Below are positions 1 to 64,000 of a stretch of DNA of 64,000 nt, one piece after another. The number at the start of each line of letters is the position of its first letter. The first letter of the stretch is position 1. Below the pieces are notes generated by a model that was not told where the DNA came from, did not search any database, and saw only the letters and a program-made list of their open reading frames with translations. The translations under genes were made by a program, and so were the position numbers. Source of the DNA: an uncultured Butyricicoccus sp. (lineage in GTDB: Bacteria; Bacillota; Clostridia; Oscillospirales; Butyricicoccaceae); contig NZ_CALWJM010000001.1 in the NCBI RefSeq assembly GCF_944381005.1, positions 186,001 through 250,000 on the forward strand, written 5' to 3'.

Positions 1-895
1 TGCAAAGGGCAGGCAAAAAGACGGCAGGCAACTCGACCGGTGTAACCAATAAACCCAACAGGAAAAAAATGATAACTTGTGAAATGTCGGTCACCACATC
101 AAAAAAATGGATTAAGTCTCGTTTTTGCGAAATACTTGCATTTCCCATTATGATACCGCATAAATAAACGCTCAAGTATCCATTGCCGCCTAGACAATCC
201 GGCAACGCATACGCTACTAACGCTGCCGCAAACACCAAAATTGTACGGCTATGTGCATCGGTAAAGGTCAAATTCGCCAACACGAACACGGTCAAGCGTC
301 CAATTACCAGCCCACATAATGCGCCCAGCACAATTTGTGCTAACAACATACGAGGTACAGACACATTTTGTCCAGCCAACATAGCGGACAGCAATGCGGT
401 CAACATATAGGACATAGGGTCATTAGAGCCAGACTCCACTTCCAGTAAAGAAGCAGAACCATATTTGAGTGATAATCTCCCTGCTTTCAGGATATTAAAC
501 ACCGATGCCGCATCGGTCGAGGCAATCACCGAACCAATGAGCAGGCTTTCCATCAATGGTAGCCGCAACACTTGATGCACAAAGATTCCGACCAAACCTG
601 CTGTACATACAACCCCCACAGTGGACAACAGTACTGATTTTGCCAATACCGGTCGAGCTTCATGCAGATTTGTTCCAAATCCGCCATAAAACATGATAAA
701 AATTAAACTAACCGAACAAACCAAGTTAGATAACTGATAATTGTCAAATTGGATTTGCAGCAAGCCATTCTCCCCAAACAACATGCCCAGCGCAATGAAT
801 ATCAAAAGCGATGGAACTGCCAGCTTTTGAATAAACCGGCTCATGACCATGCAAATGACAATCACGCCGCCCATCAACAATAACGGCTCACTCAT
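1..895 (-). CDS. Cation/proton antiporter, CPA1/NhaP2-like (partial, runs off the window)
   Basis: Reverse-strand reading from an ATG at 895, preceded by an AAGGAGGA ribosome binding site, gives an open frame through the left window edge. About 298 residues are visible, so the C-terminus is missing. The protein is very hydrophobic with many membrane segments. It contains family-like segments such as SVIASTDAASVFNIL and EVESGSNDPMSYMLTALL; the Asp and Asn-Asp residues in these helices form the ion-exchange core in CPA1 antiporters. Known members exchange K+ or Na+ for H+ at the cytoplasmic membrane. Whether a C-terminal TrkA_C/RCK domain follows, as in NhaP2/CvrA, cannot be seen. Family assignment is firm; ion specificity is not. 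Confidence 0.85.
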   Translation of the reverse strand, partial: MSEPLLLMGGVIVICMVMSRFIQKLAVPSLLIFIALGMLFGENGLLQIQFDNYQLSNLVCSVSLIFIMFYGGFGTNLHEARPVLAKSVLLSTVGVVCTAGLVGIFVHQVLRLPLMESLLIGSVIASTDAASVFNILKAGRLSLKYGSASLLEVESGSNDPMSYMLTALLSAMLAGQNVSVPRMLLAQIVLGALCGLVIGRLTVFVLANLTFTDAHSRTILVFAAALVAYALPDCLGGNGYLSVYLCGIIMGNASISQKRDLIHFFDVVTDISQVIIFFLLGLLVTPVELPAVFLPALC

Positions 896-978
896 GTACA
901 TTCCTCCTTGTGAAAATTTATGCACCTTTTCTTGTCTATCATATCATAGAAAATCAATTTTATCCATCACAATGCCAA

Positions 979-1007
979 AAATGTAACCCTCCCCCCTACT
1001 TACATTT
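979..1007. repeat. 8-bp inverted repeat in the antiporter / O-antigen ligase-like intergenic region
   Basis: AAATGTAA (979-986) and TTACATTT (1000-1007) are perfect inverted copies separated by a 13-base pyrimidine-rich spacer. The repeat lies between two divergent genes. It could be an operator or a weak hairpin; no U-tract follows, so a terminator is unlikely. Confidence 0.4.
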
Positions 1008-1043
1008 AACCCTGCATAAAGGCGCGTTTTATCCAAGTTTTCC

Positions 1044-1072
1044 TTGTAAAAAGCACGCGAATGTGGTAATAT
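1044..1072 (+). promoter_or_regulatory. Candidate sigma-A promoter for the O-antigen ligase-like gene
   Basis: TTGTAA (1044-1049), a 17-base spacer and TAATAT (1067-1072) lie 36 bases upstream of the start codon. Confidence 0.5.
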
Positions 1073-1108
1073 GAAACCGAAAATAAACACAACAAAGGAA
1101 GTGAAAGG

Positions 1109-2458
1109 ATGCAAAAATCCTTAAAAGGTCTGGAAAAATTTTTCTGGCTGTACTTACTGTTTAATCCCATTCTGGATATCGTCAACGGTTTGTACATCTG
1201 GATGCTGACCCGTGGCTATGCCGGTATGGAAGCGGTCAACTACCGCGAACTGACCAATGCCGGCGGCCTGACCACCACCCCCGCACTGGTTGTGCGTATG
1301 TTGGTGTTGCTCATCATGGTCATTTATATTTTACTACTGCGCGATAAATCCGCCATCTTGACCGCTCTCCCGATGGGCGCGGCTTGGGCACTGTCCGTTT
1401 TGTCTGAATTTCTCTGGGTAGGCGGCATAAACCTATCGCTCGACGTCACCTTCTTTGCCCGCTTTGCCTATAATGTCGCGGTGGCAATGGTTTACCGCAA
1501 TCTCTTTTTGCGTTCCGAACTGAGCAAAGACCGACTGATTGAAAAAATTCACGCCTATGTCAATGGCATGACCATCGTATTTTCTCTCGGTATCCTTATC
1601 CCCTATGTGCTGCGTGTCGGTTACAGCACCTATTACGACCGCTTCGGCGCGCGCGGGGTACGCGGCTTCTACTATTCCGGCAACGATATCACGGGCGCTT
1701 TGATGATTTTGCTCCCGCTCGCGCTGGCTTATTTCCTATTTATCCCTCGTGCCAACTTCACCCGCAGTCGTATGATTTTTTATAGTCTCGGCCCATCTAT
1801 GAGCATTATCTGTCTTATGCTCATCGGCACCAAAACTGCACTGCTTGCAATGGTCGGTGAATCGGCTGTGATGGTGCTCTATGCCATCGTCATCGCCATC
1901 CGCGGCAATCGAGAATTGCTGCGCCGCGTTGCCATCCTCGCGGTCATCACAGTTATCGTGGGACTTTTCTTCAACACACTTTCGGTTTTGCTCAATGGTG
2001 CCGGACGCGGTTTGATGGACATGTTGGAAGCTTCCATCGGTGGCATGATTGACCAGGCAGATGAACCCGGCGGCAGCCTGACCGCTGGACGCTTCAACAA
2101 ACTGGCCGAAACGTTCGCAGACTTTAAGGCCGCTGGGCCGATTGCTTGGGCGTTCGGTGTTGGCCGCGGCTCCCAAGGTCATATCATTGAGATGGATTTG
2201 TTTGATGTTGGTCTGCTGTACGGTCTGTTTGGCTTTATCGCCATGACACAGATGTATATTCGTTACGGCATCGAATTTCTCATCCGCATGGCACGCAATT
2301 TTAATGTGCTTGTGCTGGGGGCATTCATTTCTCTGGGTATCACAGTCGGCTATCTCGCCATTGCCGGCCACATTCTCTTCACGGTTACTTCGGGCTTTTT
2401 CTTCGCCTTTGTGCTGGTCTATGCCCGTCTGCTGACCACCGACAAGGATAAACTGTAA
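1109..2458 (+). CDS. O-antigen ligase/polymerase-like integral membrane protein
   Basis: A 449-residue protein with roughly ten to twelve hydrophobic segments. A large loop (about residues 295-350) carries GGSLTAGRFNKLAETF and ends at a FGVGRG motif, the layout seen in Wzy/WaaL-type O-antigen ligase and polymerase families, whose large external loop holds catalytic residues. Those families join polyprenyl-linked glycans to an acceptor or to one another outside the membrane. The ATG has an AAGGAAG ribosome binding site seven bases upstream. The gene is monocistronic: a promoter precedes it and a terminator follows at 2473-2506. No other glycan polymer gene is adjacent, so the substrate is unknown; teichoic acid, capsule or exopolysaccharide are possible. 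Confidence 0.7.
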   Translation: MQKSLKGLEKFFWLYLLFNPILDIVNGLYIWMLTRGYAGMEAVNYRELTNAGGLTTTPALVVRMLVLLIMVIYILLLRDKSAILTALPMGAAWALSVLSEFLWVGGINLSLDVTFFARFAYNVAVAMVYRNLFLRSELSKDRLIEKIHAYVNGMTIVFSLGILIPYVLRVGYSTYYDRFGARGVRGFYYSGNDITGALMILLPLALAYFLFIPRANFTRSRMIFYSLGPSMSIICLMLIGTKTALLAMVGESAVMVLYAIVIAIRGNRELLRRVAILAVITVIVGLFFNTLSVLLNGAGRGLMDMLEASIGGMIDQADEPGGSLTAGRFNKLAETFADFKAAGPIAWAFGVGRGSQGHIIEMDLFDVGLLYGLFGFIAMTQMYIRYGIEFLIRMARNFNVLVLGAFISLGITVGYLAIAGHILFTVTSGFFFAFVLVYARLLTTDKDKL

Positions 2459-2472
2459 AATCGCAACTATCT

Positions 2473-2506
2473 GCGGGGCTGCAATGTCAGCTCCGCTTCT
2501 TTTTTG
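2473..2506 (+). terminator. Intrinsic terminator after the O-antigen ligase-like gene
   Basis: GCGGGGCTG (2473-2481) pairs with CAGCTCCGC (2488-2496), one G-U wobble, followed by TTCTTTTTT. Confidence 0.8.
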
Positions 2507-2593
2507 CTTTCAGCGCCCGCTTCTTTCTGTTATAATAATCATATGCGCCCGCCCTGCACCATACCTTGTCTATAAAAGGGGAGGTGCAAAGCA

Positions 2594-3304
2594 ATGAAAC
2601 AAAAACTATTATCTCATATTCGCAGGCGCTGGCTATATTATGTCGCTCTTGCGCTGCTCGGTGTTCTGATTCTCGACCAGCTCCATCCCATCCAGCGCAC
2701 CCATGTCTTTCGCGCCCATGACAGTACAATCACTTTGGTTTTAGATGCCGGGCACGGTGGTTTCGATGGCGGTGCGGTCAGTCCGAGCGGGGTCACCGAA
2801 CAGCAAATCAATCTGTCTATCACCTACAAATTGCGCGATTTGTCTGGGCTGTTCGGTCTGCCCTGCGTGCTCACCCGTCCGGACGACAATGCGCTGGACT
2901 ATGTGCCCGACCGCTCGGTGCGTGAAAACAAAGTCGCAGATATCCATGCCCGCAAGCGTATCTGTGAACAGACCCAAAATCCGGTTTTTATCAGTATTCA
3001 TCTAAACAAATTTGAACAGTCGCGTTATTTTGGTGCACAGGTGTTCTACGGCGGAGCACATGAGGATAGCAAACGTTTGGCCGAATCCATTCAAGCCGCT
3101 TTGTGCGCGGGTATTGACAATGGTAACACCCGTGTTGCCAAGCCCGCTGGTGATTCCATCTATCTGATGCGCCAGCTTACTTGTCCGGCTCTGATTGTGG
3201 AATGTGGCTTTTTATCCAATCCACAAGATGAAGCTGCCCTGTGCCGCGACGATTACCAAACCCAACTCGCCGCCTGTATCCTAACCGGTTACTTGCAGGC
3301 ATAA
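2594..3304 (+). CDS. cwlD: N-acetylmuramoyl-L-alanine amidase, CwlD type
   Basis: A 236-residue amidase_3 protein close in size to CwlD. An N-terminal membrane anchor (about residues 13-28) is followed by the zinc-binding start LDAGHGGFDGGAV, then ISIHLNKF with the second zinc histidine, and the C-terminal VECGFLSNPQDE carrying the catalytic Glu. CwlD cleaves the stem peptide from muramic acid as the first step of muramic-delta-lactam formation in spore cortex, which marks cortex for germination enzymes. Length, single anchor and absence of SPOR or LysM repeats favour CwlD over a vegetative autolysin. The ribosome binding site is GGGAGGTG; a TATAAT at 2531-2536 may be the -10 box. A separate promoter is expected because a terminator precedes the gene. 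Confidence 0.85.
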   Translation: MKQKLLSHIRRRWLYYVALALLGVLILDQLHPIQRTHVFRAHDSTITLVLDAGHGGFDGGAVSPSGVTEQQINLSITYKLRDLSGLFGLPCVLTRPDDNALDYVPDRSVRENKVADIHARKRICEQTQNPVFISIHLNKFEQSRYFGAQVFYGGAHEDSKRLAESIQAALCAGIDNGNTRVAKPAGDSIYLMRQLTCPALIVECGFLSNPQDEAALCRDDYQTQLAACILTGYLQA

Positions 3305-3334
3305 CCTCATCTTTTATTTGGAGGAAGTCCCACT

Positions 3335-4699
3335 ATGAAACAGAAAACCGTCTTTCTTTGCAGCGATTGTGGCTATGAAAGCCCAAAATGGTACGGAAAA
3401 TGCCCGTCCTGCGGTGCATGGAATACGCTGAGCGAATACCATGTCAAGCCCCAGACCCAAACCCGCGGGGTACTTGCTTCGACTGCCGCCACCAGCCGCA
3501 CTCAAAATCCCCCTGTTTTGCTCGCTGACATCGACTCTACCACCGAGTCGCGCTTTTTGTCCGGTATCGGAGAGCTTGACCGCGTATTGGGCGGCGGTGC
3601 CGTCCACGGCTCCTTTGTATTGGTCGGCGGGGAACCTGGCATTGGCAAATCTACCTTGCTGCTGCAAATGTGTCAGGAAATGTGCCGTTCCGCCAAAGTA
3701 CTCTATGTATCGGGCGAAGAATCGCTGCGGCAAATCAAACTGCGTGCCAGCCGTTTGGGCATCCGTGCCGCACAACTTTTCGTTCTGGCGGAAACCGATA
3801 TGGACGAAATCATTCAGGAAACCGACCTGTTACAACCTGATATCCTTATTATTGACTCCATTCAAACGGTATACCGTCGTGACCTGACCGCCGCCCCCGG
3901 CGGCACTACCCAAATCAAAGAATGTGCCATGAGCCTGATGCAATACGCCAAGCGCCATAGTGTGACCATCTTTATTGTCGGGCATGTCAACAAGGAAGGC
4001 TCTCTTGCTGGCCCCAAAATTTTGGAACATATGGTGGACTGTGTGCTGTACTTCGAGGGCGAACAAACCGGCCCGTTCCGTTGTCTGCGTGCCGCCAAAA
4101 ACCGCTTTGGCTCCACCAATGAGATTGGCGTATTTGAAATGAGTGACCGTGGGTTGCTCGAAGTGCAAAATCCTTCGGCTGCCATGCTCGCTGGTCACCC
4201 GACCGGAGCTTCGGGCAACTGTATCGCCTGTGTGATGGAGGGCAGCCGCCCTTTATTGGCGGAAGTGCAGGCGCTGGTTGCAAAGACACAGTTCGGCGTA
4301 CCCCGCCGCACGGCGGCCGGTGTCGATTATAACCGCATGGTGCTGTTGCTCGCCATTCTGGAAAAACGCGCTGGGCTGTTCTTATCGGGCAGTGATGCGT
4401 ATGTGAATGTTGTCGGCGGTATGCGGTTGGATGAGCCTGCCGCCGACCTGCCTATGGTGCTTGCCATCGCGTCCAGCTTTCGGGACAAGCCCCTGCCCGA
4501 AGGCGTGATGAGTTTTGGAGAAGTTGGCTTGACCGGTGAATTGCGTGCGGTCAACTGTGCAGCCCAACGCATTGGCGAAGCCTATCGCTTGGGTTTTCAC
4601 ACCTGCATTGTGCCCGACCAAGAGATTGGGGATGTACCGCCGTCTATGAATGTCGTGCGGGTCAAGACCATTCAACAGGCGATTGCAGCCGTTCTATAA
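3335..4699 (+). CDS. radA: DNA repair protein RadA (Sms)
   Basis: A 454-residue protein of normal RadA length. A four-cysteine zinc finger lies at the N-terminus (C9, C12, C23, C26), then Walker A GEPGIGKST (about 99-107), Walker B ILIIDSI, the RadA-specific KNRFG motif (about 255-259), and a C-terminal Lon-like domain from about residue 280. RadA is a RecA-related, DnaB-like hexameric helicase that drives branch migration during recombination and repair. It starts 30 bases after cwlD with a GGAGGAAG ribosome binding site and is probably co-transcribed with it. Its stop codon lies one base from that of the convergent spoIIR, with no obvious terminator between them. Confidence 0.97.
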   Translation: MKQKTVFLCSDCGYESPKWYGKCPSCGAWNTLSEYHVKPQTQTRGVLASTAATSRTQNPPVLLADIDSTTESRFLSGIGELDRVLGGGAVHGSFVLVGGEPGIGKSTLLLQMCQEMCRSAKVLYVSGEESLRQIKLRASRLGIRAAQLFVLAETDMDEIIQETDLLQPDILIIDSIQTVYRRDLTAAPGGTTQIKECAMSLMQYAKRHSVTIFIVGHVNKEGSLAGPKILEHMVDCVLYFEGEQTGPFRCLRAAKNRFGSTNEIGVFEMSDRGLLEVQNPSAAMLAGHPTGASGNCIACVMEGSRPLLAEVQALVAKTQFGVPRRTAAGVDYNRMVLLLAILEKRAGLFLSGSDAYVNVVGGMRLDEPAADLPMVLAIASSFRDKPLPEGVMSFGEVGLTGELRAVNCAAQRIGEAYRLGFHTCIVPDQEIGDVPPSMNVVRVKTIQQAIAAVL

Positions 4700-4700
4700 C

Positions 4701-5270
4701 TCACCAGCCGCGCAGCCATGCGCGTACCTCACCTACCAATTCGGCTGTCTTAAATCGCACGGTCGTCCCTTCGCACAGGTCATTCTGTGGCGCCTGTGCC
4801 GCATTGGTGCACAGTGGCGGGAATACCACACACCACCAGTTATGCCCAGCAGCAGCGCCCAGCCGGATTTTTAAGCCGGTATACCAACCGGCAGGTAAAG
4901 AAAAGGTGTCATACTGGCGCGTCGGGTAATATTCTCCCGCAATTTGAGCGCTCAGACTATACAGCATCCCGTTTTGCCGCAAAACGGCGTTTGCTTCATC
5001 GGTAATTTCCTGCAAGTGGGTACCCAGAATTTGACGCACGTCGTCCTGTGTCTGTGCACCCTCCAAAAGCGGCTCAGCGATTTCCAGCACGCGGTCGCGC
5101 ACCAATAATTTTACTTGCTGGTCGGCGATGCTGTCCGAATTTGCCACAACATGCAGACGCAACAAACCATCTGATAGTTGTTCTTGTGCCAGCGACACCC
5201 ACGCTGCATAGCCAAATAAAATGGCGAGTAAGCCAATTAAAGCAAGTTCTATCCGTTTGCATTGTATCAT
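4701..5270 (-). CDS. spoIIR: Stage II sporulation protein R
   Basis: A 189-residue protein with an N-terminal signal or anchor segment (about residues 7-27) followed by the SpoIIR hallmark LLRLHVVANSDSIADQQVKL and later LSAQIAGEYYPTRQYDTFSLPAG. SpoIIR is made in the forespore under sigma-F and exported to the intermembrane space. There it activates the SpoIIGA protease, which processes pro-sigma-E in the mother cell. A candidate sigma-F promoter lies just upstream (5293-5321). The gene faces radA tail to tail. Identification rests on the conserved N-terminal motif and is firm. Confidence 0.93.
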   Translation of the reverse strand: MIQCKRIELALIGLLAILFGYAAWVSLAQEQLSDGLLRLHVVANSDSIADQQVKLLVRDRVLEIAEPLLEGAQTQDDVRQILGTHLQEITDEANAVLRQNGMLYSLSAQIAGEYYPTRQYDTFSLPAGWYTGLKIRLGAAAGHNWWCVVFPPLCTNAAQAPQNDLCEGTTVRFKTAELVGEVRAWLRGW

Positions 5271-5292
5271 CGTGATTTTCCTTTCCTTGGTG

Positions 5293-5321
5293 ATTTTTTC
5301 GATTGTCTTTTGATGTCATGC
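5293..5321 (-). promoter_or_regulatory. Candidate sigma-F/sigma-G-type promoter for spoIIR
   Basis: On the minus strand GCATG (5317-5321), a 15-base spacer and CGAAAAAAT (5293-5301) resemble the sigma-F pattern GYATA-N15-GGnnAnAnT with one mismatch in each element. spoIIR is sigma-F dependent in Bacillus subtilis, which fits. No sigma-A promoter was seen here. Confidence 0.4.
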
Positions 5322-5333
5322 AAACAGTATAGA

Positions 5334-5366
5334 CAAAAAAAGCCGGGCTTAAACGCCCGGTTTTTT
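5334..5366 (-). terminator. Terminator of the ackA-PHP-ispE side (minus strand)
   Basis: CCGGGC (5343-5348) pairs with GCCCGG (5355-5360), flanked by an A-run at 5334-5341 and a T-run at 5361-5367. It directly follows ispE and would work in either direction. Confidence 0.8.
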
Positions 5367-6223
5367 TATTTTAATTGTGTTAAGTGCGTTTCGGGGAACA
5401 TCTGCTTTAGGGCCTCATATGCTCGTTGTGCTTTATCTGCGTCGCAGAACAGTCCAAAAGTAGTCGGCCCGCTGCCGCTCATCACCGCGCCGTCTGCGCC
5501 ACAAGATAACAAGATATCCTTGATTTGGCCAATTTCAGCATGTCTGCGAGCAGTCACGGTCTCCATCACGTTATACAGGCGGTGACAAATACCATCATAG
5601 TCGCCCGTTTCCAGTGCCTTTATCATGCCTGCTGTGTCTGGACGCATGGACAAGTTGCCGCCGTTCATCTGTGCATATACCTCGGCGGTGGATACCGAAA
5701 ACGCGGGCTTACACAGCACCGCCCAGCAAGGCGGCATGGCAGGCAGCGGTGTGAGCTGCTCCCCGATACCTTCAGCCAACATACTGCCCCCTCGCACACA
5801 ATAGGGCACATCTGCACCCAATTTCACGCCGATTTCACACAGTTCATCTAATGTACAACCAGTTTGATACAGTTCGTTCAATGCGTGCAAGACGGCTGCC
5901 GCATTGGTGCTGCCGCCCGCCAGCCCAGCCGCAACTGGAATCCGCTTGACTAAATCAATGTGCAGACCTGCACACGCCGTACCAGTCGCTGTAAAAAACT
6001 GCTCTGCCGCTCGTACTGCCAAATTGTGCCCATCAGTTGGCACATAGGCACGGTCACAACTCAAAGTGATGCGTCCAGTATCGGTCTTGGTCACTGTTAC
6101 ATCATCGTGTAATTCCACGGTCTGCATGACCATACGCACAGTATGATAGCCGTTTGGCAGTTTGCCGGTTACGTCCAAGGTCAAATTGATTTTAGCATGT
6201 GCGCTGCGTTGGATGCTCTCCAT
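5366..6223 (-). CDS. ispE: 4-diphosphocytidyl-2-C-methyl-D-erythritol kinase
   Basis: A 285-residue GHMP kinase. The N-terminal AHAKINLTLDV holds the conserved lysine (K11), the glycine-rich ATP loop PVAAGLAGGSTNAAA lies at about 97-111, and the catalytic aspartate is in LGADVPY (D138). A third GHMP motif appears as MSGSGPTTFGLF near the C-terminus. IspE phosphorylates the 2-hydroxyl of CDP-methylerythritol in the MEP isoprenoid pathway. The ATG has an AAGGAG ribosome binding site, and the gene begins 14 bases after the PHP phosphatase gene, so the two are likely co-transcribed. Confidence 0.97.
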   Translation of the reverse strand: MESIQRSAHAKINLTLDVTGKLPNGYHTVRMVMQTVELHDDVTVTKTDTGRITLSCDRAYVPTDGHNLAVRAAEQFFTATGTACAGLHIDLVKRIPVAAGLAGGSTNAAAVLHALNELYQTGCTLDELCEIGVKLGADVPYCVRGGSMLAEGIGEQLTPLPAMPPCWAVLCKPAFSVSTAEVYAQMNGGNLSMRPDTAGMIKALETGDYDGICHRLYNVMETVTARRHAEIGQIKDILLSCGADGAVMSGSGPTTFGLFCDADKAQRAYEALKQMFPETHLTQLK

Positions 6224-6237
6224 TTGTGCTCAACTCC

Positions 6238-7035
6238 TTACAGTGGATAATCTTGCGCCGTACGCTCACGGAATACGGTCAGCCGGTCAAAGCCCAGCCC
6301 GCGCAGATAGTCTCGATATACCGGGAAACCGCGTCCGATATCGCGTGCGCGGTGTGCATCGCTGCCCAAGCTGACACGGGTACCGCCTAGTCGGCGGTAT
6401 TCTTCTAAAATCCAACGGTCGGGGCCGGGCTGCTTCTTCCAACCAAACAAGGTAGCGGCGTTGCACTCCAGTGCATACCCGCGCGAGACTGCCAGCCGCA
6501 ACACAGGTAAAATATGTTCCATATAGTTGTCAAAAGATGGTTCGTTATCCGGCCGCTTCATCACCCGTAATGGGTAATCCAAGTGCGCCAACACATCAAA
6601 CCCGCCATATTCCTCCATGCGCACGACCTCGGCAAAATATCCCCGTAACAGTGCGTCGCAGTCAATATGGTCATAGTCTTGGTCATAGAAATCAATATCA
6701 TCTGGCATAGCGTGTAATGAGCCGATGACCACATCAAACGAAAATCCGGTTAATATTTCTTGTGCTAACGACGGGTTCGCGTGCGGTTGTCCGAGTTCGA
6801 TTCCCTTGAGCAGCTCGACCCGCCCGCAGTAGTTGGGTTGTGCTGTGTCAATGTCGCGCTGCACCGCTGCAATGTCATAGCGAATGGGGGCAGCTTTACG
6901 AAATATGTCATAGTGGTCGGTCACGGCCAACACGTCCACGCCCGCTAAAATCGCTGCGTCTGCCATCTGTGTAATCGTCGCCGGTTCGCGTTCGGTGTCA
7001 AACGAATACCGCGAATGGGTATGTAAATCAACCAT
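6238..7035 (-). CDS. PHP-domain phosphatase, histidinol-phosphatase-like
   Basis: A 265-residue PHP-superfamily metal-dependent phosphoesterase. The N-terminal VDLHTHSRYSFD supplies the first two metal-binding histidines. VLAVTDHYD, KGIELG, DVVIGSLHA, DVLAHLDYP and the C-terminal LGSDAHRARDIG supply the rest of the trinuclear metal site. The architecture matches HisJ-type histidinol-phosphate phosphatase (histidine biosynthesis), but related PHP proteins hydrolyse other phosphates and no his genes are nearby, so substrate is uncertain. Ribosome binding site GAAGGAGA. It lies downstream of ackA, with a terminator at 7060-7088 between them, and just upstream of ispE. Confidence 0.8.
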   Translation of the reverse strand: MVDLHTHSRYSFDTEREPATITQMADAAILAGVDVLAVTDHYDIFRKAAPIRYDIAAVQRDIDTAQPNYCGRVELLKGIELGQPHANPSLAQEILTGFSFDVVIGSLHAMPDDIDFYDQDYDHIDCDALLRGYFAEVVRMEEYGGFDVLAHLDYPLRVMKRPDNEPSFDNYMEHILPVLRLAVSRGYALECNAATLFGWKKQPGPDRWILEEYRRLGGTRVSLGSDAHRARDIGRGFPVYRDYLRGLGFDRLTVFRERTAQDYPL

Positions 7036-7059
7036 GAATTTCTCTCCTTCGTGCCCGAC

Positions 7060-7088
7060 AAAAAGCCCCCGGAATACGTTCCAGGGGC
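7060..7088 (-). terminator. Terminator after ackA
   Basis: GCCCCCGGAA (7065-7074) and TTCCAGGGGC (7079-7088) form a stem with one wobble; the A-run at 7060-7064 gives the U-tail on the minus strand. Confidence 0.8.
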
Positions 7089-7112
7089 CAGTGCAAAAAC
7101 ACAGTGTTTTTC

Positions 7113-8321
7113 TTAGTGAGCGGCTGCCTCATTCACCAGACGCTCGGTATCCTGCGCGATTACCAATTCTTCATTGGTCGGGATGACCAGCACGCGCACA
7201 CGCGCATAGTCAATCGAAATATCCATCTGACGGCCGCGGAACTTGTTCTTCTCCGGGTCAATCTTAATGCCCAGATATTCCATGTGCTCACATACGTCCC
7301 AGCGTACCGAGCGGTCGTTCTCGCCAACACCAGCGGTGAATACAATCGCGTCTACGCCGCCCATTGCTGCGATAAACGAACCGATAATCTTCTTAACCGA
7401 CAGGTTGAACATGTCCTTTGCCAGCGCTGCGCGCACATTGCCTTCGGCAATTGCGGCATCCAAATCACGGAAGTCGGACGAAACACCCGAAATACCCAGC
7501 ATACCCGATTTTTTATTCAGGATGTTGATGACATCGTGTGCGTCCATCTTTTCATGCTCGGCTAAAAATTCGATAATCGCCGGGTCAATGTTACCCGAAC
7601 GGGTGCCCATCGGCAGACCATCCAGCGGCGTAAAGCCCATCGAAGTGTCAACCGATTTGCCGCCATCAATCGCAGAAATCGACGAACCGTTGCCCAAGTG
7701 GCAAGTGATGATTTTCAAATCCTCAATCGGGCGACCCAGCATCTCGGCTGCCTGCTTGGATACATACTTATGCGAAGTGCCGTGGAAACCATAGCGGCGA
7801 ATCTTGTACTTTTCATAGTACTCATAAGGAATCGCGTACATGTAATTCTTCGGCGGCATGGTCTGGTGGAATGCGGTATCGAATACGGCAACCTGCGGCA
7901 CGTCCTTACCCATAACCTCTTCACAAGCGTGAATACCGATGAGGTTGGGGGTATTATGCAGCGGTGCGAGCGGGATGCAGGCTTCGATAGCCTTAATGAC
8001 TTCGTCGTTAATCAGAACCGAATCGGCAAAATATTCACCGCCGTGTACAACGCGATGACCGACCGCATTGATTTCGGACATGTCGTGGATAACGCCCCAC
8101 TTCTCGTCCAACAAAATGTCGATAACTGCCTTAATGGCATCGGCATGTGTGGTCATGGACACATCAGCCTTGTACTTCTCGTCCGAGCTGCCCTGATGGG
8201 TCAGTTTGCCGTCAATGCCGATTCGTTCACACAGACCCTTTGCCAATACGGTTTTGGTATCCATGTCGAACAGCTGATACTTCAGGGAAGAACTGCCTGC
8301 GTTAATAACCAGTACTTTCAT
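7113..8321 (-). CDS. ackA: Acetate kinase
   Basis: A 402-residue protein of standard AckA length. It starts [16 protein letters not shown] (adenosyl/phosphate motif with N7), then [22 protein letters not shown] with the catalytic histidine, and [11 protein letters not shown] with the second catalytic Arg; FTAGVGEN and PTNEELVIA close the ATP site. It interconverts acetyl phosphate plus ADP with acetate plus ATP, the energy-yielding end of acetate fermentation. No pta gene is adjacent, unlike in many bacteria. The start has an AAGGAG ribosome binding site. A good promoter lies at 8448-8476, giving a leader of roughly 120 bases. Confidence 0.98.
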
Positions 8322-8403
8322 TCTTCATAACTCCTTGCTGTGTTTTTGGTCACAATGTTTCAAAATGTTCCGCTTTTGTCGTGCGCAAAGATGCAAAAGA
8401 AAT

Positions 8404-8432
8404 TTGCAAGAATCAACAAATACGTGTACAAT
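8404..8432 (+). promoter_or_regulatory. Sigma-A promoter for tmcAL
   Basis: TTGCAA (8404-8409), 17-base spacer, TACAAT (8427-8432). The -10 box lies inside the left arm of the 8424-8456 inverted repeat. Confidence 0.65.
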
Positions 8433-8456
8433 AATTCATATAGTTCTATTGTACAC
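8424..8456. repeat. 10-bp inverted repeat between ackA and tmcAL, containing both -10 boxes
   Basis: GTGTACAATA (8424-8433) and TATTGTACAC (8447-8456) are perfect inverted copies with a 13-base AT-rich spacer. Each arm contains the TACAAT of one of two promoters that face each other. Confidence 0.7.
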
Positions 8457-8476
8457 CACCCCGTGCAAATGTACAA
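8448..8476 (-). promoter_or_regulatory. Sigma-A promoter for ackA
   Basis: On the minus strand TTGTAC (8471-8476), 17-base spacer, TACAAT (8448-8453). It faces the tmcAL promoter; predicted start sites of the two nearly coincide around 8440. Confidence 0.65.
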
Positions 8477-8507
8477 CATCTATTCTGGAATTTTTTTGGA
8501 GGCTCTG

Positions 8508-9698
8508 ATGAAAATTTGTGGAATCGTCGCAGAATATAACCCGTTTCACAACGGGCACGCCTATCATACCGCGCAAACCCGCGCCATTTTGGGAGCGGAT
8601 ACCCCGCTGGTAGCGGTCATGTCGGGCAACTATGTGCAGCGCGGCGATTTCGCCATGCTGGACAAATACCAGCGGGCAGCTATGGCCGTTCAAAGTGGTC
8701 TGGATTTGGTGCTGGAATTGCCCCTACCTGCCGCACTGTCCTCAGCCGAAGGGTTTGCACGCGGTGCTGTCGCTACGCTCGACGCGCTCGGCTGTGTCAC
8801 GCATCTTTCATTCGGTTCGGAGTGCGGTAACCTCGACCGCATTCAGCAAGCCGCACGCTGTGTGCGCGCCGGTCTGCCCGATGCCTTGCGTGCCGGTCAT
8901 TCCTATGCCGCCGCACTCGAACAAGTTGTATCTGCGGTTGACCCTAATGCCGGTGCCCTGCTCGCCCAGCCCAACAACACCCTTGGCATTGAATATTGCG
9001 CCGCCCTTGATGCATGCGGCTCATCTATCCAGCCGCTGACGATTCTGCGCGACGGGGCTGCGCACGACAGCGAACAAGCACATATACGCCCATCGGCTTC
9101 CTTTGTTCGCGCTGCTGTGTTAAATGGCACCTTGAATCAATATGAGGATACCCTGCCACCTCCGGCACTGACTATCTTACAAGCCGCGCTCTTGAGCGGT
9201 GCCGCTCCGGTTCACACTGCGGTTTGTGACCACGCCATCCTGTCTTATCTGCGGCGGTTGTCTCCCGACGACTTGTTACGCTTTTCGGGCGGCTCTGACG
9301 GTATCCAACACCGCCTGTACCGCGCTATCCAATCTCAGACCAATTTTCCCGCCATTTGCCGTGCCGCCCAGACCCGTCGTTATCCGCTTGCCCGTGTACG
9401 CCGTGCGCTACTGCGTGCCTATCTTGATTTACCTGCCAATATCAGTGTTTATCCGCAATATCTGCGCGTACTTGCCATTGGTGCGCGTGGACGCTCCATC
9501 TTGCGGCGCTTGTCTACGGATTTGCCAGTTATCACAAAACCGGTATCTGAAAAAAGATTGCCCGATGAACTGCAACCCGCGCTGCGCGCCGATGTGCTTG
9601 CAGACGATTTGTTCGCCCTCGCACAACCCAACCCCGACTTGCGCACTGGTGGCAGTCACTACCGCCGTACCCCCTTCTGTCTGCCCGGCAGTCACTAA
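8508..9698 (+). CDS. tmcAL: tRNA(Met) cytidine acetate ligase TmcAL
   Basis: A 396-residue protein (YlbM family). It opens MKICGIVAEYNPFHNGH, with the nucleotidyltransferase-like HNGH at residues 14-17. MSGNYVQRGDFAMLDK and LVLELPLPAALSSAEGFA follow, all typical of TmcAL. The enzyme uses acetate and ATP to make acetyl-AMP and acetylates C34 of elongator tRNA-Met. The chosen ATG has a TTGGAGG ribosome binding site six bases upstream; the frame extends further upstream but without family similarity. It lies head to head with acetate kinase, whose product or substrate acetate is also the TmcAL substrate. A functional link is possible but not shown. Confidence 0.93.
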   Translation: MKICGIVAEYNPFHNGHAYHTAQTRAILGADTPLVAVMSGNYVQRGDFAMLDKYQRAAMAVQSGLDLVLELPLPAALSSAEGFARGAVATLDALGCVTHLSFGSECGNLDRIQQAARCVRAGLPDALRAGHSYAAALEQVVSAVDPNAGALLAQPNNTLGIEYCAALDACGSSIQPLTILRDGAAHDSEQAHIRPSASFVRAAVLNGTLNQYEDTLPPPALTILQAALLSGAAPVHTAVCDHAILSYLRRLSPDDLLRFSGGSDGIQHRLYRAIQSQTNFPAICRAAQTRRYPLARVRRALLRAYLDLPANISVYPQYLRVLAIGARGRSILRRLSTDLPVITKPVSEKRLPDELQPALRADVLADDLFALAQPNPDLRTGGSHYRRTPFCLPGSH

Positions 9699-9718
9699 CC
9701 CCGAAGCGCAAATCGAGT

Positions 9719-9817
9719 TCAGGGGCTGCGCCCCTGACGCGCTCCAGCCGCGCAGGCTGGTCGCGCCCCGCAGGACGCGAAATCCCCCTTTGATTGTCGG
9801 TCTTGTGCCGACAATCA
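9719..9817. repeat. Cluster of three perfect short hairpins downstream of tmcAL
   Basis: TCAGGGG/CCCCTGA (9719-9725, 9731-9737), CCAGCC/GGCTGG (9744-9749, 9755-9760) and TGATTGTCGG/CCGACAATCA (9791-9800, 9808-9817) are packed into 100 bases between convergent genes. None has a T-run, so they are not classic terminators. The arrangement resembles extragenic palindromic elements, but copy number in the genome cannot be seen here. Confidence 0.45.
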
Positions 9818-9828
9818 ACCAAACTATC

Positions 9829-9856
9829 AAAAAAGCGCCGTCCCGCAGGACGGCGC
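9829..9856 (-). terminator. Terminator of the two-gene islet (minus strand)
   Basis: GCGCCGTCC (9835-9843) pairs with GGACGGCGC (9848-9856) around a CGCA loop; the A-run 9829-9834 gives six U on the minus strand. Confidence 0.85.
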
Positions 9857-9891
9857 AAATTTATGCTATGTTTTGGCCACGTTTTATCTCT

Positions 9892-10380
9892 TCAATCCCG
9901 TAATTGACTGCTGACGCGATAAGAAATGTCCTTTCCTTCCTTCTGGTATAGAATTTCATAATCGAAAACTTGTTGAGAAGTTGTGTCTTGAACCGTAAAG
10001 CAGATTCGGTCTTGGGGCAAAATTTTAATACCGTCTTGCGGAATATACACAAAATCCAATCGGTCAGACGCTGCATTCACACGTCCAATACCGGTATCAT
10101 CCACCACAAATACATTGGTTTGACTACCGTCCTTTCCTTGTGCGATTGCTGCAAATTCTATAGAGCCTGATTCTTCACTTGATGGAAATGTATAATCCAA
10201 AATAGTATAATCCGGATACTTCTGCGTAATCACAGATAAATATTCATTGTCAGCACTAGAACTTTCTTCTTGATGTACAACGGGTGTCTCTGTATCCAAA
10301 ATATATACAAGTAAACCTCCCGCTACAACCAAAGCTACTGCCAACAATCCCCCAGTAAGGAATTTCTTTTGATAACGCAT
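9892..10380 (-). CDS. Membrane-anchored protein of unknown function
   Basis: A 162-residue protein I do not recognise. A basic N-terminus (MRYQKKF) leads into one hydrophobic segment (about residues 8-27), followed by an acidic and serine-rich linker and a predicted extracytoplasmic domain. There is no lipobox cysteine, so it is probably an N-terminally anchored membrane protein. The C-terminal domain mixes beta-like stretches such as NVFVVDDTGIGRV and DRICFTVQD. It lies 31 bases downstream of another unrecognised exported protein gene and ends at a strong terminator, so the two look like one transcription unit. Base composition is more AT-rich than in neighbouring genes. Confidence 0.7.
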   Translation of the reverse strand: MRYQKKFLTGGLLAVALVVAGGLLVYILDTETPVVHQEESSSADNEYLSVITQKYPDYTILDYTFPSSEESGSIEFAAIAQGKDGSQTNVFVVDDTGIGRVNAASDRLDFVYIPQDGIKILPQDRICFTVQDTTSQQVFDYEILYQKEGKDISYRVSSQLRD

Positions 10381-10411
10381 AGTATCTCCATCCTTTTACA
10401 ATGGTTGATTT

Positions 10412-11041
10412 TTATGCAAAATATCCTTCATCATAAAGTTTAATGTATTCATCAGTGTTTAAATTTTCTCGTACTTTAAAATGAATATGTGCTTCTGCTG
10501 GAGCATATACATCCGAAATGCTTTCCGTCTGTTCAAACCAGTCATCCTCATATCCATCCATCCATACTTTATACACAAGGCGACCTCCTGTATTCACACC
10601 AGGTATATATGCCTCAAGTATTTGAAATGAATACGGCGGGATTGTCAGATATGCACCTGACGACCTTCCCTCTGTCCAACTTCGGCTAGCTGAAACTTCT
10701 AACCCTGCTTCACCCGAAGCCTTTGCCAAAATAACCCCTGCTTCAGCACTCGCCTTTGCATAAGCACCAAAACTTCCCGTTACTGTACCACTCGTTGTAT
10801 AGATATATTCAATTTCTAATTCTCCTGCGGATGTAGTATTATCTCCAGAAACACTACCAAGGTATTCATATTCCCAAATCGTATCTACATAATCTGGATC
10901 ATAATCAATCACTTCACGTATATATATTCCTCGCCGCATATTGTCAGAATTTTTTTCATTCAAAGCTGCACCTGTAGAAGTCAACAAAATACTAATAGCT
11001 GGTATAATACACAAAGCTAATGATACTTTTCGTTTTTTCAT
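10412..11041 (-). CDS. Secreted protein of unknown function
   Basis: About 209 residues from the ATG at 11041, which gives a clean signal peptide (MKKRKVSLAL, a hydrophobic core, then TSTGAALN). A GTG at 11074 in the same frame, after AAAGGA, would add eleven residues and cannot be excluded. The mature part is acidic at both ends. Its middle (about residues 70-125) is rich in Ser, Gly, Ala and Thr, followed by YLTIPPYSFQILEAYIPGV. Such alternating small and polar residues suggest a beta-rich or pore-like fold; this is inference only, and no family was recognised. AT-rich compared with neighbours. It is upstream of the membrane-anchored protein gene and probably in operon with it. Confidence 0.7.
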   Translation of the reverse strand: MKKRKVSLALCIIPAISILLTSTGAALNEKNSDNMRRGIYIREVIDYDPDYVDTIWEYEYLGSVSGDNTTSAGELEIEYIYTTSGTVTGSFGAYAKASAEAGVILAKASGEAGLEVSASRSWTEGRSSGAYLTIPPYSFQILEAYIPGVNTGGRLVYKVWMDGYEDDWFEQTESISDVYAPAEAHIHFKVRENLNTDEYIKLYDEGYFA

Positions 11042-11197
11042 ACTTGCACCAACTTTCTTAATTCTAAAATACACTTAGCACTTCATCCTTTATTCAAACA
11101 TTCTCCTTTCTTATTGTTATTCTATCTATTTCTTTCCTTTTTTTTTCAACATCGATATTATACAATTTATTTAAATAAAACTTATTCATTTCGACAG
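11042..11197 (-). other. AT-rich leader region of the two-gene islet
   Basis: Strongly AT-rich DNA between the islet and the obg terminator. On the minus strand it holds a possible TATAAT box within TTGTATAATATCG but no good -35. It also holds AAAGGAG followed by very short open frames. Nothing firmer is visible. Confidence 0.35.
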
Positions 11198-11223
11198 AAA
11201 AAAGCTCCCCAACTGGGGAGCTT
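11198..11223 (-). terminator. Terminator of the rplU-prp-rpmA-obg operon
   Basis: AAGCTCCCC (11202-11210) pairs with GGGGAGCTT (11215-11223); the A-run 11198-11203 gives the U-tail on the minus strand. Confidence 0.85.
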
Positions 11224-11228
11224 ATGTT

Positions 11229-12500
11229 TTAGTGAACGTATTCAAATTCCATGTCGCCAATGACAACGATGCTGCCTTCCTCGACCCCAAGCTGTTCCAA
11301 TCGGTCATACACGCCCGCATTTTTCAACATTCTATCCATATACAGGCGGGATTCATAATCATCAGTGTTGACGCTGCCCATGATTTTGTCAATCCATGCG
11401 CCGCCGACCACATAATAATCTTCCACTTTTTCAATCGTAATGTCGCGCTCGCTCACGCTCTCCTCAACCGGCACAAACTCCGGTTCGTAGGTGAACACCG
11501 GCGGCAATTCCTGAAGCATTTCCCACGTCTTGTGAATCATCTCGCGCACGCCCTGATTGGTCGCTGCCGACAATTCCAAGAATCCAAAGCCGTGCTCGTC
11601 GGCATAGGCTTTAAGCTTGTCCAGCGCGGCGCGGTCATCGCCCAATAAATCCACCTTGTTGGCAACCAGAATCTGGGGGCGCGATGCCAGAAATTCACTG
11701 TATCCGGCAAGTTCGGCGTTGATGGTCTGCACGTCCTCCAATGGGTCACGCCCCTCACTGCCCGACGCGTCTACCAGATGCAGCAGCAATCGGCAGCGGT
11801 CAATGTGGCGCAAAAAGTCGTGCCCCAAGCCTGCGCCCTCGGATGCACCCTCGATGATGCCCGGAATATCTGCCATAACAAAGGACTGTTCCTCAGCCAC
11901 GCGCACCACGCCCAGATTGGGAATCAATGTGGTAAAATGATAGTTGGCGATTTTGGGGCGTGCCGCCGATACCATCGACAACAAAGTAGACTTGCCCACA
12001 TTGGGGAAGCCCACCAGACCAACATCTGCCAGCAGTTTGAGCTCAAGCGTAATTTCCATTTCTACGCCCGGCTGTCCGGGCTTGGCAAAACGCGGTGCCT
12101 GTCGGGTGGGGGTGGCAAAGTGCGTGTTACCCCAGCCGCCATTACCGCCGCGTGCCGCCACAAACGGCTCATTATCCGACAAGTCCTTGATAATCTGACC
12201 GGTACGGCGGTCGCGGACGATGGTGCCGCGCGGCACGCGGATGACCAAATTGGCTCCGTCCTTGCCCTTCATGCGCTTGCCCATCCCGTTTTCTCCGTCC
12301 GGCGCAACATACTTCTTCTTATATCGGAAATCCAGCAGCGTGGACAGGTTGTCGTCTACCTCGAACACAACCGAACCACCACGGCCGCCGTCTCCGCCAT
12401 CCGGCCCACCAGACGCGACATATTTTTCCCGGTGAAAGCTCACCTTGCCATCGCCGCCCTTGCCGGACACAATCTTAATGTTTGCTACGTCAATAAACAT
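11229..12500 (-). CDS. obgE: GTPase Obg (CgtA)
   Basis: A 423-residue protein starting MFIDVANIKIVSGKGGDGKV. A glycine-rich Obg fold occupies residues 1-158. The G domain has G1 GFPNVGKST (164-172), G3 DIPG and G4 NKVD. A C-terminal OCT domain runs from about residue 345. Obg is a ribosome-associated GTPase for 50S assembly and stress or sporulation signalling. The start follows AAAGAGGAAAGG; an upstream in-frame extension lacks similarity and was rejected. It is the last gene after rplU, prp and rpmA, the usual Firmicute order. A hairpin at 12546-12580 between rpmA and obgE may lower expression of obgE relative to the ribosomal protein genes. Confidence 0.97.
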   Translation of the reverse strand: MFIDVANIKIVSGKGGDGKVSFHREKYVASGGPDGGDGGRGGSVVFEVDDNLSTLLDFRYKKKYVAPDGENGMGKRMKGKDGANLVIRVPRGTIVRDRRTGQIIKDLSDNEPFVAARGGNGGWGNTHFATPTRQAPRFAKPGQPGVEMEITLELKLLADVGLVGFPNVGKSTLLSMVSAARPKIANYHFTTLIPNLGVVRVAEEQSFVMADIPGIIEGASEGAGLGHDFLRHIDRCRLLLHLVDASGSEGRDPLEDVQTINAELAGYSEFLASRPQILVANKVDLLGDDRAALDKLKAYADEHGFGFLELSAATNQGVREMIHKTWEMLQELPPVFTYEPEFVPVEESVSERDITIEKVEDYYVVGGAWIDKIMGSVNTDDYESRLYMDRMLKNAGVYDRLEQLGVEEGSIVVIGDMEFEYVH

Positions 12501-12545
12501 AAAAAACCTTTCCTCTTTGAAACACAAGGCGGATTTGTTTTGTGA

Positions 12546-12580
12546 ATAAAAAACAAAATCCCGGAACGGATTCCGGGATT
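12546..12580 (-). terminator. Terminator-like hairpin between rpmA and obgE
   Basis: AATCCCGGAA (12557-12566) pairs with TTCCGGGATT (12571-12580), followed on the minus strand by TTGTTTTTTATT. It lies 8 bases after rpmA and probably gives partial termination before obgE. Confidence 0.75.
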
Positions 12581-12588
12581 TGTGTGAA

Positions 12589-12870
12589 TTACTGTACTTC
12601 GTAAACCGAAACGCGCTTGCGGTCCTTGCCGACGCGCTCGAAACGAACGACGCCAGAAACCTTGGCAAACAGAGTGTCGTCCGAACCCTTGCCAACGTTT
12701 ACGCCCGGATGAATCTTTGTGCCGCGCTGACGAACCAGAATGTTGCCAGCCGGAACAACCTGTCCGTCTGCACGCTTTACACCCAGACGCTTGGCCTCAG
12801 AATCACGACCGTTCTTGGTCGAACCAACGCCCTTCTTATGTGCGAAAAACTGTAAGCTAATCTGCAGCAT
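12589..12870 (-). CDS. rpmA: 50S ribosomal protein L27
   Basis: A 93-residue L27. The sequence begins MLQISLQFF followed by [21 protein letters not shown], the conserved body near the peptidyl transferase centre. The first nine residues are the Firmicute-type extension that must be cleaved after the FF pair by the protease Prp to expose AHKKG. The prp gene lies directly upstream and overlaps by 14 bases, so substrate and protease are translationally coupled. Ribosome binding site GGAGGTG lies within the prp coding sequence. Confidence 0.98.
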
Positions 12871-13195
12871 CTTTGTACACCTCCGTAACTTGGATAAACT
12901 CTGGATAGTCTTGTGCCAGCTCAGACAAATGCAGGTGAAAGGCGCGAAGTGCGTCTTGTCCCTCCTCCAACTGATGGGCGGGCAGGGTCAAACGAATGTG
13001 TGCCCCTTCCTCCTCTATCAGCGTGTCCACTTCAATGTGCTGCACGTTATATAGCAGCGCATGAATGAGCTGAACCGAACTGGATACCGCCGCACAGACA
13101 ATGTCTTCGCCTTCCTCCGCGTAGCCCGCGTGGCCTTGGAGGTCAACTGCCGTAAAGCAGCCCGAATGCAAGCGGTCAAATGTGACGCGGGTCAT
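12857..13195 (-). CDS. prp: Ribosomal-processing cysteine protease Prp
   Basis: A 112-residue protein of the Prp (YsxB) family. The catalytic His is in GHAGYAEEG (H22) and the catalytic Cys is in DIVCAAVS (C34), the standard spacing. Prp removes the N-terminal extension of L27, a step essential in Firmicutes that carry the extended L27. The gene lies three bases after rplU and overlaps rpmA, so it is in the ribosomal protein operon. Substrate prediction is supported by the LQFF-AHKKG site in the next gene. Confidence 0.95.
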
Positions 13196-13198
13196 GGC

Positions 13199-13510
13199 TT
13201 ACGCCTTGATTGCGCCGATGGTTACCTTGGTGTAGGGCTGTCTGTGACCCTGACGCTTTCTGTAACCCTTCTTCGGCTTCATCTTGAAGATGTTAATCTT
13301 CTTCTGCTTGCCGGTCTTGTCAGCGGTACCGGTTACGGTTACGCCCTCAACATACGGTGCGCCAACCTTGAGGTCTGCGCCCTCGCCAACTGCAAGCACC
13401 TTGTCAAACGTTACAGCAGCGCCGTCCTCTACGCCGAGCTTCTCAACATAGATTACATCGCCCTCAGATACTTTGTACTGCTTGCCACCTGTTACGAAAA
13501 TTGCATACAT
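13199..13510 (-). CDS. rplU: 50S ribosomal protein L21
   Basis: A 103-residue L21 beginning [18 protein letters not shown] and ending in the conserved basic part [17 protein letters not shown]. It binds 23S rRNA in the large subunit. It is the first gene of the rplU-prp-rpmA-obgE operon, preceded by GAGAGGTG and by a roughly 90-base structured leader with a strong sigma-A promoter at 13608-13636. Confidence 0.98.
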
Positions 13511-13607
13511 TGCGGTAGCACCTCTCTTTCATTCTTAGAGTCACGCTCGTGCGGGCGGTGTCACACATGGACACACTTCCTTTGCCCACCTTGATGCGGC
13601 TTTTGAT
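13511..13607 (-). promoter_or_regulatory. rplU 5' leader, candidate L21 leader
   Basis: The transcript between promoter and rplU can fold; for example GTGTC (13559-13563) can pair with GACAC (13570-13574). Structured L21 leaders are known ahead of rplU in Firmicutes. I assign it by position and folding only, without a covariance match. Confidence 0.35.
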
Positions 13608-13636
13608 ATCATAACAGATATTTCTCTATCTGTCAA
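13608..13636 (-). promoter_or_regulatory. Sigma-A promoter of the rplU operon
   Basis: TTGACA (13631-13636), 17-base spacer, TATGAT (13608-13613) on the minus strand: near-consensus. Confidence 0.8.
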
Positions 13637-13664
13637 GTGCCTATTTTTTCTTTTTTTCGCGCGC

Positions 13665-14510
13665 TCAATGTGCGGCACGACGCGCTGCCTTGAGCGTGTT
13701 TTTCATCAGCATGGTGATGGTCATGGGGCCAACACCGCCCGGTACTGGCGTGAAATATCCGGCAACCTCGGCAACCGCGCGGTCAACGTCGCCGCACAGC
13801 TTGCCGTCTACTCGGTTCATACCCACGTCAATGACTGCCGCGCCCGGCTTGACCATATCGGGCGTCACAAAACCCGCTCGGCCAACCGCTGCAACCAGAA
13901 TATCTGCCTCGCGGCAAATGTCGGCAAGCTGTTCTGTGCGGCTGTGGCAAATCGTGACCGTGCCATGTCGGTGCAGCAGCAGCAAGCCCATCGGCTTGCC
14001 CACGATGTTGGAACGCCCAATCACCACGCACCGCTTGCCCTTGGGGTCGATGTTGTATTCGTCCAACAACTCCATCACGCCCGCCGGTGTGCACGGCACA
14101 AAATCATAATCGCCAATCAAAATGCGTCCGACATTGACCGGATGAAACGCATCCACGTCCTTTTTGGGGTCAATCGCCGCGATAACTGCCTGTTCGCTGA
14201 TGTGCGACGGCAACGGCAACTGGCACAAAATGCCGTGAATCCGCTCATTCTGATTCAGTTCTGCAATCAGCCCCAACAATTCTTTTTCACTGGTTTCGGT
14301 CGGCAGCACATACTTCTCACTGTAAAAGCCACATTCGGCACACGCCTTTTCTTTATTGCGTACATATACCTGACTGGCTGGGTCTTCGCCCACCAGAATC
14401 ACTGCCAAACCGGGACGCACACCGCGTTGCTCTAACTGGTGTGTCTCCTCCAAAATCTGTCCTCTTACCTTTGCCGACAACGCTTTGCCGTCCATCAAAA
14501 TTGCACTCAT
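13665..14510 (-). CDS. folD: Bifunctional methylene-THF dehydrogenase/cyclohydrolase
   Basis: A 281-residue FolD starting [19 protein letters not shown]. Conserved [13 protein letters not shown] carries the catalytic lysine region, GILCQLPLP the folate site, [11 protein letters not shown] the second signature, and [12 protein letters not shown] the NADP-binding loop; the C-terminal [10 protein letters not shown] is also standard. It interconverts 5,10-methylene-, methenyl- and 10-formyl-tetrahydrofolate. The ATG shares an ATGA overlap with the stop of lgt, so the genes are translationally coupled; the longer upstream frame is lgt in another frame. Confidence 0.97.
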
Positions 14511-15373
14511 GGGTTTTGTGTCTCCTTTTTGGTTTCTATCCGCACCGCACGCGCATCTGCGTGCGGATTGATAAGCTGGGTCAGGGTGTCTACCCCGCGC
14601 CGCAGGCTCAATACCAGCAGCACCGCACCCACAAGGCACGATACCACTGCCACAACCTGCGAAATCCGAATGTCGGTCGAGCCGACATATAAACTGTCGG
14701 TGCGCAAGCCTTCTATCCATGCGCGCCCCGCACCGTACCAGATAAGATAACTTAGAAAAATCTGTCCTTTAAAGCGGTAACAACGCTTGGACAAAATATG
14801 CAGCACGACAAAGCCCACAATATTCCACACCGATTCATATAAAAAAGTCGGATGGAACGGCCCTTCGCCGTTGACCGTCATGCCCAATAGGGTGTCGGTT
14901 ATCGTGCCATGCGCTTCGCCGTTGATAAAATTGCCCCATCTGCCGATGCTCTGCCCGATGAGCAGCCCCAAGGCTGCAACATCAAAGGTACCCGGAATAC
15001 TCAGCCGCTTGGCCTTGGCGTACACCGACACCGCCAGCAATGCACCGATGACCCCGCCGTAAATAGCAAGACCACCTTTCCAGATGGCGATTATCTCGCC
15101 CGGATGTTGGCTGTAATACCCCCATTCCCAGACGACATAATACAAGCGCGCACACACGATTGCTGACGGCAATGCCACCAGCAAAGCGTCAAACAGCATA
15201 TCGCGCGTAAAGCCGAACTGCTCAATCCGGCGGCTGCAATACAGCGCCGCCAGCAAAAAGCCCGCCGCAATGATGACACCATACCAATAAATATCTTTGC
15301 CCAATACGGTGAGCGCCACGCGGTTGACCGTCACCGACCAGCCCAGCGCGGGAAATGCAATCACGTTTTCCAT
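14507..15373 (-). CDS. lgt: Prolipoprotein diacylglyceryl transferase
   Basis: A 288-residue multi-spanning membrane protein starting [17 protein letters not shown]. It has [32 protein letters not shown] and the Lgt signature [13 protein letters not shown] with the essential Arg and Asn. A C-terminal membrane segment and a charged tail follow. Lgt transfers diacylglycerol from phosphatidylglycerol to the lipobox cysteine of prelipoproteins. The gene lies between an M16 protein gene (13 bases upstream) and folD (4-base overlap). The start follows GAGAG, a weak but acceptable ribosome binding site. Confidence 0.96.
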
Positions 15374-15386
15374 ATGGTTTTCTCTC

Positions 15387-16655
15387 TTATTCGTTTTCGG
15401 TGCGCGGCCACACCACTGAAAGCGTGGTGCAATCGGGCTGCGCCCAGCGCACAAACATTTGCTGCACGTCCTCGGCGGTAATCGTCTCGAACACTTGGGC
15501 GAAATCCAGATAGCACTCGCCCGCGAACGCCGCTTCAACCTGTGACCGGCACAAGTCGTCCGGCTGGTCGAGTACGCGCACATTCAGCCCATAGCACGCC
15601 TTTTTCATGCGCGTGAACAATTCTTCGGGCACGCCCTCGGCTGCATAGGTCTGCACCGCCTGCTCTAGTCGCGTGCGCACGGTCTGCGGGTCGGCACTGT
15701 CGCCACCGCACACTGCACACGCGCCCTGTGGCAGTAACGTATAACTGCTGTCAAACCGCCGTGTGACCAAGCCCTGTTCATACAGTTCGGTAAACAATGG
15801 TGATGTGCGCCCGCACAAAATGCGCGCTGCCAAATCGCCCACCAACTGACGGCGCAACCGGCTTTCGCCCGCCTCCAGCGGCTTGTCCTTGAATCCAAGC
15901 TGAAAGGTCGGTTGGGAAACTGCCATATGGTGCGCAATGACGCTGTGCGCCACGGTGTTTTGCCGCGTGCCGTACTGCCGTTCAACCACTGGCGCTGCCG
16001 CGTCTGATGGGGTTAGCGCTGCCGCCATGCGTACCAGCTCGTCCCAGTCCGCTGTGCCGCACACCACCAGACAAGCGTTAGACGGATGATAAAAAGCGCG
16101 GTGACAGTCAAATAATAAGCTGGGCGTGATGCCGCTGATGCTGTCCACGCTGCCCGCTATCGACGTGTGCACCGGATGCTCGTGGTACAGCCCTTCAAAT
16201 ACACCCATATAGGCAACCCAATCCGGTGTATCATCTAGCATACCAATTTCTTGTCCAATAATGCCCTTTTCCTTTTGTACATTCGCGTCGGTAAAATAGG
16301 GCGTGAACACAAACCGCAGCAAAATTTCCAAGTTCTCGGCAAATCCATCGGTGCACGAAAAATGATAGGCGGTCATCGTATGGCTGGTGAATGCGTTTGG
16401 GGATGCGCCTGTGACCGCGTACTTTTGCAGCGCGTTGCCGTCTGCATCCTCAAACATCTTGTGCTCCAAAAAATGCGCCACACCTGCTGGCAGTTCACGC
16501 GGAATACCGTCCAGCGTGAATCGCTCGTCCACCGAGCCAAAATTCACCGCCAGCAATGCAAAGGTCTTGGAGAACGTCGGATTGGGCAGGTAATACACCG
16601 AAAGCCCATTGTCCAACACGGTTTGGTGCAGCTCCATGCCAAAACGCGGCTTCAT
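15387..16655 (-). CDS. M16-family zinc peptidase, YmfH-like (catalytically complete partner)
   Basis: A 422-residue M16 protein. It has the inverted zinc motif HFLEH (H61, E64, H65) in GVAHFLEHKMFED and a downstream Glu in the EKGIIGQEIGMLDD region, so it looks catalytically competent. The family includes B. subtilis YmfH, paired with inactive YmfF and annotated as associated with EF-P 5-aminopentanol modification. Other M16 members are processing proteases. The start overlaps the stop of the upstream M16 gene by four bases (ATGA), consistent with a heterodimer made from one transcript. No signal peptide, so it acts in the cytoplasm. Confidence 0.88.
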   Translation of the reverse strand: MKPRFGMELHQTVLDNGLSVYYLPNPTFSKTFALLAVNFGSVDERFTLDGIPRELPAGVAHFLEHKMFEDADGNALQKYAVTGASPNAFTSHTMTAYHFSCTDGFAENLEILLRFVFTPYFTDANVQKEKGIIGQEIGMLDDTPDWVAYMGVFEGLYHEHPVHTSIAGSVDSISGITPSLLFDCHRAFYHPSNACLVVCGTADWDELVRMAAALTPSDAAAPVVERQYGTRQNTVAHSVIAHHMAVSQPTFQLGFKDKPLEAGESRLRRQLVGDLAARILCGRTSPLFTELYEQGLVTRRFDSSYTLLPQGACAVCGGDSADPQTVRTRLEQAVQTYAAEGVPEELFTRMKKACYGLNVRVLDQPDDLCRSQVEAAFAGECYLDFAQVFETITAEDVQQMFVRWAQPDCTTLSVVWPRTENE

Positions 16656-17953
16656 ACGCCCACCCCCTTCATAAAGTAAATCAAATCCAAATCCACCCGG
16701 CGGCCAGCCGCCATAACTTCACCACGCCCAACCTTGGACAAGGCATCCAATAAATCTTCAGGCGTTCTGCAAAAACCTGCGATGCTCTGCCGCTGCCAGT
16801 AGTGCTCCAGTGCCAGTGGGCTGTCACTCAACTCGCGGGTCTGGCTCATCACAGTACGCCGTGCGCGCTCCAGTTCGTCGCGCGTCAAGCCGCCCGCGTG
16901 CAAGTCCTCCATCTGCCGCACGATTTCGCCCAGTGCTTCCTCGTACTTGTCATTGTCAATGCCAGATGCGACCATCATCAAGCCCTTGGTGCTGTCCAGA
17001 TATGCGCTGGCGTAATAGCACAGCGAACGCGCTTCACGCACCTGTGTAAACAGACGGGAACCGGTATAGCCGCCCAATGCCGCTGTGAACAGCATCAGTG
17101 CCGGATATGCGTCATCCCCTCCAGTCAGACCGGTGCGCAGTCCCAAGGTCAACTTGCCCTGTGTGACTGGCATTTCCTCGGTCACGCGACGGGTCGGGCT
17201 ATGGGTGCGGCAAGCGTCAATCTCGGGAATGTAACGCCCATCGGAAGCGGGCAGGTCAAGCGCCTGCACAAACGCCGCCTCGACCGTCTGCGCATCGGCA
17301 GAACCACACGCGAACAGCTCCACCCTTGCGTGCTGCAAGGCATCCTGATAGGCTTGCCAGACCTGTTCCATGGTCAGTGCCTCAGCTGCCGCCGCCGTGC
17401 CGTACTCACATGCGCCGAATGGCTCGTGCTCACACAGAATTTCCTGTGCCCGTCGAATCGCATAGCTGCGCGGATTGTTGGCAAGTGCCCGAATCCGGTC
17501 AACCAGTGCGGTACGCTCGCGCGCAAACGCTTCGCGTATAAACCTGCCGTCCTCCAATGCCGGACGGCACAACAAGTCCCCTAGCAGTGCAATGACTGGT
17601 TGGGTCAGCTGCCCGCCATCGGGCACACAAGCCGCGTCTATGCTGTCTGCCACAAAGCCCAGCACCAGACTTTCTCCCACTTTGCGCACATACGGCTCAA
17701 TGCGTGCGCCATAAAGTCCATCGAGTGCCGCGCCCAGTGCCGCACTGTTCGGGCACTTGGCTGTGCCCCGATAGAGCAGATAGGGCAAAATTGCGTAAGC
17801 CGCATTTTCTGCCCGCAGTGGCAACACAAATGCAGCCGAAAACGCGGCTGAATGAAACGAATCGGTCGTGATGCAGGTCAACTGCACGCCGTCCGCAAGA
17901 TTTTTGCGCGTCAGGCTGTGCCTGCGCTCCTGTAAATCGGTTGGATTGTGCAT
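16652..17953 (-). CDS. M16-family peptidase-like protein, YmfF-like (inactive partner)
   Basis: A 433-residue M16-fold protein that lacks the HxxEH zinc motif. The corresponding region reads ILPYLLYRGTAKCP, so it is probably non-catalytic. It matches the YmfF side of the YmfF/YmfH pair, in which the inactive subunit shapes the substrate chamber. The chosen ATG at 17953 lies 9 bases after an AAAGGATG-type ribosome binding site. It is the first gene of an M16-M16-lgt-folD operon. EF-P-related function is carried over from annotation of the family and is not tested here. Confidence 0.82.
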   Translation of the reverse strand: MHNPTDLQERRHSLTRKNLADGVQLTCITTDSFHSAAFSAAFVLPLRAENAAYAILPYLLYRGTAKCPNSAALGAALDGLYGARIEPYVRKVGESLVLGFVADSIDAACVPDGGQLTQPVIALLGDLLCRPALEDGRFIREAFARERTALVDRIRALANNPRSYAIRRAQEILCEHEPFGACEYGTAAAAEALTMEQVWQAYQDALQHARVELFACGSADAQTVEAAFVQALDLPASDGRYIPEIDACRTHSPTRRVTEEMPVTQGKLTLGLRTGLTGGDDAYPALMLFTAALGGYTGSRLFTQVREARSLCYYASAYLDSTKGLMMVASGIDNDKYEEALGEIVRQMEDLHAGGLTRDELERARRTVMSQTRELSDSPLALEHYWQRQSIAGFCRTPEDLLDALSKVGRGEVMAAGRRVDLDLIYFMKGVGV

Positions 17954-18108
17954 AAAACATCCTTTCTTATCACGATGCGACCGCCAGACTATCACGCGGT
18001 CAGCAGTCACAAAAAACCATTTCTTGTCTTAGTATATCGCCTGCCGCGCCCAAAGTCCAGAAGCCGCGCCGTTTTCACAAAAAATTCAAAAAACTTTGGG
18101 CTTCCCTC

Positions 18109-18137
18109 TTGACAGCCTGCCCGCGTTCGTGTAATAT
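18109..18137 (+). promoter_or_regulatory. Sigma-A promoter of the ylxM-ffh operon
   Basis: TTGACA (18109-18114), 17-base spacer, TAATAT (18132-18137). Confidence 0.7.
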
Positions 18138-18152
18138 AATTATCGTCGCAGT

Positions 18153-18174
18153 TGTAAAGTTTTATTGCTTTACA
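18153..18174 (+). repeat. TGTAAAG/CTTTACA hairpin in the ylxM leader
   Basis: TGTAAAG (18153-18159) and CTTTACA (18168-18174) form a 7-bp stem with an 8-base loop just before the ribosome binding site of ylxM. A similar hairpin precedes rpsP. Confidence 0.4.
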
Positions 18175-18195
18175 CAAAAAAGGAGGCTCGACCCC

Positions 18196-18561
18196 ATGAA
18201 ACACAATCACCTGGAAATGTGTCTCCTGTTCGACTTTTATGGCGAAATGCTTACCGATAAGCAGCGCGAACTCTTTGACCTCTATTACAATGAGGATTTG
18301 TCGCTGTCTGAAATCGCCGAGCACGCGGGCATTACCCGTCAGGGTGTGCGCGACGCGGTAGTACGCGCCGAACATACGCTGACCGACTTGGAACAAAAAC
18401 TCCGTTTGGTTTCGCGCTACGGTCAAATCGACCAGCATATTGCAGCGCTTGAAAAGGAAACCCGCCTGCTCTCCCGCATCAACGCCAACTACATGCAAAA
18501 CGACGAGATTTCCAAAATCCTCGCCCGTATGCAGGAACACATCCGCGCCATCACCGGCTGA
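18196..18561 (+). CDS. ylxM: YlxM/p13-family helix-turn-helix protein, SRP-associated
   Basis: A 121-residue protein starting MKHNHLEMCLLFDFYGEMLTD. A sigma-70 region 4-like helix-turn-helix (LSLSEIAEHAGITRQGVRDAVVRAE) is followed by an alpha-helical tail. Members are encoded directly upstream of ffh in Firmicutes and are thought to modulate the signal recognition particle. The ribosome binding site is AAGGAGG; the upstream extension of the frame overlaps the promoter and was rejected. It begins a six-gene cluster ylxM-ffh-rpsP-khpA-rimM-trmD. Confidence 0.92.
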   Translation: MKHNHLEMCLLFDFYGEMLTDKQRELFDLYYNEDLSLSEIAEHAGITRQGVRDAVVRAEHTLTDLEQKLRLVSRYGQIDQHIAALEKETRLLSRINANYMQNDEISKILARMQEHIRAITG

Positions 18562-18586
18562 CTTCACTTGACGGAGGCTCTTTTCT

Positions 18587-19951
18587 ATGGCTTTTGAAGG
18601 CTTAACCGAAAAAATTTCATCCGCCTTTAAGAAACTGCGCGGTCAGACCCGTCTGACCGAAGCTGACGTCAAGGACGCAATGCGCGAAATTCGTCTGGCT
18701 TTGCTCGAAGCCGATGTAAACTTCAAGGTCACAAAGGATTTCATCAAGGCGGTCACCGAACAGGCAACCGATGCCGAAATCTTGGAAAGCCTGTCCCCCG
18801 CACAGCAGGTTATCAAAATCGTAAACGACGAACTGATTAAGCTGCTCGGCGGTCAGGGCGCACGCATCACCATTGCCCCCAATCCCCCCACCGTCATTAT
18901 GATGGTCGGCTTGCAGGGCGCTGGTAAAACAACCAACTGTGCAAAGCTCGCCGGACTGTTCAAAAAGCAACAGCAGCGCCGCCCCTTGCTCGTCGCCTGT
19001 GACGTTTACCGTCCGGCTGCTATCGAGCAGTTAAAAGTGGTCGGCCGTCAGCTCGACATTCCGGTATTTGATATGGGACAGGGCGACCCGGTTGAAATTG
19101 CAAAAGCCGGTATCGACCACGCCAGAAAAAATGGCTTTGACATGGTGTTCTTAGACACCGCCGGTCGTTTGCACATTGACCAAGCCTTGATGGACGAACT
19201 CAAAAACATTCAGGCCGCTGTTAAGCCCCATGAGATTTTGCTGGTTGTCGATGCTATGACCGGTCAGGACGCGGTCAACGTTGCCCAGACCTTTAACGAA
19301 ACCCTTGACATCAGCGGTGTGTTTATGAGCAAGATGGACGGCGACGCCCGCGGTGGTGCTGCTCTGTCAGTTAAGTCGGTTACCGGCAAACCCATCATGT
19401 ACATCGGTACGGGAGAAAAGCTGGACAATGTAGAAGTGTTCCATCCCGACCGCATGGCTTCTCGTATTCTTGGTATGGGCGATGTGCTCACCCTTATCGA
19501 AAAAGCACAGCAAAACTTCGACGAGAAGCAAGCGCTTCAAACTGCTAAAAAAATGTCGGCTGGCAAATTCACGCTGACCGATTTCTATAACCAACTGCAA
19601 CAAATCAAAAATATGGGGCCGGTCGAGGACATGCTCGGCATGATTCCCGGCGTAGATGCAAAAATGCTGGCTGGTGCGCAGATTGACAACAAAGCCATGC
19701 AGCACACCGAAGCTATCATCCTGTCTATGACCCCAAAGGAACGCGAAAACCCCTCTATCATCAATTACAGTCGCAAAAAGCGCATTGCTTCCGGTTGCGG
19801 TCTGAAAATTGAGGAGGTCAACAAACTGCTCAAGCAGTTCGATGCCATGCAGAAAATGACCCGCCAACTTGCCGGTATGCAAAAGCGTGCCAAGAAAAAA
19901 CGCAAGGGCGGTGGCTTCCCCGGCTTTGGCGGCTTCAAGTTCCCATTCTAA
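18587..19951 (+). CDS. ffh: Signal recognition particle protein Ffh
   Basis: A 454-residue SRP54 GTPase. An N-terminal four-helix bundle leads to the P-loop GLQGAGKTT (about 108-116). DTAGR (G3) and SKMDGDARGG (G4 and downstream) follow, then a methionine-rich M domain from about residue 300 with MGPVEDMLGMIPG and SGCGLKIEEVNKLLKQF. The C-terminal tail is Lys, Gly and Phe rich. Ffh binds signal peptides and 4.5S/6S RNA and docks at FtsY. It lies 25 bases after ylxM with a CGGAGG ribosome binding site. Confidence 0.98.
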   Translation: MAFEGLTEKISSAFKKLRGQTRLTEADVKDAMREIRLALLEADVNFKVTKDFIKAVTEQATDAEILESLSPAQQVIKIVNDELIKLLGGQGARITIAPNPPTVIMMVGLQGAGKTTNCAKLAGLFKKQQQRRPLLVACDVYRPAAIEQLKVVGRQLDIPVFDMGQGDPVEIAKAGIDHARKNGFDMVFLDTAGRLHIDQALMDELKNIQAAVKPHEILLVVDAMTGQDAVNVAQTFNETLDISGVFMSKMDGDARGGAALSVKSVTGKPIMYIGTGEKLDNVEVFHPDRMASRILGMGDVLTLIEKAQQNFDEKQALQTAKKMSAGKFTLTDFYNQLQQIKNMGPVEDMLGMIPGVDAKMLAGAQIDNKAMQHTEAIILSMTPKERENPSIINYSRKKRIASGCGLKIEEVNKLLKQFDAMQKMTRQLAGMQKRAKKKRKGGGFPGFGGFKFPF

Positions 19952-19960
19952 TCTTTCGGT

Positions 19961-19989
19961 TGTAAATCTACTTTACACATAAATGTAAA
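19961..19989 (+). repeat. Alternating TGTAAA/TTTACA/TGTAAA hairpin region before rpsP
   Basis: TGTAAA (19961-19966), TTTACA (19972-19977) and TGTAAA (19984-19989). The middle arm can pair with either neighbour, giving two mutually exclusive short hairpins just upstream of the rpsP ribosome binding site. Confidence 0.4.
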
Positions 19990-20012
19990 CATTTCAAGGA
20001 GGTGAAAATACC

Positions 20013-20252
20013 ATGGTTAAAATCAGACTTCGCCGTATGGGCGCTAAGAAGAGCCCCTTCTACCGCGTTGTTGTCGCTGACTCCCGTTACCCGCGTGATG
20101 GCCGCTTCATTGAGGAAATCGGTACCTACAATCCGATGACTTCTGAAGATGCTGTTAAAATCGACGCTGAGCGCGCTCAGGCTTGGATTAAGAACGGTGC
20201 GCAGCCGACCGATACTGTCCGTGCGCTTCTCAAGAAGGCTGGCGTGCTCTAA
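20013..20252 (+). CDS. rpsP: 30S ribosomal protein S16
   Basis: A 79-residue S16 starting [25 protein letters not shown] (first residues typical) with [13 protein letters not shown] in the middle. It binds 16S rRNA early in 30S assembly. Strong AAGGAGGTG ribosome binding site. The position between ffh and the KH-domain gene is the usual Firmicute arrangement. Confidence 0.98.
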
Positions 20253-20269
20253 GGATGAGTGAGGTTATT

Positions 20270-20506
20270 ATGGATATGAAAGAACTTTTAACCTACATCG
20301 TGGCAAACCTAGTCTCTGAACCGGACGCTATCTCTATCACCGAGTCTGTTCAGGGCGACGAGGTCACTTATTCCCTGCGCGTTGCGCCGACGGATATGGG
20401 CCGCGTCATCGGTCGTCATGGCCGTATTGCCAAGGAAATCCGCACGCTCATGAAAGCGGCAGGCAATCGCGAAAACAAAAAAGTCACAGTCGATATCTGT
20501 GACTGA
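20270..20506 (+). CDS. khpA: KH-domain RNA-binding protein KhpA
   Basis: About 78 residues from the ATG at 20270 (MDMKELLTYIVANLV). TGAGG is placed five bases ahead. An ATG at 20255 sits directly on AAGG and is less likely. A single KH domain contains the GxxG-type loop in MGRVIGRHGRIAKEIRTLM. KhpA forms complexes with KhpB/EloR and binds RNA, affecting cell elongation in streptococci and RNA regulation in clostridia. The gene is coupled to rpsP, and a hairpin with a T-run at 20541-20566 follows it. Confidence 0.92.
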   Translation: MDMKELLTYIVANLVSEPDAISITESVQGDEVTYSLRVAPTDMGRVIGRHGRIAKEIRTLMKAAGNRENKKVTVDICD

Positions 20507-20540
20507 CCCTTGTTTCCGGGGCTTCCCCCAAACAGTATTC

Positions 20541-20566
20541 AGACCTGTCTTTGTGACAGGTCTTTT
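20541..20566 (+). terminator. Terminator-like hairpin between khpA and rimM
   Basis: AGACCTGTC (20541-20549) pairs with GACAGGTCT (20554-20562), followed by TTTT. It sits inside an otherwise continuous operon and may attenuate rimM-trmD. Confidence 0.6.
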
Positions 20567-20589
20567 CTATATCCGGAGGTTCTCTGCTT

Positions 20590-21096
20590 ATGAAAAAACA
20601 ATTCCTCGAAGCCGGCAAAATCGTCGGCACGCACGGCATTGCCGGTGATATCAAAGTACAATCCTGGTGCGACTCCCCCGACGTGCTCACCGACTTCGAC
20701 ACGCTCTACCTGTCGCCCTCCGAACCGGTCACAGTGCGCCGCGCCTTCGTTCACAAAAATGTGGTCATTCTGCACCTTGCCGGTGTTGACTCCTGCGACG
20801 ATGCTCAAGCCCTGCGCGGTCGCGTTCTGTACCTCAACCGCGACGACATCGACCTGCCCGACGACCTTGTATTTATTCAGGACATGATTGGGTTGACCGT
20901 CTACGACGTGCGCACCGATTCGGTCATCGGCACACTCAAAGAAGTGCTGACCACCAACCCCGCACATGATATGTATGTCATTTCCCGCCCCGATGCCCCC
21001 GACGCTCTCATCCCTGCCTGTGAACCGTTTCTGGTGTCGGTTGACCTTGATGCCGGTCACCTGACCGTGCGCACGATTGAGGGCCTTATCGAATGA
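20590..21096 (+). CDS. rimM: 16S rRNA-processing protein RimM
   Basis: A 168-residue RimM. The N-terminal barrel begins FLEAGKIVGTHGIAGDIKVQSW and the PRC-barrel domain includes DMIGLTVYDVRTDSVIGTLKEVL and ALIPACEPFLVSVD. RimM assists maturation of the 30S head with S19. Ribosome binding site CCGGAGG. The stop overlaps the start of trmD by four bases, the common rimM-trmD coupling. Confidence 0.97.
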   Translation: MKKQFLEAGKIVGTHGIAGDIKVQSWCDSPDVLTDFDTLYLSPSEPVTVRRAFVHKNVVILHLAGVDSCDDAQALRGRVLYLNRDDIDLPDDLVFIQDMIGLTVYDVRTDSVIGTLKEVLTTNPAHDMYVISRPDAPDALIPACEPFLVSVDLDAGHLTVRTIEGLIE

Positions 21097-21824
21097 CCAT
21101 CGACATCATGACCCTGTTCCCCGGTCTTATCGAAAGCGTCATGCACGAAAGCATCATCGGCAGGGCGCAAGGGAAAAACCTTGTCACCATTCGTGCCACC
21201 AATATTCGCGATTTTGCCACCGACAAGCACCACAAAGCTGATGATTCGCCCTATGGTGGCGGTCGTGGTATGGTCATGCTGCCCGAACCGCTGTTTTTGT
21301 GCCATCAGGCGCTCTGTGCAGGCGAACACGTTCACACCGTTCTGATGAGTGCACAGGGAAAAGCCTTTACACAGCAAAAAGCCCGCGAACTGCTCGACCG
21401 CGGTCGTTTCATTCTGGTCTGTGGGCACTATGAGGGTGTTGACCAGCGCTTCATTGACACCTGCGTAGATGAAGAAATCTCCATCGGGGACTTTGTGCTG
21501 ACCGGAGGCGAGATTCCGGCTATGGCGGTCGCTGACGCTGTGTGCCGTATGGTACCCGGTGTGCTGCCCGACGAAACCGCCTTCCAAGAGGAAAGCCACT
21601 GGGACGGCTTGCTGGAATATCCACAGTACACCCACCCCGCCTTATGGCGTGGTCAGGCTGTGCCCGATGTGTTACTGTCCGGACATCACGCCAACATTTC
21701 TCGCTGGCGGCGCAAGATGTCGCTGCGCCGCACTCGCCGCGACCGCCCCGACCTGTTCGCCGCTTTCTCTCCCGCTGACAAGCTCGACCGCAAACTGCTT
21801 GCCGAACTGGACGAAGAGGACTAA
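21093..21824 (+). CDS. trmD: tRNA (guanine-N1)-methyltransferase TrmD
   Basis: A 243-residue SPOUT methyltransferase beginning MTIDIMTLFPGLIESVMHESI. The knot region is intact: SPYGGGRGMVM, LVCGHYEGVDQRFID, and EISIGDFVLTGGEIPAM. TrmD uses S-adenosylmethionine to make m1G37 in tRNAs reading CNN codons, preventing frameshifting. It is coupled to rimM through ATGA and is the last gene of the operon; the downstream pfkB-family gene has its own promoter. Confidence 0.98.
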   Translation: MTIDIMTLFPGLIESVMHESIIGRAQGKNLVTIRATNIRDFATDKHHKADDSPYGGGRGMVMLPEPLFLCHQALCAGEHVHTVLMSAQGKAFTQQKARELLDRGRFILVCGHYEGVDQRFIDTCVDEEISIGDFVLTGGEIPAMAVADAVCRMVPGVLPDETAFQEESHWDGLLEYPQYTHPALWRGQAVPDVLLSGHHANISRWRRKMSLRRTRRDRPDLFAAFSPADKLDRKLLAELDEED

Positions 21825-21860
21825 CTGCTAACTTCTTCCCCACCCCTCGCAAAAAAGCAG

Positions 21861-21889
21861 TTTACTTTCTCGCTCAAATTAGGTACAAT
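21861..21889 (+). promoter_or_regulatory. Sigma-A promoter for the pfkB-family kinase
   Basis: TTTACT (21861-21866), 17-base spacer, TACAAT (21884-21889). Confidence 0.6.
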
Positions 21890-21930
21890 AAAATTATATC
21901 ATGTACTTGTTGCTTGCAGGAGGATTCCTC

Positions 21931-22872
21931 ATGATTATCACCATCACCCTAAACCCCGCTATGGACCGTACCCTACGCATTGAGCACGCCTTACAGCCCA
22001 ACAAGCTAAACCGCGCTTCCAGTACATCGGTCGAGCCCGGCGGCAAGGGCATCAACGTTTCCCGTGCCATCAAAGCGCTGGGCGGTCAAAGCGTCGCGCT
22101 GGGCTTTAGCGCTGGCTCTAACGGCCGTTCCATGAAGGACGCACTGACCTCGGTGGATATTCACCATGACTTTGTAGATGTCCCCGGAAATACCCGCGTC
22201 AACGTCCAAATCATCGACCTCGATGGCAACCATACCGAAGTTAACGAACCCGGTTTCAAAATCTCGGACACCGATTTCCTGCGCTTTTTGGAGCGTGTCC
22301 AGCAGTATGTAGACAAGGAAAACATCTTTGTTGTTTCCGGTTCAGTGCCCCCCGGATTCCCGCTGAAAAACTTCGGCTCGCTTATCAAGACCATCAAAAA
22401 AGCTGGCTGCCGCTTGATTGTCGATGAATCCGGCGACCTGCTCACCGAAGCGCTCAAGTTTGAACCCGATTTCGTAAAGCCTAACATTTTTGAACTGGCT
22501 GAAGCTGTCGGTGATGAACCCACTGTTGACCCCGACAAGCTGGTTATCAGTGCTCGCAAGCTGCTCGACCTCGGTGCACAGGCAGTCTGCGTCTCTATGG
22601 GTCAGGAAGGCGCTCTGTTCGTCTCCAAGCACGAACCCGAAGCACTCTATGTCAACTCAAATCCAAAAATTCACGACGAAGGTGCAGTCGGTACTGGCGA
22701 CGCAATGGTCGGTGCCATCGCAAATGCGATGGACAAAAAGTTTAGCTTCCTCGAAATGGCAAAATCCACCGTTGCCACTGGTCGCGCTTGTGCCCGTATC
22801 GCTGGCACCGAAATGGCTTCACTCAAGAAAGTCTATGAAGTCTACGAAAGTCTGTTGGTCTACACGGTCTGA
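21931..22872 (+). CDS. PfkB-family hexose kinase, 1-phosphofructokinase-like
   Basis: A 313-residue ribokinase-fold kinase from the ATG at 21931 (MIITITLNPAMDRTLRIE) with an AGGAGGA ribosome binding site. SVEPGGKGINVSRAIKALGG is the sugar-binding signature, and DEGAVGTGDAMVGAIAN holds the anion hole and catalytic Asp. The TLNPAxD start is shared by 1-phosphofructokinase (FruK) and tagatose-6-phosphate kinase (LacC). Neither a fructose PTS gene nor a DeoR regulator is adjacent, so substrate is undecided; fructose-1-phosphate is the default. It is monocistronic with its own promoter and terminator. Confidence 0.85.
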   Translation: MIITITLNPAMDRTLRIEHALQPNKLNRASSTSVEPGGKGINVSRAIKALGGQSVALGFSAGSNGRSMKDALTSVDIHHDFVDVPGNTRVNVQIIDLDGNHTEVNEPGFKISDTDFLRFLERVQQYVDKENIFVVSGSVPPGFPLKNFGSLIKTIKKAGCRLIVDESGDLLTEALKFEPDFVKPNIFELAEAVGDEPTVDPDKLVISARKLLDLGAQAVCVSMGQEGALFVSKHEPEALYVNSNPKIHDEGAVGTGDAMVGAIANAMDKKFSFLEMAKSTVATGRACARIAGTEMASLKKVYEVYESLLVYTV

Positions 22873-22910
22873 CACATTCTTTTTACTAAAGTTTATCGTC
22901 CGGCTCTTTG

Positions 22911-22948
22911 CGCCGTACCCTGTTTCATTTCTAGAGTACGGCGTTTTT
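22911..22948 (+). terminator. Terminator after the pfkB-family kinase
   Basis: CGCCGTAC (22911-22918) pairs with GTACGGCG (22936-22943), followed by TTTTT. Confidence 0.8.
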
Positions 22949-22994
22949 CTTTGCTCTGTGTCATCCACACGATTCCAATGGTTATCTGATAACA

Positions 22995-23026
22995 CAAAAA
23001 AACCAGCCATTTGGCTGGTTTTTTTA
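22995..23026. terminator. Bidirectional terminator between the pfkB-family gene and rlmH
   Basis: AACCAGCC (23001-23008) and GGCTGGTT (23013-23020) are flanked by an A-run on the left and a T-run on the right. It ends the minus-strand Wal/rlmH unit and can back up the plus-strand terminator. Confidence 0.85.
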
Positions 23027-23506
23027 TTTGTGATACTTGCCGCCTTCCAGCAGATTAAGCGCACGGTACAGCTGTTCAAGCGCCATCACGCGCGCCAGAT
23101 GATGCGGAAAGGTCATGGGTGACATAGATAAACGCAACCGTGCTTCGCGCTTCAATGCCTCATCCAGACCACACGAACCACCTATCAGTACTACCAGACG
23201 ACTGGTGCCCGATACTGTCCACTTGCCTACGGTCTGCGCAAGCTGTTCACTGGACAACAGCTGCCCTTCAACGCACAATGCAATCACCGCTGCACCTGCC
23301 GGAATTTTATCCCGAATCAGCCGCGCTTCCTTTTCCAGTGCTTGCGCGAGCTGTCCCGATGTGGGCGCATCGGGCAACTTCTGTTCAGGCAGTTCAATAA
23401 CTTCGGGTTTACAATAGCCCGAAAGCCGTTTTAGATACTCGTCACATGCCTGCTTCCAAAACTTCTCGCCCAGTTTACCCACACAAATCAAGCGGATGGA
23501 CAGCAT
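23024..23506 (-). CDS. rlmH: 23S rRNA (pseudouridine1915-N3)-methyltransferase RlmH
   Basis: A 160-residue SPOUT methyltransferase, normal length for RlmH, starting MLSIRLICVGKLGEKFWKQ. VVLIGGSCGLDEALK and LSMSPMTFPHHLARVMALEQLYRA are the knot and C-terminal signatures. It methylates pseudouridine 1915 in 23S rRNA helix 69. The ATG at 23506 has GAGGAGG seven bases ahead; a TTG two codons upstream is less likely. It overlaps walJ by 19 bases and closes a Wal-type locus, as rlmH does downstream of walRKHIJ in B. subtilis. Confidence 0.97.
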   Translation of the reverse strand: MLSIRLICVGKLGEKFWKQACDEYLKRLSGYCKPEVIELPEQKLPDAPTSGQLAQALEKEARLIRDKIPAGAAVIALCVEGQLLSSEQLAQTVGKWTVSGTSRLVVLIGGSCGLDEALKREARLRLSMSPMTFPHHLARVMALEQLYRALNLLEGGKYHK

Positions 23507-24303
23507 GTGCAAGCCTCCTCTCCGCTCAGCAAAATCGGCTCATCCATCGCGTCTTTGGGCGCGACAAATAGCGCACAGGTCAAGCCCGCCGCCCGCAATG
23601 CGGCCTCGGTTTCCAGTCGGGCATATGCTGGTGTGTTATTCTTGTCGCTCAGATGCGCCAATATCAGGCAGCGTGTGCCGCTCTGCACCAACTCAACCGC
23701 CAACCGAGCACAATCTGCATTGGATAGATGACCGCGCGGCCCTGCGACGCGCTGTTGCAGGGCATATGGATATGGGCCTGTACGCAGCAAATCGGGGTCG
23801 TGGTTGGATTCCAACACCACCACATCACAGCCAAGCAGTGCTTGCCGCACGCTGTTCGGCACAAAGCCCAAGTCGGTCGCATAACCGAAGCACAGCCCCT
23901 CAGTCTCAAACCGAAAGCCCGTACTATCGGCTGCATCGTGCGGCGTACCAAATGCGGTCACCTGCACCCCGCCTACCAAAAAGGTTGCGCCACTATAAAA
24001 TGGGCGCAGATGGTCACGCGCCTGCGGATGCTTTTCCAATAGTACCTGTGCCGTGCCGATGGTGGTGTAAAGGGGCAGGTCATGCCGCTTGAGCAGCGTT
24101 GCCAGCCCCTTAATATGGTCGGTGTGTTCATGGGTCAACAGTACCGCGTCCAGCTCGTCAATGGTCACCCCAAGTCGTGCCAATTCTGCCGACAGGCGAC
24201 GCACCGAAATGCCCAAATCAATCAGTAGCCGCGTACCACCCAACACCAGCAGTCCACAATTTCCCGTTGAACCGCTGGCAAAACTCACATAAAACTGTTC
24301 CAT
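23488..24303 (-). CDS. walJ: MBL-fold metallohydrolase, WalJ/YycJ family
   Basis: A 271-residue metallo-beta-lactamase-fold protein. It opens with the WalJ-like YVSFASGSTGNCGLL. The metal motif THEHTDH is at 57-63, then FGTPHDA, GYATDLGF and VLESNHD, ending LILAHLSDKNN. WalJ proteins are 5'-3' exonuclease-like hydrolases encoded with the essential WalRK two-component system and linked to DNA replication and cell wall coordination. It is the penultimate gene of the Wal locus, overlapping rlmH by 19 bases and separated from murA by 78 bases. Confidence 0.9.
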   Translation of the reverse strand: MEQFYVSFASGSTGNCGLLVLGGTRLLIDLGISVRRLSAELARLGVTIDELDAVLLTHEHTDHIKGLATLLKRHDLPLYTTIGTAQVLLEKHPQARDHLRPFYSGATFLVGGVQVTAFGTPHDAADSTGFRFETEGLCFGYATDLGFVPNSVRQALLGCDVVVLESNHDPDLLRTGPYPYALQQRVAGPRGHLSNADCARLAVELVQSGTRCLILAHLSDKNNTPAYARLETEAALRAAGLTCALFVAPKDAMDEPILLSGEEACTCCPSA

Positions 24304-24381
24304 TTTCTGTCATCTTTCAAAAAGCCGTCAAGCGATATACCTTTCGTGTAAGGATATCACCTTTACAGGCATTTTTACCAC

Positions 24382-25683
24382 TTAGTTGGCAGCCGCCATT
24401 GAACTGCTGGTCGTGTCCGGAATCTCCGAACGGTACATGTCTGCTCCCAGACCAACCAGTTTTTCAACCAGATTTTCATATCCGCGCTCAATGAATGTCA
24501 CTTGCTCAACCTCGGTTACACCTTTCGCCGCAAGACCGGCAATGACCATTGCCGCGCCCGCACGTAGGTCAAATGCCCGTACCGGTGCTGCTTTGAGTTC
24601 GGACACGCCTTCAACCACCGCAATCTTGCCATCCACATGGATGTTTGCACCCATGCGCGCCAATTCTTCTGTATAGCGGTAACGGTTATCCCAAACACCT
24701 TCCGTGATGATGCTAGTACCCTGCGCCAGACACAGTGCGGTCGTGAGCTGGGGCTGCATATCGGTCGGGAAGCCCGGATAGGGCAATGTCTTTACATTGG
24801 TCTTGTGCAATGCACCGGTGCGGCGTACCAGTACCGAATCGTCAAATTCGGTCACTTCCACGCCCATCTCGGTCAACTTTGCCGTAATACACTCCAAGTG
24901 CTTGGGGATGATGTTCTTGATGAGCACCTGTCCACCGGTTGCAGCAACCGCTGCCATAAATGTACCCGCTTCAATCTGGTCGGGGATGATGGAGTGTGTG
25001 CCGCCATGCAGCTTCTTGACACCGCGAATCTTGATGACATCGGTGCCCGCGCCCTTAACATCGGCGCCCATTGCGTTCAAGAAGTTGGCAAGGTCAACAA
25101 TGTGCGGTTCCTTTGCCGCATTCTCGATAACCGTCATGCCTTCTGCCAGCACTGCCGCCAGCATAATATTGATGGTCGCGCCCACCGATACCACATCAAA
25201 ATAAATGTGTGCGCCGTGCAGTCCGTTGGGGGCTTCGGCGTGGATATAGCCGCCCTCGCGGATAGATACCGTAGCGCCCAGCGCCTCAAATCCCTTGATA
25301 TGCTGGTCAATCGGGCGAATACCGCCAAAGTTGCAGCCGCCGGGCATGGCGACTTCGGCCTTGTGATACTTGCCCAGCAATACGCCGATAAGATAATAAG
25401 AAGCGCGGATTTTGCGCATGAGTTCATAAGGAATCTTTGCATCGGGCACGCAGTCGCCGCACACCTCAACCGTCGAGGCATTCAACAGGCGAATGGACAC
25501 GCCCAGTTCGCGCAGAATTTCCAGCTGTAAAGTCACATCAATAATCTTGGGTACGTTTTCAATGCGGCACGGGCCGTCCACCAGCAACGCTGCCGGCACA
25601 ATGGCGACCGCCGCGTTTTTTGCACCGCTGATAGTGACTTCTCCGTTGAGGGGCTTGCCGCCGTTAATTACATATTTCGTCAA
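24382..25683 (-). CDS. murA: UDP-N-acetylglucosamine 1-carboxyvinyltransferase MurA
   Basis: A 433-residue MurA from a TTG start (TKYVINGGKPLNGEVTISG) nine bases after AAGGAG. An ATG 41 codons further upstream lacks family similarity. Key residues are present: K22-N23 in SGAKNAA, the PEP-loop cysteine C117 in AMPGGCNFGGIRP (fosfomycin target), and PTDMQPQ with the catalytic Asp. It commits UDP-GlcNAc to peptidoglycan synthesis. It sits between yycI-like and walJ, unlike the B. subtilis order, and has its own promoter at 25809-25837. Confidence 0.95.
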   Translation of the reverse strand: MTKYVINGGKPLNGEVTISGAKNAAVAIVPAALLVDGPCRIENVPKIIDVTLQLEILRELGVSIRLLNASTVEVCGDCVPDAKIPYELMRKIRASYYLIGVLLGKYHKAEVAMPGGCNFGGIRPIDQHIKGFEALGATVSIREGGYIHAEAPNGLHGAHIYFDVVSVGATINIMLAAVLAEGMTVIENAAKEPHIVDLANFLNAMGADVKGAGTDVIKIRGVKKLHGGTHSIIPDQIEAGTFMAAVAATGGQVLIKNIIPKHLECITAKLTEMGVEVTEFDDSVLVRRTGALHKTNVKTLPYPGFPTDMQPQLTTALCLAQGTSIITEGVWDNRYRYTEELARMGANIHVDGKIAVVEGVSELKAAPVRAFDLRAGAAMVIAGLAAKGVTEVEQVTFIERGYENLVEKLVGLGADMYRSEIPDTTSSSMAAAN

Positions 25684-25808
25684 GTCAACCGTCTCCTTAA
25701 CGTTTCGTTCCAGTCTAAAAATGCAGGGGGCGGGGCGCAAAGCCCCTCTTTCCCCAATATATGAAAACGGATTCAAACCGTTCCTGTGTGTAGATTCAGG
25801 CATCATTT

Positions 25809-25837
25809 ATTGTATCATAAATATTGGGGGATTGCAA
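25809..25837 (-). promoter_or_regulatory. Sigma-A promoter for murA
   Basis: On the minus strand TTGCAA (25832-25837), 17-base spacer, TACAAT (25809-25814), between yycI-like and murA. Confidence 0.65.
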
Positions 25838-25865
25838 AAGTTTTTCCCGCTTCGCTGCAATATTT

Positions 25866-26684
25866 TTACAAAGAAATGCTGGATTTTTTGAGCGAATCGA
25901 CGAAAAAAGAACCTGTGTTCGTGTCGATACGCCACCCTGGCGTCATCTGCACCCGTCCACCGCCCGTGTCACTGAGCAAAAATCCCAGCTCCATCCGGTC
26001 GATTTCGGTCGGAGTTTCCCGCGCAAGCAGAGTGAACAGCGCATCGGCGGCAGCAAACGTCACATAGTTACCGCTTTTTGTGATATACGGCATCCCAAAT
26101 GTCCACATTCCTCCGATTTTTACGCCGTCCGCATCGAAAGTTATCGTCAACACACGGTTGAACACTGGCACACCTGCGGTCGGGAAGGAAGCTGACGCCG
26201 ACTGCGCATCGGCCTGCCAAACCAGTGCTGTGCCCAATCCAGCTTGTCCAACAAGTTCTTGGGCGAGCGCCTTGACTTCGTCTGCTGTCTGTGGCTGCAC
26301 ATAATCCACCGGAGTGAATGTGGCCGAAACTACGCCCCCCTCCTTCCATTCCACAACACCTCGCTCAGATTCATACCGTACCGTATCACTTCCATCTGCT
26401 GATTCGGTGCGCTCGGCTGTCTCGCCCAGCAGTCCATGTGCAAAATGGTCTTCGTCGGTGCGGCTGCGGTCGATTTGCAGCACGGGCAGCGCCTCGGCGC
26501 TGGGCAGTTCAAATGACCGCCCTACCGAAATGCCGCGCCCGGCGAGAATCTCGGTAATATTATGTGCATTTTCGGCTTTTCGATAATAGCCTGACACATA
26601 TTTTCCCGCTATATTGATGAACAAAAACCCGTCCACCATCAGCAAGATAACAATAAAAATGGTCTTGACACGGCTCCACTGCAT
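25866..26684 (-). CDS. YycI/WalI-like membrane-anchored regulator of WalK
   Basis: A 272-residue protein with a short cytoplasmic start (MQWSRVKT), one transmembrane helix (about 8-24) and a large extracytoplasmic domain. The N-terminal WSRVKTIFIVILL pattern and the position after walK and a YycH-like gene match YycI, which together with YycH forms a periplasmic-side complex that controls WalK kinase activity. Sequence similarity by eye is limited outside the N-terminus, so the call depends strongly on context. Ribosome binding site AAAGGTAGG. A murA promoter lies between this gene and murA. Confidence 0.7.
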   Translation of the reverse strand: MQWSRVKTIFIVILLMVDGFLFINIAGKYVSGYYRKAENAHNITEILAGRGISVGRSFELPSAEALPVLQIDRSRTDEDHFAHGLLGETAERTESADGSDTVRYESERGVVEWKEGGVVSATFTPVDYVQPQTADEVKALAQELVGQAGLGTALVWQADAQSASASFPTAGVPVFNRVLTITFDADGVKIGGMWTFGMPYITKSGNYVTFAAADALFTLLARETPTEIDRMELGFLLSDTGGGRVQMTPGWRIDTNTGSFFVDSLKKSSISL

Positions 26685-26714
26685 AAAACCTGTTCCTACC
26701 TTTCGCGGGAGATG

Positions 26715-28046
26715 TCAGCCGCCAACATAATAGCGGATTGGAACAAATCCGGTTCCTTCGGCAAAATAGCCCACCGCCAAACTGTGCGGCTCACCCGTCG
26801 CGGCGGCTGCCGCAACCGTGGACGGCATCAGTGTACGCACTGTGCCCGCTGTGTCGAACGTGCGCAGATGCAATTCAGCCGCCATTAAAATATTCTCCTG
26901 ATATTCGAGCACAGCCGCAATACCTGCTTCGCCCTCCACTGGCACGCCGTTGACCAGATAGCGAAAAATAAGCTGTGTGGTTTGGCTGCTCCCATCGGTT
27001 TCGCTACGGTCAAAAAAACAGGTTGCTCCCGGTGAAAATGACTGAAAAACCGTTTCGAGCAGACTGCGGGCATAATCTACTTGATAGAGCAGCGGTGTTT
27101 GACTGTCCACCTCATTTTCCAGATAGGCTTCCAGCCCACCTTCCTCGGTGTTGGCACGAAACAACACACTGCCATCCGAACCCACTCGCAACGTGCTTTG
27201 TGTGGCGACAAACACCCGCCGTCCGGTGCTCTCATCCGGATAATTGCGTACATACGGGTCATACTGAAACGCCTCCAGCAACAACGCCAAACTGGCGGTC
27301 GTATCTTCGGTGCCAAAGCTGGGCGCAGTACTGGCAATGACTGGCAATTCCAACGTTTGCGAGAACAGCAATGTTTCGGGCAATACCGCCGACTGGTCGG
27401 GCATGGTCTGTGCCGCGAACGTGCAAGCCGTTCCGCTCAATTCGGTGCGCGGCGTGGTATCTGGTGCCACACCTAATTCGGTTCGGTACAACGTTCCATC
27501 CGCCGCGCGTACCCATAATTTTGCATCGGTGCCCACAAACAGCGCCTGTACTGCCGGGTCTACGCCCGAACGGTCGGGTGGATTCCCGCCCAGCCAATGC
27601 GTAATCAACGACAGCGGCAAAGCACTGTCATAGCGCAGAAAAATACCCGGTTCTTTAAGTGCAAGCCGAAAGTCAGCTTCGGCTCCTTGGCGCAGTTCGC
27701 CCGCTGTCGCCAGCGCTGTACCCAGCGATTGCCCATACGCCCCCAAAAATGCACGCACCGCGCTCTCACTGTATTGTGCGCCAGTCATCTCTCCCTGTTC
27801 GCCATGCACAGCGCACTCGGCAGGCAATGCGGCTGCGATTTCTCCCAGCCGCAATTCAAACCCACCCGCTTCACCATAACTCAGACTAATATACAATCGT
27901 CCCAGCCACGAATCAGCAGGCAGGTCAGCCAAACTCATATCACCCACCCAGCCCAGCGCGGTCAGCATCACCAACAGTATCGTCAGTCCTGCCAGCACCC
28001 CGTTTTTGAACCGGTTTTTCAATTTCTGTGTTTTCATCGTCCTCAA
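26715..28046 (-). CDS. YycH/WalH-like membrane-anchored protein
   Basis: A 443-residue protein with one N-terminal transmembrane helix (about residues 16-34) and a long extracytoplasmic part. It overlaps the stop of walK through a TTG start; GAGGAC lies eight bases before that TTG. An ATG three codons later has only a very close GAGG. Position between walK and yycI-like, topology and size (YycH is about 450 residues) support a WalH role as an accessory regulator of WalK. No strong sequence signature is visible by eye, so divergence or a different extracytoplasmic sensor protein cannot be excluded. Confidence 0.6.
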   Translation of the reverse strand: MRTMKTQKLKNRFKNGVLAGLTILLVMLTALGWVGDMSLADLPADSWLGRLYISLSYGEAGGFELRLGEIAAALPAECAVHGEQGEMTGAQYSESAVRAFLGAYGQSLGTALATAGELRQGAEADFRLALKEPGIFLRYDSALPLSLITHWLGGNPPDRSGVDPAVQALFVGTDAKLWVRAADGTLYRTELGVAPDTTPRTELSGTACTFAAQTMPDQSAVLPETLLFSQTLELPVIASTAPSFGTEDTTASLALLLEAFQYDPYVRNYPDESTGRRVFVATQSTLRVGSDGSVLFRANTEEGGLEAYLENEVDSQTPLLYQVDYARSLLETVFQSFSPGATCFFDRSETDGSSQTTQLIFRYLVNGVPVEGEAGIAAVLEYQENILMAAELHLRTFDTAGTVRTLMPSTVAAAAATGEPHSLAVGYFAEGTGFVPIRYYVGG

Positions 28047-29845
28047 ATTATGCCGTCCTCATCGGCGGGCAGGTTAGTCGGCAACGTAATCGTAACCGTC
28101 GTGCCGACATCCAGTTTGGAATCCAGATAAATGGTGCCGCGGTGTGCCTCGACCATCTCTTTTGCGATGGCAAGTCCCAAACCGCTGCCGCCTTTTGCAC
28201 GCGAACGCGCCTTATCTACGCGGTAAAATCGTTCGAACAGGCGCGGAATATCGTCTTTTGGGATACCCATACCATCATCCTTGACCCGGATGACCACATG
28301 GCTGTCATCTCGCCGAAAAGCTGACAGTACAATGTGTCCACCCGTCGGCGTGTATTTCACCGCATTAGACAAAATGTTAATAACCACTTGTTCCAATCGC
28401 TCTCGGTCGCCATTCATATCGGGCATTTTACCCGCGATATCCAGTGATAGCGTGTGACCATTGTTTTCGGCTTCGAGCGCCATTGCATTGAACACACTCT
28501 CTAACATATGTTGCATGGAAAAACGCTGAAAACGCAAATCCATCTTGCCGCAGTCCAATTTAGACAGCGTAAGCAGGTCTTTGACAATGCGTGTCATGCG
28601 GTCGGTTTCGCCCGCAATGACTGACAGGAATTTCACTTCGGTATCGGCGGGCAGTTCACCTGCGGCGTCAATCAGGGTTTCGGTATAACTCTTGATGTTG
28701 GTCAGCGGCGTGCGCAGTTCGTGGGACACGTTGGCGATAAATTCGCGGCGCGAGTCATCCAGTTTGCGCTGTTCGGTGATGTCATGGATGACCGCGACAA
28801 TACCGCGTTCAACCTCGCCTGCACCGTAAGGTGCGAACAGCACCGACAAGGTACGCCCCTCCCGCTCGATTTCCATTTGCAAAAAGCCGCGTTCGCCCGC
28901 ATTCTTTTGTGTAGGCACTTCGATACCTTCAAACAAATCGTTGAAGTGCATATCCTCGCAGAAACTCACGCCCAACAACCGTTCGGTTGCCGGGTTCATG
29001 TGAATCAAACAGCCGTCGGCGCTGAACGCTGCCACGCCGTCGGTCATGTGTAGAAAAATCGTGCCCAGCTTGTCACGCTCGCCCGCAATTTCTTCCAGTG
29101 TGTCGTGCAGGCGGTCGGCCATGTGGTTAAATGTTGCAGTCAACTCGCCGATTTCGTCGTTAGACTGGATATCCAACCGGTGGCTGAAATCACCCGACGC
29201 TACCATCTGCGCACGAGTGCGAATATTTTCAATCGGTGTGGTGATGGTCTTGGACAGCAGAAAACTGAGCATGACCGCCACCAGCAATCCGAACATCATA
29301 GCGCGCAGCACGATGCCGAAAAAATTCCACGACAGGTCGCGCACTTCGCGTTTGTCGTCGAAAAAATAAATGATGTACTGTGGGTGTTGTCCCTGCTCGT
29401 CGAGCGCCAGCGGAATGGCATAATCCATATAGCTGTCAATCGTCGTGTTCGCGCTGCCGATTTTACCATTCATCGCGGAAACGATATTGGGCGTGCGGGT
29501 CAGCTCGGCGGCGCGCGTCTCACTGGTGCTTGACCCATCCACAAACGTGCCATTGCCGTCAAGCACACAGTAATAGCGATAATTGTCAATGCCGAGCTGA
29601 CCGACGAACGCCGACAAAATCTCCATCATCCGCGGCACGCCCTCTTGTCCCCGCTCGGCTGCCTGTTCGAGCGAAAGCAGCGTCTCGCTGCCGTTTTGGG
29701 TCATCACGTCCTCAATCTGGCTTTCAAAATCATCCAGATAATAGCTGCCGACGCTATTGACCAGAAAGGTGCCCATGACAGCCATGACCGAAACAATCAG
29801 CAATATCAAAATCAGCACCAGCTTCATATGCAGGCTGCGAAACAT
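28043..29845 (-). CDS. walK: Sensor histidine kinase WalK
   Basis: A 600-residue class I histidine kinase. TM1 is at about 9-30, followed by an extracytoplasmic sensor of about 145 residues and TM2 at about 176-197. A HAMP domain (about 198-250) and PAS domain (about 262-360) lead to HisKA with phosphoacceptor H375 in ANVSHELRTPL, and HATPase with N-box INILSNAVKYTP, G1 DDGMGIP and G2 GGSGLGLAI. This TM-sensor-TM-HAMP-PAS-HK plan is that of WalK, which matches peptidoglycan hydrolase expression to cell wall growth. AAGGAG ribosome binding site, 12 bases after walR, followed by yycH-like and yycI-like genes. Confidence 0.9.
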   Translation of the reverse strand: MFRSLHMKLVLILILLIVSVMAVMGTFLVNSVGSYYLDDFESQIEDVMTQNGSETLLSLEQAAERGQEGVPRMMEILSAFVGQLGIDNYRYYCVLDGNGTFVDGSSTSETRAAELTRTPNIVSAMNGKIGSANTTIDSYMDYAIPLALDEQGQHPQYIIYFFDDKREVRDLSWNFFGIVLRAMMFGLLVAVMLSFLLSKTITTPIENIRTRAQMVASGDFSHRLDIQSNDEIGELTATFNHMADRLHDTLEEIAGERDKLGTIFLHMTDGVAAFSADGCLIHMNPATERLLGVSFCEDMHFNDLFEGIEVPTQKNAGERGFLQMEIEREGRTLSVLFAPYGAGEVERGIVAVIHDITEQRKLDDSRREFIANVSHELRTPLTNIKSYTETLIDAAGELPADTEVKFLSVIAGETDRMTRIVKDLLTLSKLDCGKMDLRFQRFSMQHMLESVFNAMALEAENNGHTLSLDIAGKMPDMNGDRERLEQVVINILSNAVKYTPTGGHIVLSAFRRDDSHVVIRVKDDGMGIPKDDIPRLFERFYRVDKARSRAKGGSGLGLAIAKEMVEAHRGTIYLDSKLDVGTTVTITLPTNLPADEDGII

Positions 29846-29857
29846 AAGCGGTTCTCC

Positions 29858-30544
29858 TTAATTTTTGGCGAAGTAATAGCCCATACCGCGTTTTGTGATG
29901 ATGAACTTGGGCTGGGCAGGCTCGTCCTCGATTTTTTCGCGCAGGCGGCGAATGGCGACATCTACGGCGCGCAGGTCTCCATAATATTCAAACCCCCACA
30001 CCTTTTCCATCAACTCCTCACGCGACACGACGCGACCCGGTTCGGCCGCCAAATAAGACAAAATATCAAACTCACGCACCGAAAGGTCGATGGGCTTACC
30101 GTCCTTATATACCGCGCTGTCCTCCTCAGAGATTTCCAGCCCAGTACCAGCGGACGGATGTGCGGCAACTGGTGTAGTTGCCGACACCCGCCGCATATTG
30201 GCTTGAATCCGCGCAATCAATTCGCGGTTGGAAAAAGGCTTTGTCACATAGTCATCTGCGCCCAACTCCAAGCCCATAATCTTATCCGATTCTTCCTCAC
30301 GAGCGGTCAGCATGATAATAGGCACCTGTGACTGTGCGCGCACCCGACGGCAAATTTCAAAGCCGTCCATGCCGGGCAGCATCACATCGAGCAGGATGAG
30401 GTCGGGTGCAGCTTCAAGCGCCAGCCGCAGACCGGTCGGGCCGTCGTAGGCTTCCAGCGTTTCAAAACCGTTTCGTTTCAGGTTAAAGCAAATGATGTTT
30501 GCAATATCCTGTTCATCCTCGACCACCAGTATGGTTTTTGCCAT
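29858..30544 (-). CDS. walR: Response regulator WalR
   Basis: A 228-residue OmpR/PhoB-type regulator. The receiver domain has an acidic pocket (E9-D10), phosphoacceptor D53 in LLDVMLPG, T80 and K102. A winged helix DNA-binding domain follows from about residue 130 with LSVREFDILSYLA and the recognition region DVAIRRLREKIED. With WalK it forms the essential cell wall homeostasis two-component system. Ribosome binding site GGAGGTGA. It is the first Wal gene, six bases after a Nudix hydrolase gene, so the transcript may begin further upstream. Confidence 0.92.
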   Translation of the reverse strand: MAKTILVVEDEQDIANIICFNLKRNGFETLEAYDGPTGLRLALEAAPDLILLDVMLPGMDGFEICRRVRAQSQVPIIMLTAREEESDKIMGLELGADDYVTKPFSNRELIARIQANMRRVSATTPVAAHPSAGTGLEISEEDSAVYKDGKPIDLSVREFDILSYLAAEPGRVVSREELMEKVWGFEYYGDLRAVDVAIRRLREKIEDEPAQPKFIITKRGMGYYFAKN

Positions 30545-30550
30545 ACTCGT

Positions 30551-31105
30551 TCACCTCCGTCCGTCTAAAAGCCCCTTGAGTCGCGCGCGATACATGGCCG
30601 CAACCGTTTTTGCGTCACGGATTTCTCCCGATGCAATGCGGCGTTCCAGTTCTTCCACTGGCATCCGAATACGTTCAACGAACTCCCCTTCGTCGGGTGT
30701 CGCCTCGCCCGGATGCAAACCACGGGCGGCATACAGATAGGTCACTTCGGTCAAAAAGCCGGGTGACGGGTAAATGCAGCCCAAATCAATCAGTTCATCG
30801 GCTGTGCAGCCGGTCTCCTCTTTCAATTCCCGCGCACCACAATCCCGAATGTTTTCATCTGGGCCGTGGTCGAGCTTGCCTGCCGGAATTTCAGTGACCA
30901 TCTCGCCAAATGGATAGCGGAACTGTCGTACCAGCCACACATAACCGTCATCGTCAATCGGCAGGACTCCCACACCGCCTACATGCTCACACACTTCGCG
31001 CTTTGCCGGCTTGCCGTTGGGCAGTTCTACCTCATCCAATCGGGCTTTCATAATCTTGCCTTCAAAATAATAGGTCTCGGAACATTTTTTCTCGGTGAAA
31101 TCCAT
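30551..31105 (-). CDS. Nudix hydrolase, ADP-ribose pyrophosphatase-like
   Basis: A 184-residue Nudix protein. The Nudix box begins with the Gly of AGKLDHGPDEN and ends in ARELKEETGC with the REx2E-type catalytic glutamates. PSPGFLTEVTYLYAARGL downstream is typical of ADP-ribose pyrophosphatases (NudF/YqkG), which split ADP-ribose to AMP and ribose 5-phosphate. Substrate is inferred from subfamily features. The gene ends six bases before walR and could be co-transcribed with it. Confidence 0.88.
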   Translation of the reverse strand: MDFTEKKCSETYYFEGKIMKARLDEVELPNGKPAKREVCEHVGGVGVLPIDDDGYVWLVRQFRYPFGEMVTEIPAGKLDHGPDENIRDCGARELKEETGCTADELIDLGCIYPSPGFLTEVTYLYAARGLHPGEATPDEGEFVERIRMPVEELERRIASGEIRDAKTVAAMYRARLKGLLDGRR

Positions 31106-31144
31106 CTTGGTTCCTCCTTTGTTGTCTGTGCTTGCGGTGTCTGG

Positions 31145-33037
31145 TCAGTCATCAGCACGCAAAATACGAGCTGTTCTACCGGGAATACGCAGTGCAAGGT
31201 CACCCAGTTCAGCGCTGGTGCGTGTGCTGCCACCTGTGTGCATGAGGTCTGTGACACTATGGCAGGGCAGACGCACGACATTTTCTTCGGCATCTCGGTT
31301 GATGATAACAAATACACGCTCGTGTTCGTCCCAGCGCTCATACACCAGCAGACCACCCTTGGCGCGTACAAAGCGCAATTCACCGCCAGTCAGCGCCGAA
31401 CTGTGCGTGCGCACACCACCCAGTCGGCGGTAAAAATCGAGTAGTGAACCGTCTTCATTACCCCACGGATAGGTGCGGCGATTAAACGGGTCTTCAAAGC
31501 CCTGTACACCGGCTTCATCTCCGTAGTAGATGGTCGGAGAACCGGGCATCGTAAACTGAATGGTCGCCGCCAGATACATCTTCTCACGTGCGGCAATCAG
31601 TTCGTCACCCATGAGCCGCGCAGCGGCGCGGTGCTCACGGCTGCCGCTCCAGTCCTCCGGTTTTGCACCCATAACGGTCAGAGCACGCGGGGTATCGTGT
31701 GTGCCAATAATGTTCATCAGGTTATAGAACACCGCACGCGGGTAATTTTCGCGCAGGCACTCCATCTTTTCGGCAAAGTCCTCGGCAGGCGAACCGCCCA
31801 GAAAACTCAGCACACCATCACGCAGAGGATAGTTCATCACGCTATCTAGTTCCCCGCCCTGAAAATAGCGGCGGCGCACCGAATAGCTGATTTTATTGGA
31901 CGCGTCCTCCCAGACCTCGCCCACGACCAGCGCGTCAGGCTTTTCCCGACGAGCGGCAGCATTGAGTTTTGCAATGAACTGGTCGGGCAATTCGTCTGCC
32001 ACGTCCAACCGCCAGCCCGATGCACCCAAGCGCAACCAGCGGCGAATCACGCTGTCCTCATCCTCAATGATATAGTCCAGATAATTTGGGTTTAACTCGT
32101 TGACCTGTGGCAAAGTGTAGATACCCCACCAAGAACTGTACTGGTCGGGCCAGTGCGAAAAGTCGTACCACTCAAAATATGGGGAATCCTGCGACTGGAA
32201 CGCGCCCAAGCTGTCATAATGTCCACGCGCATTAAAATATACGCTATCGTAGCCGTTGTGACTAAACACGCCATCCAAAATCACGCGCATCCCGCGCTTT
32301 TTCGCTTCGGCGCACAGTTCTTGGAAGTCCTCCTCGGTGCCCATCATGGGGTCAATGCACTTATAGTTGCCAGTGTCATACCGGTGGTTGGAATAGGCTT
32401 CAAAAATAGGGTTAAAGTACAGGGTCTGGACGTGCAGCGACTGCAAGTAGTCCAGCTTGGACAGCACGCCTTTGAGACTGCCACCGAAAAAGTCATTGTT
32501 GAGAATTTCGCCGTGCTCGTCGGGTTGATACACTGGAATATCATTCCAGTTATCGTGTACCTCGCGGTGTGCGCGGTAGCCCTCCTTGGGCGGCACTTCG
32601 GTACGACAAAAGCGGTCGGGGAAAATATTATAAGTGATGCCCTTACCGAACCAGTCTGCTACCTGATACCCACCGTCATACACGGTGAGCTGGTAACATT
32701 CTCCGCGGGTATCGCTCTCATAGCTCTCACCATGTGCGCCGCGGCAAATATATTTTGTTTCATTGCGGCCTTCTGCCACAAAGTAATACCAATATAAATC
32801 GGGAGTTTGCGGAATAAAATTGACCGTATAGCGGTCGCAGGCACCCTCAATGCCATCCCAGTGCATGGGATAGCCCATCGGCTCCTGTCCATCAATACAG
32901 ATATACAGCGTCACGCGCTGCAAAAACACCTCACGAGGTGGAAAAACCGAAAAACGTACCGTCTGACCGGCGGGCACTGCGCCATAGGGCTGCTTGCAAG
33001 CCAGGTCACGGGATTTAAAAATACTCTGTTCAAACAT
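31145..33037 (-). CDS. GH13 alpha-amylase-family glycosidase
   Basis: A 630-residue glycoside hydrolase with an N-terminal beta-sandwich (about 1-125), a catalytic TIM barrel (about 130-500) and a C-terminal beta domain. Conserved regions include VILDGVFSHNG, GWRLDVADE (nucleophile D345), VGEVWED (acid/base E374) and GTHDTPR (transition-state Asp D448). The N-terminal domain and AYSNHRYDTGNY fit neopullulanase or cyclomaltodextrinase types, which hydrolyse alpha-1,4 and some alpha-1,6 links. No signal peptide, so it acts in the cytoplasm, likely on glycogen or imported maltodextrins. Last gene after glgBCDA, with an AAAGGAG ribosome binding site. Confidence 0.88.
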   Translation of the reverse strand: MFEQSIFKSRDLACKQPYGAVPAGQTVRFSVFPPREVFLQRVTLYICIDGQEPMGYPMHWDGIEGACDRYTVNFIPQTPDLYWYYFVAEGRNETKYICRGAHGESYESDTRGECYQLTVYDGGYQVADWFGKGITYNIFPDRFCRTEVPPKEGYRAHREVHDNWNDIPVYQPDEHGEILNNDFFGGSLKGVLSKLDYLQSLHVQTLYFNPIFEAYSNHRYDTGNYKCIDPMMGTEEDFQELCAEAKKRGMRVILDGVFSHNGYDSVYFNARGHYDSLGAFQSQDSPYFEWYDFSHWPDQYSSWWGIYTLPQVNELNPNYLDYIIEDEDSVIRRWLRLGASGWRLDVADELPDQFIAKLNAAARREKPDALVVGEVWEDASNKISYSVRRRYFQGGELDSVMNYPLRDGVLSFLGGSPAEDFAEKMECLRENYPRAVFYNLMNIIGTHDTPRALTVMGAKPEDWSGSREHRAAARLMGDELIAAREKMYLAATIQFTMPGSPTIYYGDEAGVQGFEDPFNRRTYPWGNEDGSLLDFYRRLGGVRTHSSALTGGELRFVRAKGGLLVYERWDEHERVFVIINRDAEENVVRLPCHSVTDLMHTGGSTRTSAELGDLALRIPGRTARILRADD

Positions 33038-33070
33038 ATTACAGATTTACTCCTTTGGGAAAATGCTTTT

Positions 33071-33148
33071 GCCAAAGCAGCGCTTTGGCTGGCTTTCGCA
33101 AAAGCACGTTCTTGGCGAAAGTGAGGACTGCCCGATTGGGGACAGTCC
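33071..33148. repeat. Three tandem hairpins between glgA and the GH13 gene
   Basis: GCCAAAGC/GCTTTGGC (33071-33078, 33082-33089), CTTTCGC/GCGAAAG (33093-33099, 33115-33121) and GGACTG/CAGTCC (33125-33130, 33143-33148) follow each other without a U-tract. They may stabilise the glgA 3' end or belong to a dispersed palindromic element. Confidence 0.45.
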
Positions 33149-33166
33149 ACGCTCTCTACTATCATA

Positions 33167-34594
33167 TCAAATGGATTGATAGACCTCAACATATTTTTCG
33201 GCAGATTTCGTCCAACTGAAATCGGTTTCCATTCCGCCCCGTACCAGCTTTTTCCATGCCTCCGGATTGTAGCGGTAAACCTCGCACGCCTCGCGGATGA
33301 CATGCAGCATATCATGGGCGTTGTAGCTGAAGAACGTAAAGCCGTTGCCTGTACCCAGATAATCGACGAATGCGGTCACTGTATCCTTTAATCCGCCAGT
33401 CTCGCGCACAATCGGAATCGTGCCGTACCGCAGCGCAATCATTTGCGCCAAACCACACGGCTCGGTTTTAGACGGCATCAGGAACAAATCGGCACCGGCA
33501 TAAATTTTGTTCGCCAACTCGGCAGAGAACAGAATGGATACCGAAATCTTATCCGGATAGCGGCGCTTGGCATCCAAAAACATCTGTTCATACCGCCAGT
33601 CACCTTTACCCAGCATGATAAGCCGCACATCATCTTGTAAGATATCGTCCAGTACAGCTTCCACCAAATCCAGACCCTTTTGGTCGGTCAAGCGCCCAAT
33701 CATGGCAATGACCGGTGTATCCGCCTGCCCTTCTAACCCGCACAAATCAAGCAAGTCTTTTTTATCTGCCTTCTTTCCTGCCGGACGCGCAGCAGTATAG
33801 TGTTTGTGCAGTGCCGGGTCGGTCGCCGGGTCAAATGCTTCCATATCAATGCCGTTCAAAATGCCGTGCAGTTTATAGCTATTGTTGCGAAGAATAGCAT
33901 CCAATCCATGTCCATAGTACGGGGTCTGGATTTCCTCTGCGTAGCTGGGCGACACGGTCGTAACTGCGCCCGATGCCACAATCGCCGCCTTCATCAAATT
34001 GACATCGCCATCCATTTCCATGAATCCCGAGCGGAAGTGCGCATCATCAATGCCCAGCACATATTCAAGCACATCACGCCCAAATCGTCCCTGAAAGGCG
34101 ATGTTGTGAATGGTGAACACAGTCTTGATACCAGTATAATCCGGACGACCGGCGAACATCAGATTATAATACACTGGAATGAGTGCGGTCTGCCAGTCGT
34201 TGGCGTTGATGACATCGGGCTTCCAATCCAAATCGGGCAGGATTTCCAAAACCGCCTTACTAAAGTATGCGAACCTTTCGGCGTCATCATACTCCCCATA
34301 GAGCTGTGCACGCGCAAAATAATATTCGTTATCAATAAAATAATAGGTCACGTCATCCTTTTCATACGAAAAGATACCGCAATATTGATTGCGCCAGCCA
34401 AGCTGCACATAGGCGTTCTTCACATGGGTCATTTTTTCGCGCCAATTCGCGCCAATGGCGCTGTACAGCGGGCAGAACACGCGCACATCGTGTCCAGCCT
34501 TTGCCAGCGCTGCGGGCAGCGCGCCCGCCACATCGCCCAGACCACCAGTTTTGATAAACGGCGCGACTTCTGGTGATGCAAACATGATTTTCAT
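33167..34594 (-). CDS. glgA: Glycogen synthase GlgA
   Basis: A 475-residue GT5 enzyme starting MKIMFASPEVAPFIKTGGLGDVAGALP, whose KTGGL loop binds ADP-glucose. TIHNIAFQG and NGIDMEAFDPATD follow, and the C-terminal E-x7-E region is SKTEPCGLAQMIALRYG. It adds glucose from ADP-glucose to the non-reducing end of glycogen. It lies 227 bases after glgD with hairpins between, including a terminator-like stem at 34619-34654, and has a GAGAGGGG ribosome binding site. Confidence 0.97.
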   Translation of the reverse strand: MKIMFASPEVAPFIKTGGLGDVAGALPAALAKAGHDVRVFCPLYSAIGANWREKMTHVKNAYVQLGWRNQYCGIFSYEKDDVTYYFIDNEYYFARAQLYGEYDDAERFAYFSKAVLEILPDLDWKPDVINANDWQTALIPVYYNLMFAGRPDYTGIKTVFTIHNIAFQGRFGRDVLEYVLGIDDAHFRSGFMEMDGDVNLMKAAIVASGAVTTVSPSYAEEIQTPYYGHGLDAILRNNSYKLHGILNGIDMEAFDPATDPALHKHYTAARPAGKKADKKDLLDLCGLEGQADTPVIAMIGRLTDQKGLDLVEAVLDDILQDDVRLIMLGKGDWRYEQMFLDAKRRYPDKISVSILFSAELANKIYAGADLFLMPSKTEPCGLAQMIALRYGTIPIVRETGGLKDTVTAFVDYLGTGNGFTFFSYNAHDMLHVIREACEVYRYNPEAWKKLVRGGMETDFSWTKSAEKYVEVYQSI

Positions 34595-34821
34595 AACAAT
34601 ATCCCCTCTCAGCGAGCGAAAAGCGGGAGCTTCCCCTGTTGGACGCTCCCGCTTGTAACAGAATCCATTTTGTTAGGGAATCAAAGTCCCCCTAAGAAAC
34701 ACGCAGACCAGCATTTTTATCTGCGTTACCCCCGCAGGTATCCCCTTTTGGGGTAAAATCCGAAAGAGACCTCCGGATTTTTTGGAATTTTATGGTCTTC
34801 CAGCCGGGCGTTCGGCAGTAT
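34595..34821 (-). other. Structured glgD-glgA intergenic region
   Basis: Several inverted repeats are packed here. AAATCCG pairs with CGGATTT near 34756-34784, TACCCC-type arms flank TTTT near 34740-34757, and ACGCAGA/TCTGCGT occur near 34700-34727. The strong stem at 34619-34654 is listed separately. No open frame, tRNA or known riboswitch was recognised. Confidence 0.45.
34619..34654 (-). terminator. Terminator-like hairpin between glgD and glgA
   Basis: AAGCGGGAGC (34621-34630) pairs with GCTCCCGCTT (34645-34654); four U follow on the minus strand. It may give partial termination before glgA. Confidence 0.6.
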
Positions 34822-35949
34822 TTATACGACCGAGCGCTTTGCGATAACGACCGGATAATTTTCATGACCCATCATGGTACGACCCTCACGGATGGTCACG
34901 CCGCGGTCAAGCACCATATGTGCCAGCGACGCGCCCGACAGAATACGGCCGTTTTCCATGACGATAGAGTTTTTCACCTCAGCATCCTTTTCAATCAGCA
35001 CATCGCGGAACAGGATGGAGTTTGTGACCTTGCCTTCGATGTGGCAGCCATCGGCAACCAAGCTATCACATACTTCGGCTTCATCGCCATAATATGCCGG
35101 TGCTTCGTCATAGATGCGGGTAAAGATGGGACGGGTGCGCAGGAACAGCTCATTGCGGCAGTCCTTGTCCAGAATATCCATGCTTGCCTGGAAGTAGTCC
35201 TTAGCATCAAAGACCTTCATGTTATACTCGTTAAAGACATAAGCACCGATGTTGCTTTCGGTCAGCGCACGGGTGAGCAATTCGCGCTCGAAGTGGGTGC
35301 AGTTGTGGGTAACACAGTCGGCAATCAGATGAATCAGATACTGACGAGTCATCACATAGATACCCAGTGCCGAATACTTGCACTTGCCGTCGTTGTTGTC
35401 GCCCACGCGAATATCCACGATTTCGCGCTTGCGGTTGAGTTCGCAGTAAGTCGTGAACGGATTGTCTACCGACTTCTTGGTGACAACCATCGTAACATCA
35501 TTGCCGCTCTCCTCATGGGCGCGTAATACCTCGTCTACCGGTACATTGGCAATCAGGTCGCCGTCTGCCAGCACGACATAATCAGCGCGATTCTTTTGCA
35601 GGAAGTCGATTGCACCAGCCAGTGCATCAATCTTGCCGCGATATTCGCCAGTCACCAGCGGCGAAGCCTTCTTGGAATAGGAGTACGGCGGCAGCAGGGT
35701 GATACCCGCATTTTTACGGGACAAATCCCAGTCCTTACCGGTGCCAATGTGGTCGATGAGCGACTGATACTTGTCCTTCATCAACAGGCCGATGCGGTAC
35801 ACGCCCGCATTGACCATGTTAGACAGCATAAAGTCAACGATACGATACCGGCCGCCGAACGGAACGGCTGCAACGGTGCGATGGTCGGTCAGTTCGCGCA
35901 AGTCGTTGTCGGTATCAAAAGCGATAATAAGTCCTAAAACATTTTTCAT
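34822..35949 (-). CDS. glgD: GlgD, regulatory ADP-glucose pyrophosphorylase-like subunit
   Basis: A 375-residue protein starting MKNVLGLIIAFDTDNDLRELTDHRTVAAVPFGG (first part of the nucleotidyltransferase fold). The catalytic GGxGxR loop of GlgC is absent: the equivalent reads IAFDTDNDLREL. This is the hallmark of Firmicute GlgD, which is inactive alone but stimulates GlgC in a heterotetramer. The C-terminal left-handed beta helix is present. The ATG at 35949 lies 17 bases after glgC; a longer upstream frame overlaps glgC and was rejected. Confidence 0.95.
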   Translation of the reverse strand: MKNVLGLIIAFDTDNDLRELTDHRTVAAVPFGGRYRIVDFMLSNMVNAGVYRIGLLMKDKYQSLIDHIGTGKDWDLSRKNAGITLLPPYSYSKKASPLVTGEYRGKIDALAGAIDFLQKNRADYVVLADGDLIANVPVDEVLRAHEESGNDVTMVVTKKSVDNPFTTYCELNRKREIVDIRVGDNNDGKCKYSALGIYVMTRQYLIHLIADCVTHNCTHFERELLTRALTESNIGAYVFNEYNMKVFDAKDYFQASMDILDKDCRNELFLRTRPIFTRIYDEAPAYYGDEAEVCDSLVADGCHIEGKVTNSILFRDVLIEKDAEVKNSIVMENGRILSGASLAHMVLDRGVTIREGRTMMGHENYPVVIAKRSVV

Positions 35950-35966
35950 GGTTGCGTCCCCTCTTT

Positions 35967-37178
35967 TTATTCCTGGTCGGGCAGGTCTGCGCCTGCCATC
36001 TCCTTGGCACCCAGCTTGGCATTCTTGCCAATGCGAACACCCGATGCCACGACAGCAACGCCCCAATCATCAGCAGCAACCTCGCTCGGTGCTGCACCGA
36101 CTGTTGCGCCCGCGCAGATGTGTGCGTTTTCTGCCACAATGGCATAGCGAACGGTTGCACCCTTCTCAACCACAGCACCCGGCATCAGGATGGAATATTC
36201 CACCTTCGCACCCTTTTCAATGGTGACATCAGAGAACAGTACAGACTCGGATACTTCACCGTAAATCTCGCAGCCCTCGGAAATCAGTGAGTGCATGACT
36301 TTGGACTGTTTGCTTGTGAAGTGCGGGGGCGCACCGTTGTTGCGTCCATAAATCTTCCAGCTATCATCGGTCAGATTCAGGCCAGACTTGGGAGAAAGCA
36401 AGTCCATATTTGCTTCCCACAGCGATTCAATGGTACCGACATCCTTCCAGTAACCCTCGAAGCGGTAAGCAACCATCTTTTCGCCTGCATTCAGCATTGC
36501 CGGAATAATATCCTTGCCGAAGTCGTTGGACGAAGCAGTATTATTCTCGTCGTCGATGAGGTATTGACGCAGCTTCTTCCAGCTAAAGATGTAGATACCC
36601 ATAGAAGCCAGTGTGCTCTTGGGCTGCTTGGGCTTCTCCTCGAACTCATAGATGGTTCCGTCCTCGCGGCAGTTCATAATACCAAAGCGCGAAGCTTCAT
36701 CGAGCGGCACTTCCATAACCGCAATCGTGGCATCTGCACCGGCCTTTTTGTGATGCTGGAGCATCTTGTTGTAGTTCATCTTGTAGATGTGGTCGCCCGA
36801 CAGAATCAGGACATAATCGGGGTCATACTCGTCCACAAACTCGATGTTCTGATAGATGGCGTTTGCTGTGCCCTTGTACCAATCCGAACCTTTGCCGCGC
36901 TGGTACGGCGGCAGGGTGTAGACACCGCCGCGCATACGGTCAAGGTCCCAAGTCTGACCCGAACCGATGTAAGCGTTGAGCACATGCGGCTCATACTGTG
37001 TCAGTACACCTACCGTGTCAATGCCAGAATTGACACAGTTTGACAGCGGGAAGTCGATGATTCGATACTTGCCGCCGAACGGTACAGCAGGTTTTGCCAC
37101 CTTGGTTGTCAGCACATACAGTCTGCTTCCCTGGCCGCCAGCCAGAAGCATGGCAACACATTCTTTCTTACGATACAT
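35967..37178 (-). CDS. glgC: Glucose-1-phosphate adenylyltransferase GlgC
   Basis: A 403-residue catalytic subunit. [16 protein letters not shown] is the nucleotide loop, [19 protein letters not shown] the signature that follows, [13 protein letters not shown] the metal site, and a C-terminal beta helix is present. It makes ADP-glucose from glucose 1-phosphate and ATP, the first committed step of glycogen synthesis. Strong GGAGA-type ribosome binding site. Second gene of glgB-glgC-glgD-glgA. Confidence 0.97.
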
Positions 37179-37269
37179 GATTACTCTCCGTTTCTCCTCA
37201 CTTATTTTGTATCAGGACTCCGGTTGCGCACTTTGAGGGAATGGCACAACGGAGTGAGATAAATCGAGT

Positions 37270-39366
37270 TTATTCTTGATTTTGATTGCCCCGTGTGCGG
37301 CGGCTTGCCGTGGTCGTCTTGCTCTTTTCTCCACGCGCCTTGGGTGCCGGGCTTGCCGACGCACTCTTGCACTCGGCCTTGCCGCTTTTGCTCGCCGGTG
37401 TCGCCTTGGCACGGCGGGCAACCCGCGGTTTGCCCTTTAAGTAAATTACCGAAAGCGGTGCAATCTCCAAATCAATCAGGTCAGCATGTCCGTGCAGCTT
37501 GGGTGCGACCGGCTCACCGGTCTGCTCATCCACGGTCTTTTCCAGCACAGAGGCTGCTGCCTTGGAACGAACCTTTCCATTCTTGACACCAGAACCGCCG
37601 AATTCAGGCGCATCTGAAGTGAAAATTTCTTCATAAGTACCCGGATATGGCACGCCGATGCGGTAGCTTGGGTGATAGACCGGCGCAAAGTTAACCACGC
37701 AAATAAGGTCAGTGCCATCCGATGCAATGCGGCGGAATGCAATGATATTATTGCGGTTGTCGTCGTGGGAAATCCACTCGAAGCCCTGCCAGTCCATATC
37801 GTTTTCCCAAAGCTGCTTGTTTGCCAGATAAGCGGCGTTGAGCGCCTTGACATAGGTTTGCATCTGGCGGTGTGCATCGTAATCGAGCAGCATCCAATCC
37901 AGTCCGCGTGCCTCGCTCCATTCGGAGAACTGAGCGAACTCACCACCCATGAACAGCATTTTCTTTCCGGGGTGTGCCATCATATAGCCATAGAGCGCAC
38001 GCAGGGTTGCAAATTTATTTTCATACGGTTCGGGCATCTTGTCGATGAGCGAATGTTTTCCGTGTACAACTTCGTCGTGTGAGAGCGGCAAAATATAGTT
38101 TTCGGAGAACGCATACATGAACGAAAAGGTAATCTTATCGTGCATATCCTTGCGGAAGAACGGGTCGGCCGATACATAGCACAGCATATCGTTCATCCAG
38201 CCCATATTCCACTTGAAATTAAAGCCCAGACCGCCAACCGAACCGGGTTTGGTCACCATAGGCCATGCGGTGGACTCCTCTGCAATCATCATCACGTCGG
38301 GATGGTCGGTCAAAATCATGTGGTTGAGCAACCGCAGGAAATCGACCGCTTCCAGATTTTCACGTCCGCCGTAAATGTTGGGGCGCCATTCGCCCTGACG
38401 GTTGTAGTCCAGATACAGCATGGACGCAACGGCATCGACGCGCAAGCCATCAATGTGGAACTGTTCCACCCAGAACATAGCGGACGAGAACAGCAGGTTA
38501 CGCACCGATACCTTGCCGTAGTCAAAGACACGTGTGCCCCATTCCTTGTGCTCCATCTTGAGCGGGTCGGCGTACTCATAGAGGTAAGAGCCGTCGAACT
38601 CGACCAAGCCGTGTCCGTCCTTGGGGAAGTGGGCGGGTACCCAGTCCATAATGACACCGATTCCAGCCTGATGGCACTTGTCAATGAAATACATCAGGTC
38701 ATGCGGCGTGCCGTAGCGCGAAGTTGCGGCAAAGTAACCGGTGACCTGATAGCCCCATGAACCATCAAAGGGGTGTTCGGTCAGCGGCATACACTCAATG
38801 TGCGTATAGCCCATTTCCTTGACATAGGGCACCAGTTCGTCGGCAAGTTGACGGTAAGAATAGAAGTTTCCGTCCTCATGGCGCTTCCACGAACCCATAT
38901 GTACTTCGTAGATATTCACCGGCGCAGTATAGGGCAAGTGGGTCTTGCGCCACTGCATCCAGCTGTCGTCGTTCCACTCATAGCCTTCCAAATCAAAGGT
39001 TTTAGAAGCATTCGACGGACGGGTTTCCGCGTGGAACCCATAGGGGTCAGCCTTATCAAAATACTGCCCGTCCGGTATATGAACCGAATATTTGTAAGAA
39101 TCGTACTGCTTTACACCGGGAATAAAACATTCCCAGATACCTGTTTCATCGCGCTCCATTTTATGCGCATCGCGACTCCAGCCATTAAATTCACCCATTA
39201 CTGCGACTTCGACGGCGTTGGGCGCATAGACAGAAAAGTAATATCCTTCCTGTCCATCACGGGTCTGCCGATGGGCACCCATAAATTCATAGGCGCGGCA
39301 ATCCCGGCCGGACTGAAACAAGGCGGCATGTTCCTCTTTGGTTGTCATCCTTGTCTGCAAAGTCAT
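37270..39366 (-). CDS. glgB: 1,4-alpha-glucan branching enzyme GlgB
   Basis: A 698-residue GH13_9 enzyme from the ATG at 39366 (MTLQTRMTTKEEHAALF). A CBM48 N-terminal domain (YYFSVYAPNAVEVAVMGEFNGW is its core) precedes the barrel with GLRVDAVASMLYLDY (nucleophile), MMIAEEST (acid/base) and LPLSHDEVVHGK. It creates alpha-1,6 branches in glycogen. After the usual C-terminal beta domain comes an extra tail of roughly 50 residues rich in Lys, Arg, Ala and Ser, which is unusual for the family. First gene of the glycogen operon, with GGGAG before the start. Confidence 0.95.
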   Translation of the reverse strand: MTLQTRMTTKEEHAALFQSGRDCRAYEFMGAHRQTRDGQEGYYFSVYAPNAVEVAVMGEFNGWSRDAHKMERDETGIWECFIPGVKQYDSYKYSVHIPDGQYFDKADPYGFHAETRPSNASKTFDLEGYEWNDDSWMQWRKTHLPYTAPVNIYEVHMGSWKRHEDGNFYSYRQLADELVPYVKEMGYTHIECMPLTEHPFDGSWGYQVTGYFAATSRYGTPHDLMYFIDKCHQAGIGVIMDWVPAHFPKDGHGLVEFDGSYLYEYADPLKMEHKEWGTRVFDYGKVSVRNLLFSSAMFWVEQFHIDGLRVDAVASMLYLDYNRQGEWRPNIYGGRENLEAVDFLRLLNHMILTDHPDVMMIAEESTAWPMVTKPGSVGGLGFNFKWNMGWMNDMLCYVSADPFFRKDMHDKITFSFMYAFSENYILPLSHDEVVHGKHSLIDKMPEPYENKFATLRALYGYMMAHPGKKMLFMGGEFAQFSEWSEARGLDWMLLDYDAHRQMQTYVKALNAAYLANKQLWENDMDWQGFEWISHDDNRNNIIAFRRIASDGTDLICVVNFAPVYHPSYRIGVPYPGTYEEIFTSDAPEFGGSGVKNGKVRSKAAASVLEKTVDEQTGEPVAPKLHGHADLIDLEIAPLSVIYLKGKPRVARRAKATPASKSGKAECKSASASPAPKARGEKSKTTTASRRTRGNQNQE

Positions 39367-39488
39367 GCGTTCATCTCCCTCTAACAATGCGCAAATTCGC
39401 GCGTTTTCCTCAGTATTTCAGAACTCCCCGTCGAACTTTGTCATTTTTATACAGTTTCGCGCGGATGAATTTCTGTTTTACTAGGTAT

Positions 39489-39517
39489 AGTATACAACCA
39501 TGCGCAAAAAAAGTCCA
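39489..39517 (-). promoter_or_regulatory. Candidate promoter of the glg operon
   Basis: On the minus strand TGGACT (39512-39517), 17-base spacer, TATACT (39489-39494). The -35 overlaps the 3' arm and U-tract of the cinA terminator. Confidence 0.5.
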
Positions 39518-39549
39518 GTGATATTTCGCTTTTTATGCAAACACTGGAC
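39506..39549 (-). terminator. Terminator after cinA
   Basis: GTCCAGTG (39513-39520) pairs with CACTGGAC (39542-39549) around a 21-base loop; the A-run 39506-39512 yields seven U on the minus strand. Confidence 0.75.
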
Positions 39550-39580
39550 AATTTTTATGAAGTTTTTGTGTCGGTTTTGG

Positions 39581-40822
39581 TCAGACTGCCTGTTCGTCCA
39601 GCATCCGGCGAATCAAGTCAAGGGCAGTCGATGCCGCCTGATAGCGCACGCGGTCACGTCCCAGACTAGAGTGCATCTCGTAAATCTGGCACCGTTCCCC
39701 CCAACATACAGCAATATAGACCAATCCAACCGGCTTTTCAGGCGTGCCGCCATCCGGCCCTGCAATGCCTGTGATGCCGACACCGAAATCGGTTCCCATC
39801 AGACGCGCTACGCCGTGCGCCATCTGTTCTGCGGTTTCAGGGCTGACCGCCCCCTTGGTATCTAAGGTGTGTTGTGAAACCCCCAACACGCCCACTTTGA
39901 CCGCATTGGCATACGAACACACCCCACCTTTATAATAAGCCGATGCGCCCGGCAAGTCGGTCAACCGCTTGGACAGCAATCCACCTGTGCAGCTCTCGGC
40001 AACCGCCAGCGTCAGCCCGCGTGCGCGCAGCCCGTCGCCCACCACTTGTTCCAGTGAATCGACATCCACGCCATACACACTATCACCCAGCGCATCTACC
40101 ACTTGCTGCACCACCGGTGCCAGCAATTCTTCTGCCTGCTCTGCCGTGTCCGCTTTGGCGGTCACACGCACAAAACATTCGCTGGTTTTGGCATACGGTG
40201 CAATCGTCGGGTTTTGCATGGTCGCCATTTGGTCGTGCAGAATGGCTTCCATTGCCGACTCACCCAGTCCAAACACGCGCACATTATGTGATACGATGCA
40301 GCCGCCCGCCAGCGGATACAGATAGGGCATGGCGCGCAGTCGGAACATCGGCTCGCACTCGCGCGGTGGGCCGGGTAGCATGATAACATGCGTACCGTCC
40401 GCTTCGAACGCACAGCCGGGCGCGGTGCCCCAATCGTTGACCAGCGGCACGCACCCTTCGGGCAGCCATGCCTGCTTTTCATTGTTTGGGGTCATCTCGC
40501 GTCCGATATCGGCAAAAAATTTGCGAATTCGGTCGAGTGAGGGCTGGTCGAGCACCAACTTTTTATCGAACACACGCGCCAGCGTCTCTTTGGTCAGGTC
40601 GTCCAACGTTGGCCCCAACCCGCCTGTTGTAATCAAAATATCAGCTCGCGCCTTGGCTTCCCGAATGACACGTTCCAACCGCTGCGGGTTGTCGCCCACC
40701 ACGGTCTGATAATACACATCAATACCCAGTTCGGACAATCCCTGTGAAATCACCTGTGCATCGGTGTTTACAATGTCGCCCAGCAGGATTTCGGTGCCGA
40801 CGGCAATCAGTTCTGCTTTCAT
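39581..40822 (-). CDS. cinA: CinA: competence/damage-inducible, NMN amidohydrolase-type
   Basis: A 413-residue protein. The N-terminal MoaB-like domain starts MKAELIAVGTEILLGDIVNTDAQ and includes ITTGGLGPTLDD. The C-terminal CinA_C domain (about residues 255-413) carries VAESCTGGLLSKRLTDLPGAS and GITGIAGPDGGTPEKPVG. CinA C-domains deamidate nicotinamide mononucleotide, and the N-domain can hydrolyse ADP-ribose; in naturally competent bacteria the gene is induced with recA. The ATG at 40822 follows AGAGGGAG. It has its own promoter and terminator. Confidence 0.93.
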   Translation of the reverse strand: MKAELIAVGTEILLGDIVNTDAQVISQGLSELGIDVYYQTVVGDNPQRLERVIREAKARADILITTGGLGPTLDDLTKETLARVFDKKLVLDQPSLDRIRKFFADIGREMTPNNEKQAWLPEGCVPLVNDWGTAPGCAFEADGTHVIMLPGPPRECEPMFRLRAMPYLYPLAGGCIVSHNVRVFGLGESAMEAILHDQMATMQNPTIAPYAKTSECFVRVTAKADTAEQAEELLAPVVQQVVDALGDSVYGVDVDSLEQVVGDGLRARGLTLAVAESCTGGLLSKRLTDLPGASAYYKGGVCSYANAVKVGVLGVSQHTLDTKGAVSPETAEQMAHGVARLMGTDFGVGITGIAGPDGGTPEKPVGLVYIAVCWGERCQIYEMHSSLGRDRVRYQAASTALDLIRRMLDEQAV

Positions 40823-40871
40823 ATAGTCTCCCTCTTTCACGCAGCGCGGGTACTGCGTGCGGTACGCTTTC

Positions 40872-40900
40872 AGCATACCACATCACCATCCGTGCCGCAA
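40872..40900 (-). promoter_or_regulatory. Sigma-A promoter for cinA
   Basis: On the minus strand TTGCGG (40895-40900), 17-base spacer, TATGCT (40872-40877). Confidence 0.55.
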
Positions 40901-40956
40901 GTCGATAAAGCCTGATTTTGTGTCAAATTTCGGTCAAATCTGTGTATATTCCGCGC

Positions 40957-42129
40957 TTACACCAGTACGCGCTCGGTACCTGCAACCGCTTCCGCGACCA
41001 GTGCTTCTACGTCCAGCGCCCGCTCGGCTTCCTCAATCTTATACAACTTTGGCTTGGTGTTGGGGTGCTTGGGCGTAAAGACCGTGCAGCAGTCCTCATA
41101 CGGCAAAATCGAGGTTTCAAACGTATCAATCTTACGCGCAATCTGCACGATTTCTTCCTTGTCCATGCCGATGACCGGACGGAACACCGGCAAGGTCTGG
41201 CAAACCGCATTTGTGACCGCCATCGCCGGCATGGTCTGGCTTGCCACCTGTCCCAAACTCTCGCCCGTAATCAATCCGCCGCACTCATACTCTACTGCCA
41301 ACCGTTCGGCAATGCGCATCATAAACCGGCGCATGATGAGCGTAAACAGTTCCTCATGGCACTTATCCCGAATTTCTTCCTGAATCTTGGTGAACGGCAC
41401 CACCAAAATCGGCATTCTGCCACAATAAGTGGTCAGCTTGCGCCCCAGTTCAAATACCTTTTCTTTTGCGCGGTCAGATGTGTACGGATAGCTGAAAAAG
41501 TGGATGCCCACCAGCTCCAAGCCGCGCTTTGCCATCATGTAGCCCGCCACAGGCGAGTCAATGCCGCCCGAAAGCAACAGCGCGGCACGTCCATTGGTGC
41601 CCACCGGCATACCGCCCGCACCGGGCACCGGCCCCGCATGTACAAAGGCATACTGTTCTCGAATCTCAAAATGCACGGTCAAAGCCGGATGGTGCATATC
41701 CGGTTTCATGTGTGGATGGCGGTGCGCCAGCTCACCGCCGAGCTGCTGCGACACCTGAACCGAAGTGAGCGGAAACCGCTTGTCACCGCGCTTGGTTTCT
41801 ACCTTGAATGTGGATGCTGCTGCAATCTGGTCTGCCAGATAGTGCTCTGCCGTCTCCAGCATGGCTTCCATGCTCTTTTCACACACGGCGGCACGACAAA
41901 TAAGCGCAATACCAAACACGCGGCTCACCGCGTCCATGACCGCATCGCCGTCCACTTCCTCCGGAATCTCTACATAAATGACCGACTGGCGCAGACTGAC
42001 TGTGCACCCCCCGACCGCTTTCAAGCGGCGTTTGAGGTTGCCCAGCAATCTATCTTCAAACTTTTTGCGGTTGAGTCCTTTGAGCACGATTTCCCCGCAC
42101 TTGAGCAGCAATACTTCTTTCATATGCAA
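40957..42129 (-). CDS. thiI: tRNA 4-thiouridine synthase ThiI
   Basis: A 390-residue ThiI without the C-terminal rhodanese domain, as in Bacillus. An N-terminal ferredoxin-like and THUMP region (CGEIVLKGLNRKKFE at the start) precedes the PP-loop LLLSGGIDSPVAGYMMAKRG and a C-terminal adenylation domain. It adenylates U8 of tRNA for sulfur insertion and can feed thiamine thiazole synthesis. TTG at 42129 is seven bases from AAAGGA; an ATG two codons later is also possible. The cysteine desulfurase gene ends 17 bases upstream and is the likely sulfur donor. Confidence 0.96.
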   Translation of the reverse strand: MHMKEVLLLKCGEIVLKGLNRKKFEDRLLGNLKRRLKAVGGCTVSLRQSVIYVEIPEEVDGDAVMDAVSRVFGIALICRAAVCEKSMEAMLETAEHYLADQIAAASTFKVETKRGDKRFPLTSVQVSQQLGGELAHRHPHMKPDMHHPALTVHFEIREQYAFVHAGPVPGAGGMPVGTNGRAALLLSGGIDSPVAGYMMAKRGLELVGIHFFSYPYTSDRAKEKVFELGRKLTTYCGRMPILVVPFTKIQEEIRDKCHEELFTLIMRRFMMRIAERLAVEYECGGLITGESLGQVASQTMPAMAVTNAVCQTLPVFRPVIGMDKEEIVQIARKIDTFETSILPYEDCCTVFTPKHPNTKPKLYKIEEAERALDVEALVAEAVAGTERVLV

Positions 42130-42146
42130 TCTAAAATCCTTTCGTC

Positions 42147-43277
42147 TTATCGTCTAAGCATCTTTGCGCCCGCTTCCAATCCGTCCAGCAAGGCATCAAT
42201 ATCTTGTGTTATGTTGAATGGCGCAAATGAAATACGCAGCGCACTGTCAATGCGCTTTTTGTCCAGCCCCATGGCACGCAAGACCGCACTTTCCTTGCCC
42301 TTGGAGCAAGCCGAACCCGCCGACACAAACACATCTTTGGATTCGAGCACGCGCAACATAACCTCACTTTTGCAGCCGGGCAGCGACAGATTGACCACAT
42401 GGGGCACGTCACCTTGCCCGTTCCACACAGCCCACGGCAACCGCTGTTCGACCTGTTCGATTAAGTAGGACTTGAGCGCCGCGACGTGCGCCACATCGTC
42501 TGCCATGTGTGCAGCGCGTATGCGACAAGCTTGCGCAAACGCGGCTATCTGCGGCATCGGCTCGGTGCCCGAACGGAAGCCGCTTTCCTGTCCCCCACCG
42601 ACTAGATAGGGCTGCAAATGCACCTCACGCTTTTTATAAAATGCGCCGATGCCCTTGGGCGCACCGATTTTGTGACCGCTCACGCTCATCAAGTCGCAAT
42701 TCCACTTCTTCGGTGTTAGCGGCACACGGAACAACCCCTGCACAGCATCTACATGAAACAGCGCCTGCGGATTGCGCCGCTTGAGTGCCGCGCCAATCTC
42801 CGCCACGGGCAGCACGGTTCCCACCTCATTGCTGACCAGCATCACCGATACCAGTGCAGTGTCGTCGCGCAGCGCATCTACAACCGCCTGTGCGGGCACA
42901 TGCCCGTCGGCTTGGGGCGCCACATAAGTGACTTCCCATCCCTGACTTTCCAGTCGTCGGCACGCCTGTATGGTGGCAGCGTGTTCGATGGCCGTGGTCA
43001 CAATATGCTTTCCGATATGACGGTTTTTTTGCGCCGCACCAAAAATGGCTGTATTGATGCCCTCGGTTCCGCCCGATGTAAAAAACAACTCGGCAGGCGT
43101 ACAGCCCATCGCTTGCGCCACCGTCTCCCGGCTTTCTTTTAAAAGCTGTGCCGCCGCAATGCCCATTTTGTGCAGCGACGACGGATTGCCGAACTGCTCG
43201 CACATGACCTGCTGCGCTATCTCTGCCGCTTCAGGCAAGGTGCGCGTGGTCGCCGCATTGTCTAAATAGTGAATCAT
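42147..43277 (-). CDS. Cysteine desulfurase, NifS/IscS family (NifZ-like partner of ThiI)
   Basis: A 376-residue class V aminotransferase-fold enzyme starting MIHYLDNAATTRTLPEAAE. The PLP lysine is in SVSGHKIGAPKG (K203). HVDAVQ carries the PLP-binding Asp, and the active-site cysteine loop is SAGSACSKGKES. It releases sulfur from cysteine as an enzyme persulfide. Pairing with a rhodanese-less ThiI in one operon matches the NifZ-ThiI pair of B. subtilis, which makes s4U8. AGGAGG ribosome binding site; near-consensus promoter at 43321-43349. Confidence 0.94.
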   Translation of the reverse strand: MIHYLDNAATTRTLPEAAEIAQQVMCEQFGNPSSLHKMGIAAAQLLKESRETVAQAMGCTPAELFFTSGGTEGINTAIFGAAQKNRHIGKHIVTTAIEHAATIQACRRLESQGWEVTYVAPQADGHVPAQAVVDALRDDTALVSVMLVSNEVGTVLPVAEIGAALKRRNPQALFHVDAVQGLFRVPLTPKKWNCDLMSVSGHKIGAPKGIGAFYKKREVHLQPYLVGGGQESGFRSGTEPMPQIAAFAQACRIRAAHMADDVAHVAALKSYLIEQVEQRLPWAVWNGQGDVPHVVNLSLPGCKSEVMLRVLESKDVFVSAGSACSKGKESAVLRAMGLDKKRIDSALRISFAPFNITQDIDALLDGLEAGAKMLRR

Positions 43278-43320
43278 CGGCAAATGCCTCCTGAATGTAT
43301 CGTTTTTTCTTTTATCTTTC

Positions 43321-43349
43321 ATTATACCAGCACTTTGCCCCCCTGCCAA
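43321..43349 (-). promoter_or_regulatory. Sigma-A promoter of the desulfurase-thiI operon
   Basis: On the minus strand TTGGCA (43344-43349), 17-base spacer, TATAAT (43321-43326). Confidence 0.75.
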
Positions 43350-43473
43350 CCATTTTCCACGTCCTGCCCATCCCTATCTACCTATCTCATGCAAAAACCC
43401 AATCTTTTTCCATTTCTTTTCCCACCAAACCTACAAAAATTACCGTTCTGTTCAATTTCCTGCCCGGCTGCTC
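43350..43473. other. Divergent intergenic spacer between the desulfurase and purA promoters
   Basis: Pyrimidine-rich on the plus strand, with no convincing open frame or repeat. Nothing recognised. Confidence 0.4.
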
Positions 43474-43502
43474 TTGTACTGCGCTTGCCCTTGCGGTATA
43501 AT
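43474..43502 (+). promoter_or_regulatory. Sigma-A promoter for purA
   Basis: TTGTAC (43474-43479), 17-base spacer, TATAAT (43497-43502). Confidence 0.75.
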
Positions 43503-43505
43503 AGA

Positions 43506-43594
43506 GATTGTTTGCTGGACTGATACAAAGACAGTGTCCGTCCACAGTAAACAATCTGTTCTTTTGTTCTTTTGTGGGGAATTTTCCTTCCCCT
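43506..43594 (+). promoter_or_regulatory. Structured purA leader with candidate attenuator
   Basis: GATTGTTTGCTG (43506-43517) pairs with CAGTAAACAATC (43545-43556) with one G-U wobble. It is directly followed by a U-rich stretch (43557-43573), as in a terminator. A second hairpin GGGGAA/TTCCCC (43576-43581, 43588-43593) precedes the ribosome binding site. It does not match the purine riboswitch core. Confidence 0.45.
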
Positions 43595-43635
43595 CTATGG
43601 TTTCATCTTTTTTATGTTGAAAGGGGCTTACAAAT

Positions 43636-44910
43636 ATGCCTGGCAAAGTAATTCTCGGTGCCCAGTGGGGCGATGAAGGCAAGGGTAAATTTATTGACAT
43701 TTTCGCAGCACATGCCGATTTGGTTGTGCGCAGTCAGGGCGGCAACAACGCCGGTCACACGGTTGTCGTTGATGGCGAAAAATATAAATTGCAGCTCATC
43801 CCTTCGGGTATCCTCTACCCCGACTGCGTCAACATCATCGGGCCTGGCGTTGTCGTTGACCCGCGCAACGTCCTGCGTGAAATCGACGGTTTGACCGAAA
43901 AGGGTGTGCGCACCGATAACCTGTTCATTGATGCCCGTTGCCATTGTATCCTGCCGTGGCACCTCGAACTCGATGCCCTGTCCGAAAAAGCGCGCGGCGG
44001 CGACGACATCGGTACCACCAAAAAAGGCATTGGCCCGACCTACATGGACAAGGCCGAGCGCATCGGTGTGCGTATGCACGATTTCGTTGACCCCAACCGC
44101 TTTGAAAACGTTATTCGCGCTGCCTGCTCCCGTAAAAACAAGGTCATCACTGGCGTTTACGGCGGTCAGCCCATCGACGTTGAAGCTGTACTGACCGAGT
44201 ACCGCGGTTATGCAGAACGCTTGCGCAGCCATGTGCGCGACACCTCCATTCTGACCTATGAGGCAGTCAAAGCTGGTAAATTTGTGCTGTTTGAGGGTGC
44301 TCAGGGCACGCTGCTTGACCTCGACATGGGCACTTACCCCTATGTCACCTCCTCGCATCCCATCGCGGGCGGCTGCTGCATTGGTTCTGGTGTTGGCCCC
44401 TCGGCTATCACCGACATCATGGGCATTTTCAAAAGCTACACCACCCGTGTCGGCAAAGGCCCCTTCCCCACCGAGCTGTTTGACAAGACCGGCGACTATA
44501 TCCGCGATGCCGGCGGTGAGTTCGGCACCGTCACCGGTCGTCCGCGCCGCACCGGCTGGTTTGACGCGGTGATTGCCCGCTATGCCGTGCGCGTCAACGG
44601 CCTGACCGAAATGGTCATCAATAAAATTGACCCGCTGCGTGGCCTGCCCAAGCTCAAAGTCTGCGTCGCCTATGAGCTTAACGGTCAGCGCTTGACCGAA
44701 TTCCCCGCCAACTTCGCAGACCTTGAACATTGCACCCCGGTCTATGAAGAATTTGACGGTTTTGATGAGGACATCACCGGCTGCCGCTCGTTTGATGAAC
44801 TGCCCGCTTCGGTTCAGTCCTATATCAAGGCACTGGAACGCATTTGCGATTGCCCCATCACTATGCTGGGCGTTGGCCCGGCGCGTGACCAAGTTATCAC
44901 CGTCAAGTAA
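43636..44910 (+). CDS. purA: Adenylosuccinate synthetase
   Basis: A 424-residue PurA. The GTP loop is GAQWGDEGKGK with catalytic D13; the catalytic His is in GGNNAGHTVV; TTKKGIGPTY and FEGAQGTLLDLDMGTYPYVTSS are family signatures; TGRPRRTGWFD lies in the IMP/Asp region. It joins IMP and aspartate using GTP, the first step toward AMP. AAAGGGG ribosome binding site. It is monocistronic, with a promoter, a 130-base structured leader and a terminator at 44944-44973. Confidence 0.98.
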   Translation: MPGKVILGAQWGDEGKGKFIDIFAAHADLVVRSQGGNNAGHTVVVDGEKYKLQLIPSGILYPDCVNIIGPGVVVDPRNVLREIDGLTEKGVRTDNLFIDARCHCILPWHLELDALSEKARGGDDIGTTKKGIGPTYMDKAERIGVRMHDFVDPNRFENVIRAACSRKNKVITGVYGGQPIDVEAVLTEYRGYAERLRSHVRDTSILTYEAVKAGKFVLFEGAQGTLLDLDMGTYPYVTSSHPIAGGCCIGSGVGPSAITDIMGIFKSYTTRVGKGPFPTELFDKTGDYIRDAGGEFGTVTGRPRRTGWFDAVIARYAVRVNGLTEMVINKIDPLRGLPKLKVCVAYELNGQRLTEFPANFADLEHCTPVYEEFDGFDEDITGCRSFDELPASVQSYIKALERICDCPITMLGVGPARDQVITVK

Positions 44911-44943
44911 CGCTCCAACACCCCAAAACTGAAACTTACTCAC

Positions 44944-44973
44944 AAAAAGACCTGCCAATCGGCAGGTCTTTTT
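44944..44973. terminator. Bidirectional terminator between purA and ymdB
   Basis: GACCTGCC (44949-44956) and GGCAGGTC (44961-44968) are flanked by an A-run and a T-run, serving both convergent genes. Confidence 0.9.
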
Positions 44974-44979
44974 CTTCTC

Positions 44980-45759
44980 TTAACCCATTGTCTCATACAC
45001 CGGCGTAACCGAACAGCACTTTCCACTCTTATCGTCAATCTCAAACACCGCACCCATCAGCGCAGTTTGTCCGGATGCCGCGCGGAATGGCTCGGTCAGG
45101 TCGCCGCGAAACATGGCAATCGACTGTTCAGGCTGTATGCCCAACACCGACCACACCGGCCCGGTCATGCCAATATCTGTCATATACCCGGTTCCCTTAG
45201 GATTGACGCGCGCATCAGCCGTCGGCACATGGGTATGTGTGCCATAGACTGCGCTGCACCGTCCGTCCAGATAAAACCCCATCGCCAATTTCTCACTGGT
45301 CGCACCGGCGTGAAACTCGCACACCACCCAGTCATATTTGCCCTTTTGCTCTTTCAAAATCCGGTCGGCACACAAAAACGGATTATCCGGCCCAAACGCC
45401 ATTTCACACCGTCCAATCAGATTCATCACCAACAGCCGCCTGCCTGCGCAGTCAAAAATCCCCCAGCCTCTGCCCGGTTGTTGGGGCGCCTGATTGGCTG
45501 GACGCAGAATATATGCACACTCATCCAAATACGGTACTATCTGCCGCTTATTGTAAACATGGTTGCCCAATGTCACCACATCGGCTCCGGCTGCAAACAA
45601 ATCATCGGCTTGGTCGGGCGTGATGCCTACCCCCGACGCATTTTCCCCGTTCACAATCGTAAAATCAATGCCATGCTGCTTTTTGACCTGCCGCAGCAGA
45701 CGGCGCACGGTTTCCAAGCCCGGTTTGGAGACAACGTCCCCAACTGCCAAAAGCTTCAT
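44980..45759 (-). CDS. ymdB: YmdB-family metallophosphoesterase
   Basis: A 259-residue calcineurin-like phosphoesterase. Metal ligands are visible as D8 (VGDVV), E39-N40 (NGENASG), N66-H67 (LGNHVYN), H150 region (CEFHAGAT) and GTHTHVPTAD. It matches YmdB, a 2',3'-cyclic nucleotide phosphodiesterase that influences biofilm gene expression and nanotube formation in B. subtilis. AAGGAGGG ribosome binding site. It follows prs, but a terminator stands between them; no clear promoter of its own was found. Confidence 0.92.
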   Translation of the reverse strand: MKLLAVGDVVSKPGLETVRRLLRQVKKQHGIDFTIVNGENASGVGITPDQADDLFAAGADVVTLGNHVYNKRQIVPYLDECAYILRPANQAPQQPGRGWGIFDCAGRRLLVMNLIGRCEMAFGPDNPFLCADRILKEQKGKYDWVVCEFHAGATSEKLAMGFYLDGRCSAVYGTHTHVPTADARVNPKGTGYMTDIGMTGPVWSVLGIQPEQSIAMFRGDLTEPFRAASGQTALMGAVFEIDDKSGKCCSVTPVYETMG

Positions 45760-45781
45760 ATTCCCTCCTTGTCGTCACAGC

Positions 45782-45811
45782 AAAAGAGGCGTGCTACAAA
45801 GCCGCCTCTTT
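45782..45811 (-). terminator. Terminator after prs
   Basis: AAAGAGGCG (45783-45791) pairs with CGCCTCTTT (45803-45811); the minus strand continues with TTTT. Confidence 0.75.
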
Positions 45812-45847
45812 CGCCAATTCCATATAAACTTGTTCCGTCTTATCGAC

Positions 45848-46807
45848 TTAGTCGAACAGAGGCGAAACCGAAACTTCTTCATAAATGCGCGCAATCGCTT
45901 CGGTAAAGACCGGCGCAACCTGAAGAACATGAATCTTGTCAATCATCTTTTCCTGCGGCAGTGCAATGGTGTCCAGCAGGGTCAAGGTCTTAATCGGGCT
46001 GTTCTGGATGCGCTCAATCGCCGGGCCAGACAGTACACCGTGGGTTGCACAAGCGTGGATTTCAGTTGCACCACCCTTTTCAACCAGCGCTTCGGCTGCG
46101 TGTACCAGCGTGCCCGCAGTGTCAATCAGGTCATCCACCAGCATAACCTTCTTGCCGCGCACATCGCCAATGATGTTCATAACCTCAGATACATTTGCCT
46201 TGGGACGGCGCTTGTCGATGATGGCAAGCGGCAAGTCGAGCTTCTCGGCAAACTTACGCGCACGGTTGACCGAACCAAGGTCAGGGGAAACAATGACCAA
46301 ATCATCGCGGTTTAAGCCAAATGTACCGGCAAAATGCGGAATGAGCACCGATGCGCCCATCATGTTATCTACCGGAATATTGAAGAAGCCCTGAATCTGA
46401 GTTGCGTGCAAATCCATCGTCAGCACGCGGTCTGCACCCGCAGTGGTCAGCAGGTCTGCCACCAGCTTAGCCGAAATCGGGTCACGCGCCTTGTTCTTGC
46501 GGTCCTGACGCGCGTAGCCAAAATAGGGCATAACCGCTGTGATACGGCCAGCCGATGCACGACGGCAGGCATCAATCATAATCAGCAATTCCATCAGGTT
46601 GTTGTTGACCGGCTCACAGGTAGACTGAATCAGGAACACGTCCGAACCGCGCACCGACTCACCGATGGAAACCGAAATTTCACCGTCAGAAAACGTGCTG
46701 ACAGTCGCCTTGCCGAGCGGCAGTCCCAGTGCGGAAGAAATCTGCATGGCAAGAGCCGGATGGGAATTACCGCAGAAAATCTTGATATTTTTACCGTGAG
46801 AAATCAT
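45848..46807 (-). CDS. prs: Ribose-phosphate pyrophosphokinase
   Basis: A 319-residue class I PRPP synthetase from the ATG at 46807 ([20 protein letters not shown]), after [49 protein letters not shown] and the PRPP loop [13 protein letters not shown] are all present. It makes PRPP from ribose 5-phosphate and ATP for nucleotide, histidine and tryptophan synthesis. It follows glmU as in B. subtilis (glmU-prs), with 82 bases between the genes. Confidence 0.97.
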
Positions 46808-46889
46808 TTTTATTGTACCCCCTGCGTACACTGTTCCATATTCTTGGTATTTTTGGATATTTGATTCATAACAAAAAACAAAAAGCCGT

Positions 46890-48032
46890 TTACTTCTTTT
46901 CCTGTTCCATGCGTGCGCGGCGCTTGTCGTTCCACTCGTCGATAACGGTCTGACGTGCGCGGCCAACGACCAAAACACCATCGGGCACATCCTTTGTCAC
47001 CGTCGTGCCCGCACCGGTAAAGACGCGGTCGCCGAGCGATACCGGCGCAATCAAGTTGGTATTGCATCCAATAAAGCAATCATCGCCGATGTTGGTGTGG
47101 AACTTATGATACCCGTCGTAATTGACGATGACCGTGCCGCAGCCAAAGTTGACACGCTCACCAACCGTCGCATCTCCAATGTAGGTCAGATGCGAAACCT
47201 TGGTTCCGTTGCCGATTTCAGCCTTTTTCAGCTCGACAAAGTCGCCAATGCGGGTCTTGTTGCCAATGGAACAGCCCGGACGAATATAGGCGAACGGGCC
47301 GACGGTGGCATCCGAACCAACCGCACTTTCATAAATCTGAGAAGAATTGACCTGTGTACGGTCGCCAACACTGGCCTGTTCCAGCAACGTGTTCGGACCG
47401 ATGGTGCAACCGCTGCCGATGGTGCAGCCGCCGCGAATGATGGTGCCGGGCAAGATGACCGTTCCCGCGCCGATTTTGGCATCGGGTGCAATATAGACGC
47501 TGTCCGGTGCAAAAATCTGTACACCAGCCGCAATATGACGCATATTGATGCGGGTACACAGGCGCTTTTGCGCTTCAAAAGCAGACATGCCGTCGGTGAC
47601 GGCTACGACCGGCTCACACAGCACAGCTTCGGCAGTTTTTCCAGACGCAATGGCTGTGTTGACCGCTTCAATGAGGTCGCCCGTCCCCAGTGCTTTGGCG
47701 GCCTCAGTGCGCGCACAGACTACGGGCACGGTGTCGGGTGCAAGGCGCACGATGGCATCCGCCGCGTCACGCTGCGGCATCCGACAAACAAAAACAGTGA
47801 AGTCCGCACCGATTGCCAGATGGCTTTCCACCAGGCGCTTGTACTCGGCTGCGGTCAGTTCAGGGCAAGGTGCATCAATCAGCAGGACATGGTCGCCCGC
47901 CGTCTCCATAACACCTTCCGCCAATCCTGCTTCTGCCAGCGCGTTTTTGACCCATGCGCCTGCGCTGCGAAACAGCACAGGAGTTTCATAGACCTTTTGC
48001 GCGCCGCGCAGTATCGTCGTAATTTGGCTCAT
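46890..48032 (-). CDS. glmU: GlmU homologue with vestigial N-terminal domain; glucosamine-1-phosphate N-acetyltransferase
   Basis: A 380-residue protein, some 70-80 residues shorter than usual GlmU. The C-terminal left-handed beta helix (about 170-360) keeps acetyltransferase residues: R251 in YIRPG, K269 in ELKKAE, H281 in VSHLTY, N304 in VNYDG and K310. The linker [23 protein letters not shown] aligns with the GlmU interdomain helix. The N-terminal part (about 1-145) lacks the LAAGxGTRM nucleotide loop and is shortened; only [14 protein letters not shown] resembles the former metal site. It should acetylate glucosamine 1-phosphate but probably cannot make UDP-GlcNAc. Position before prs supports the GlmU identity. 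Confidence 0.85.
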
Positions 48033-48074
48033 GAAATTAGTCCTTTCAATTTCCGTCTTGAGGCGCGTGAAAGC

Positions 48075-48097
48075 GCCCATACCAATCCGCATATAAT
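48075..48097. other. Start of the divergent glmU / dnaD-like intergenic region
   Basis: The 311-base gap between the glmU and dnaD-like starts holds two divergent promoters (listed) and an inverted repeat TGGACA/TGTCCA (48175-48180, 48192-48197). No gene was recognised. Confidence 0.35.
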
Positions 48098-48100
48098 TAT

Positions 48101-48130
48101 ACTATAACCCCGCACGAATTTCACCGTCAA
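48101..48130 (-). promoter_or_regulatory. Candidate sigma-A promoter for glmU-prs
   Basis: On the minus strand TTGACG (48125-48130), 18-base spacer, TATAGT (48101-48106). Confidence 0.55.
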
Positions 48131-48226
48131 ATTGAGAAAATTTATGAGGAAATTTCTGTGGGTTATACGCCCTTTGGACAAATTGCACGAATGTCCACCC
48201 CAAAACGACACCTTTCGCACCCCCTC

Positions 48227-48255
48227 TTGCGCACCGCTCCAAAACACGCTATAAT
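48227..48255 (+). promoter_or_regulatory. Sigma-A promoter for the dnaD-like operon
   Basis: TTGCGC (48227-48232), 17-base spacer, TATAAT (48250-48255). Confidence 0.65.
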
Positions 48256-48343
48256 AAAAAAGAAACTTTTTTTGCATCGTTTCGCGCCGCCCCGACACCG
48301 TATAGGGCGGCATTTTCCATCTTTTTTCTGTCTGGAGGTATCC

Positions 48344-49315
48344 ATGAGCCTTGCATCTCTGCTGATGCCGGAAGGCGAGCTTGCTGTTATCCGTTGCGAA
48401 ACGGCAGATAAGCTCATTCAGTGCGGCGACGGCGATGCCGCGCTGTTATATCTATATGTCATTCGCCGCGGGTCTGCCTTTGATGAAGCACAAGCCATGC
48501 GCGATTTGCACCTGTCCAAAGAGCGCTTTGACCGCGCCAGCTTCACGCTGACCGGCCTTGCCATCGCACAATCTCCCACTGCCGCCGAACTCAGCCCCCC
48601 TACCGCACCGCGTTACACCGCCGCCGAGCTGCGCACCGCCCGTGCAAATGACCACCGCTTTGCCGCCATCTGCGACACCGCTGAGGGAATTTTGGGTCGT
48701 CCGCTGACCGAAACGCTGCTGCGCACTCTATATACCGTCTATGACTTCATGGCATTGCCCGCCGATGTCATCATTGAGCTGCTCAGCTATCTGGGACGTG
48801 ACCGCGGCTCGCTGCGCGGCCGCGATGTCGAGCGCGAAGCCTGCATCTGGGTGGACAAGCGTATTTTGACCCCCGCTGATGCACAACGCTATCTAGCCGA
48901 AGTCGAAGCCGAAAAACCACTGAGGCAAGCGCTTTTTCAGGCGCTGGGTGTGGTTGGGCGCAACCCCACTACCCCCGAGCGCGCACTGGTCAAGCTGTGT
49001 CTGGAAAAGCACTTCCCACCCGAAACCGTTTCACTCGCTATGTCCCGTATGCGGCGCAACATTGGAGAATTTTCAGCCAGCTATCTGCGCAAAATGCTGG
49101 GTGCATGGGACCAGAAAGGCGTGCACACGGTCGCTGAAATCACCGCACTAGAACCCGAAATCACCCGCAAGCCGAACACCGACGCTTCGGTCAATCAGCC
49201 GCCCTTTGGCACCGGACAACCTGCCGCCACATCGTCTGACCAATTGGCCGACTGGGAGAAAACTTGGTTGGCCGAGGTCAAGCGCCGCCGCGCCAAACAA
49301 CAGGAGAGTCGATAA
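48344..49315 (+). CDS. DnaD-domain replication initiation protein
   Basis: A 323-residue protein from the ATG at 48344 (MSLASLLMPEGELAVIRC) after CTGGAGG; the upstream frame crosses the promoter and was rejected. Two DnaD/DnaB_2-like helical domains are visible. One (about 91-160) contains RPLTETLLRTLYTVYDFMAL and IIELLSYLG; a second (about 205-265) ends ASYLRKMLGAWDQKGV, with the YLRKxLxxW pattern. A charged low-complexity tail follows. DnaD/DnaB proteins remodel DnaA-bound origin DNA and recruit the helicase loader. Its stop is four bases from a DnaC/DnaI-like gene, fitting a helicase-loading pair. Confidence 0.88.
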   Translation: MSLASLLMPEGELAVIRCETADKLIQCGDGDAALLYLYVIRRGSAFDEAQAMRDLHLSKERFDRASFTLTGLAIAQSPTAAELSPPTAPRYTAAELRTARANDHRFAAICDTAEGILGRPLTETLLRTLYTVYDFMALPADVIIELLSYLGRDRGSLRGRDVEREACIWVDKRILTPADAQRYLAEVEAEKPLRQALFQALGVVGRNPTTPERALVKLCLEKHFPPETVSLAMSRMRRNIGEFSASYLRKMLGAWDQKGVHTVAEITALEPEITRKPNTDASVNQPPFGTGQPAATSSDQLADWEKTWLAEVKRRRAKQQESR

Positions 49316-49318
49316 TTT

Positions 49319-50317
49319 ATGCGCTATAACAAAGAAATCCTGTCCGCTGTCCTGCGCGACATGGAACGCGAACACACCGCCCGCGCCGAGCAGTTTGCTG
49401 CGCGCCGTGCTGAGGTATATGCCCATTTACCGCGTGTACACGAAATCGACCGCGCACTGTCTAACACGGCTGCCGCCGTGCTGCACGCTGCCCTTGCATC
49501 GGGCAATGACCCGACCGCTGCGGTCGAACAACTCAAAACCCGCAATCTGGAACTACAAGCCGAACGCCGTCGCCTGCTGATACAAGGCGGTTACGCGCCC
49601 GATTACCTCGATGAAACACCGCTGTGTCCTGCGTGCGGCGATGCCGGTTACATCGGCACTCAGCCATGTGCCTGTCTCAAGGCACGCTATGCCGAGCGTT
49701 TAACCCAAGAACTATCCACCAGCCTACCCATTCACGACCAGAACTTTGAGCACTTCCGCATGGACTACTATTCTTCGACCCCTGATGCCCGAATAGGCAT
49801 ATCTGCACGCGAAAATATGGAATATAATCTGTCAGTCTGCCGCACTTATGCTGATAACTTTTCCCTACACGCCCCCAATCTATTGCTGTACGGCTCGACC
49901 GGTCTTGGAAAAACTTTCCTGTCATCCTGTATTGCAAAGGTCGTATCGGAAAAGGGATTCTCTGTCGCCTATGACACGGCAATCCGTATTTTTTCCAGCT
50001 ATGAAAGTGTCAAGTTTAGTTCTGTCGATGCCGCTGATGCCGCGCGCCGTATTCGCAAGTATGAACAATGTGACCTGCTCATTGTGGACGACCTCGGCAC
50101 CGAAATGGCGACCGCTTTCACAACTTCCGCCCTGTATGGTCTGCTGGCCGACCGTCTCATGCACCGCCGTCCCATGATTATCAACACCAACCTGCTTCCT
50201 GCCGCACTGGAGACTCGTTACTCGCCTGCTATTGCTTCACGCTTAATTGGGGAATTTAAACAACTGCGCTTTTTCGGCGATGATATCCGCGCTCAAAAAT
50301 GCCTGCACGGCCTCTAA
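49319..50317 (+). CDS. DnaC/DnaI-like helicase loader ATPase
   Basis: A 332-residue AAA+ protein. The N-terminal helical part carries a zinc-type cluster CPACGDAGYIGTQPCAC (about residues 98-114). The ATPase domain has Walker A YGSTGLGKTF, Walker B DLLIVDDLG, sensor 1 INTNLLP and an arginine-finger-like IASRLIGEF. DnaI/DnaC proteins load the replicative helicase DnaB/DnaC onto origin DNA. Translational coupling to the DnaD-domain gene (three bases between stop and start) supports this. GGAGAG lies ahead of the start. A terminator at 50541-50567 follows after a 220-base untranslated stretch. Confidence 0.92.
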   Translation: MRYNKEILSAVLRDMEREHTARAEQFAARRAEVYAHLPRVHEIDRALSNTAAAVLHAALASGNDPTAAVEQLKTRNLELQAERRRLLIQGGYAPDYLDETPLCPACGDAGYIGTQPCACLKARYAERLTQELSTSLPIHDQNFEHFRMDYYSSTPDARIGISARENMEYNLSVCRTYADNFSLHAPNLLLYGSTGLGKTFLSSCIAKVVSEKGFSVAYDTAIRIFSSYESVKFSSVDAADAARRIRKYEQCDLLIVDDLGTEMATAFTTSALYGLLADRLMHRRPMIINTNLLPAALETRYSPAIASRLIGEFKQLRFFGDDIRAQKCLHGL

Positions 50318-50417
50318 TCATCGCCCTGCAAAAAACTGTTCATAATTGTGCACAACGGGATACAAAAGGTTCACAGGTCGTTTAAATTTTATTCACATAT
50401 CCAGGTGTGTTCCGGGG

Positions 50418-50567
50418 TATACTATGTACATCAGCAAGGGATGCCGCAAACCCTTCCTGATAGATGAAATGCCATCATTCTTTCAAATGTTTCTTTACCC
50501 CCCTATTTTTCACCCCCCTTATTTTGTGAGACAACCAGCAAAAGCCCGCTCGAAAGAGCGGGTTTTT
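50418..50567 (+). ncRNA. Candidate small RNA or long 3' UTR with C-rich motifs
   Basis: The region between a possible TATACT box (50418-50423) and the terminator contains two near-copies of a CCCCCCT(T)ATTTT motif around 50500-50526. C-rich unpaired motifs ahead of a strong terminator are typical of Firmicute small RNAs that pair with Shine-Dalgarno sequences. The -35 is poor, so this may simply be the dnaC-like 3' UTR. Confidence 0.25.
50541..50567 (+). terminator. Terminator after the helicase-loader operon
   Basis: CCCGCTC (50545-50551), GAAA tetraloop, GAGCGGG (50556-50562), then TTTTT. Confidence 0.9.
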
Positions 50568-50617
50568 GCTATGTGCCTATTCCAACACATTCCCAAGATA
50601 TACGCCGGTTTTTGTCG

Positions 50618-50646
50618 TTGCAATCACAAAACTGCACTGATATAAT
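50618..50646 (+). promoter_or_regulatory. Sigma-A promoter for the SbcD/YhaO-like gene
   Basis: TTGCAA (50618-50623), 17-base spacer, TATAAT (50641-50646). Confidence 0.75.
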
Positions 50647-50677
50647 GAGGATGATATCTGAAGGAGGTTTTACCCCG

Positions 50678-51781
50678 ATGTTCAAATTTTTGCACCTCGC
50701 CGACCTGCACCTCGGCGCGTGCTTTGATATGCTGCCGCCCGAAAAAGCCGAATCCGCACGCGGCAAACAATTTGCCGCGCTCGAACATGCTGTGCGGGTT
50801 GCCGAACGCGAAACCGCACAAGCAATTTTGATTGCGGGTGACCTGTTCGATTCCCCCCAACCCTCTGCCACTCTGTTCTCCCGTGCCATGTCCATTTTAT
50901 CACAAGCACCTTGTCCGGTTTTCATTGCGCCGGGCAACCATGACTACATCGAGTCGGGTAGTCCCTATCTCACCACCGCTTTACCTGAAAACGTTCATGT
51001 TTTCACTTCCGACACTTTAGAGCCGATACATATTGGACAAGCGGCTACGGTTTGGGGTGCGGCGTTCCACAACCAAAGCGCATCCATCCCGCTCACGCAC
51101 CGCAATTTCTCTCGACCGCTCAACCTGTGTCTGGTACATACCGACCTCAAAACCGACGGCGGCTACAATCACTATTCTCCCGACCAAATCGCCCAAAGCG
51201 AATTTTCCTACCTGGCTGCCGGTCATAACCATGCACCAAGCGGCTTGCGGCGCGCAGGTGGTACGGTGTTCTGCTGTCCGGGCGGACTGTGTGCCCTGTC
51301 GGCGCGTGAGACTGGCCCCAAAGGGTTCTTGTTACTCGAAGCTGGCGACACCATCAAGGCTCAATTCATCGAATCCAAAGCCGTACAGTTCGCGCGCATT
51401 GAAATCGACCTCACCCCCATCCCATCCGATACCGGATTGCAAAAGGTGCTCATCGAACGGATTCCAAAAAATCACGACCGGGTTTGTGCTACGGTCGCGC
51501 TGGTTGGAGAACGCATCTATGAGCCAAATCTAACCGCCCTGCGGCGCGTGCTGACACAGGTATTTCTGGATTGCACTGTGACCGACGAAACCGTCCCCAA
51601 AAAACCGCTGTGGCGTTATTTGCAGCAAGATGACTTGCGCGGCGCGGTCAGCCGCCGGTATCGTGACCTGATTGAGTCCACCGAATCTCCGGAAGATAAG
51701 GAAATGTTAATGCTCTCGTTGCGCTATGCGCTTGCCGCCTTTGACGGCGACCCCCGCCCCGAAATAACAGCTGGAAAATAA
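50678..51781 (+). CDS. SbcD/YhaO-like metallophosphoesterase (DNA repair exonuclease)
   Basis: A 367-residue protein from the ATG at 50678 (MFKFLHLADLHLGACFD) after AAGGAGG. The Mre11-type phosphodiesterase core has D9/H11 (ADLHLG), D55 (AGDLFDS), N87/H88 (APGNHDY), CLVHTDL and LAAGHNH. The C-terminal part (about 270-367) is helical and charged. The organisation matches YhaO, the nuclease subunit normally encoded beside an SbcC-like ATPase (YhaN). Here the next gene is a MATE transporter and no ATPase gene is adjacent, so the partner is either elsewhere or absent. It has its own promoter and terminator. Confidence 0.85.
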   Translation: MFKFLHLADLHLGACFDMLPPEKAESARGKQFAALEHAVRVAERETAQAILIAGDLFDSPQPSATLFSRAMSILSQAPCPVFIAPGNHDYIESGSPYLTTALPENVHVFTSDTLEPIHIGQAATVWGAAFHNQSASIPLTHRNFSRPLNLCLVHTDLKTDGGYNHYSPDQIAQSEFSYLAAGHNHAPSGLRRAGGTVFCCPGGLCALSARETGPKGFLLLEAGDTIKAQFIESKAVQFARIEIDLTPIPSDTGLQKVLIERIPKNHDRVCATVALVGERIYEPNLTALRRVLTQVFLDCTVTDETVPKKPLWRYLQQDDLRGAVSRRYRDLIESTESPEDKEMLMLSLRYALAAFDGDPRPEITAGK

Positions 51782-51789
51782 ACTCCATT

Positions 51790-51817
51790 GCGCTCTGTCT
51801 GCTGACAGGGCGCTTTT
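51790..51817 (+). terminator. Terminator after the YhaO-like gene
   Basis: GCGCTCTGTC (51790-51799) pairs with GACAGGGCGC (51804-51813), one wobble, then TTTT. Confidence 0.75.
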
Positions 51818-51823
51818 CCATAT

Positions 51824-51852
51824 TTGGCATCTCTTGTGGATTGTGATATAAT
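51824..51852 (+). promoter_or_regulatory. Sigma-A promoter for the MATE transporter
   Basis: TTGGCA (51824-51829), 17-base spacer, TATAAT (51847-51852). Confidence 0.75.
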
Positions 51853-51888
51853 GCTGGTAAAAAATATCTGTTGAAATGGGGAATTGGA

Positions 51889-53247
51889 TTGACCGTCCAA
51901 AATGATTTTTCGCGCGGCAGCGTATCGGGCAACATTTTACGCCTTGCCGTTCCACTCATGCTGGCCCAGCTTGTAAATGTTCTATACAACGTCGTAGACC
52001 GCATCTTCATCGGCCATATCGGTGGCAGTACCTTACCGCTGACTGGTGTTGGACTGTGTATGCCGGTCATCACGGTGATTTCGGCGTTTTCTGGTTTGTT
52101 TGGTATGGGCGGTGCCCCCATCTGCTCCATTGCACGCGGGCAGGGTGATATGGAGGAGGCCGAGCAAGTGCAAAACACTTCCTTTGTGTTGCTCGTCGGC
52201 TGCGGCATCGTGCTGACCGTATTGGGTGAACTCTTCTTGCACCCGCTCTTGACCCTGTTTGGTGCCAGCGCCGACACGCTCCCTTATGCCGCAAGTTATC
52301 TGCGCATCTATCTGGCTGGCACAGTCTTTGTCATGATTTCTCTGGGTATGAATGCCTTCATCAACACACAGGGCTTTGCCAAAACAGGTATGTTGACCGT
52401 ATCCATCGGCGCCGTACTCAATCTGCTGCTTGACCCGTTATTCATCTTCGGGCTTGATATGGGGGTTTCGGGCGCAGCGCTTGCCACTGTGCTGTCACAG
52501 GCAGCTTCGGCAGTATGGGCGCTATGGTTCCTGTTCAGCCGCCGCGCGATTCTGCGCCTGCGCCCGCATACCTTCCGCTGGCAGTCTCACCGCGTAGCCC
52601 GTATCGTCGGTTTGGGTATGAGCAACTTTATTGCCCTTGGCACCAACGGTGTCGTGCAAATCGCCTGCAACTCTACCTTACAAACCTTTGGCGGTGACCT
52701 ATATGTAGGCGTGATGACCGTGCTCACCGCCATCCGTGAAGTTGTACAAATGCCCATCAGCGGCTTGACCAACGGTTCTCAGCCAGTTATCAGCTTCAAC
52801 TATGGTGCAAATGCTCCCGGTCGCGTCAAGCAAGCCATCCGCTTTTCCGTTATCGCGGGCATTGTCTATGCAACGCTGTGTTGGGCAGTCCTGTTCTTTT
52901 TCCCCGCACCGTTTGTGCGGCTGTTCAACGACGACCCCACGCTTGTCACGGCTGCTATCCCCGCCCTACATCTGTATTTCTTTGGCTATTTTATGATGTC
53001 GCTGCAATTTGCCGGGCAGTCGGTCTTTGTCGCGTTGGGGCGCTCCAAACAGGCCATCTTCTTTTCTCTGTTTCGCAAAATTATCATTGTTGTACCGCTC
53101 ACCCTGCTGCTCCCCTATATCGGCGGGCTGGGCACGACCGGTGTATTTCTCGCCGAAGCTGTCAGCAACTTCATTGGCGGCACCGCCTGTTTTCTGACCA
53201 TGTACTACACGGTCTATCGACGATTGGACGACCGCGCAAAGGCATAA
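51889..53247 (+). CDS. MATE-family efflux transporter
   Basis: A 452-residue protein with about twelve membrane segments in two homologous halves. It begins VQNDFSRGSVSGNILRLAVPLMLAQLVNVLYNVVDRIFIGHI (N-terminal MATE signature region) and has the second-half ISGLTNGSQPVISFNYGA. MATE proteins export cationic drugs or metabolites in exchange for Na+ or H+. TTG at 51889 is chosen because GGGGA lies six bases upstream; another in-frame TTG at 51871 has no ribosome binding site. It is monocistronic between a promoter and a bidirectional terminator. Substrate unknown. Confidence 0.93.
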   Translation: MTVQNDFSRGSVSGNILRLAVPLMLAQLVNVLYNVVDRIFIGHIGGSTLPLTGVGLCMPVITVISAFSGLFGMGGAPICSIARGQGDMEEAEQVQNTSFVLLVGCGIVLTVLGELFLHPLLTLFGASADTLPYAASYLRIYLAGTVFVMISLGMNAFINTQGFAKTGMLTVSIGAVLNLLLDPLFIFGLDMGVSGAALATVLSQAASAVWALWFLFSRRAILRLRPHTFRWQSHRVARIVGLGMSNFIALGTNGVVQIACNSTLQTFGGDLYVGVMTVLTAIREVVQMPISGLTNGSQPVISFNYGANAPGRVKQAIRFSVIAGIVYATLCWAVLFFFPAPFVRLFNDDPTLVTAAIPALHLYFFGYFMMSLQFAGQSVFVALGRSKQAIFFSLFRKIIIVVPLTLLLPYIGGLGTTGVFLAEAVSNFIGGTACFLTMYYTVYRRLDDRAKA

Positions 53248-53296
53248 AAAAGGAGCCGTTCCCACGAGAGGGAATACGGCTCCTTTTCTTTTTTGC
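53245..53296. terminator. Bidirectional terminator between the MATE gene and asp23
   Basis: An A-run, AAGGAGCCGT and TCCC on the left and GGGA and ACGGCTCCTT on the right form a long stem, followed by TTCTTTTTT. Confidence 0.9.
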
Positions 53297-53301
53297 ATCA
53301 C

Positions 53302-53715
53302 TTATGATTCGGCTGGTGCCAGAAAATCCTCCGTCTGCGGCTGTGGTGGTTCAAACGACACCCCACCTACAATGACATTGACCGCAGCCGTTTTCAATCC
53401 TGTCATGGATTCAATAGACGTTTTTGCCGCCTGTTGGACGGCCAGCGCTACTTCGCCCACGCTCTTACCAAACTGCACCAAAATGCTGATATCCACGCTG
53501 ACAGTGTTGCGCTCGCCAATCTGCACCTTGACCCCCTTACTCTGGGTCTTTTTACCCAAAAAGCTTGCAATTTCGGTGGTCAGCCCGGCAAACAGGCCAC
53601 CCACGCCCTCGGTCTCAGTTGCGGCAAATGCCGCAATGGAGGCCACAACATCCTCTGAAATTTTGATGGTGCCTTGGTCGCCCGCGGTCACCCAATACTC
53701 CTTATGGTCTGCCAT
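53302..53715 (-). CDS. Asp23/Gls24-family envelope stress response protein
   Basis: A 137-residue protein from the ATG at 53715 (MADHKEYWVTAGDQGTIKISEDVVASIAAFAATETEGV at its start). The Asp23 fold is shown by VQIGERNTVSVDISILVQFGKSVGEVALAVQQAAKTSIESMTGL. Asp23 proteins are membrane-associated cell envelope proteins, often attached through AmaP. In Clostridia one copy is usually encoded next to the spoIIIA operon, as here. AAAGGAGA ribosome binding site and its own promoter at 53769-53797. Confidence 0.93.
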   Translation of the reverse strand: MADHKEYWVTAGDQGTIKISEDVVASIAAFAATETEGVGGLFAGLTTEIASFLGKKTQSKGVKVQIGERNTVSVDISILVQFGKSVGEVALAVQQAAKTSIESMTGLKTAAVNVIVGGVSFEPPQPQTEDFLAPAES

Positions 53716-53768
53716 AAAACTGCCACTCTCCTTTGGCGAAAGGTTCAAAAAATACCGCTGTTTGGGTT

Positions 53769-53797
53769 ATTATAGCACAGTTCCCGGCAAAACACAA
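53769..53797 (-). promoter_or_regulatory. Sigma-A promoter for asp23
   Basis: On the minus strand TTGTGT (53792-53797), 17-base spacer, TATAAT (53769-53774). Confidence 0.6.
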
Positions 53798-53811
53798 GGA
53801 TATCTGCACAG

Positions 53812-54372
53812 TTAAGCCGCCTCAACAATTTTGATTTGGTCAGCCTGCGCGCCCGTCTCAGTCATGACGATATCACGCACCACAGCGGCATCCTGTTCGG
53901 CAAAACCGGCTTCGGGCGGCTGGATGATGACGTTGACCGCTTCGGCGCTGACAAACACGACTGCATCCGCATATCCCTTGGCTTTGATGAGACTTTCGAC
54001 GCGCGCTTCGGTCACAGAATCGTCGGCAAGCTGTGAAATCTGTCCGGCGGCATCCTCCTTGGTCTTTTCATCGGCTTTTTCATCTTGCAGACTGGTTTGC
54101 AAAATGCTGATGGCTTCGTCACGCGCCTGTTCCCGCGCCAAGCGCGACTGTGCAAAATAATCGCTTCCCGATGTTACAGTAACCTGCTCGGCCTGTGCGT
54201 CGTCTGTACTGCCGCTCTGCACCACCGATGCGCCGTTCAGTTCTGCATCGGTCTGCCCTGCCACCAGCAGTTCTTCGGGCGACTGCACATAGCTCCAGTT
54301 GAGATAAACCGCCGCGCACAACATTGCGCCAATCACGCCATAGACCACACCGCGTTTTTTGACTGTTGCCAT
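53812..54372 (-). CDS. spoIIIAH: Stage III sporulation protein AH
   Basis: A 186-residue protein with one N-terminal transmembrane helix (about residues 11-27), an acidic linker and a C-terminal ring-building YscJ/FliF-like domain (about 110-186) ending VVRDIVMTETGAQADQIKIVEA. SpoIIIAH sits in the mother-cell membrane and binds SpoIIQ across the intermembrane space, forming the channel that feeds the forespore. The ATG at 54372 follows AAGGAGGA. It is the last spoIIIA gene and no terminator is evident before asp23. Confidence 0.9.
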   Translation of the reverse strand: MATVKKRGVVYGVIGAMLCAAVYLNWSYVQSPEELLVAGQTDAELNGASVVQSGSTDDAQAEQVTVTSGSDYFAQSRLAREQARDEAISILQTSLQDEKADEKTKEDAAGQISQLADDSVTEARVESLIKAKGYADAVVFVSAEAVNVIIQPPEAGFAEQDAAVVRDIVMTETGAQADQIKIVEAA

Positions 54373-54389
54373 AAAAATTGTCCTCCTTT

Positions 54390-54938
54390 TCATTGTCCCA
54401 TCTGAATGACCGAAATCCGGTCAGCCCCCAAACCACACACCGCACTGACCGCTTGCGTCACCGCAAGCTGCACCGCATGACTGCCCGCGCCGTCGCATAA
54501 CACCACCGCCCCGCGAAAGGTCGGGCAGGTCTGTTTCAGGCGCACCGGCTGCTCTCCGTAGCTTCCATCCGACACCGTAGACAGCGTACTTTCATACGAG
54601 CCGTTCTGTTCCCCCGATGCCGACTGCCGCACATTGGACGCATAAACCGCTTCGCCGGTCTGCTCCAGCGATAACATCAGCTCCACCCGTCCCACCCCCG
54701 CAATCTGTGCCAGCTTGCTCTCCAGTTCATCCTCAAACGCCGCCAAGTCAAATGCTGCCTGTTCGGTGCCGTCGGGTACGCTTTGTTCCTGCTCCGGTCG
54801 GTCACGCGCCCCTCCCCCCGCATATAAAAGCAAAATCCCAACCAACAGCACGATAAGCGCATATTTATATTTGCCGATTTTGGGCACAAGCCCATTGAGT
54901 CCCGCCTGGACAGCGGTTTTTACTCGGTCCAGTTCCAT
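54390..54938 (-). CDS. spoIIIAG: Stage III sporulation protein AG
   Basis: A 182-residue protein starting MELDRVKTAVQAGLNGLVPKI, with a transmembrane helix (about 26-42) and an extracytoplasmic ring-building domain. VELMLSLEQTGEAVYASN and RGAVVLCDGAGSHAVQLAVTQAVSAVCGL are typical SpoIIIAG segments. SpoIIIAG forms a large ring in the feeding-tube complex. AAAGGAG ribosome binding site; it overlaps spoIIIAF by 19 bases and lies 17 bases before spoIIIAH. Confidence 0.92.
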   Translation of the reverse strand: MELDRVKTAVQAGLNGLVPKIGKYKYALIVLLVGILLLYAGGGARDRPEQEQSVPDGTEQAAFDLAAFEDELESKLAQIAGVGRVELMLSLEQTGEAVYASNVRQSASGEQNGSYESTLSTVSDGSYGEQPVRLKQTCPTFRGAVVLCDGAGSHAVQLAVTQAVSAVCGLGADRISVIQMGQ

Positions 54939-55411
54939 GTTATAAGCTCCTTTGGTATCCCACATTCGGTCACCAGTATGGTTTCTATGGCCGTTTTGTC
55001 GTTCTGTTCCGCTTGCGACGCGGTCAGCGTCACCCCGGTCACCAGTGTGCGGCCATCCGCTTCACTGGTGGCAGTCAATTCTGCCTTGACTACCACACCC
55101 AGCGCCGCCGCGCGCTGTTCAATATACTGTTCCACTTGGCCAATGGCGGCTTGCGCCAACGCCTGCACACTCTGCGCCTGATATTGTGCGCTCTGCGCCT
55201 CGCCCGCCGCCACGGTCTGCCGAAACGACGCACCCAGTTTGGGCAAGCGCAAAGTGGACAGCGGCTCAAGCACCGCCAGCACCACAGCCAATCCACACGC
55301 CAGCCGCAACACTTCGCGCAGTGCGCTGCCGCGCGTGAGCGACAACGCTACGCCGCCGCACAGAGCAGCCGCTGCCACGCCGGTCAGCAGGGTTTGAAAT
55401 GTCTCTATCAT
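54920..55411 (-). CDS. spoIIIAF: Stage III sporulation protein AF
   Basis: A 163-residue protein with two N-terminal hydrophobic segments (about 8-26 and 36-50) and a C-terminal ring-building-like domain. Position between AE and AG, size and topology identify SpoIIIAF; the sequence itself is weakly conserved in this family. It is a membrane component of the mother cell-forespore feeding apparatus. ATGA overlap with spoIIIAE. Confidence 0.85.
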   Translation of the reverse strand: MIETFQTLLTGVAAAALCGGVALSLTRGSALREVLRLACGLAVVLAVLEPLSTLRLPKLGASFRQTVAAGEAQSAQYQAQSVQALAQAAIGQVEQYIEQRAAALGVVVKAELTATSEADGRTLVTGVTLTASQAEQNDKTAIETILVTECGIPKELITWNWTE

Positions 55412-56547
55412 ATTGGATTCACCAAGGTCACCGAAAAGACCAATTCAAAAAATAAAATTGCAGAGCATGTGCCCAGCATCCCCAGCATCAGCCCCATACT
55501 GTCACTGAGTCCGGCGACCAAACCGGACAGTGCATTGCCACAAACTGGGGTCAGCACTGCCGCACCCGCCTTGAAAAGTAAGTAATTGCAGCCCACCTTG
55601 ACAAACGGCACCACACACAACGCCGCAATGCACAACATGCCCATCACGCCTACTGTGTTGCGAATAAGCACGGCGCCTGCCAGCATGGACTCGGCCGCAT
55701 CCGAGATGATACCACCCACAACCGGCACCGAACCGGAAACGGCAAACTTCGCTGTTTTGACTGCGAGCGCGTCTGCACTGCCGCCGATGACCCCCGAAAT
55801 GGTCAGGTACGCAATGAACACGGTCAACGTCAGCTTCATGCTACCTGTGATGAGCCACTTAATAAACCCGGCGAGCTGTCCGAGCAGCCCGCCCCCCACC
55901 GCCGTGTTGACCGTCACAATCGCAATATATACCCCCACACCGGGCAGCAGCACCCCTGTCAGAAACCGTACCAGCAAATCAAACGAAAACATGGTCACGC
56001 CCTGCAACACGGTTGCCGCCGTGGGCGCACCGGTCATGGTCACTGCCCCCGCCATGACCGGCAGCATGGCCTTGGAAAAGGTGGATACTTCGTGCAAGGT
56101 ATCCTGACATAGCGTCATCATGCCCGACAAATCGGACAAAAACACGCCGGTCATCCCCAGTGCACCAGCCATCGTCACCACTGGCAACTCATTCCCGCCC
56201 GCAAATGCCCGCGCACTTTGCAGCAGCCCGCACACCACCGCCACAACCAACAACTTGCCCAGGCTGGACAGCGCCGACAGCCATGCCGACTGCCCATTCT
56301 GTACTGTATTGTCGAGCAGTTGCGCCGCCGCCTGCCCTACCCCGCCGTCTAATGTCACTCCGTCCATGCGCTGTGCTGCGTCGTGGGGCAATGCGTCGGT
56401 TAATACGTCGCTTTGAGTCTGTGCCTCGGCACGGGCTGCCTGTTCGGTTTGGTCTGCTGCACCCGCCAACCCGATACATAGTGCGATGCAGCCCGCCAAA
56501 CAAATCATCCATCTGCCCCAGCGGCACAGTCGTTTTTGCCATTTCAT
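55408..56547 (-). CDS. spoIIIAE: Stage III sporulation protein AE
   Basis: A 379-residue polytopic membrane protein. A signal-like N-terminus (residues 1-30) precedes an extracytoplasmic part and about eight membrane segments in the C-terminal two-thirds, for example VPVVGGIISDAAESMLAGAVLIRN. SpoIIIAE is the main polytopic component of the SpoIIIA complex, resembling export-apparatus proteins. GGAGGAAG directly precedes the ATG. It lies 32 bases after spoIIIAD. Confidence 0.93.
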   Translation of the reverse strand: MKWQKRLCRWGRWMICLAGCIALCIGLAGAADQTEQAARAEAQTQSDVLTDALPHDAAQRMDGVTLDGGVGQAAAQLLDNTVQNGQSAWLSALSSLGKLLVVAVVCGLLQSARAFAGGNELPVVTMAGALGMTGVFLSDLSGMMTLCQDTLHEVSTFSKAMLPVMAGAVTMTGAPTAATVLQGVTMFSFDLLVRFLTGVLLPGVGVYIAIVTVNTAVGGGLLGQLAGFIKWLITGSMKLTLTVFIAYLTISGVIGGSADALAVKTAKFAVSGSVPVVGGIISDAAESMLAGAVLIRNTVGVMGMLCIAALCVVPFVKVGCNYLLFKAGAAVLTPVCGNALSGLVAGLSDSMGLMLGMLGTCSAILFFELVFSVTLVNPI

Positions 56548-56579
56548 CTTCCTCCAGCCTTTCCACTATCCTGCTTCGC

Positions 56580-56972
56580 TCAGGCTATCATACGCGCCAC
56601 AAGTGACAACACATCTGTCAGCAACGGTAGGCAAACCACAATGGCTGCCGCTGTGCCCGCCAGTTCCAACTGTGCTGCGAGTGCTGCCTGTCCGGCATCC
56701 TGACACACCGCGCCCGCCAACCGTACAACAACTGCAATGCCCACCGCTTTGAGTACGGGCACATAAATGGTTTGTGCGCCGTCCAAAACGCCAAGCAAAC
56801 TGCGCGCTGCCGCCATGAGCTGCCGCACAGGTTCCAGCGTGCCCCACAACAAGTAAAGCGTACCCGCCAATCCGACCGCAAACGCCAATGCTGGGCTGTC
56901 CTTTTTGAGCACAAGCGCCAGCACTGCGGTCACAAGCGCTGCACCCACCAGCGCCATCATCTGCCCGCTCAA
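56580..56972 (-). CDS. spoIIIAD: Stage III sporulation protein AD
   Basis: A 130-residue membrane protein of the SpoIIIAC/AD family with four hydrophobic segments. The reading starts at TTG overlapping the stop of spoIIIAC; an ATG pair four codons later (MMALVGAALV) after GAGCGGG is an equally possible start. It is a small membrane subunit of the SpoIIIA complex, possibly analogous to export-gate proteins. Confidence 0.9.
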   Translation of the reverse strand: MSGQMMALVGAALVTAVLALVLKKDSPALAFAVGLAGTLYLLWGTLEPVRQLMAAARSLLGVLDGAQTIYVPVLKAVGIAVVVRLAGAVCQDAGQAALAAQLELAGTAAAIVVCLPLLTDVLSLVARMIA

Positions 56973-57163
56973 AACCCAAACACCGACTTCATCAGCGTGA
57001 ACAGATTGCTGATTTGCTGCACCAGCACCATCATCACCACAATCAATCCAGCAAGCGTGGTCATCATGGCCTGTTCCTCTCGCCCTGACCGGACAAGCAG
57101 CTGATTAAAGACCGCAACCAATATGCCAATGGCTGCAATCTTGAAAATCAAATCGACCTGCAT
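56969..57163 (-). CDS. spoIIIAC: Stage III sporulation protein AC
   Basis: A 64-residue protein with two transmembrane helices (MQVDLIFKIAAIGILVAVF and the GLIVVMMVLVQQISNLF region) and a polar RSGREEQ turn between them, which is highly typical of SpoIIIAC. It is a small membrane subunit of the feeding-tube complex. AGGAGGAG ribosome binding site; TTGA overlap with spoIIIAD. Confidence 0.93.
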   Translation of the reverse strand: MQVDLIFKIAAIGILVAVFNQLLVRSGREEQAMMTTLAGLIVVMMVLVQQISNLFTLMKSVFGF

Positions 57164-57176
57164 GGCACTCCTCCTG

Positions 57177-57695
57177 TCAAATCAGCATCAACACAACGAA
57201 GATACCGGCGGCAATACCGCAAGTACGATACACATTGCCATGCCGACGGTATTCCTCACACGCCTGCTGCCGGCAGCTTTCCAGCCGTGCGGCTGTGTAG
57301 CGCAGGCAGTCTAGCTGCTGACCGGCATCGTACCGCCCCAGAAATGCCGACGCATCGCGCAGCACGGCGGTGGCTTCCGGCCCCAAACACAGGTCATCCG
57401 ACAGGTCGCGCACCGTGCTGCTCCAGTGATAACCCAGCGACATGCCCGGCGCCTTATCCATGCGCTTACGCATCTCCCCAAACAACCGCCGCTGGTCGGG
57501 GTTGTCACTGTGCGCTAGACGGTCGAGCAGGTCGGGCAGCGGTGTATGTGGGCCTTCAATTTCGGCTTTCAAAAAGGCAACCGCGTCTAACATAGCGGAT
57601 AGTACGGTCAGGCGGCGGCGCAGCTTGCCGCGCGCCGCCATACCCAGTGTCGTACACGCGCCCACAATCAGGAGCGCACCCAGTGCGGTCATCAT
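57177..57695 (-). CDS. spoIIIAB: Stage III sporulation protein AB
   Basis: A 172-residue protein with an N-terminal hydrophobic segment and a C-terminal one (GIAAGIFVVLMLI), with a helical domain between them. It resembles GspF/type II secretion membrane proteins, as known for SpoIIIAB: LRRRLTVLSAMLDAVAFLKAEI and LGRYDAGQQLDCLRYTAARLE are typical. It probably docks the SpoIIIAA ATPase at the membrane. GGGAGG ribosome binding site, three bases after spoIIIAA. Confidence 0.92.
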   Translation of the reverse strand: MMTALGALLIVGACTTLGMAARGKLRRRLTVLSAMLDAVAFLKAEIEGPHTPLPDLLDRLAHSDNPDQRRLFGEMRKRMDKAPGMSLGYHWSSTVRDLSDDLCLGPEATAVLRDASAFLGRYDAGQQLDCLRYTAARLESCRQQACEEYRRHGNVYRTCGIAAGIFVVLMLI

Positions 57696-57698
57696 GGC

Positions 57699-58610
57699 TC
57701 ATCCCTCCCTTTCCAATGTTTGCACCCGTGCGTGTCGCCCATCAGCGCCTGTTGTCAACACGACCAGCCGTGTAAATGCCCCGCTTTGACACAGAGTACG
57801 GAAAAACGGTTTGTGTGCAAGTTCGTCTGTATTGGCTGCATGAATAGTCGCCAACACCGACACCCCACAGTTGACCGCATAGCGCACCGCCTCTAAATCC
57901 GCTGGGTCTGTTAATTCGTCGAGCGCTAGCACCCGCGGCGCCATCGTGCGCACAAGCTGCAATGCGCCCACCGCCTTAGGGCAGCCGTCCAGCACATCAC
58001 AAGTGCCCCCCAGTTCAAACTGAGGTACCCCGCCGCGCATGGCTGCCAATTCCCCGCGCTCATCAACCACGCCTACCCGAATGCCGCGCAGACTAATAAG
58101 CCGAATCAGGTCGCGTAAAAAGGTGGTCTTACCGCCGCCCGGTGGTGACAAAATCAGCGTACCGTGTACATGATTTCCGTCGCACAGTTCGCCCAGATAC
58201 GGTTTTGCCACGTCCTCCCACGCCCGCGCAATGCGCAGACATAGAGAAGATACCGTGCGGACACCGGACGGTACCCCATTCTCCAAACTCACCGTACCGC
58301 ACACACCCAACCGATGCCCGCCAGTCAACGGTAAATAACCCTGTCGAAGTGGTTCCGCATAGGTATGTACCGACCACCGACTGGCACGCGCCAGCGTTTC
58401 GCGCAGTTCCTCAGCGCGCAGCCGTAAACCGGCAATTTCGTGTTCCCGCCCGCTTGCGTACCAGTGCATGGGCTGTCCCGCCCGCAGGCGCAATTCTTCG
58501 GCACACGCCCGCACTTCATCGGGCAAATCCATCACCCGATTTTGCAGCGCGGGTGGCAGACAGGATACCGCCTGTGCATATGCCTGTAATCCTTTGTTTT
58601 TTTCGTCCAT
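57699..58610 (-). CDS. spoIIIAA: Stage III sporulation protein AA (ATPase)
   Basis: A 303-residue secretion-type ATPase. The N-terminal part includes YLPLTGGHRLGVCGTV. Walker A is SPPGGGKTTFLRDLIR, followed by VVDERGELAA and Walker B APRVLALDELTD; IHAANTDEL matches the His-box of traffic ATPases. SpoIIIAA powers the SpoIIIA apparatus connecting mother cell and forespore. It is the first gene of a complete AA-AH operon. A sigma-E promoter is expected upstream, but no clear match was found in the 80 bases before the start. AGGTGATG is the ribosome binding site. Confidence 0.95.
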   Translation of the reverse strand: MDEKNKGLQAYAQAVSCLPPALQNRVMDLPDEVRACAEELRLRAGQPMHWYASGREHEIAGLRLRAEELRETLARASRWSVHTYAEPLRQGYLPLTGGHRLGVCGTVSLENGVPSGVRTVSSLCLRIARAWEDVAKPYLGELCDGNHVHGTLILSPPGGGKTTFLRDLIRLISLRGIRVGVVDERGELAAMRGGVPQFELGGTCDVLDGCPKAVGALQLVRTMAPRVLALDELTDPADLEAVRYAVNCGVSVLATIHAANTDELAHKPFFRTLCQSGAFTRLVVLTTGADGRHARVQTLEREG

Positions 58611-58697
58611 TTCGCATCACCTGTCCCCAATCTATGCCCCATACCGCACGCGCAGAACGCCATGTTCAAAAGTTTTGAAAAAATCATTCGACCACTC

Positions 58698-58725
58698 TTG
58701 ACATTCTTTAGCGGAGTGCTATAAT
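58698..58725 (+). promoter_or_regulatory. Sigma-A promoter of the aromatic amino acid operon
   Basis: TTGACA (58698-58703), 16-base spacer, TATAAT (58720-58725). Confidence 0.8.
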
Positions 58726-58732
58726 AAAGACC

Positions 58733-59035
58733 GTATATTGAAAAAAGCGATGACCGAGGAAGTAGTTCTGTCACCCGCGCTTTTCAGGGAGTGTCCATCT
58801 CGACTGTAAGTGGACACAGGCGCCGACTGCACGAAGTTCCCTCATGAGCTGCAAAGCTGAACCTATTTCAGTAGGCTTTGCCGGGTCTCCCCCGTTAGCC
58901 GGATAGGATATACACTTTGTATCCGAATTTGAGTGCGGCGCACGTCTCTGTTTATATCTATGCGCCGAATGTGGGTGGTACCGCGGAATGTTTGTCTTTC
59001 GTCCCTGTTTTGTGTGTGGACGGAGGATTTTTTTT
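58733..59035 (+). promoter_or_regulatory. T-box leader ahead of aroF
   Basis: A roughly 300-base leader with T-box features. A stem I region ends GAAGTTCCCTCATGAGC (58833-58849), and the conserved T-box TGGGTGGTACCGCGG lies at 58972-58986. It is followed by a 10-bp terminator stem TCTTTCGTCC (58995-59004) and GGACGGAGGA (59018-59027), then eight T. Uncharged cognate tRNA should pair with the T-box and open the terminator, inducing the aro operon. The specifier may be TTC (Phe, 58837-58839) or GTT (Val, 58836-58838). Phe makes metabolic sense, but spacing from GAA favours the latter. Confidence 0.9.
58995..59035 (+). terminator. T-box-controlled terminator
   Basis: Ten-base-pair stem (58995-59004 with 59018-59027) followed by TTTTTTTT, 65 bases before aroF. 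Confidence 0.85.
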
Positions 59036-59099
59036 ATGCGCCCACACTCCCCTCTGTTATTTTATAATTTTACCGATATATCGAAAGGAAGATTGAACC

Positions 59100-60119
59100 A
59101 TGATTGTTGTAATGAAAAATGGTACGACCGATGAGCACATCGCGCACCTGACCCAATGGCTGGGTGACCGCTATGGCATCCATGTCAATCCGGTCGTCGG
59201 CACCGGCACCACCATTTTGGCGCTGGTTGGTGACACGGCTGCTGTGGACAAAGATGCCCTGCTGCGTGACCCGCAGGTCGAACGCATCACCAAGGTGCAG
59301 GAGCCGTTCAAGCTGGCAAACCGTCGAATGCACCCGCAGGATACCACGGTAGAGATTGCACCCGGCGTGGTGGTCGGCGGCAAGAAAATCGTCGTGATGG
59401 CTGGCCCGTGCTCGGTCGAGAGCCGCGACCAGATTATTGACGTTGCCAAGCACGTTAAGGCAGAGGGTGCAACCGTACTGCGCGGCGGCGCATGGAAGCC
59501 CCGCTCCTCCCCGTACTCGTTCCAAGGACTCAAGGCAGAAGGTCTTGACCTGCTGCACGAGGCACACAAGGAAACCGGTCTGCCCGTTGTAACCGAAATC
59601 ACCAACCCCAAAAATATTGAACTGTTTTTGGATAAGTGCGACTGCTTCCAGGTCGGCGCACGCAATATGCAGAACTTTGATTTGCTCAAAGAACTGGGCC
59701 AGACCCGCAAGCCCGTTCTGCTCAAGCGCGGCTTTGCCAACACAATGGAAGAATTCCTGATGTCGGCAGAGTACGTCATGGCAGGCGGCAATGAGAATGT
59801 CATTCTGTGTGAGCGCGGCATTCGTACCTACGAAACCTACACCCGCAACACGCTGGATATCTCGGCTGTACCCGTGCTCAAGCGCATGAGCCATTTGCCG
59901 GTTGTCGTTGACCCGTCTCATGCAGGCGGTATCTACTGGATGGTCGAGCCGCTGGCAAAGGCTGCCATTGCCGCCGGTGCCGACGGCCTGATTATCGAAG
60001 TCCACAACGACCCCGCGCACGCCCTGTCCGACGGCGCACAGAGCCTGACTTATGATTCCTTCCACGAAACCATGCAGTCCATTCGCCGCGTGGCGGAAGC
60101 GGTTGGCCGCGAAGTCTGA
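59100..60119 (+). CDS. aroF: 3-deoxy-7-phosphoheptulonate synthase (DAHP synthase, AroAI-beta type)
   Basis: A 339-residue DAHP synthase with an N-terminal ferredoxin-like regulatory domain (about 1-75), as in the Thermotoga enzyme, which binds Phe/Tyr. The barrel has the metal and substrate motifs MAGPCSVES, GGAWKPRSSPYSFQG, KRGFANTMEEF and VVDPSHAGG. It condenses PEP and erythrose 4-phosphate at the entry to the shikimate pathway. First gene after the T-box leader, with a GAAAGGAAG ribosome binding site. A hairpin at 60133-60167 separates it from aroB and may reduce readthrough. Confidence 0.97.
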   Translation: MIVVMKNGTTDEHIAHLTQWLGDRYGIHVNPVVGTGTTILALVGDTAAVDKDALLRDPQVERITKVQEPFKLANRRMHPQDTTVEIAPGVVVGGKKIVVMAGPCSVESRDQIIDVAKHVKAEGATVLRGGAWKPRSSPYSFQGLKAEGLDLLHEAHKETGLPVVTEITNPKNIELFLDKCDCFQVGARNMQNFDLLKELGQTRKPVLLKRGFANTMEEFLMSAEYVMAGGNENVILCERGIRTYETYTRNTLDISAVPVLKRMSHLPVVVDPSHAGGIYWMVEPLAKAAIAAGADGLIIEVHNDPAHALSDGAQSLTYDSFHETMQSIRRVAEAVGREV

Positions 60120-60132
60120 TTGTCCCCACAAA

Positions 60133-60167
60133 ACGCGCCGGAAACCTGTCTTTTCGGCGCGTCTTTT
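60133..60167 (+). terminator. Terminator-like hairpin between aroF and aroB
   Basis: ACGCGCCG (60133-60140) pairs with CGGCGCGT (60155-60162), extended by AAA/TTT, then TCTTTT. Probably partial. Confidence 0.6.
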
Positions 60168-60221
60168 ATCATGGAACTGTTTTCCGTTTGCCACGTCTAA
60201 CTGAAAGGAGCGTGTCCCCTC

Positions 60222-61265
60222 TTGAAGCAGCTCACCCTATGCGGTGCGGCAGCGCAGTCCGAACTGCGCATTGACCGCGGCTTACTGGGCAATGCCGCCG
60301 CGCAAATCGCGCAGGTATTCTCGCCCAGCCGCGTGCATATCGTCACCGATTCCAACGTTGCTCCCCTGTACCTTGACAAGCTCGCCGCACAATTTGACCT
60401 GCCGGTCAGTTCTACCATACTGCCCGCCGGCGAGGAATATAAACGTCTTTCTTCGGTCGAACGCATTTATCACGACCTGTTAGCCGCCGGCATGACCCGC
60501 AAAGACCTTGTGATTGCACTGGGCGGCGGCGTGACCGGCGACATCACAGGCTTTGCCGCCGCAACCTTTTTGCGCGGCGTGTCGCTGTGCCAGATTCCCA
60601 CCACCCTGCTGGCGCAGGTGGATTCGTCAGTGGGCGGCAAGACCGGCGTTGACCTGCCCGAAGGCAAAAACCTTGTGGGCGCGTTTTACCAGCCCGGTCT
60701 GGTGCTCATCGACCCCAATGTGCTGGACACCCTGCCCAAGGAAACCTTTACCGACGGTATGGCAGAGGTTGTCAAGTACGGCTACATCGCAAACCCTGAG
60801 ATTTTGCGCATGGTGCAAGCACCCGGCTACCGCGCACACATTGAAGATATCATTTATGAGTGTGTCAAAATCAAGCGCGATGTCGTGGCGCAGGACGAAC
60901 ATGACACCGGTTTACGCATGATTTTGAACTTTGGGCACACGGTCGGTCATGCCGCTGAAAAGTTGGGCAACTACACCGAACTGACCCACGGGCAAGCGGT
61001 TGCCATCGGCATGGTTGCCGCTATGCGTCTGTCCAATGCGCTGGGCGCACCCCGCGACCTTGTACCCGAACTGGTCACGCTGCTCAAGGCGCTCGGTCTG
61101 CCGACCGACCTGCCCTATGACCGCGAAGCCATCTTCGGCGCACTACTGTCCGACAAAAAGAAGTTTGGTGCAACGGTCAACTTCATTCTGGTGCGCAACC
61201 CCGGACAGGCGGATATTGTGCCGCTTGCCGCCGAACAGCTCCACACGCTGATTGTCAATCTTTAA
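60222..61265 (+). CDS. aroB: 3-dehydroquinate synthase
   Basis: A 347-residue AroB with a TTG start (KQLTLCGAAAQSELRI) after GAAAGGAG. The NAD-binding segment is IALGGGVTGDITGFAAATFLRG; QVDSSVGGKTGVDLPEGKNLVG is the signature; zinc ligands are in EVVKYGYI, LNFGHTVGHAAE and THGQAVAIGM. It converts DAHP to 3-dehydroquinate. Second gene of the aromatic operon, 20 bases before aroC. Confidence 0.97.
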   Translation: MKQLTLCGAAAQSELRIDRGLLGNAAAQIAQVFSPSRVHIVTDSNVAPLYLDKLAAQFDLPVSSTILPAGEEYKRLSSVERIYHDLLAAGMTRKDLVIALGGGVTGDITGFAAATFLRGVSLCQIPTTLLAQVDSSVGGKTGVDLPEGKNLVGAFYQPGLVLIDPNVLDTLPKETFTDGMAEVVKYGYIANPEILRMVQAPGYRAHIEDIIYECVKIKRDVVAQDEHDTGLRMILNFGHTVGHAAEKLGNYTELTHGQAVAIGMVAAMRLSNALGAPRDLVPELVTLLKALGLPTDLPYDREAIFGALLSDKKKFGATVNFILVRNPGQADIVPLAAEQLHTLIVNL

Positions 61266-61284
61266 GTAAAAGGAGGTGCGCCAA

Positions 61285-62382
61285 ATGGGTTCTACCTTTG
61301 GCAATGCACTCAAAATTTCCATCTTTGGCGAATCGCACGGTGCAGGTATCGGGGTCGTGCTCGACGGCTTTCCTGCCGGTGTGACCTACGACGAGGCATT
61401 TGTGCTGCGCGAGATGGAGCGCCGCGCCCCCGGTCGCAACAAGCAATCGACTGCGCGCCGCGAAGCCGATACCCCGCGCATTTTATCGGGTATCTACAAC
61501 GGCAAGACCACCGGCACACCCATCTGTGCGGTGATTGAAAACACCAACACCCGCTCACAGGATTATCAAGCCCTGCTCGCGCAGCCCCGTCCGGGTCACG
61601 CCGACTACACCGGTCAGGTGCGCTATCACGGCTTTAACGACCCGCGTGGCGGCGGTCATTTTTCCGGTCGTCTGACCGCGCCGCTGGTGTTCGCGGGCGC
61701 ACTGTGTAAACTGTACCTCAAAACCCGCGGCGTGACCGTGGGCGCACACATTCAGTCGATTGCACAGATTCAGGACACTGCCTTTGATGATGTTGCAGTT
61801 TCGGCACAGGAGCTCGACGCACTGCGCTTGCAGGAATATCCGGTCATCAATCCCCGTGCCCGCGACGCCATGCTGTCTGCCATCGAAGATGCGCGCATGG
61901 ATTGCGATTCGGTTGGCGGGGTCATCGAATGTGCCGCCGTCGGTCTGCCCGCCGGTCTTGGCTCGCCCATGTTCGGCTCGGTCGAATCCAAGCTGTCGGC
62001 TATGCTGTTCTCGGTGCCCGCTGTCAAGGGCGTGGAGTTCGGCGTGGGCTTCGGCTTTGCCGAGTATCGCGGCTCACACGCCAATGACCCGATGTATTTG
62101 GATGAATCGGGCACAGTGCGCACCGAAACCAACAACAATGGCGGTGTGCTCGGCGGCATCTCCAGCGGTATGCCCATTGTGTTCCGCACGGTCATCAAGC
62201 CCACCCCCTCGATTGCCAAGCGCCAGAACACCCTCAATGTGCAGACCGGTCAGGTTGAGCCGTTGGAAATCCACGGACGCCATGACCCGTGCATTGTGAC
62301 CCGTGCCGCGCCGGTCATCGAGGCTGCCGCCGCCGTCGCACTCACCGACCTGTATTTGGAGGGCTATGGCTATGCAGACTGA
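61285..62382 (+). CDS. aroC: Chorismate synthase
   Basis: A 365-residue AroC from the ATG at 61285 (MGSTFGNALKISIFGESHGAGIG), seven bases after AAAGGAGGT; a GTG three codons earlier is less likely. Signatures GESHG, RRAPGRNKQSTARREADTP, and the late GISSGMPIVFRTVIKPTPS are present. It makes chorismate from EPSP with reduced FMN. It overlaps pheA by 11 bases. Confidence 0.97.
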   Translation: MGSTFGNALKISIFGESHGAGIGVVLDGFPAGVTYDEAFVLREMERRAPGRNKQSTARREADTPRILSGIYNGKTTGTPICAVIENTNTRSQDYQALLAQPRPGHADYTGQVRYHGFNDPRGGGHFSGRLTAPLVFAGALCKLYLKTRGVTVGAHIQSIAQIQDTAFDDVAVSAQELDALRLQEYPVINPRARDAMLSAIEDARMDCDSVGGVIECAAVGLPAGLGSPMFGSVESKLSAMLFSVPAVKGVEFGVGFGFAEYRGSHANDPMYLDESGTVRTETNNNGGVLGGISSGMPIVFRTVIKPTPSIAKRQNTLNVQTGQVEPLEIHGRHDPCIVTRAAPVIEAAAAVALTDLYLEGYGYAD

Positions 62383-63526
62383 ACCCCGCCCGCTCGACCA
62401 GACCCGCGCCGAAATCACCGAGCTTGACCGCCAGATTCAGCAGCTCTTTTTGCGCCGCATGATGTGCGCCGAACAAGTCGCCGCTTATAAGCTGTCCACC
62501 GGTGATGCTATTCTGAAACCCGACCGCGAACGCTTTTTGCTGGACACACTGGGCGCACAAGTGCCCGAAAATCTGCAACAGGAATACCGTTCGGTACTCA
62601 AAACCGTCATGCGCGTGTCCCGCAAGCATCAATATGAAACCATTCTATCCTGCGAGCCGTCCCGCCTTGACCTGCCGCTAGTTGCCCGCTGTGACCCCGC
62701 CCGCGTGGTCTATCAAGGCTTGCCCGCGTCCTATCAATCACGCGCTGCCGCTGCTATGTTCCCCCATGCCGCGCACATCGACCATGTGCCCACCTTTGAG
62801 GACGTGTTCCGCGCGGTCAGCGAGGGCCATGCCGACACCGGTGTAGTGCCGGTCGAAAACTCGACCGTCGGCACCATCGACGAAGCCTGTGATTTGCTGG
62901 TGCAGTATGACCTGCATATCTCCCATTCCCATGTGGATGCCATTGATAACCGCCTGTGCGCTTGTCCAGGCGCGTCGCTGGACACGGTCAAAACCGTGTT
63001 TTCCATCCGTCCCGCACTCGGTCAGTGTCAGTCCTTTCTCAAAGCGCACGGTCTGACCCAAAAGGAAGCCCCCAATACTGCCGTCGCCGCCCAGCAGGTC
63101 GCGCAAGCCAATGACCCGACCTGTGCGGCAGTGTGTTCGGCACAAGCGGCGGAACTGTATGGATTGACCGTGCTCGCCCACAACATCAACGACGACAAGC
63201 ACAACTGCACCCGCTTTATTGCGGTTTCGCGCGGTCTGTCCGCACAGCCCGACGACAACCGCATTTCGCTGGTGTTCACCCTGCCCCACTGCAATGGTTC
63301 GCTTGCGGCTGCGTTGTCGGTGTGCGCTGACCACGAAATCAACCTGACCGAAATTCATTCGCGCCCTCTGCCCGAAACGCCTTGGAACTATCGTTTTTAT
63401 GTCGATTTGGAGGGCAGTCTGTGCAATCCCGCGGTGCGCGCCATGATTTACCAGCTGGACGAAGAGCTTTCCACCGTCCGCATCTTAGGCAGTTACCGCA
63501 TCTCTGATTCCACCCAAGCGAGGTAA
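62372..63526 (+). CDS. pheA: Bifunctional chorismate mutase/prephenate dehydratase
   Basis: A 384-residue P-protein. An AroQ chorismate mutase (about 1-95, RAEITELDRQIQQLFLRRM) is followed by a prephenate dehydratase domain (about 105-285, with VVPVENSTVGTIDEACDLL and the catalytic TRF in NCTRFIAVS) and a C-terminal ACT domain (about 295-375). In the ACT domain the Phe-binding motifs usually read GALV and ESRP; here they are GSLA and HSRP, so feedback control may differ. ATG at 62372 is eight bases after GGAGGG; another ATG two codons earlier is too close. Confidence 0.96.
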   Translation: MQTEPRPLDQTRAEITELDRQIQQLFLRRMMCAEQVAAYKLSTGDAILKPDRERFLLDTLGAQVPENLQQEYRSVLKTVMRVSRKHQYETILSCEPSRLDLPLVARCDPARVVYQGLPASYQSRAAAAMFPHAAHIDHVPTFEDVFRAVSEGHADTGVVPVENSTVGTIDEACDLLVQYDLHISHSHVDAIDNRLCACPGASLDTVKTVFSIRPALGQCQSFLKAHGLTQKEAPNTAVAAQQVAQANDPTCAAVCSAQAAELYGLTVLAHNINDDKHNCTRFIAVSRGLSAQPDDNRISLVFTLPHCNGSLAAALSVCADHEINLTEIHSRPLPETPWNYRFYVDLEGSLCNPAVRAMIYQLDEELSTVRILGSYRISDSTQAR

Positions 63527-63532
63527 TCCGTT

Positions 63533-64000
63533 ATGAAACTCCATTCTTCCAACGGTCTGCACGGTTCTATCACCGTTCCAGGCGACAAATCGGTTTCCCA
63601 CCGCTCGGTCATGCTGGGCGCACTTGCCGACGGCGTGACCCATGTAACCGGCTTTTTGATGGGCGAGGACTGCCTATCTACCATCGACTGTTTTCGCAAA
63701 ATGGGTGTACGCATCGACGTGGGCGATGACCACACCGTGACTGTACACGGTGTCGGTCTTCATGGACTGACCGCGCCCACCGAACGCCTGTACACCGGCA
63801 ACAGCGGCACAACCACCCGCCTGATTTCGGGTATTCTGTCCGGTCAGTCGTTCGCCAGCACGCTGACCGGCGATGCTTCGATTGAAAAGCGCCCGATGGG
63901 GCGCATCATCACCCCACTGCGACAGATGGGCGCGGTCATTTCGGGCGTGGACGACAAATTCTGCCCGCTCGCGATTGAACCTGGCAAGCTGCATGGCATT
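63533..64000 (+). CDS. aroA: 3-phosphoshikimate 1-carboxyvinyltransferase (EPSP synthase), partial
   Basis: The first 156 residues of EPSP synthase; the frame is open at the right window edge. The N-terminus has the PEP/shikimate-3-phosphate loop VPGDKSVSHRSVMLGAL (K19). LYTGNSGTTTRLISGIL and GDASIEKRPMGRI follow, as in the class II-like enzymes of many Firmicutes. It adds PEP to shikimate 3-phosphate and is the glyphosate target. It starts six bases after pheA with GAGG ahead. aroE and aroK probably follow beyond the window. Confidence 0.97.
   Translation, partial: MKLHSSNGLHGSITVPGDKSVSHRSVMLGALADGVTHVTGFLMGEDCLSTIDCFRKMGVRIDVGDDHTVTVHGVGLHGLTAPTERLYTGNSGTTTRLISGILSGQSFASTLTGDASIEKRPMGRIITPLRQMGAVISGVDDKFCPLAIEPGKLHGI

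Follow-up and report, generated by a model that had tools for sequence, protein, structure and literature searches.

A decayed uridyltransferase domain in the GlmU of Butyricicoccus and a candidate stand-alone enzyme for UDP-GlcNAc formation

The GlmU-derived protein of an uncultured Butyricicoccus sp. keeps a complete acetyltransferase domain, preceded by a shortened relic of the uridyltransferase domain from which the nucleotide, sugar, and metal ligands have all been lost. Bacteria make UDP-GlcNAc, a cell-wall building block, with the bifunctional enzyme GlmU, which is regarded as essential and whose uridyltransferase is supposed to be near-universal among them. We consider non-orthologous displacement the probable explanation: the protein, P0001, would now be limited to acetylating glucosamine-1-phosphate, its decayed domain would be a relic with no catalysis, retained for a structural role or for contacts, and UDP-GlcNAc would be finished by a stand-alone sugar-1-phosphate uridylyltransferase, our candidate P0002. 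Because GalU is missing too, P0002 probably makes UDP-glucose as well. The window, that is, the whole stretch of 64,000 nucleotides analyzed, comes from an assembly of 2.17 Mb that is 98% complete. The features discussed below, in the window unless a contig is named, are:

46890..48032, minus strand: P0001, GlmU-derived, 380 aa, acetyltransferase plus relic uridyltransferase domain; an open ORF
47592..48032, minus strand: relic uridyltransferase domain, residues 1-147 (hhalign, residue table, and dN/dS)
47529..47591, minus strand: linker helix from relic to beta-helix, residues 148-168 (GlmU linker alignment; helix in low-confidence models)
46893..47528, minus strand: left-handed beta-helix acetyltransferase domain, residues 169-380 (all main catalytic residues)
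48096..48130, minus strand: promoter-like hexamers TTGACG-18-TATAGT and GTGAAA-17-TATAAT, 5' of glmU (number of such sites near shuffled expectation)
45848..46807, minus strand: prs (ribose-phosphate pyrophosphokinase), the usual neighbor 3' of glmU (named from sequence)
contig C10:55927-56838 of the source genome: P0002, a 300-residue nucleotidyltransferase with no assigned function

Downstream of the P0001 gene lie prs and a YmdB-like gene, an order shared with B. pullicaecorum and consistent with the usual glmU-prs position recognized in an earlier, sequence-only reading of this DNA. The closest named relatives, B. pullicaecorum DSM 23266 and a Butyricicoccus MAG, each show 83% identity to P0001 and the same gene order. 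An in-frame ATG further upstream, at 48092, is probably unused, because a Shine-Dalgarno-like AAAGGA (minus strand) precedes the ATG at 48032 and -10-like hexamers, themselves close to chance level, end at 48096 and 48101. The same window carries a glycogen cluster (branching-enzyme-like, GlgC, GlgD) on the minus strand at about 35170-37154.

Residues ~140-373 of P0001 match the bifunctional GlmU equivalog model TIGR01173 over positions 196-451 of 452 with 274.6 bits, below the curated cut-off of 366.85 bits because the N-terminal half gives no match. Solved GlmU structures align to these same residues without gaps. The acetyltransferase catalytic set is present as R251, K269, H281, Y284, N295, K310, A341, and R358; in E. 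coli GlmU, acetyltransferase roles belong to R333, K351, H363, Y366, N377, K392, and R440. Cys323 takes the position of the usual Ser, as in PDB 9DQF. With its predicted beta-helix and its Arg/Lys/His/Tyr/Asn/Lys/Arg set, P0001 can be classed as carrying a GlmU acetyltransferase domain; the model match, the structure alignment, and the residues together bear out the earlier proposal of a complete left-handed beta-helix with its main catalytic residues.

Alignment with full-length GlmU, a check suggested in the same reading, is gap-free in the C-domain and reveals a shrunken N-terminal part: ~147 residues before the linker helix versus ~229 in the GlmU uridyltransferase domain, close to the original estimate of about 145, and indeed without the LAAGxGTRM loop. 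We built a profile (A1) from 18 intact uridyltransferase domains of the same order and relic profiles from 27 N-domains of the window's family, either alone or joined by six decayed N-domains from other lineages (33 sequences). By hhalign, relic and intact domains align at E values of 2.3e-10 (27 family sequences) and 8.6e-17 (33 sequences). Because this profile-profile alignment spans nearly the whole length, the relic can be regarded as a true descendant of the uridyltransferase domain and no new domain. P0001 keeps about 5 of the 26 residues that are invariant across the intact domains (P57, H71, T79, L115, and perhaps D100), none of them catalytic. The positions of the G-loop, Lys21, Gln71, GTGHA, Asp, Glu154, Asn169, and Asn227 (numbered by the first A1 sequence) are lost or deleted, GYGR and EINSG are missing as well, and Asp53, within LIDAP of the window's relic, is Gly in three Butyricicoccus relatives. 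P0001 has no recognizable uridyltransferase active site (G-loop, Lys, GTGHA, Asp, Asn), and near-certain loss of the activity is what these residues indicate.

Within Butyricicoccus, dN/dS is 0.09-0.44 in the relic and 0.05-0.14 in the C-domain, rough values with synonymous sites near saturation. The relic is under purifying selection, relaxed yet retained. AlphaFold2 models built on few sequences (7 in the first, 4 in the second) have a usable beta-helix and a relic pLDDT of about 25-55, and the second of these low-confidence models shows a weak alternating strand-helix pattern in the relic. Relatives in the order carry bare C-domains; the relic is dispensable in principle, and its retention in Butyricicoccus would therefore most likely reflect a lineage-specific structural or contact role.

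The reduction is a trait of the whole family. Short forms are the only kind of GlmU in each of the 52 good genomes, which represent 15 genera of the family (Butyricicoccus and relatives); a GlmU match occurs in 82 of 87 family genomes overall, with short forms recurring throughout as open frames of about 310-600 codons with almost no stops. The G-loop was seen in none of the 30 family GlmU loci read, and profile searches found neither full-length GlmU nor an intact N-domain in any of the 27 family genomes of the order sample. Further, the N-domain profile has no match in the source genome at E <= 1e-20, so an N-domain that is frameshifted or detached has not been overlooked. At locus L022 (G050:C34:303536-305698), a bare C-domain frame of 240 codons lies next to a decayed GlmU frame of 449 codons, both of them GlmU-like ORFs.

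These data bear on two alternatives concerning the relic itself. That an error of sequencing or assembly, a frameshift artefact, or pseudogene decay accounts for the short N-domain has practically no probability: it is refuted by relatives, with open frames in independent assemblies from 15 genera, low dN/dS in both halves, and no detached N-domain. The sequence-only reading had likewise argued against a frameshift and had named a sequencing error restoring a full N-domain as the finding that would overturn it; the independent assemblies rule such an error out, and the loss of the uridyltransferase half that it proposed is upheld by profile alignment and residue loss. Conservation of the relic, purifying selection, and whole-length homology to the active domain would also suit a relic that is still a uridyltransferase with a rearranged active site. 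We consider this highly improbable, since nothing is left of the G-loop, Lys, Gln, GTGHA, GYGR, Glu, EINSG, or Asn, Asp53 gives way to Gly in relatives as noted above, and other lineages dispense with the domain altogether, holding a separate N-domain or P0002.

If the relic is dead, as displacement by P0002 would have it, the uridylyl transfer would fall to another protein. GlmM is present in the source genome, and GlcN-1-P is therefore made. Profile searches of this genome found no second GlmU, no GalU, and no UDPGP, and GalU and UDPGP are rejected as replacements by their absence. Other proteins of the NTP-transferase fold, named from sequence and neighbors, are GlgC, GlgD, and RmlA-like, RfbF-like, MocA-like, and IspD proteins. 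GlgC and GlgD lie in the glycogen cluster; the MocA-like protein and IspD are rejected by their own gene clusters, the former belonging to a molybdenum-hydroxylase maturation cluster and the latter adjoining IspF. A 318-aa match at C7 is a chance match to a lactate/malate dehydrogenase-like protein. The search for a separate uridyltransferase thus yielded no GlmU N-domain and one good candidate, P0002.

P0002 is 50% identical to PDB 3PNN in a whole-length match (E 8.5e-90). It matches PF00483 (36.1 bits; cut-off, 21.2), with motifs mapped by hhalign at E 1e-15, and about 16 of the 26 positions that never vary among the intact N-domains are preserved in it, among them the G-loop, Lys, Gln, GTGHA, Asp, and Glu. 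The PF00483 fold together with the G-loop, Lys, GTGHA, Asp, and Glu identifies it as a sugar-1-phosphate nucleotidylyltransferase. It scores below the cut-offs for both GalU (20.5 bits against TIGR01099; cut-off, 326.8) and MurU (16 bits against NF045761; cut-off, 250), and has no match to PF01704 (UDPGP). P0002 would be a distant fold relative of the lost GlmU domain and no orthologue. Its substrate is likely GlcNAc-1-P with UTP, making it a candidate UDP-GlcNAc-forming enzyme, and every one of the 52 good genomes in the window's family carries it.

Gene neighborhoods of P0002 relatives are consistent with such a substrate. Of the 20 loci sampled, 7, drawn from seven families, have NahK (N-acetylhexosamine 1-kinase) adjoining the relative; it was identified in one case from a 374-aa protein matching PDB 4OCU at E 8.5e-106 and is present as fragmented or partial frames at L160 and L162. 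GalE adjoins in 3 of the 20. NahK produces GlcNAc-1-P and GalNAc-1-P, and both are predicted P0002 substrates. In Butyricicoccus itself, neither NahK nor GalE neighbors P0002. One other genome carries two tandem P0002-family copies, each about 50% identical to P0002 (L164; G115:C5:80733-82552), possibly with divided substrate roles.

We next consider 295 genomes of the order, each searched for P0002 (167 genomes), the intact GlmU N-domain (86), GalU (140), and UDPGP (15). P0002 and the intact N-domain largely exclude each other: 14 genomes hold both, 72 the N-domain only, 153 P0002 only, and 56 neither (Fisher 9e-20). The exclusion persists with stratification by family (odds ratio 0.031, p 2e-17), and ten families hold both N-only and P0002-only genomes. 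On well-supported branches of a C-domain tree there are five independent contrasts, 2.7 for and 0.1 against (p 0.25, underpowered); with five contrasts only and genomes that are not independent, the census exaggerates how many independent events there were. The earlier suggestion of another uridyltransferase elsewhere has thereby gained a concrete candidate, favored by this order-wide complementarity and by the NahK neighbors in relatives.

P0002 is also anticorrelated with GalU (Fisher 3e-15, 295 genomes), and 13 of the 14 genomes with both the N-domain and P0002 lack GalU; UDP-glucose synthesis alone could account for part of the P0002 pattern. These figures, with 35 of the 295 genomes managing with GalU and no intact N-domain, P0002, or UDPGP (17 of the 35 in one family), favor the view that P0002 makes UDP-glucose only, as a GalU replacement, or serves NahK hexosamine salvage, while UDP-GlcNAc comes from another, unrecognized enzyme. 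We regard this as unlikely. GalU and P0002 occur together without a GlmU N-domain in 45 genomes; in GalU-positive genomes outside the window's family, 59 hold the N-domain only, 44 P0002 only, and 1 both, the last possibly a mixed assembly. Because exclusion is nearly complete even here, a pure GalU-replacement role fails to explain the pattern, and a salvage enzyme would not be expected to be present where the N-domain is lost and absent where it is kept. In Bifidobacterium hexosamine catabolism, a GalT-like enzyme works with NahK and GalE. This precedent would allow uridylyl exchange, in which a GalT-like enzyme moves UMP from UDP-glucose to GlcNAc-1-P and P0002 supplies UDP-glucose only; the GalE of the Bifidobacterium pathway is described in PMC6668579. 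Such exchange leaves the exclusion between P0002 and the N-domain in genomes that also have GalU unexplained, and we give it little probability.

Since 13 genomes with the N-domain and P0002 lack GalU, and 13 of the 15 genomes with eukaryote-type UDPGP lack the N-domain, P0002, and GalU, the census suggests that UDPGP occupies the place P0002 has elsewhere and that both enzymes can supply UDP-GlcNAc as well as UDP-glucose. The 35 GalU-only genomes, together with 8 of the 295 that have none of the four, imply that a further UDP-GlcNAc route exists in the order, which could operate in Butyricicoccus too. Examples of GalU-only genomes are G095, G119, and G137, of family f10.

GlmU has been broken repeatedly across the order, including by fission into separate N and C proteins, an outcome the sequence-only reading did not foresee. 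Full-length GlmU above the cut-off occurs in 37 of 295 genomes, one of them partial, and on the C-domain tree the distribution of full and broken GlmU takes nine changes to explain, of which at least two fall on well-supported branches. Some genomes pair a decayed GlmU with a separate intact uridyltransferase (G163, G146, G344); others have a bare acetyltransferase of 230-260 residues alongside a separate N-domain (G147, G114), P0002 (G206, G354, G088), or UDPGP (G172). A split of GlmU within one genome, into an intact uridyltransferase of ~250 aa plus an acetyltransferase protein that is either bare or decayed, is seen at L113/L121, L114/L122, and L112/L123. Many genomes also contain ~700-840-codon frames with an N-terminal nucleotidyltransferase domain (A1 matches of 1e-21 to 1e-26; e.g., G305:C2:30990-31538), which we take to be probable phosphomutase fusions. 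Our literature search, mostly of papers outside subscription, turned up no description of GlmU decay or splitting in this order.

For this large gut-bacterial order as a whole, we lean modestly toward the view that most members gave up the GlmU uridyltransferase, that a P0002/3PNN-like general UDP-GlcNAc/UDP-glucose pyrophosphorylase mainly replaced it, and that the dead domain lives on as a pseudoenzyme for contacts or regulation. GlmU is pursued as an antibacterial target, and a family of common butyrate-producing gut bacteria would then be insensitive to inhibitors of its uridyltransferase half. Metabolic reconstructions that record "glmU present" probably mis-model the window's family. The proposal would also provide a widespread nucleotidyltransferase family, whose structure is solved but unassigned, with its first function open to test. 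In the order, GlmU ranges naturally from intact through decayed and split to bare, a series that helps in studying how bifunctional enzymes break up.

Compared with known systems, P0001 resembles GlmU (TIGR01173) in its complete beta-helix acetyltransferase domain, catalytic residues, linker, and glmU-prs order, and differs in the shortened, ligand-stripped uridyltransferase domain. P0002 shares the G-loop, GTxHAV, and NADDFYG motifs with PDB 3PNN, presumably from Porphyromonas gingivalis, a solved structure titled "conserved domain protein" with no assigned function; the literature search, within the same scope, found no activity for this protein or the 3PNN-like family. The proposed role of P0002 is analogous to that of UDPGP (PF01704; UAP1), the eukaryote-type UDP-GlcNAc/UDP-glucose pyrophosphorylase, from which it differs in lacking the PF01704 match, UDPGP itself being undetectable in the source genome. 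MurU, the N-acetylmuramate-1-P uridylyltransferase that partners the kinase AmgK, offers a second parallel: like MurU, P0002 is a predicted stand-alone uridylyltransferase with an aminosugar-1-kinase nearby in some relatives, but it scores far below the MurU cut-off, its kinase partner is NahK-like, and in Butyricicoccus no kinase adjoins it.
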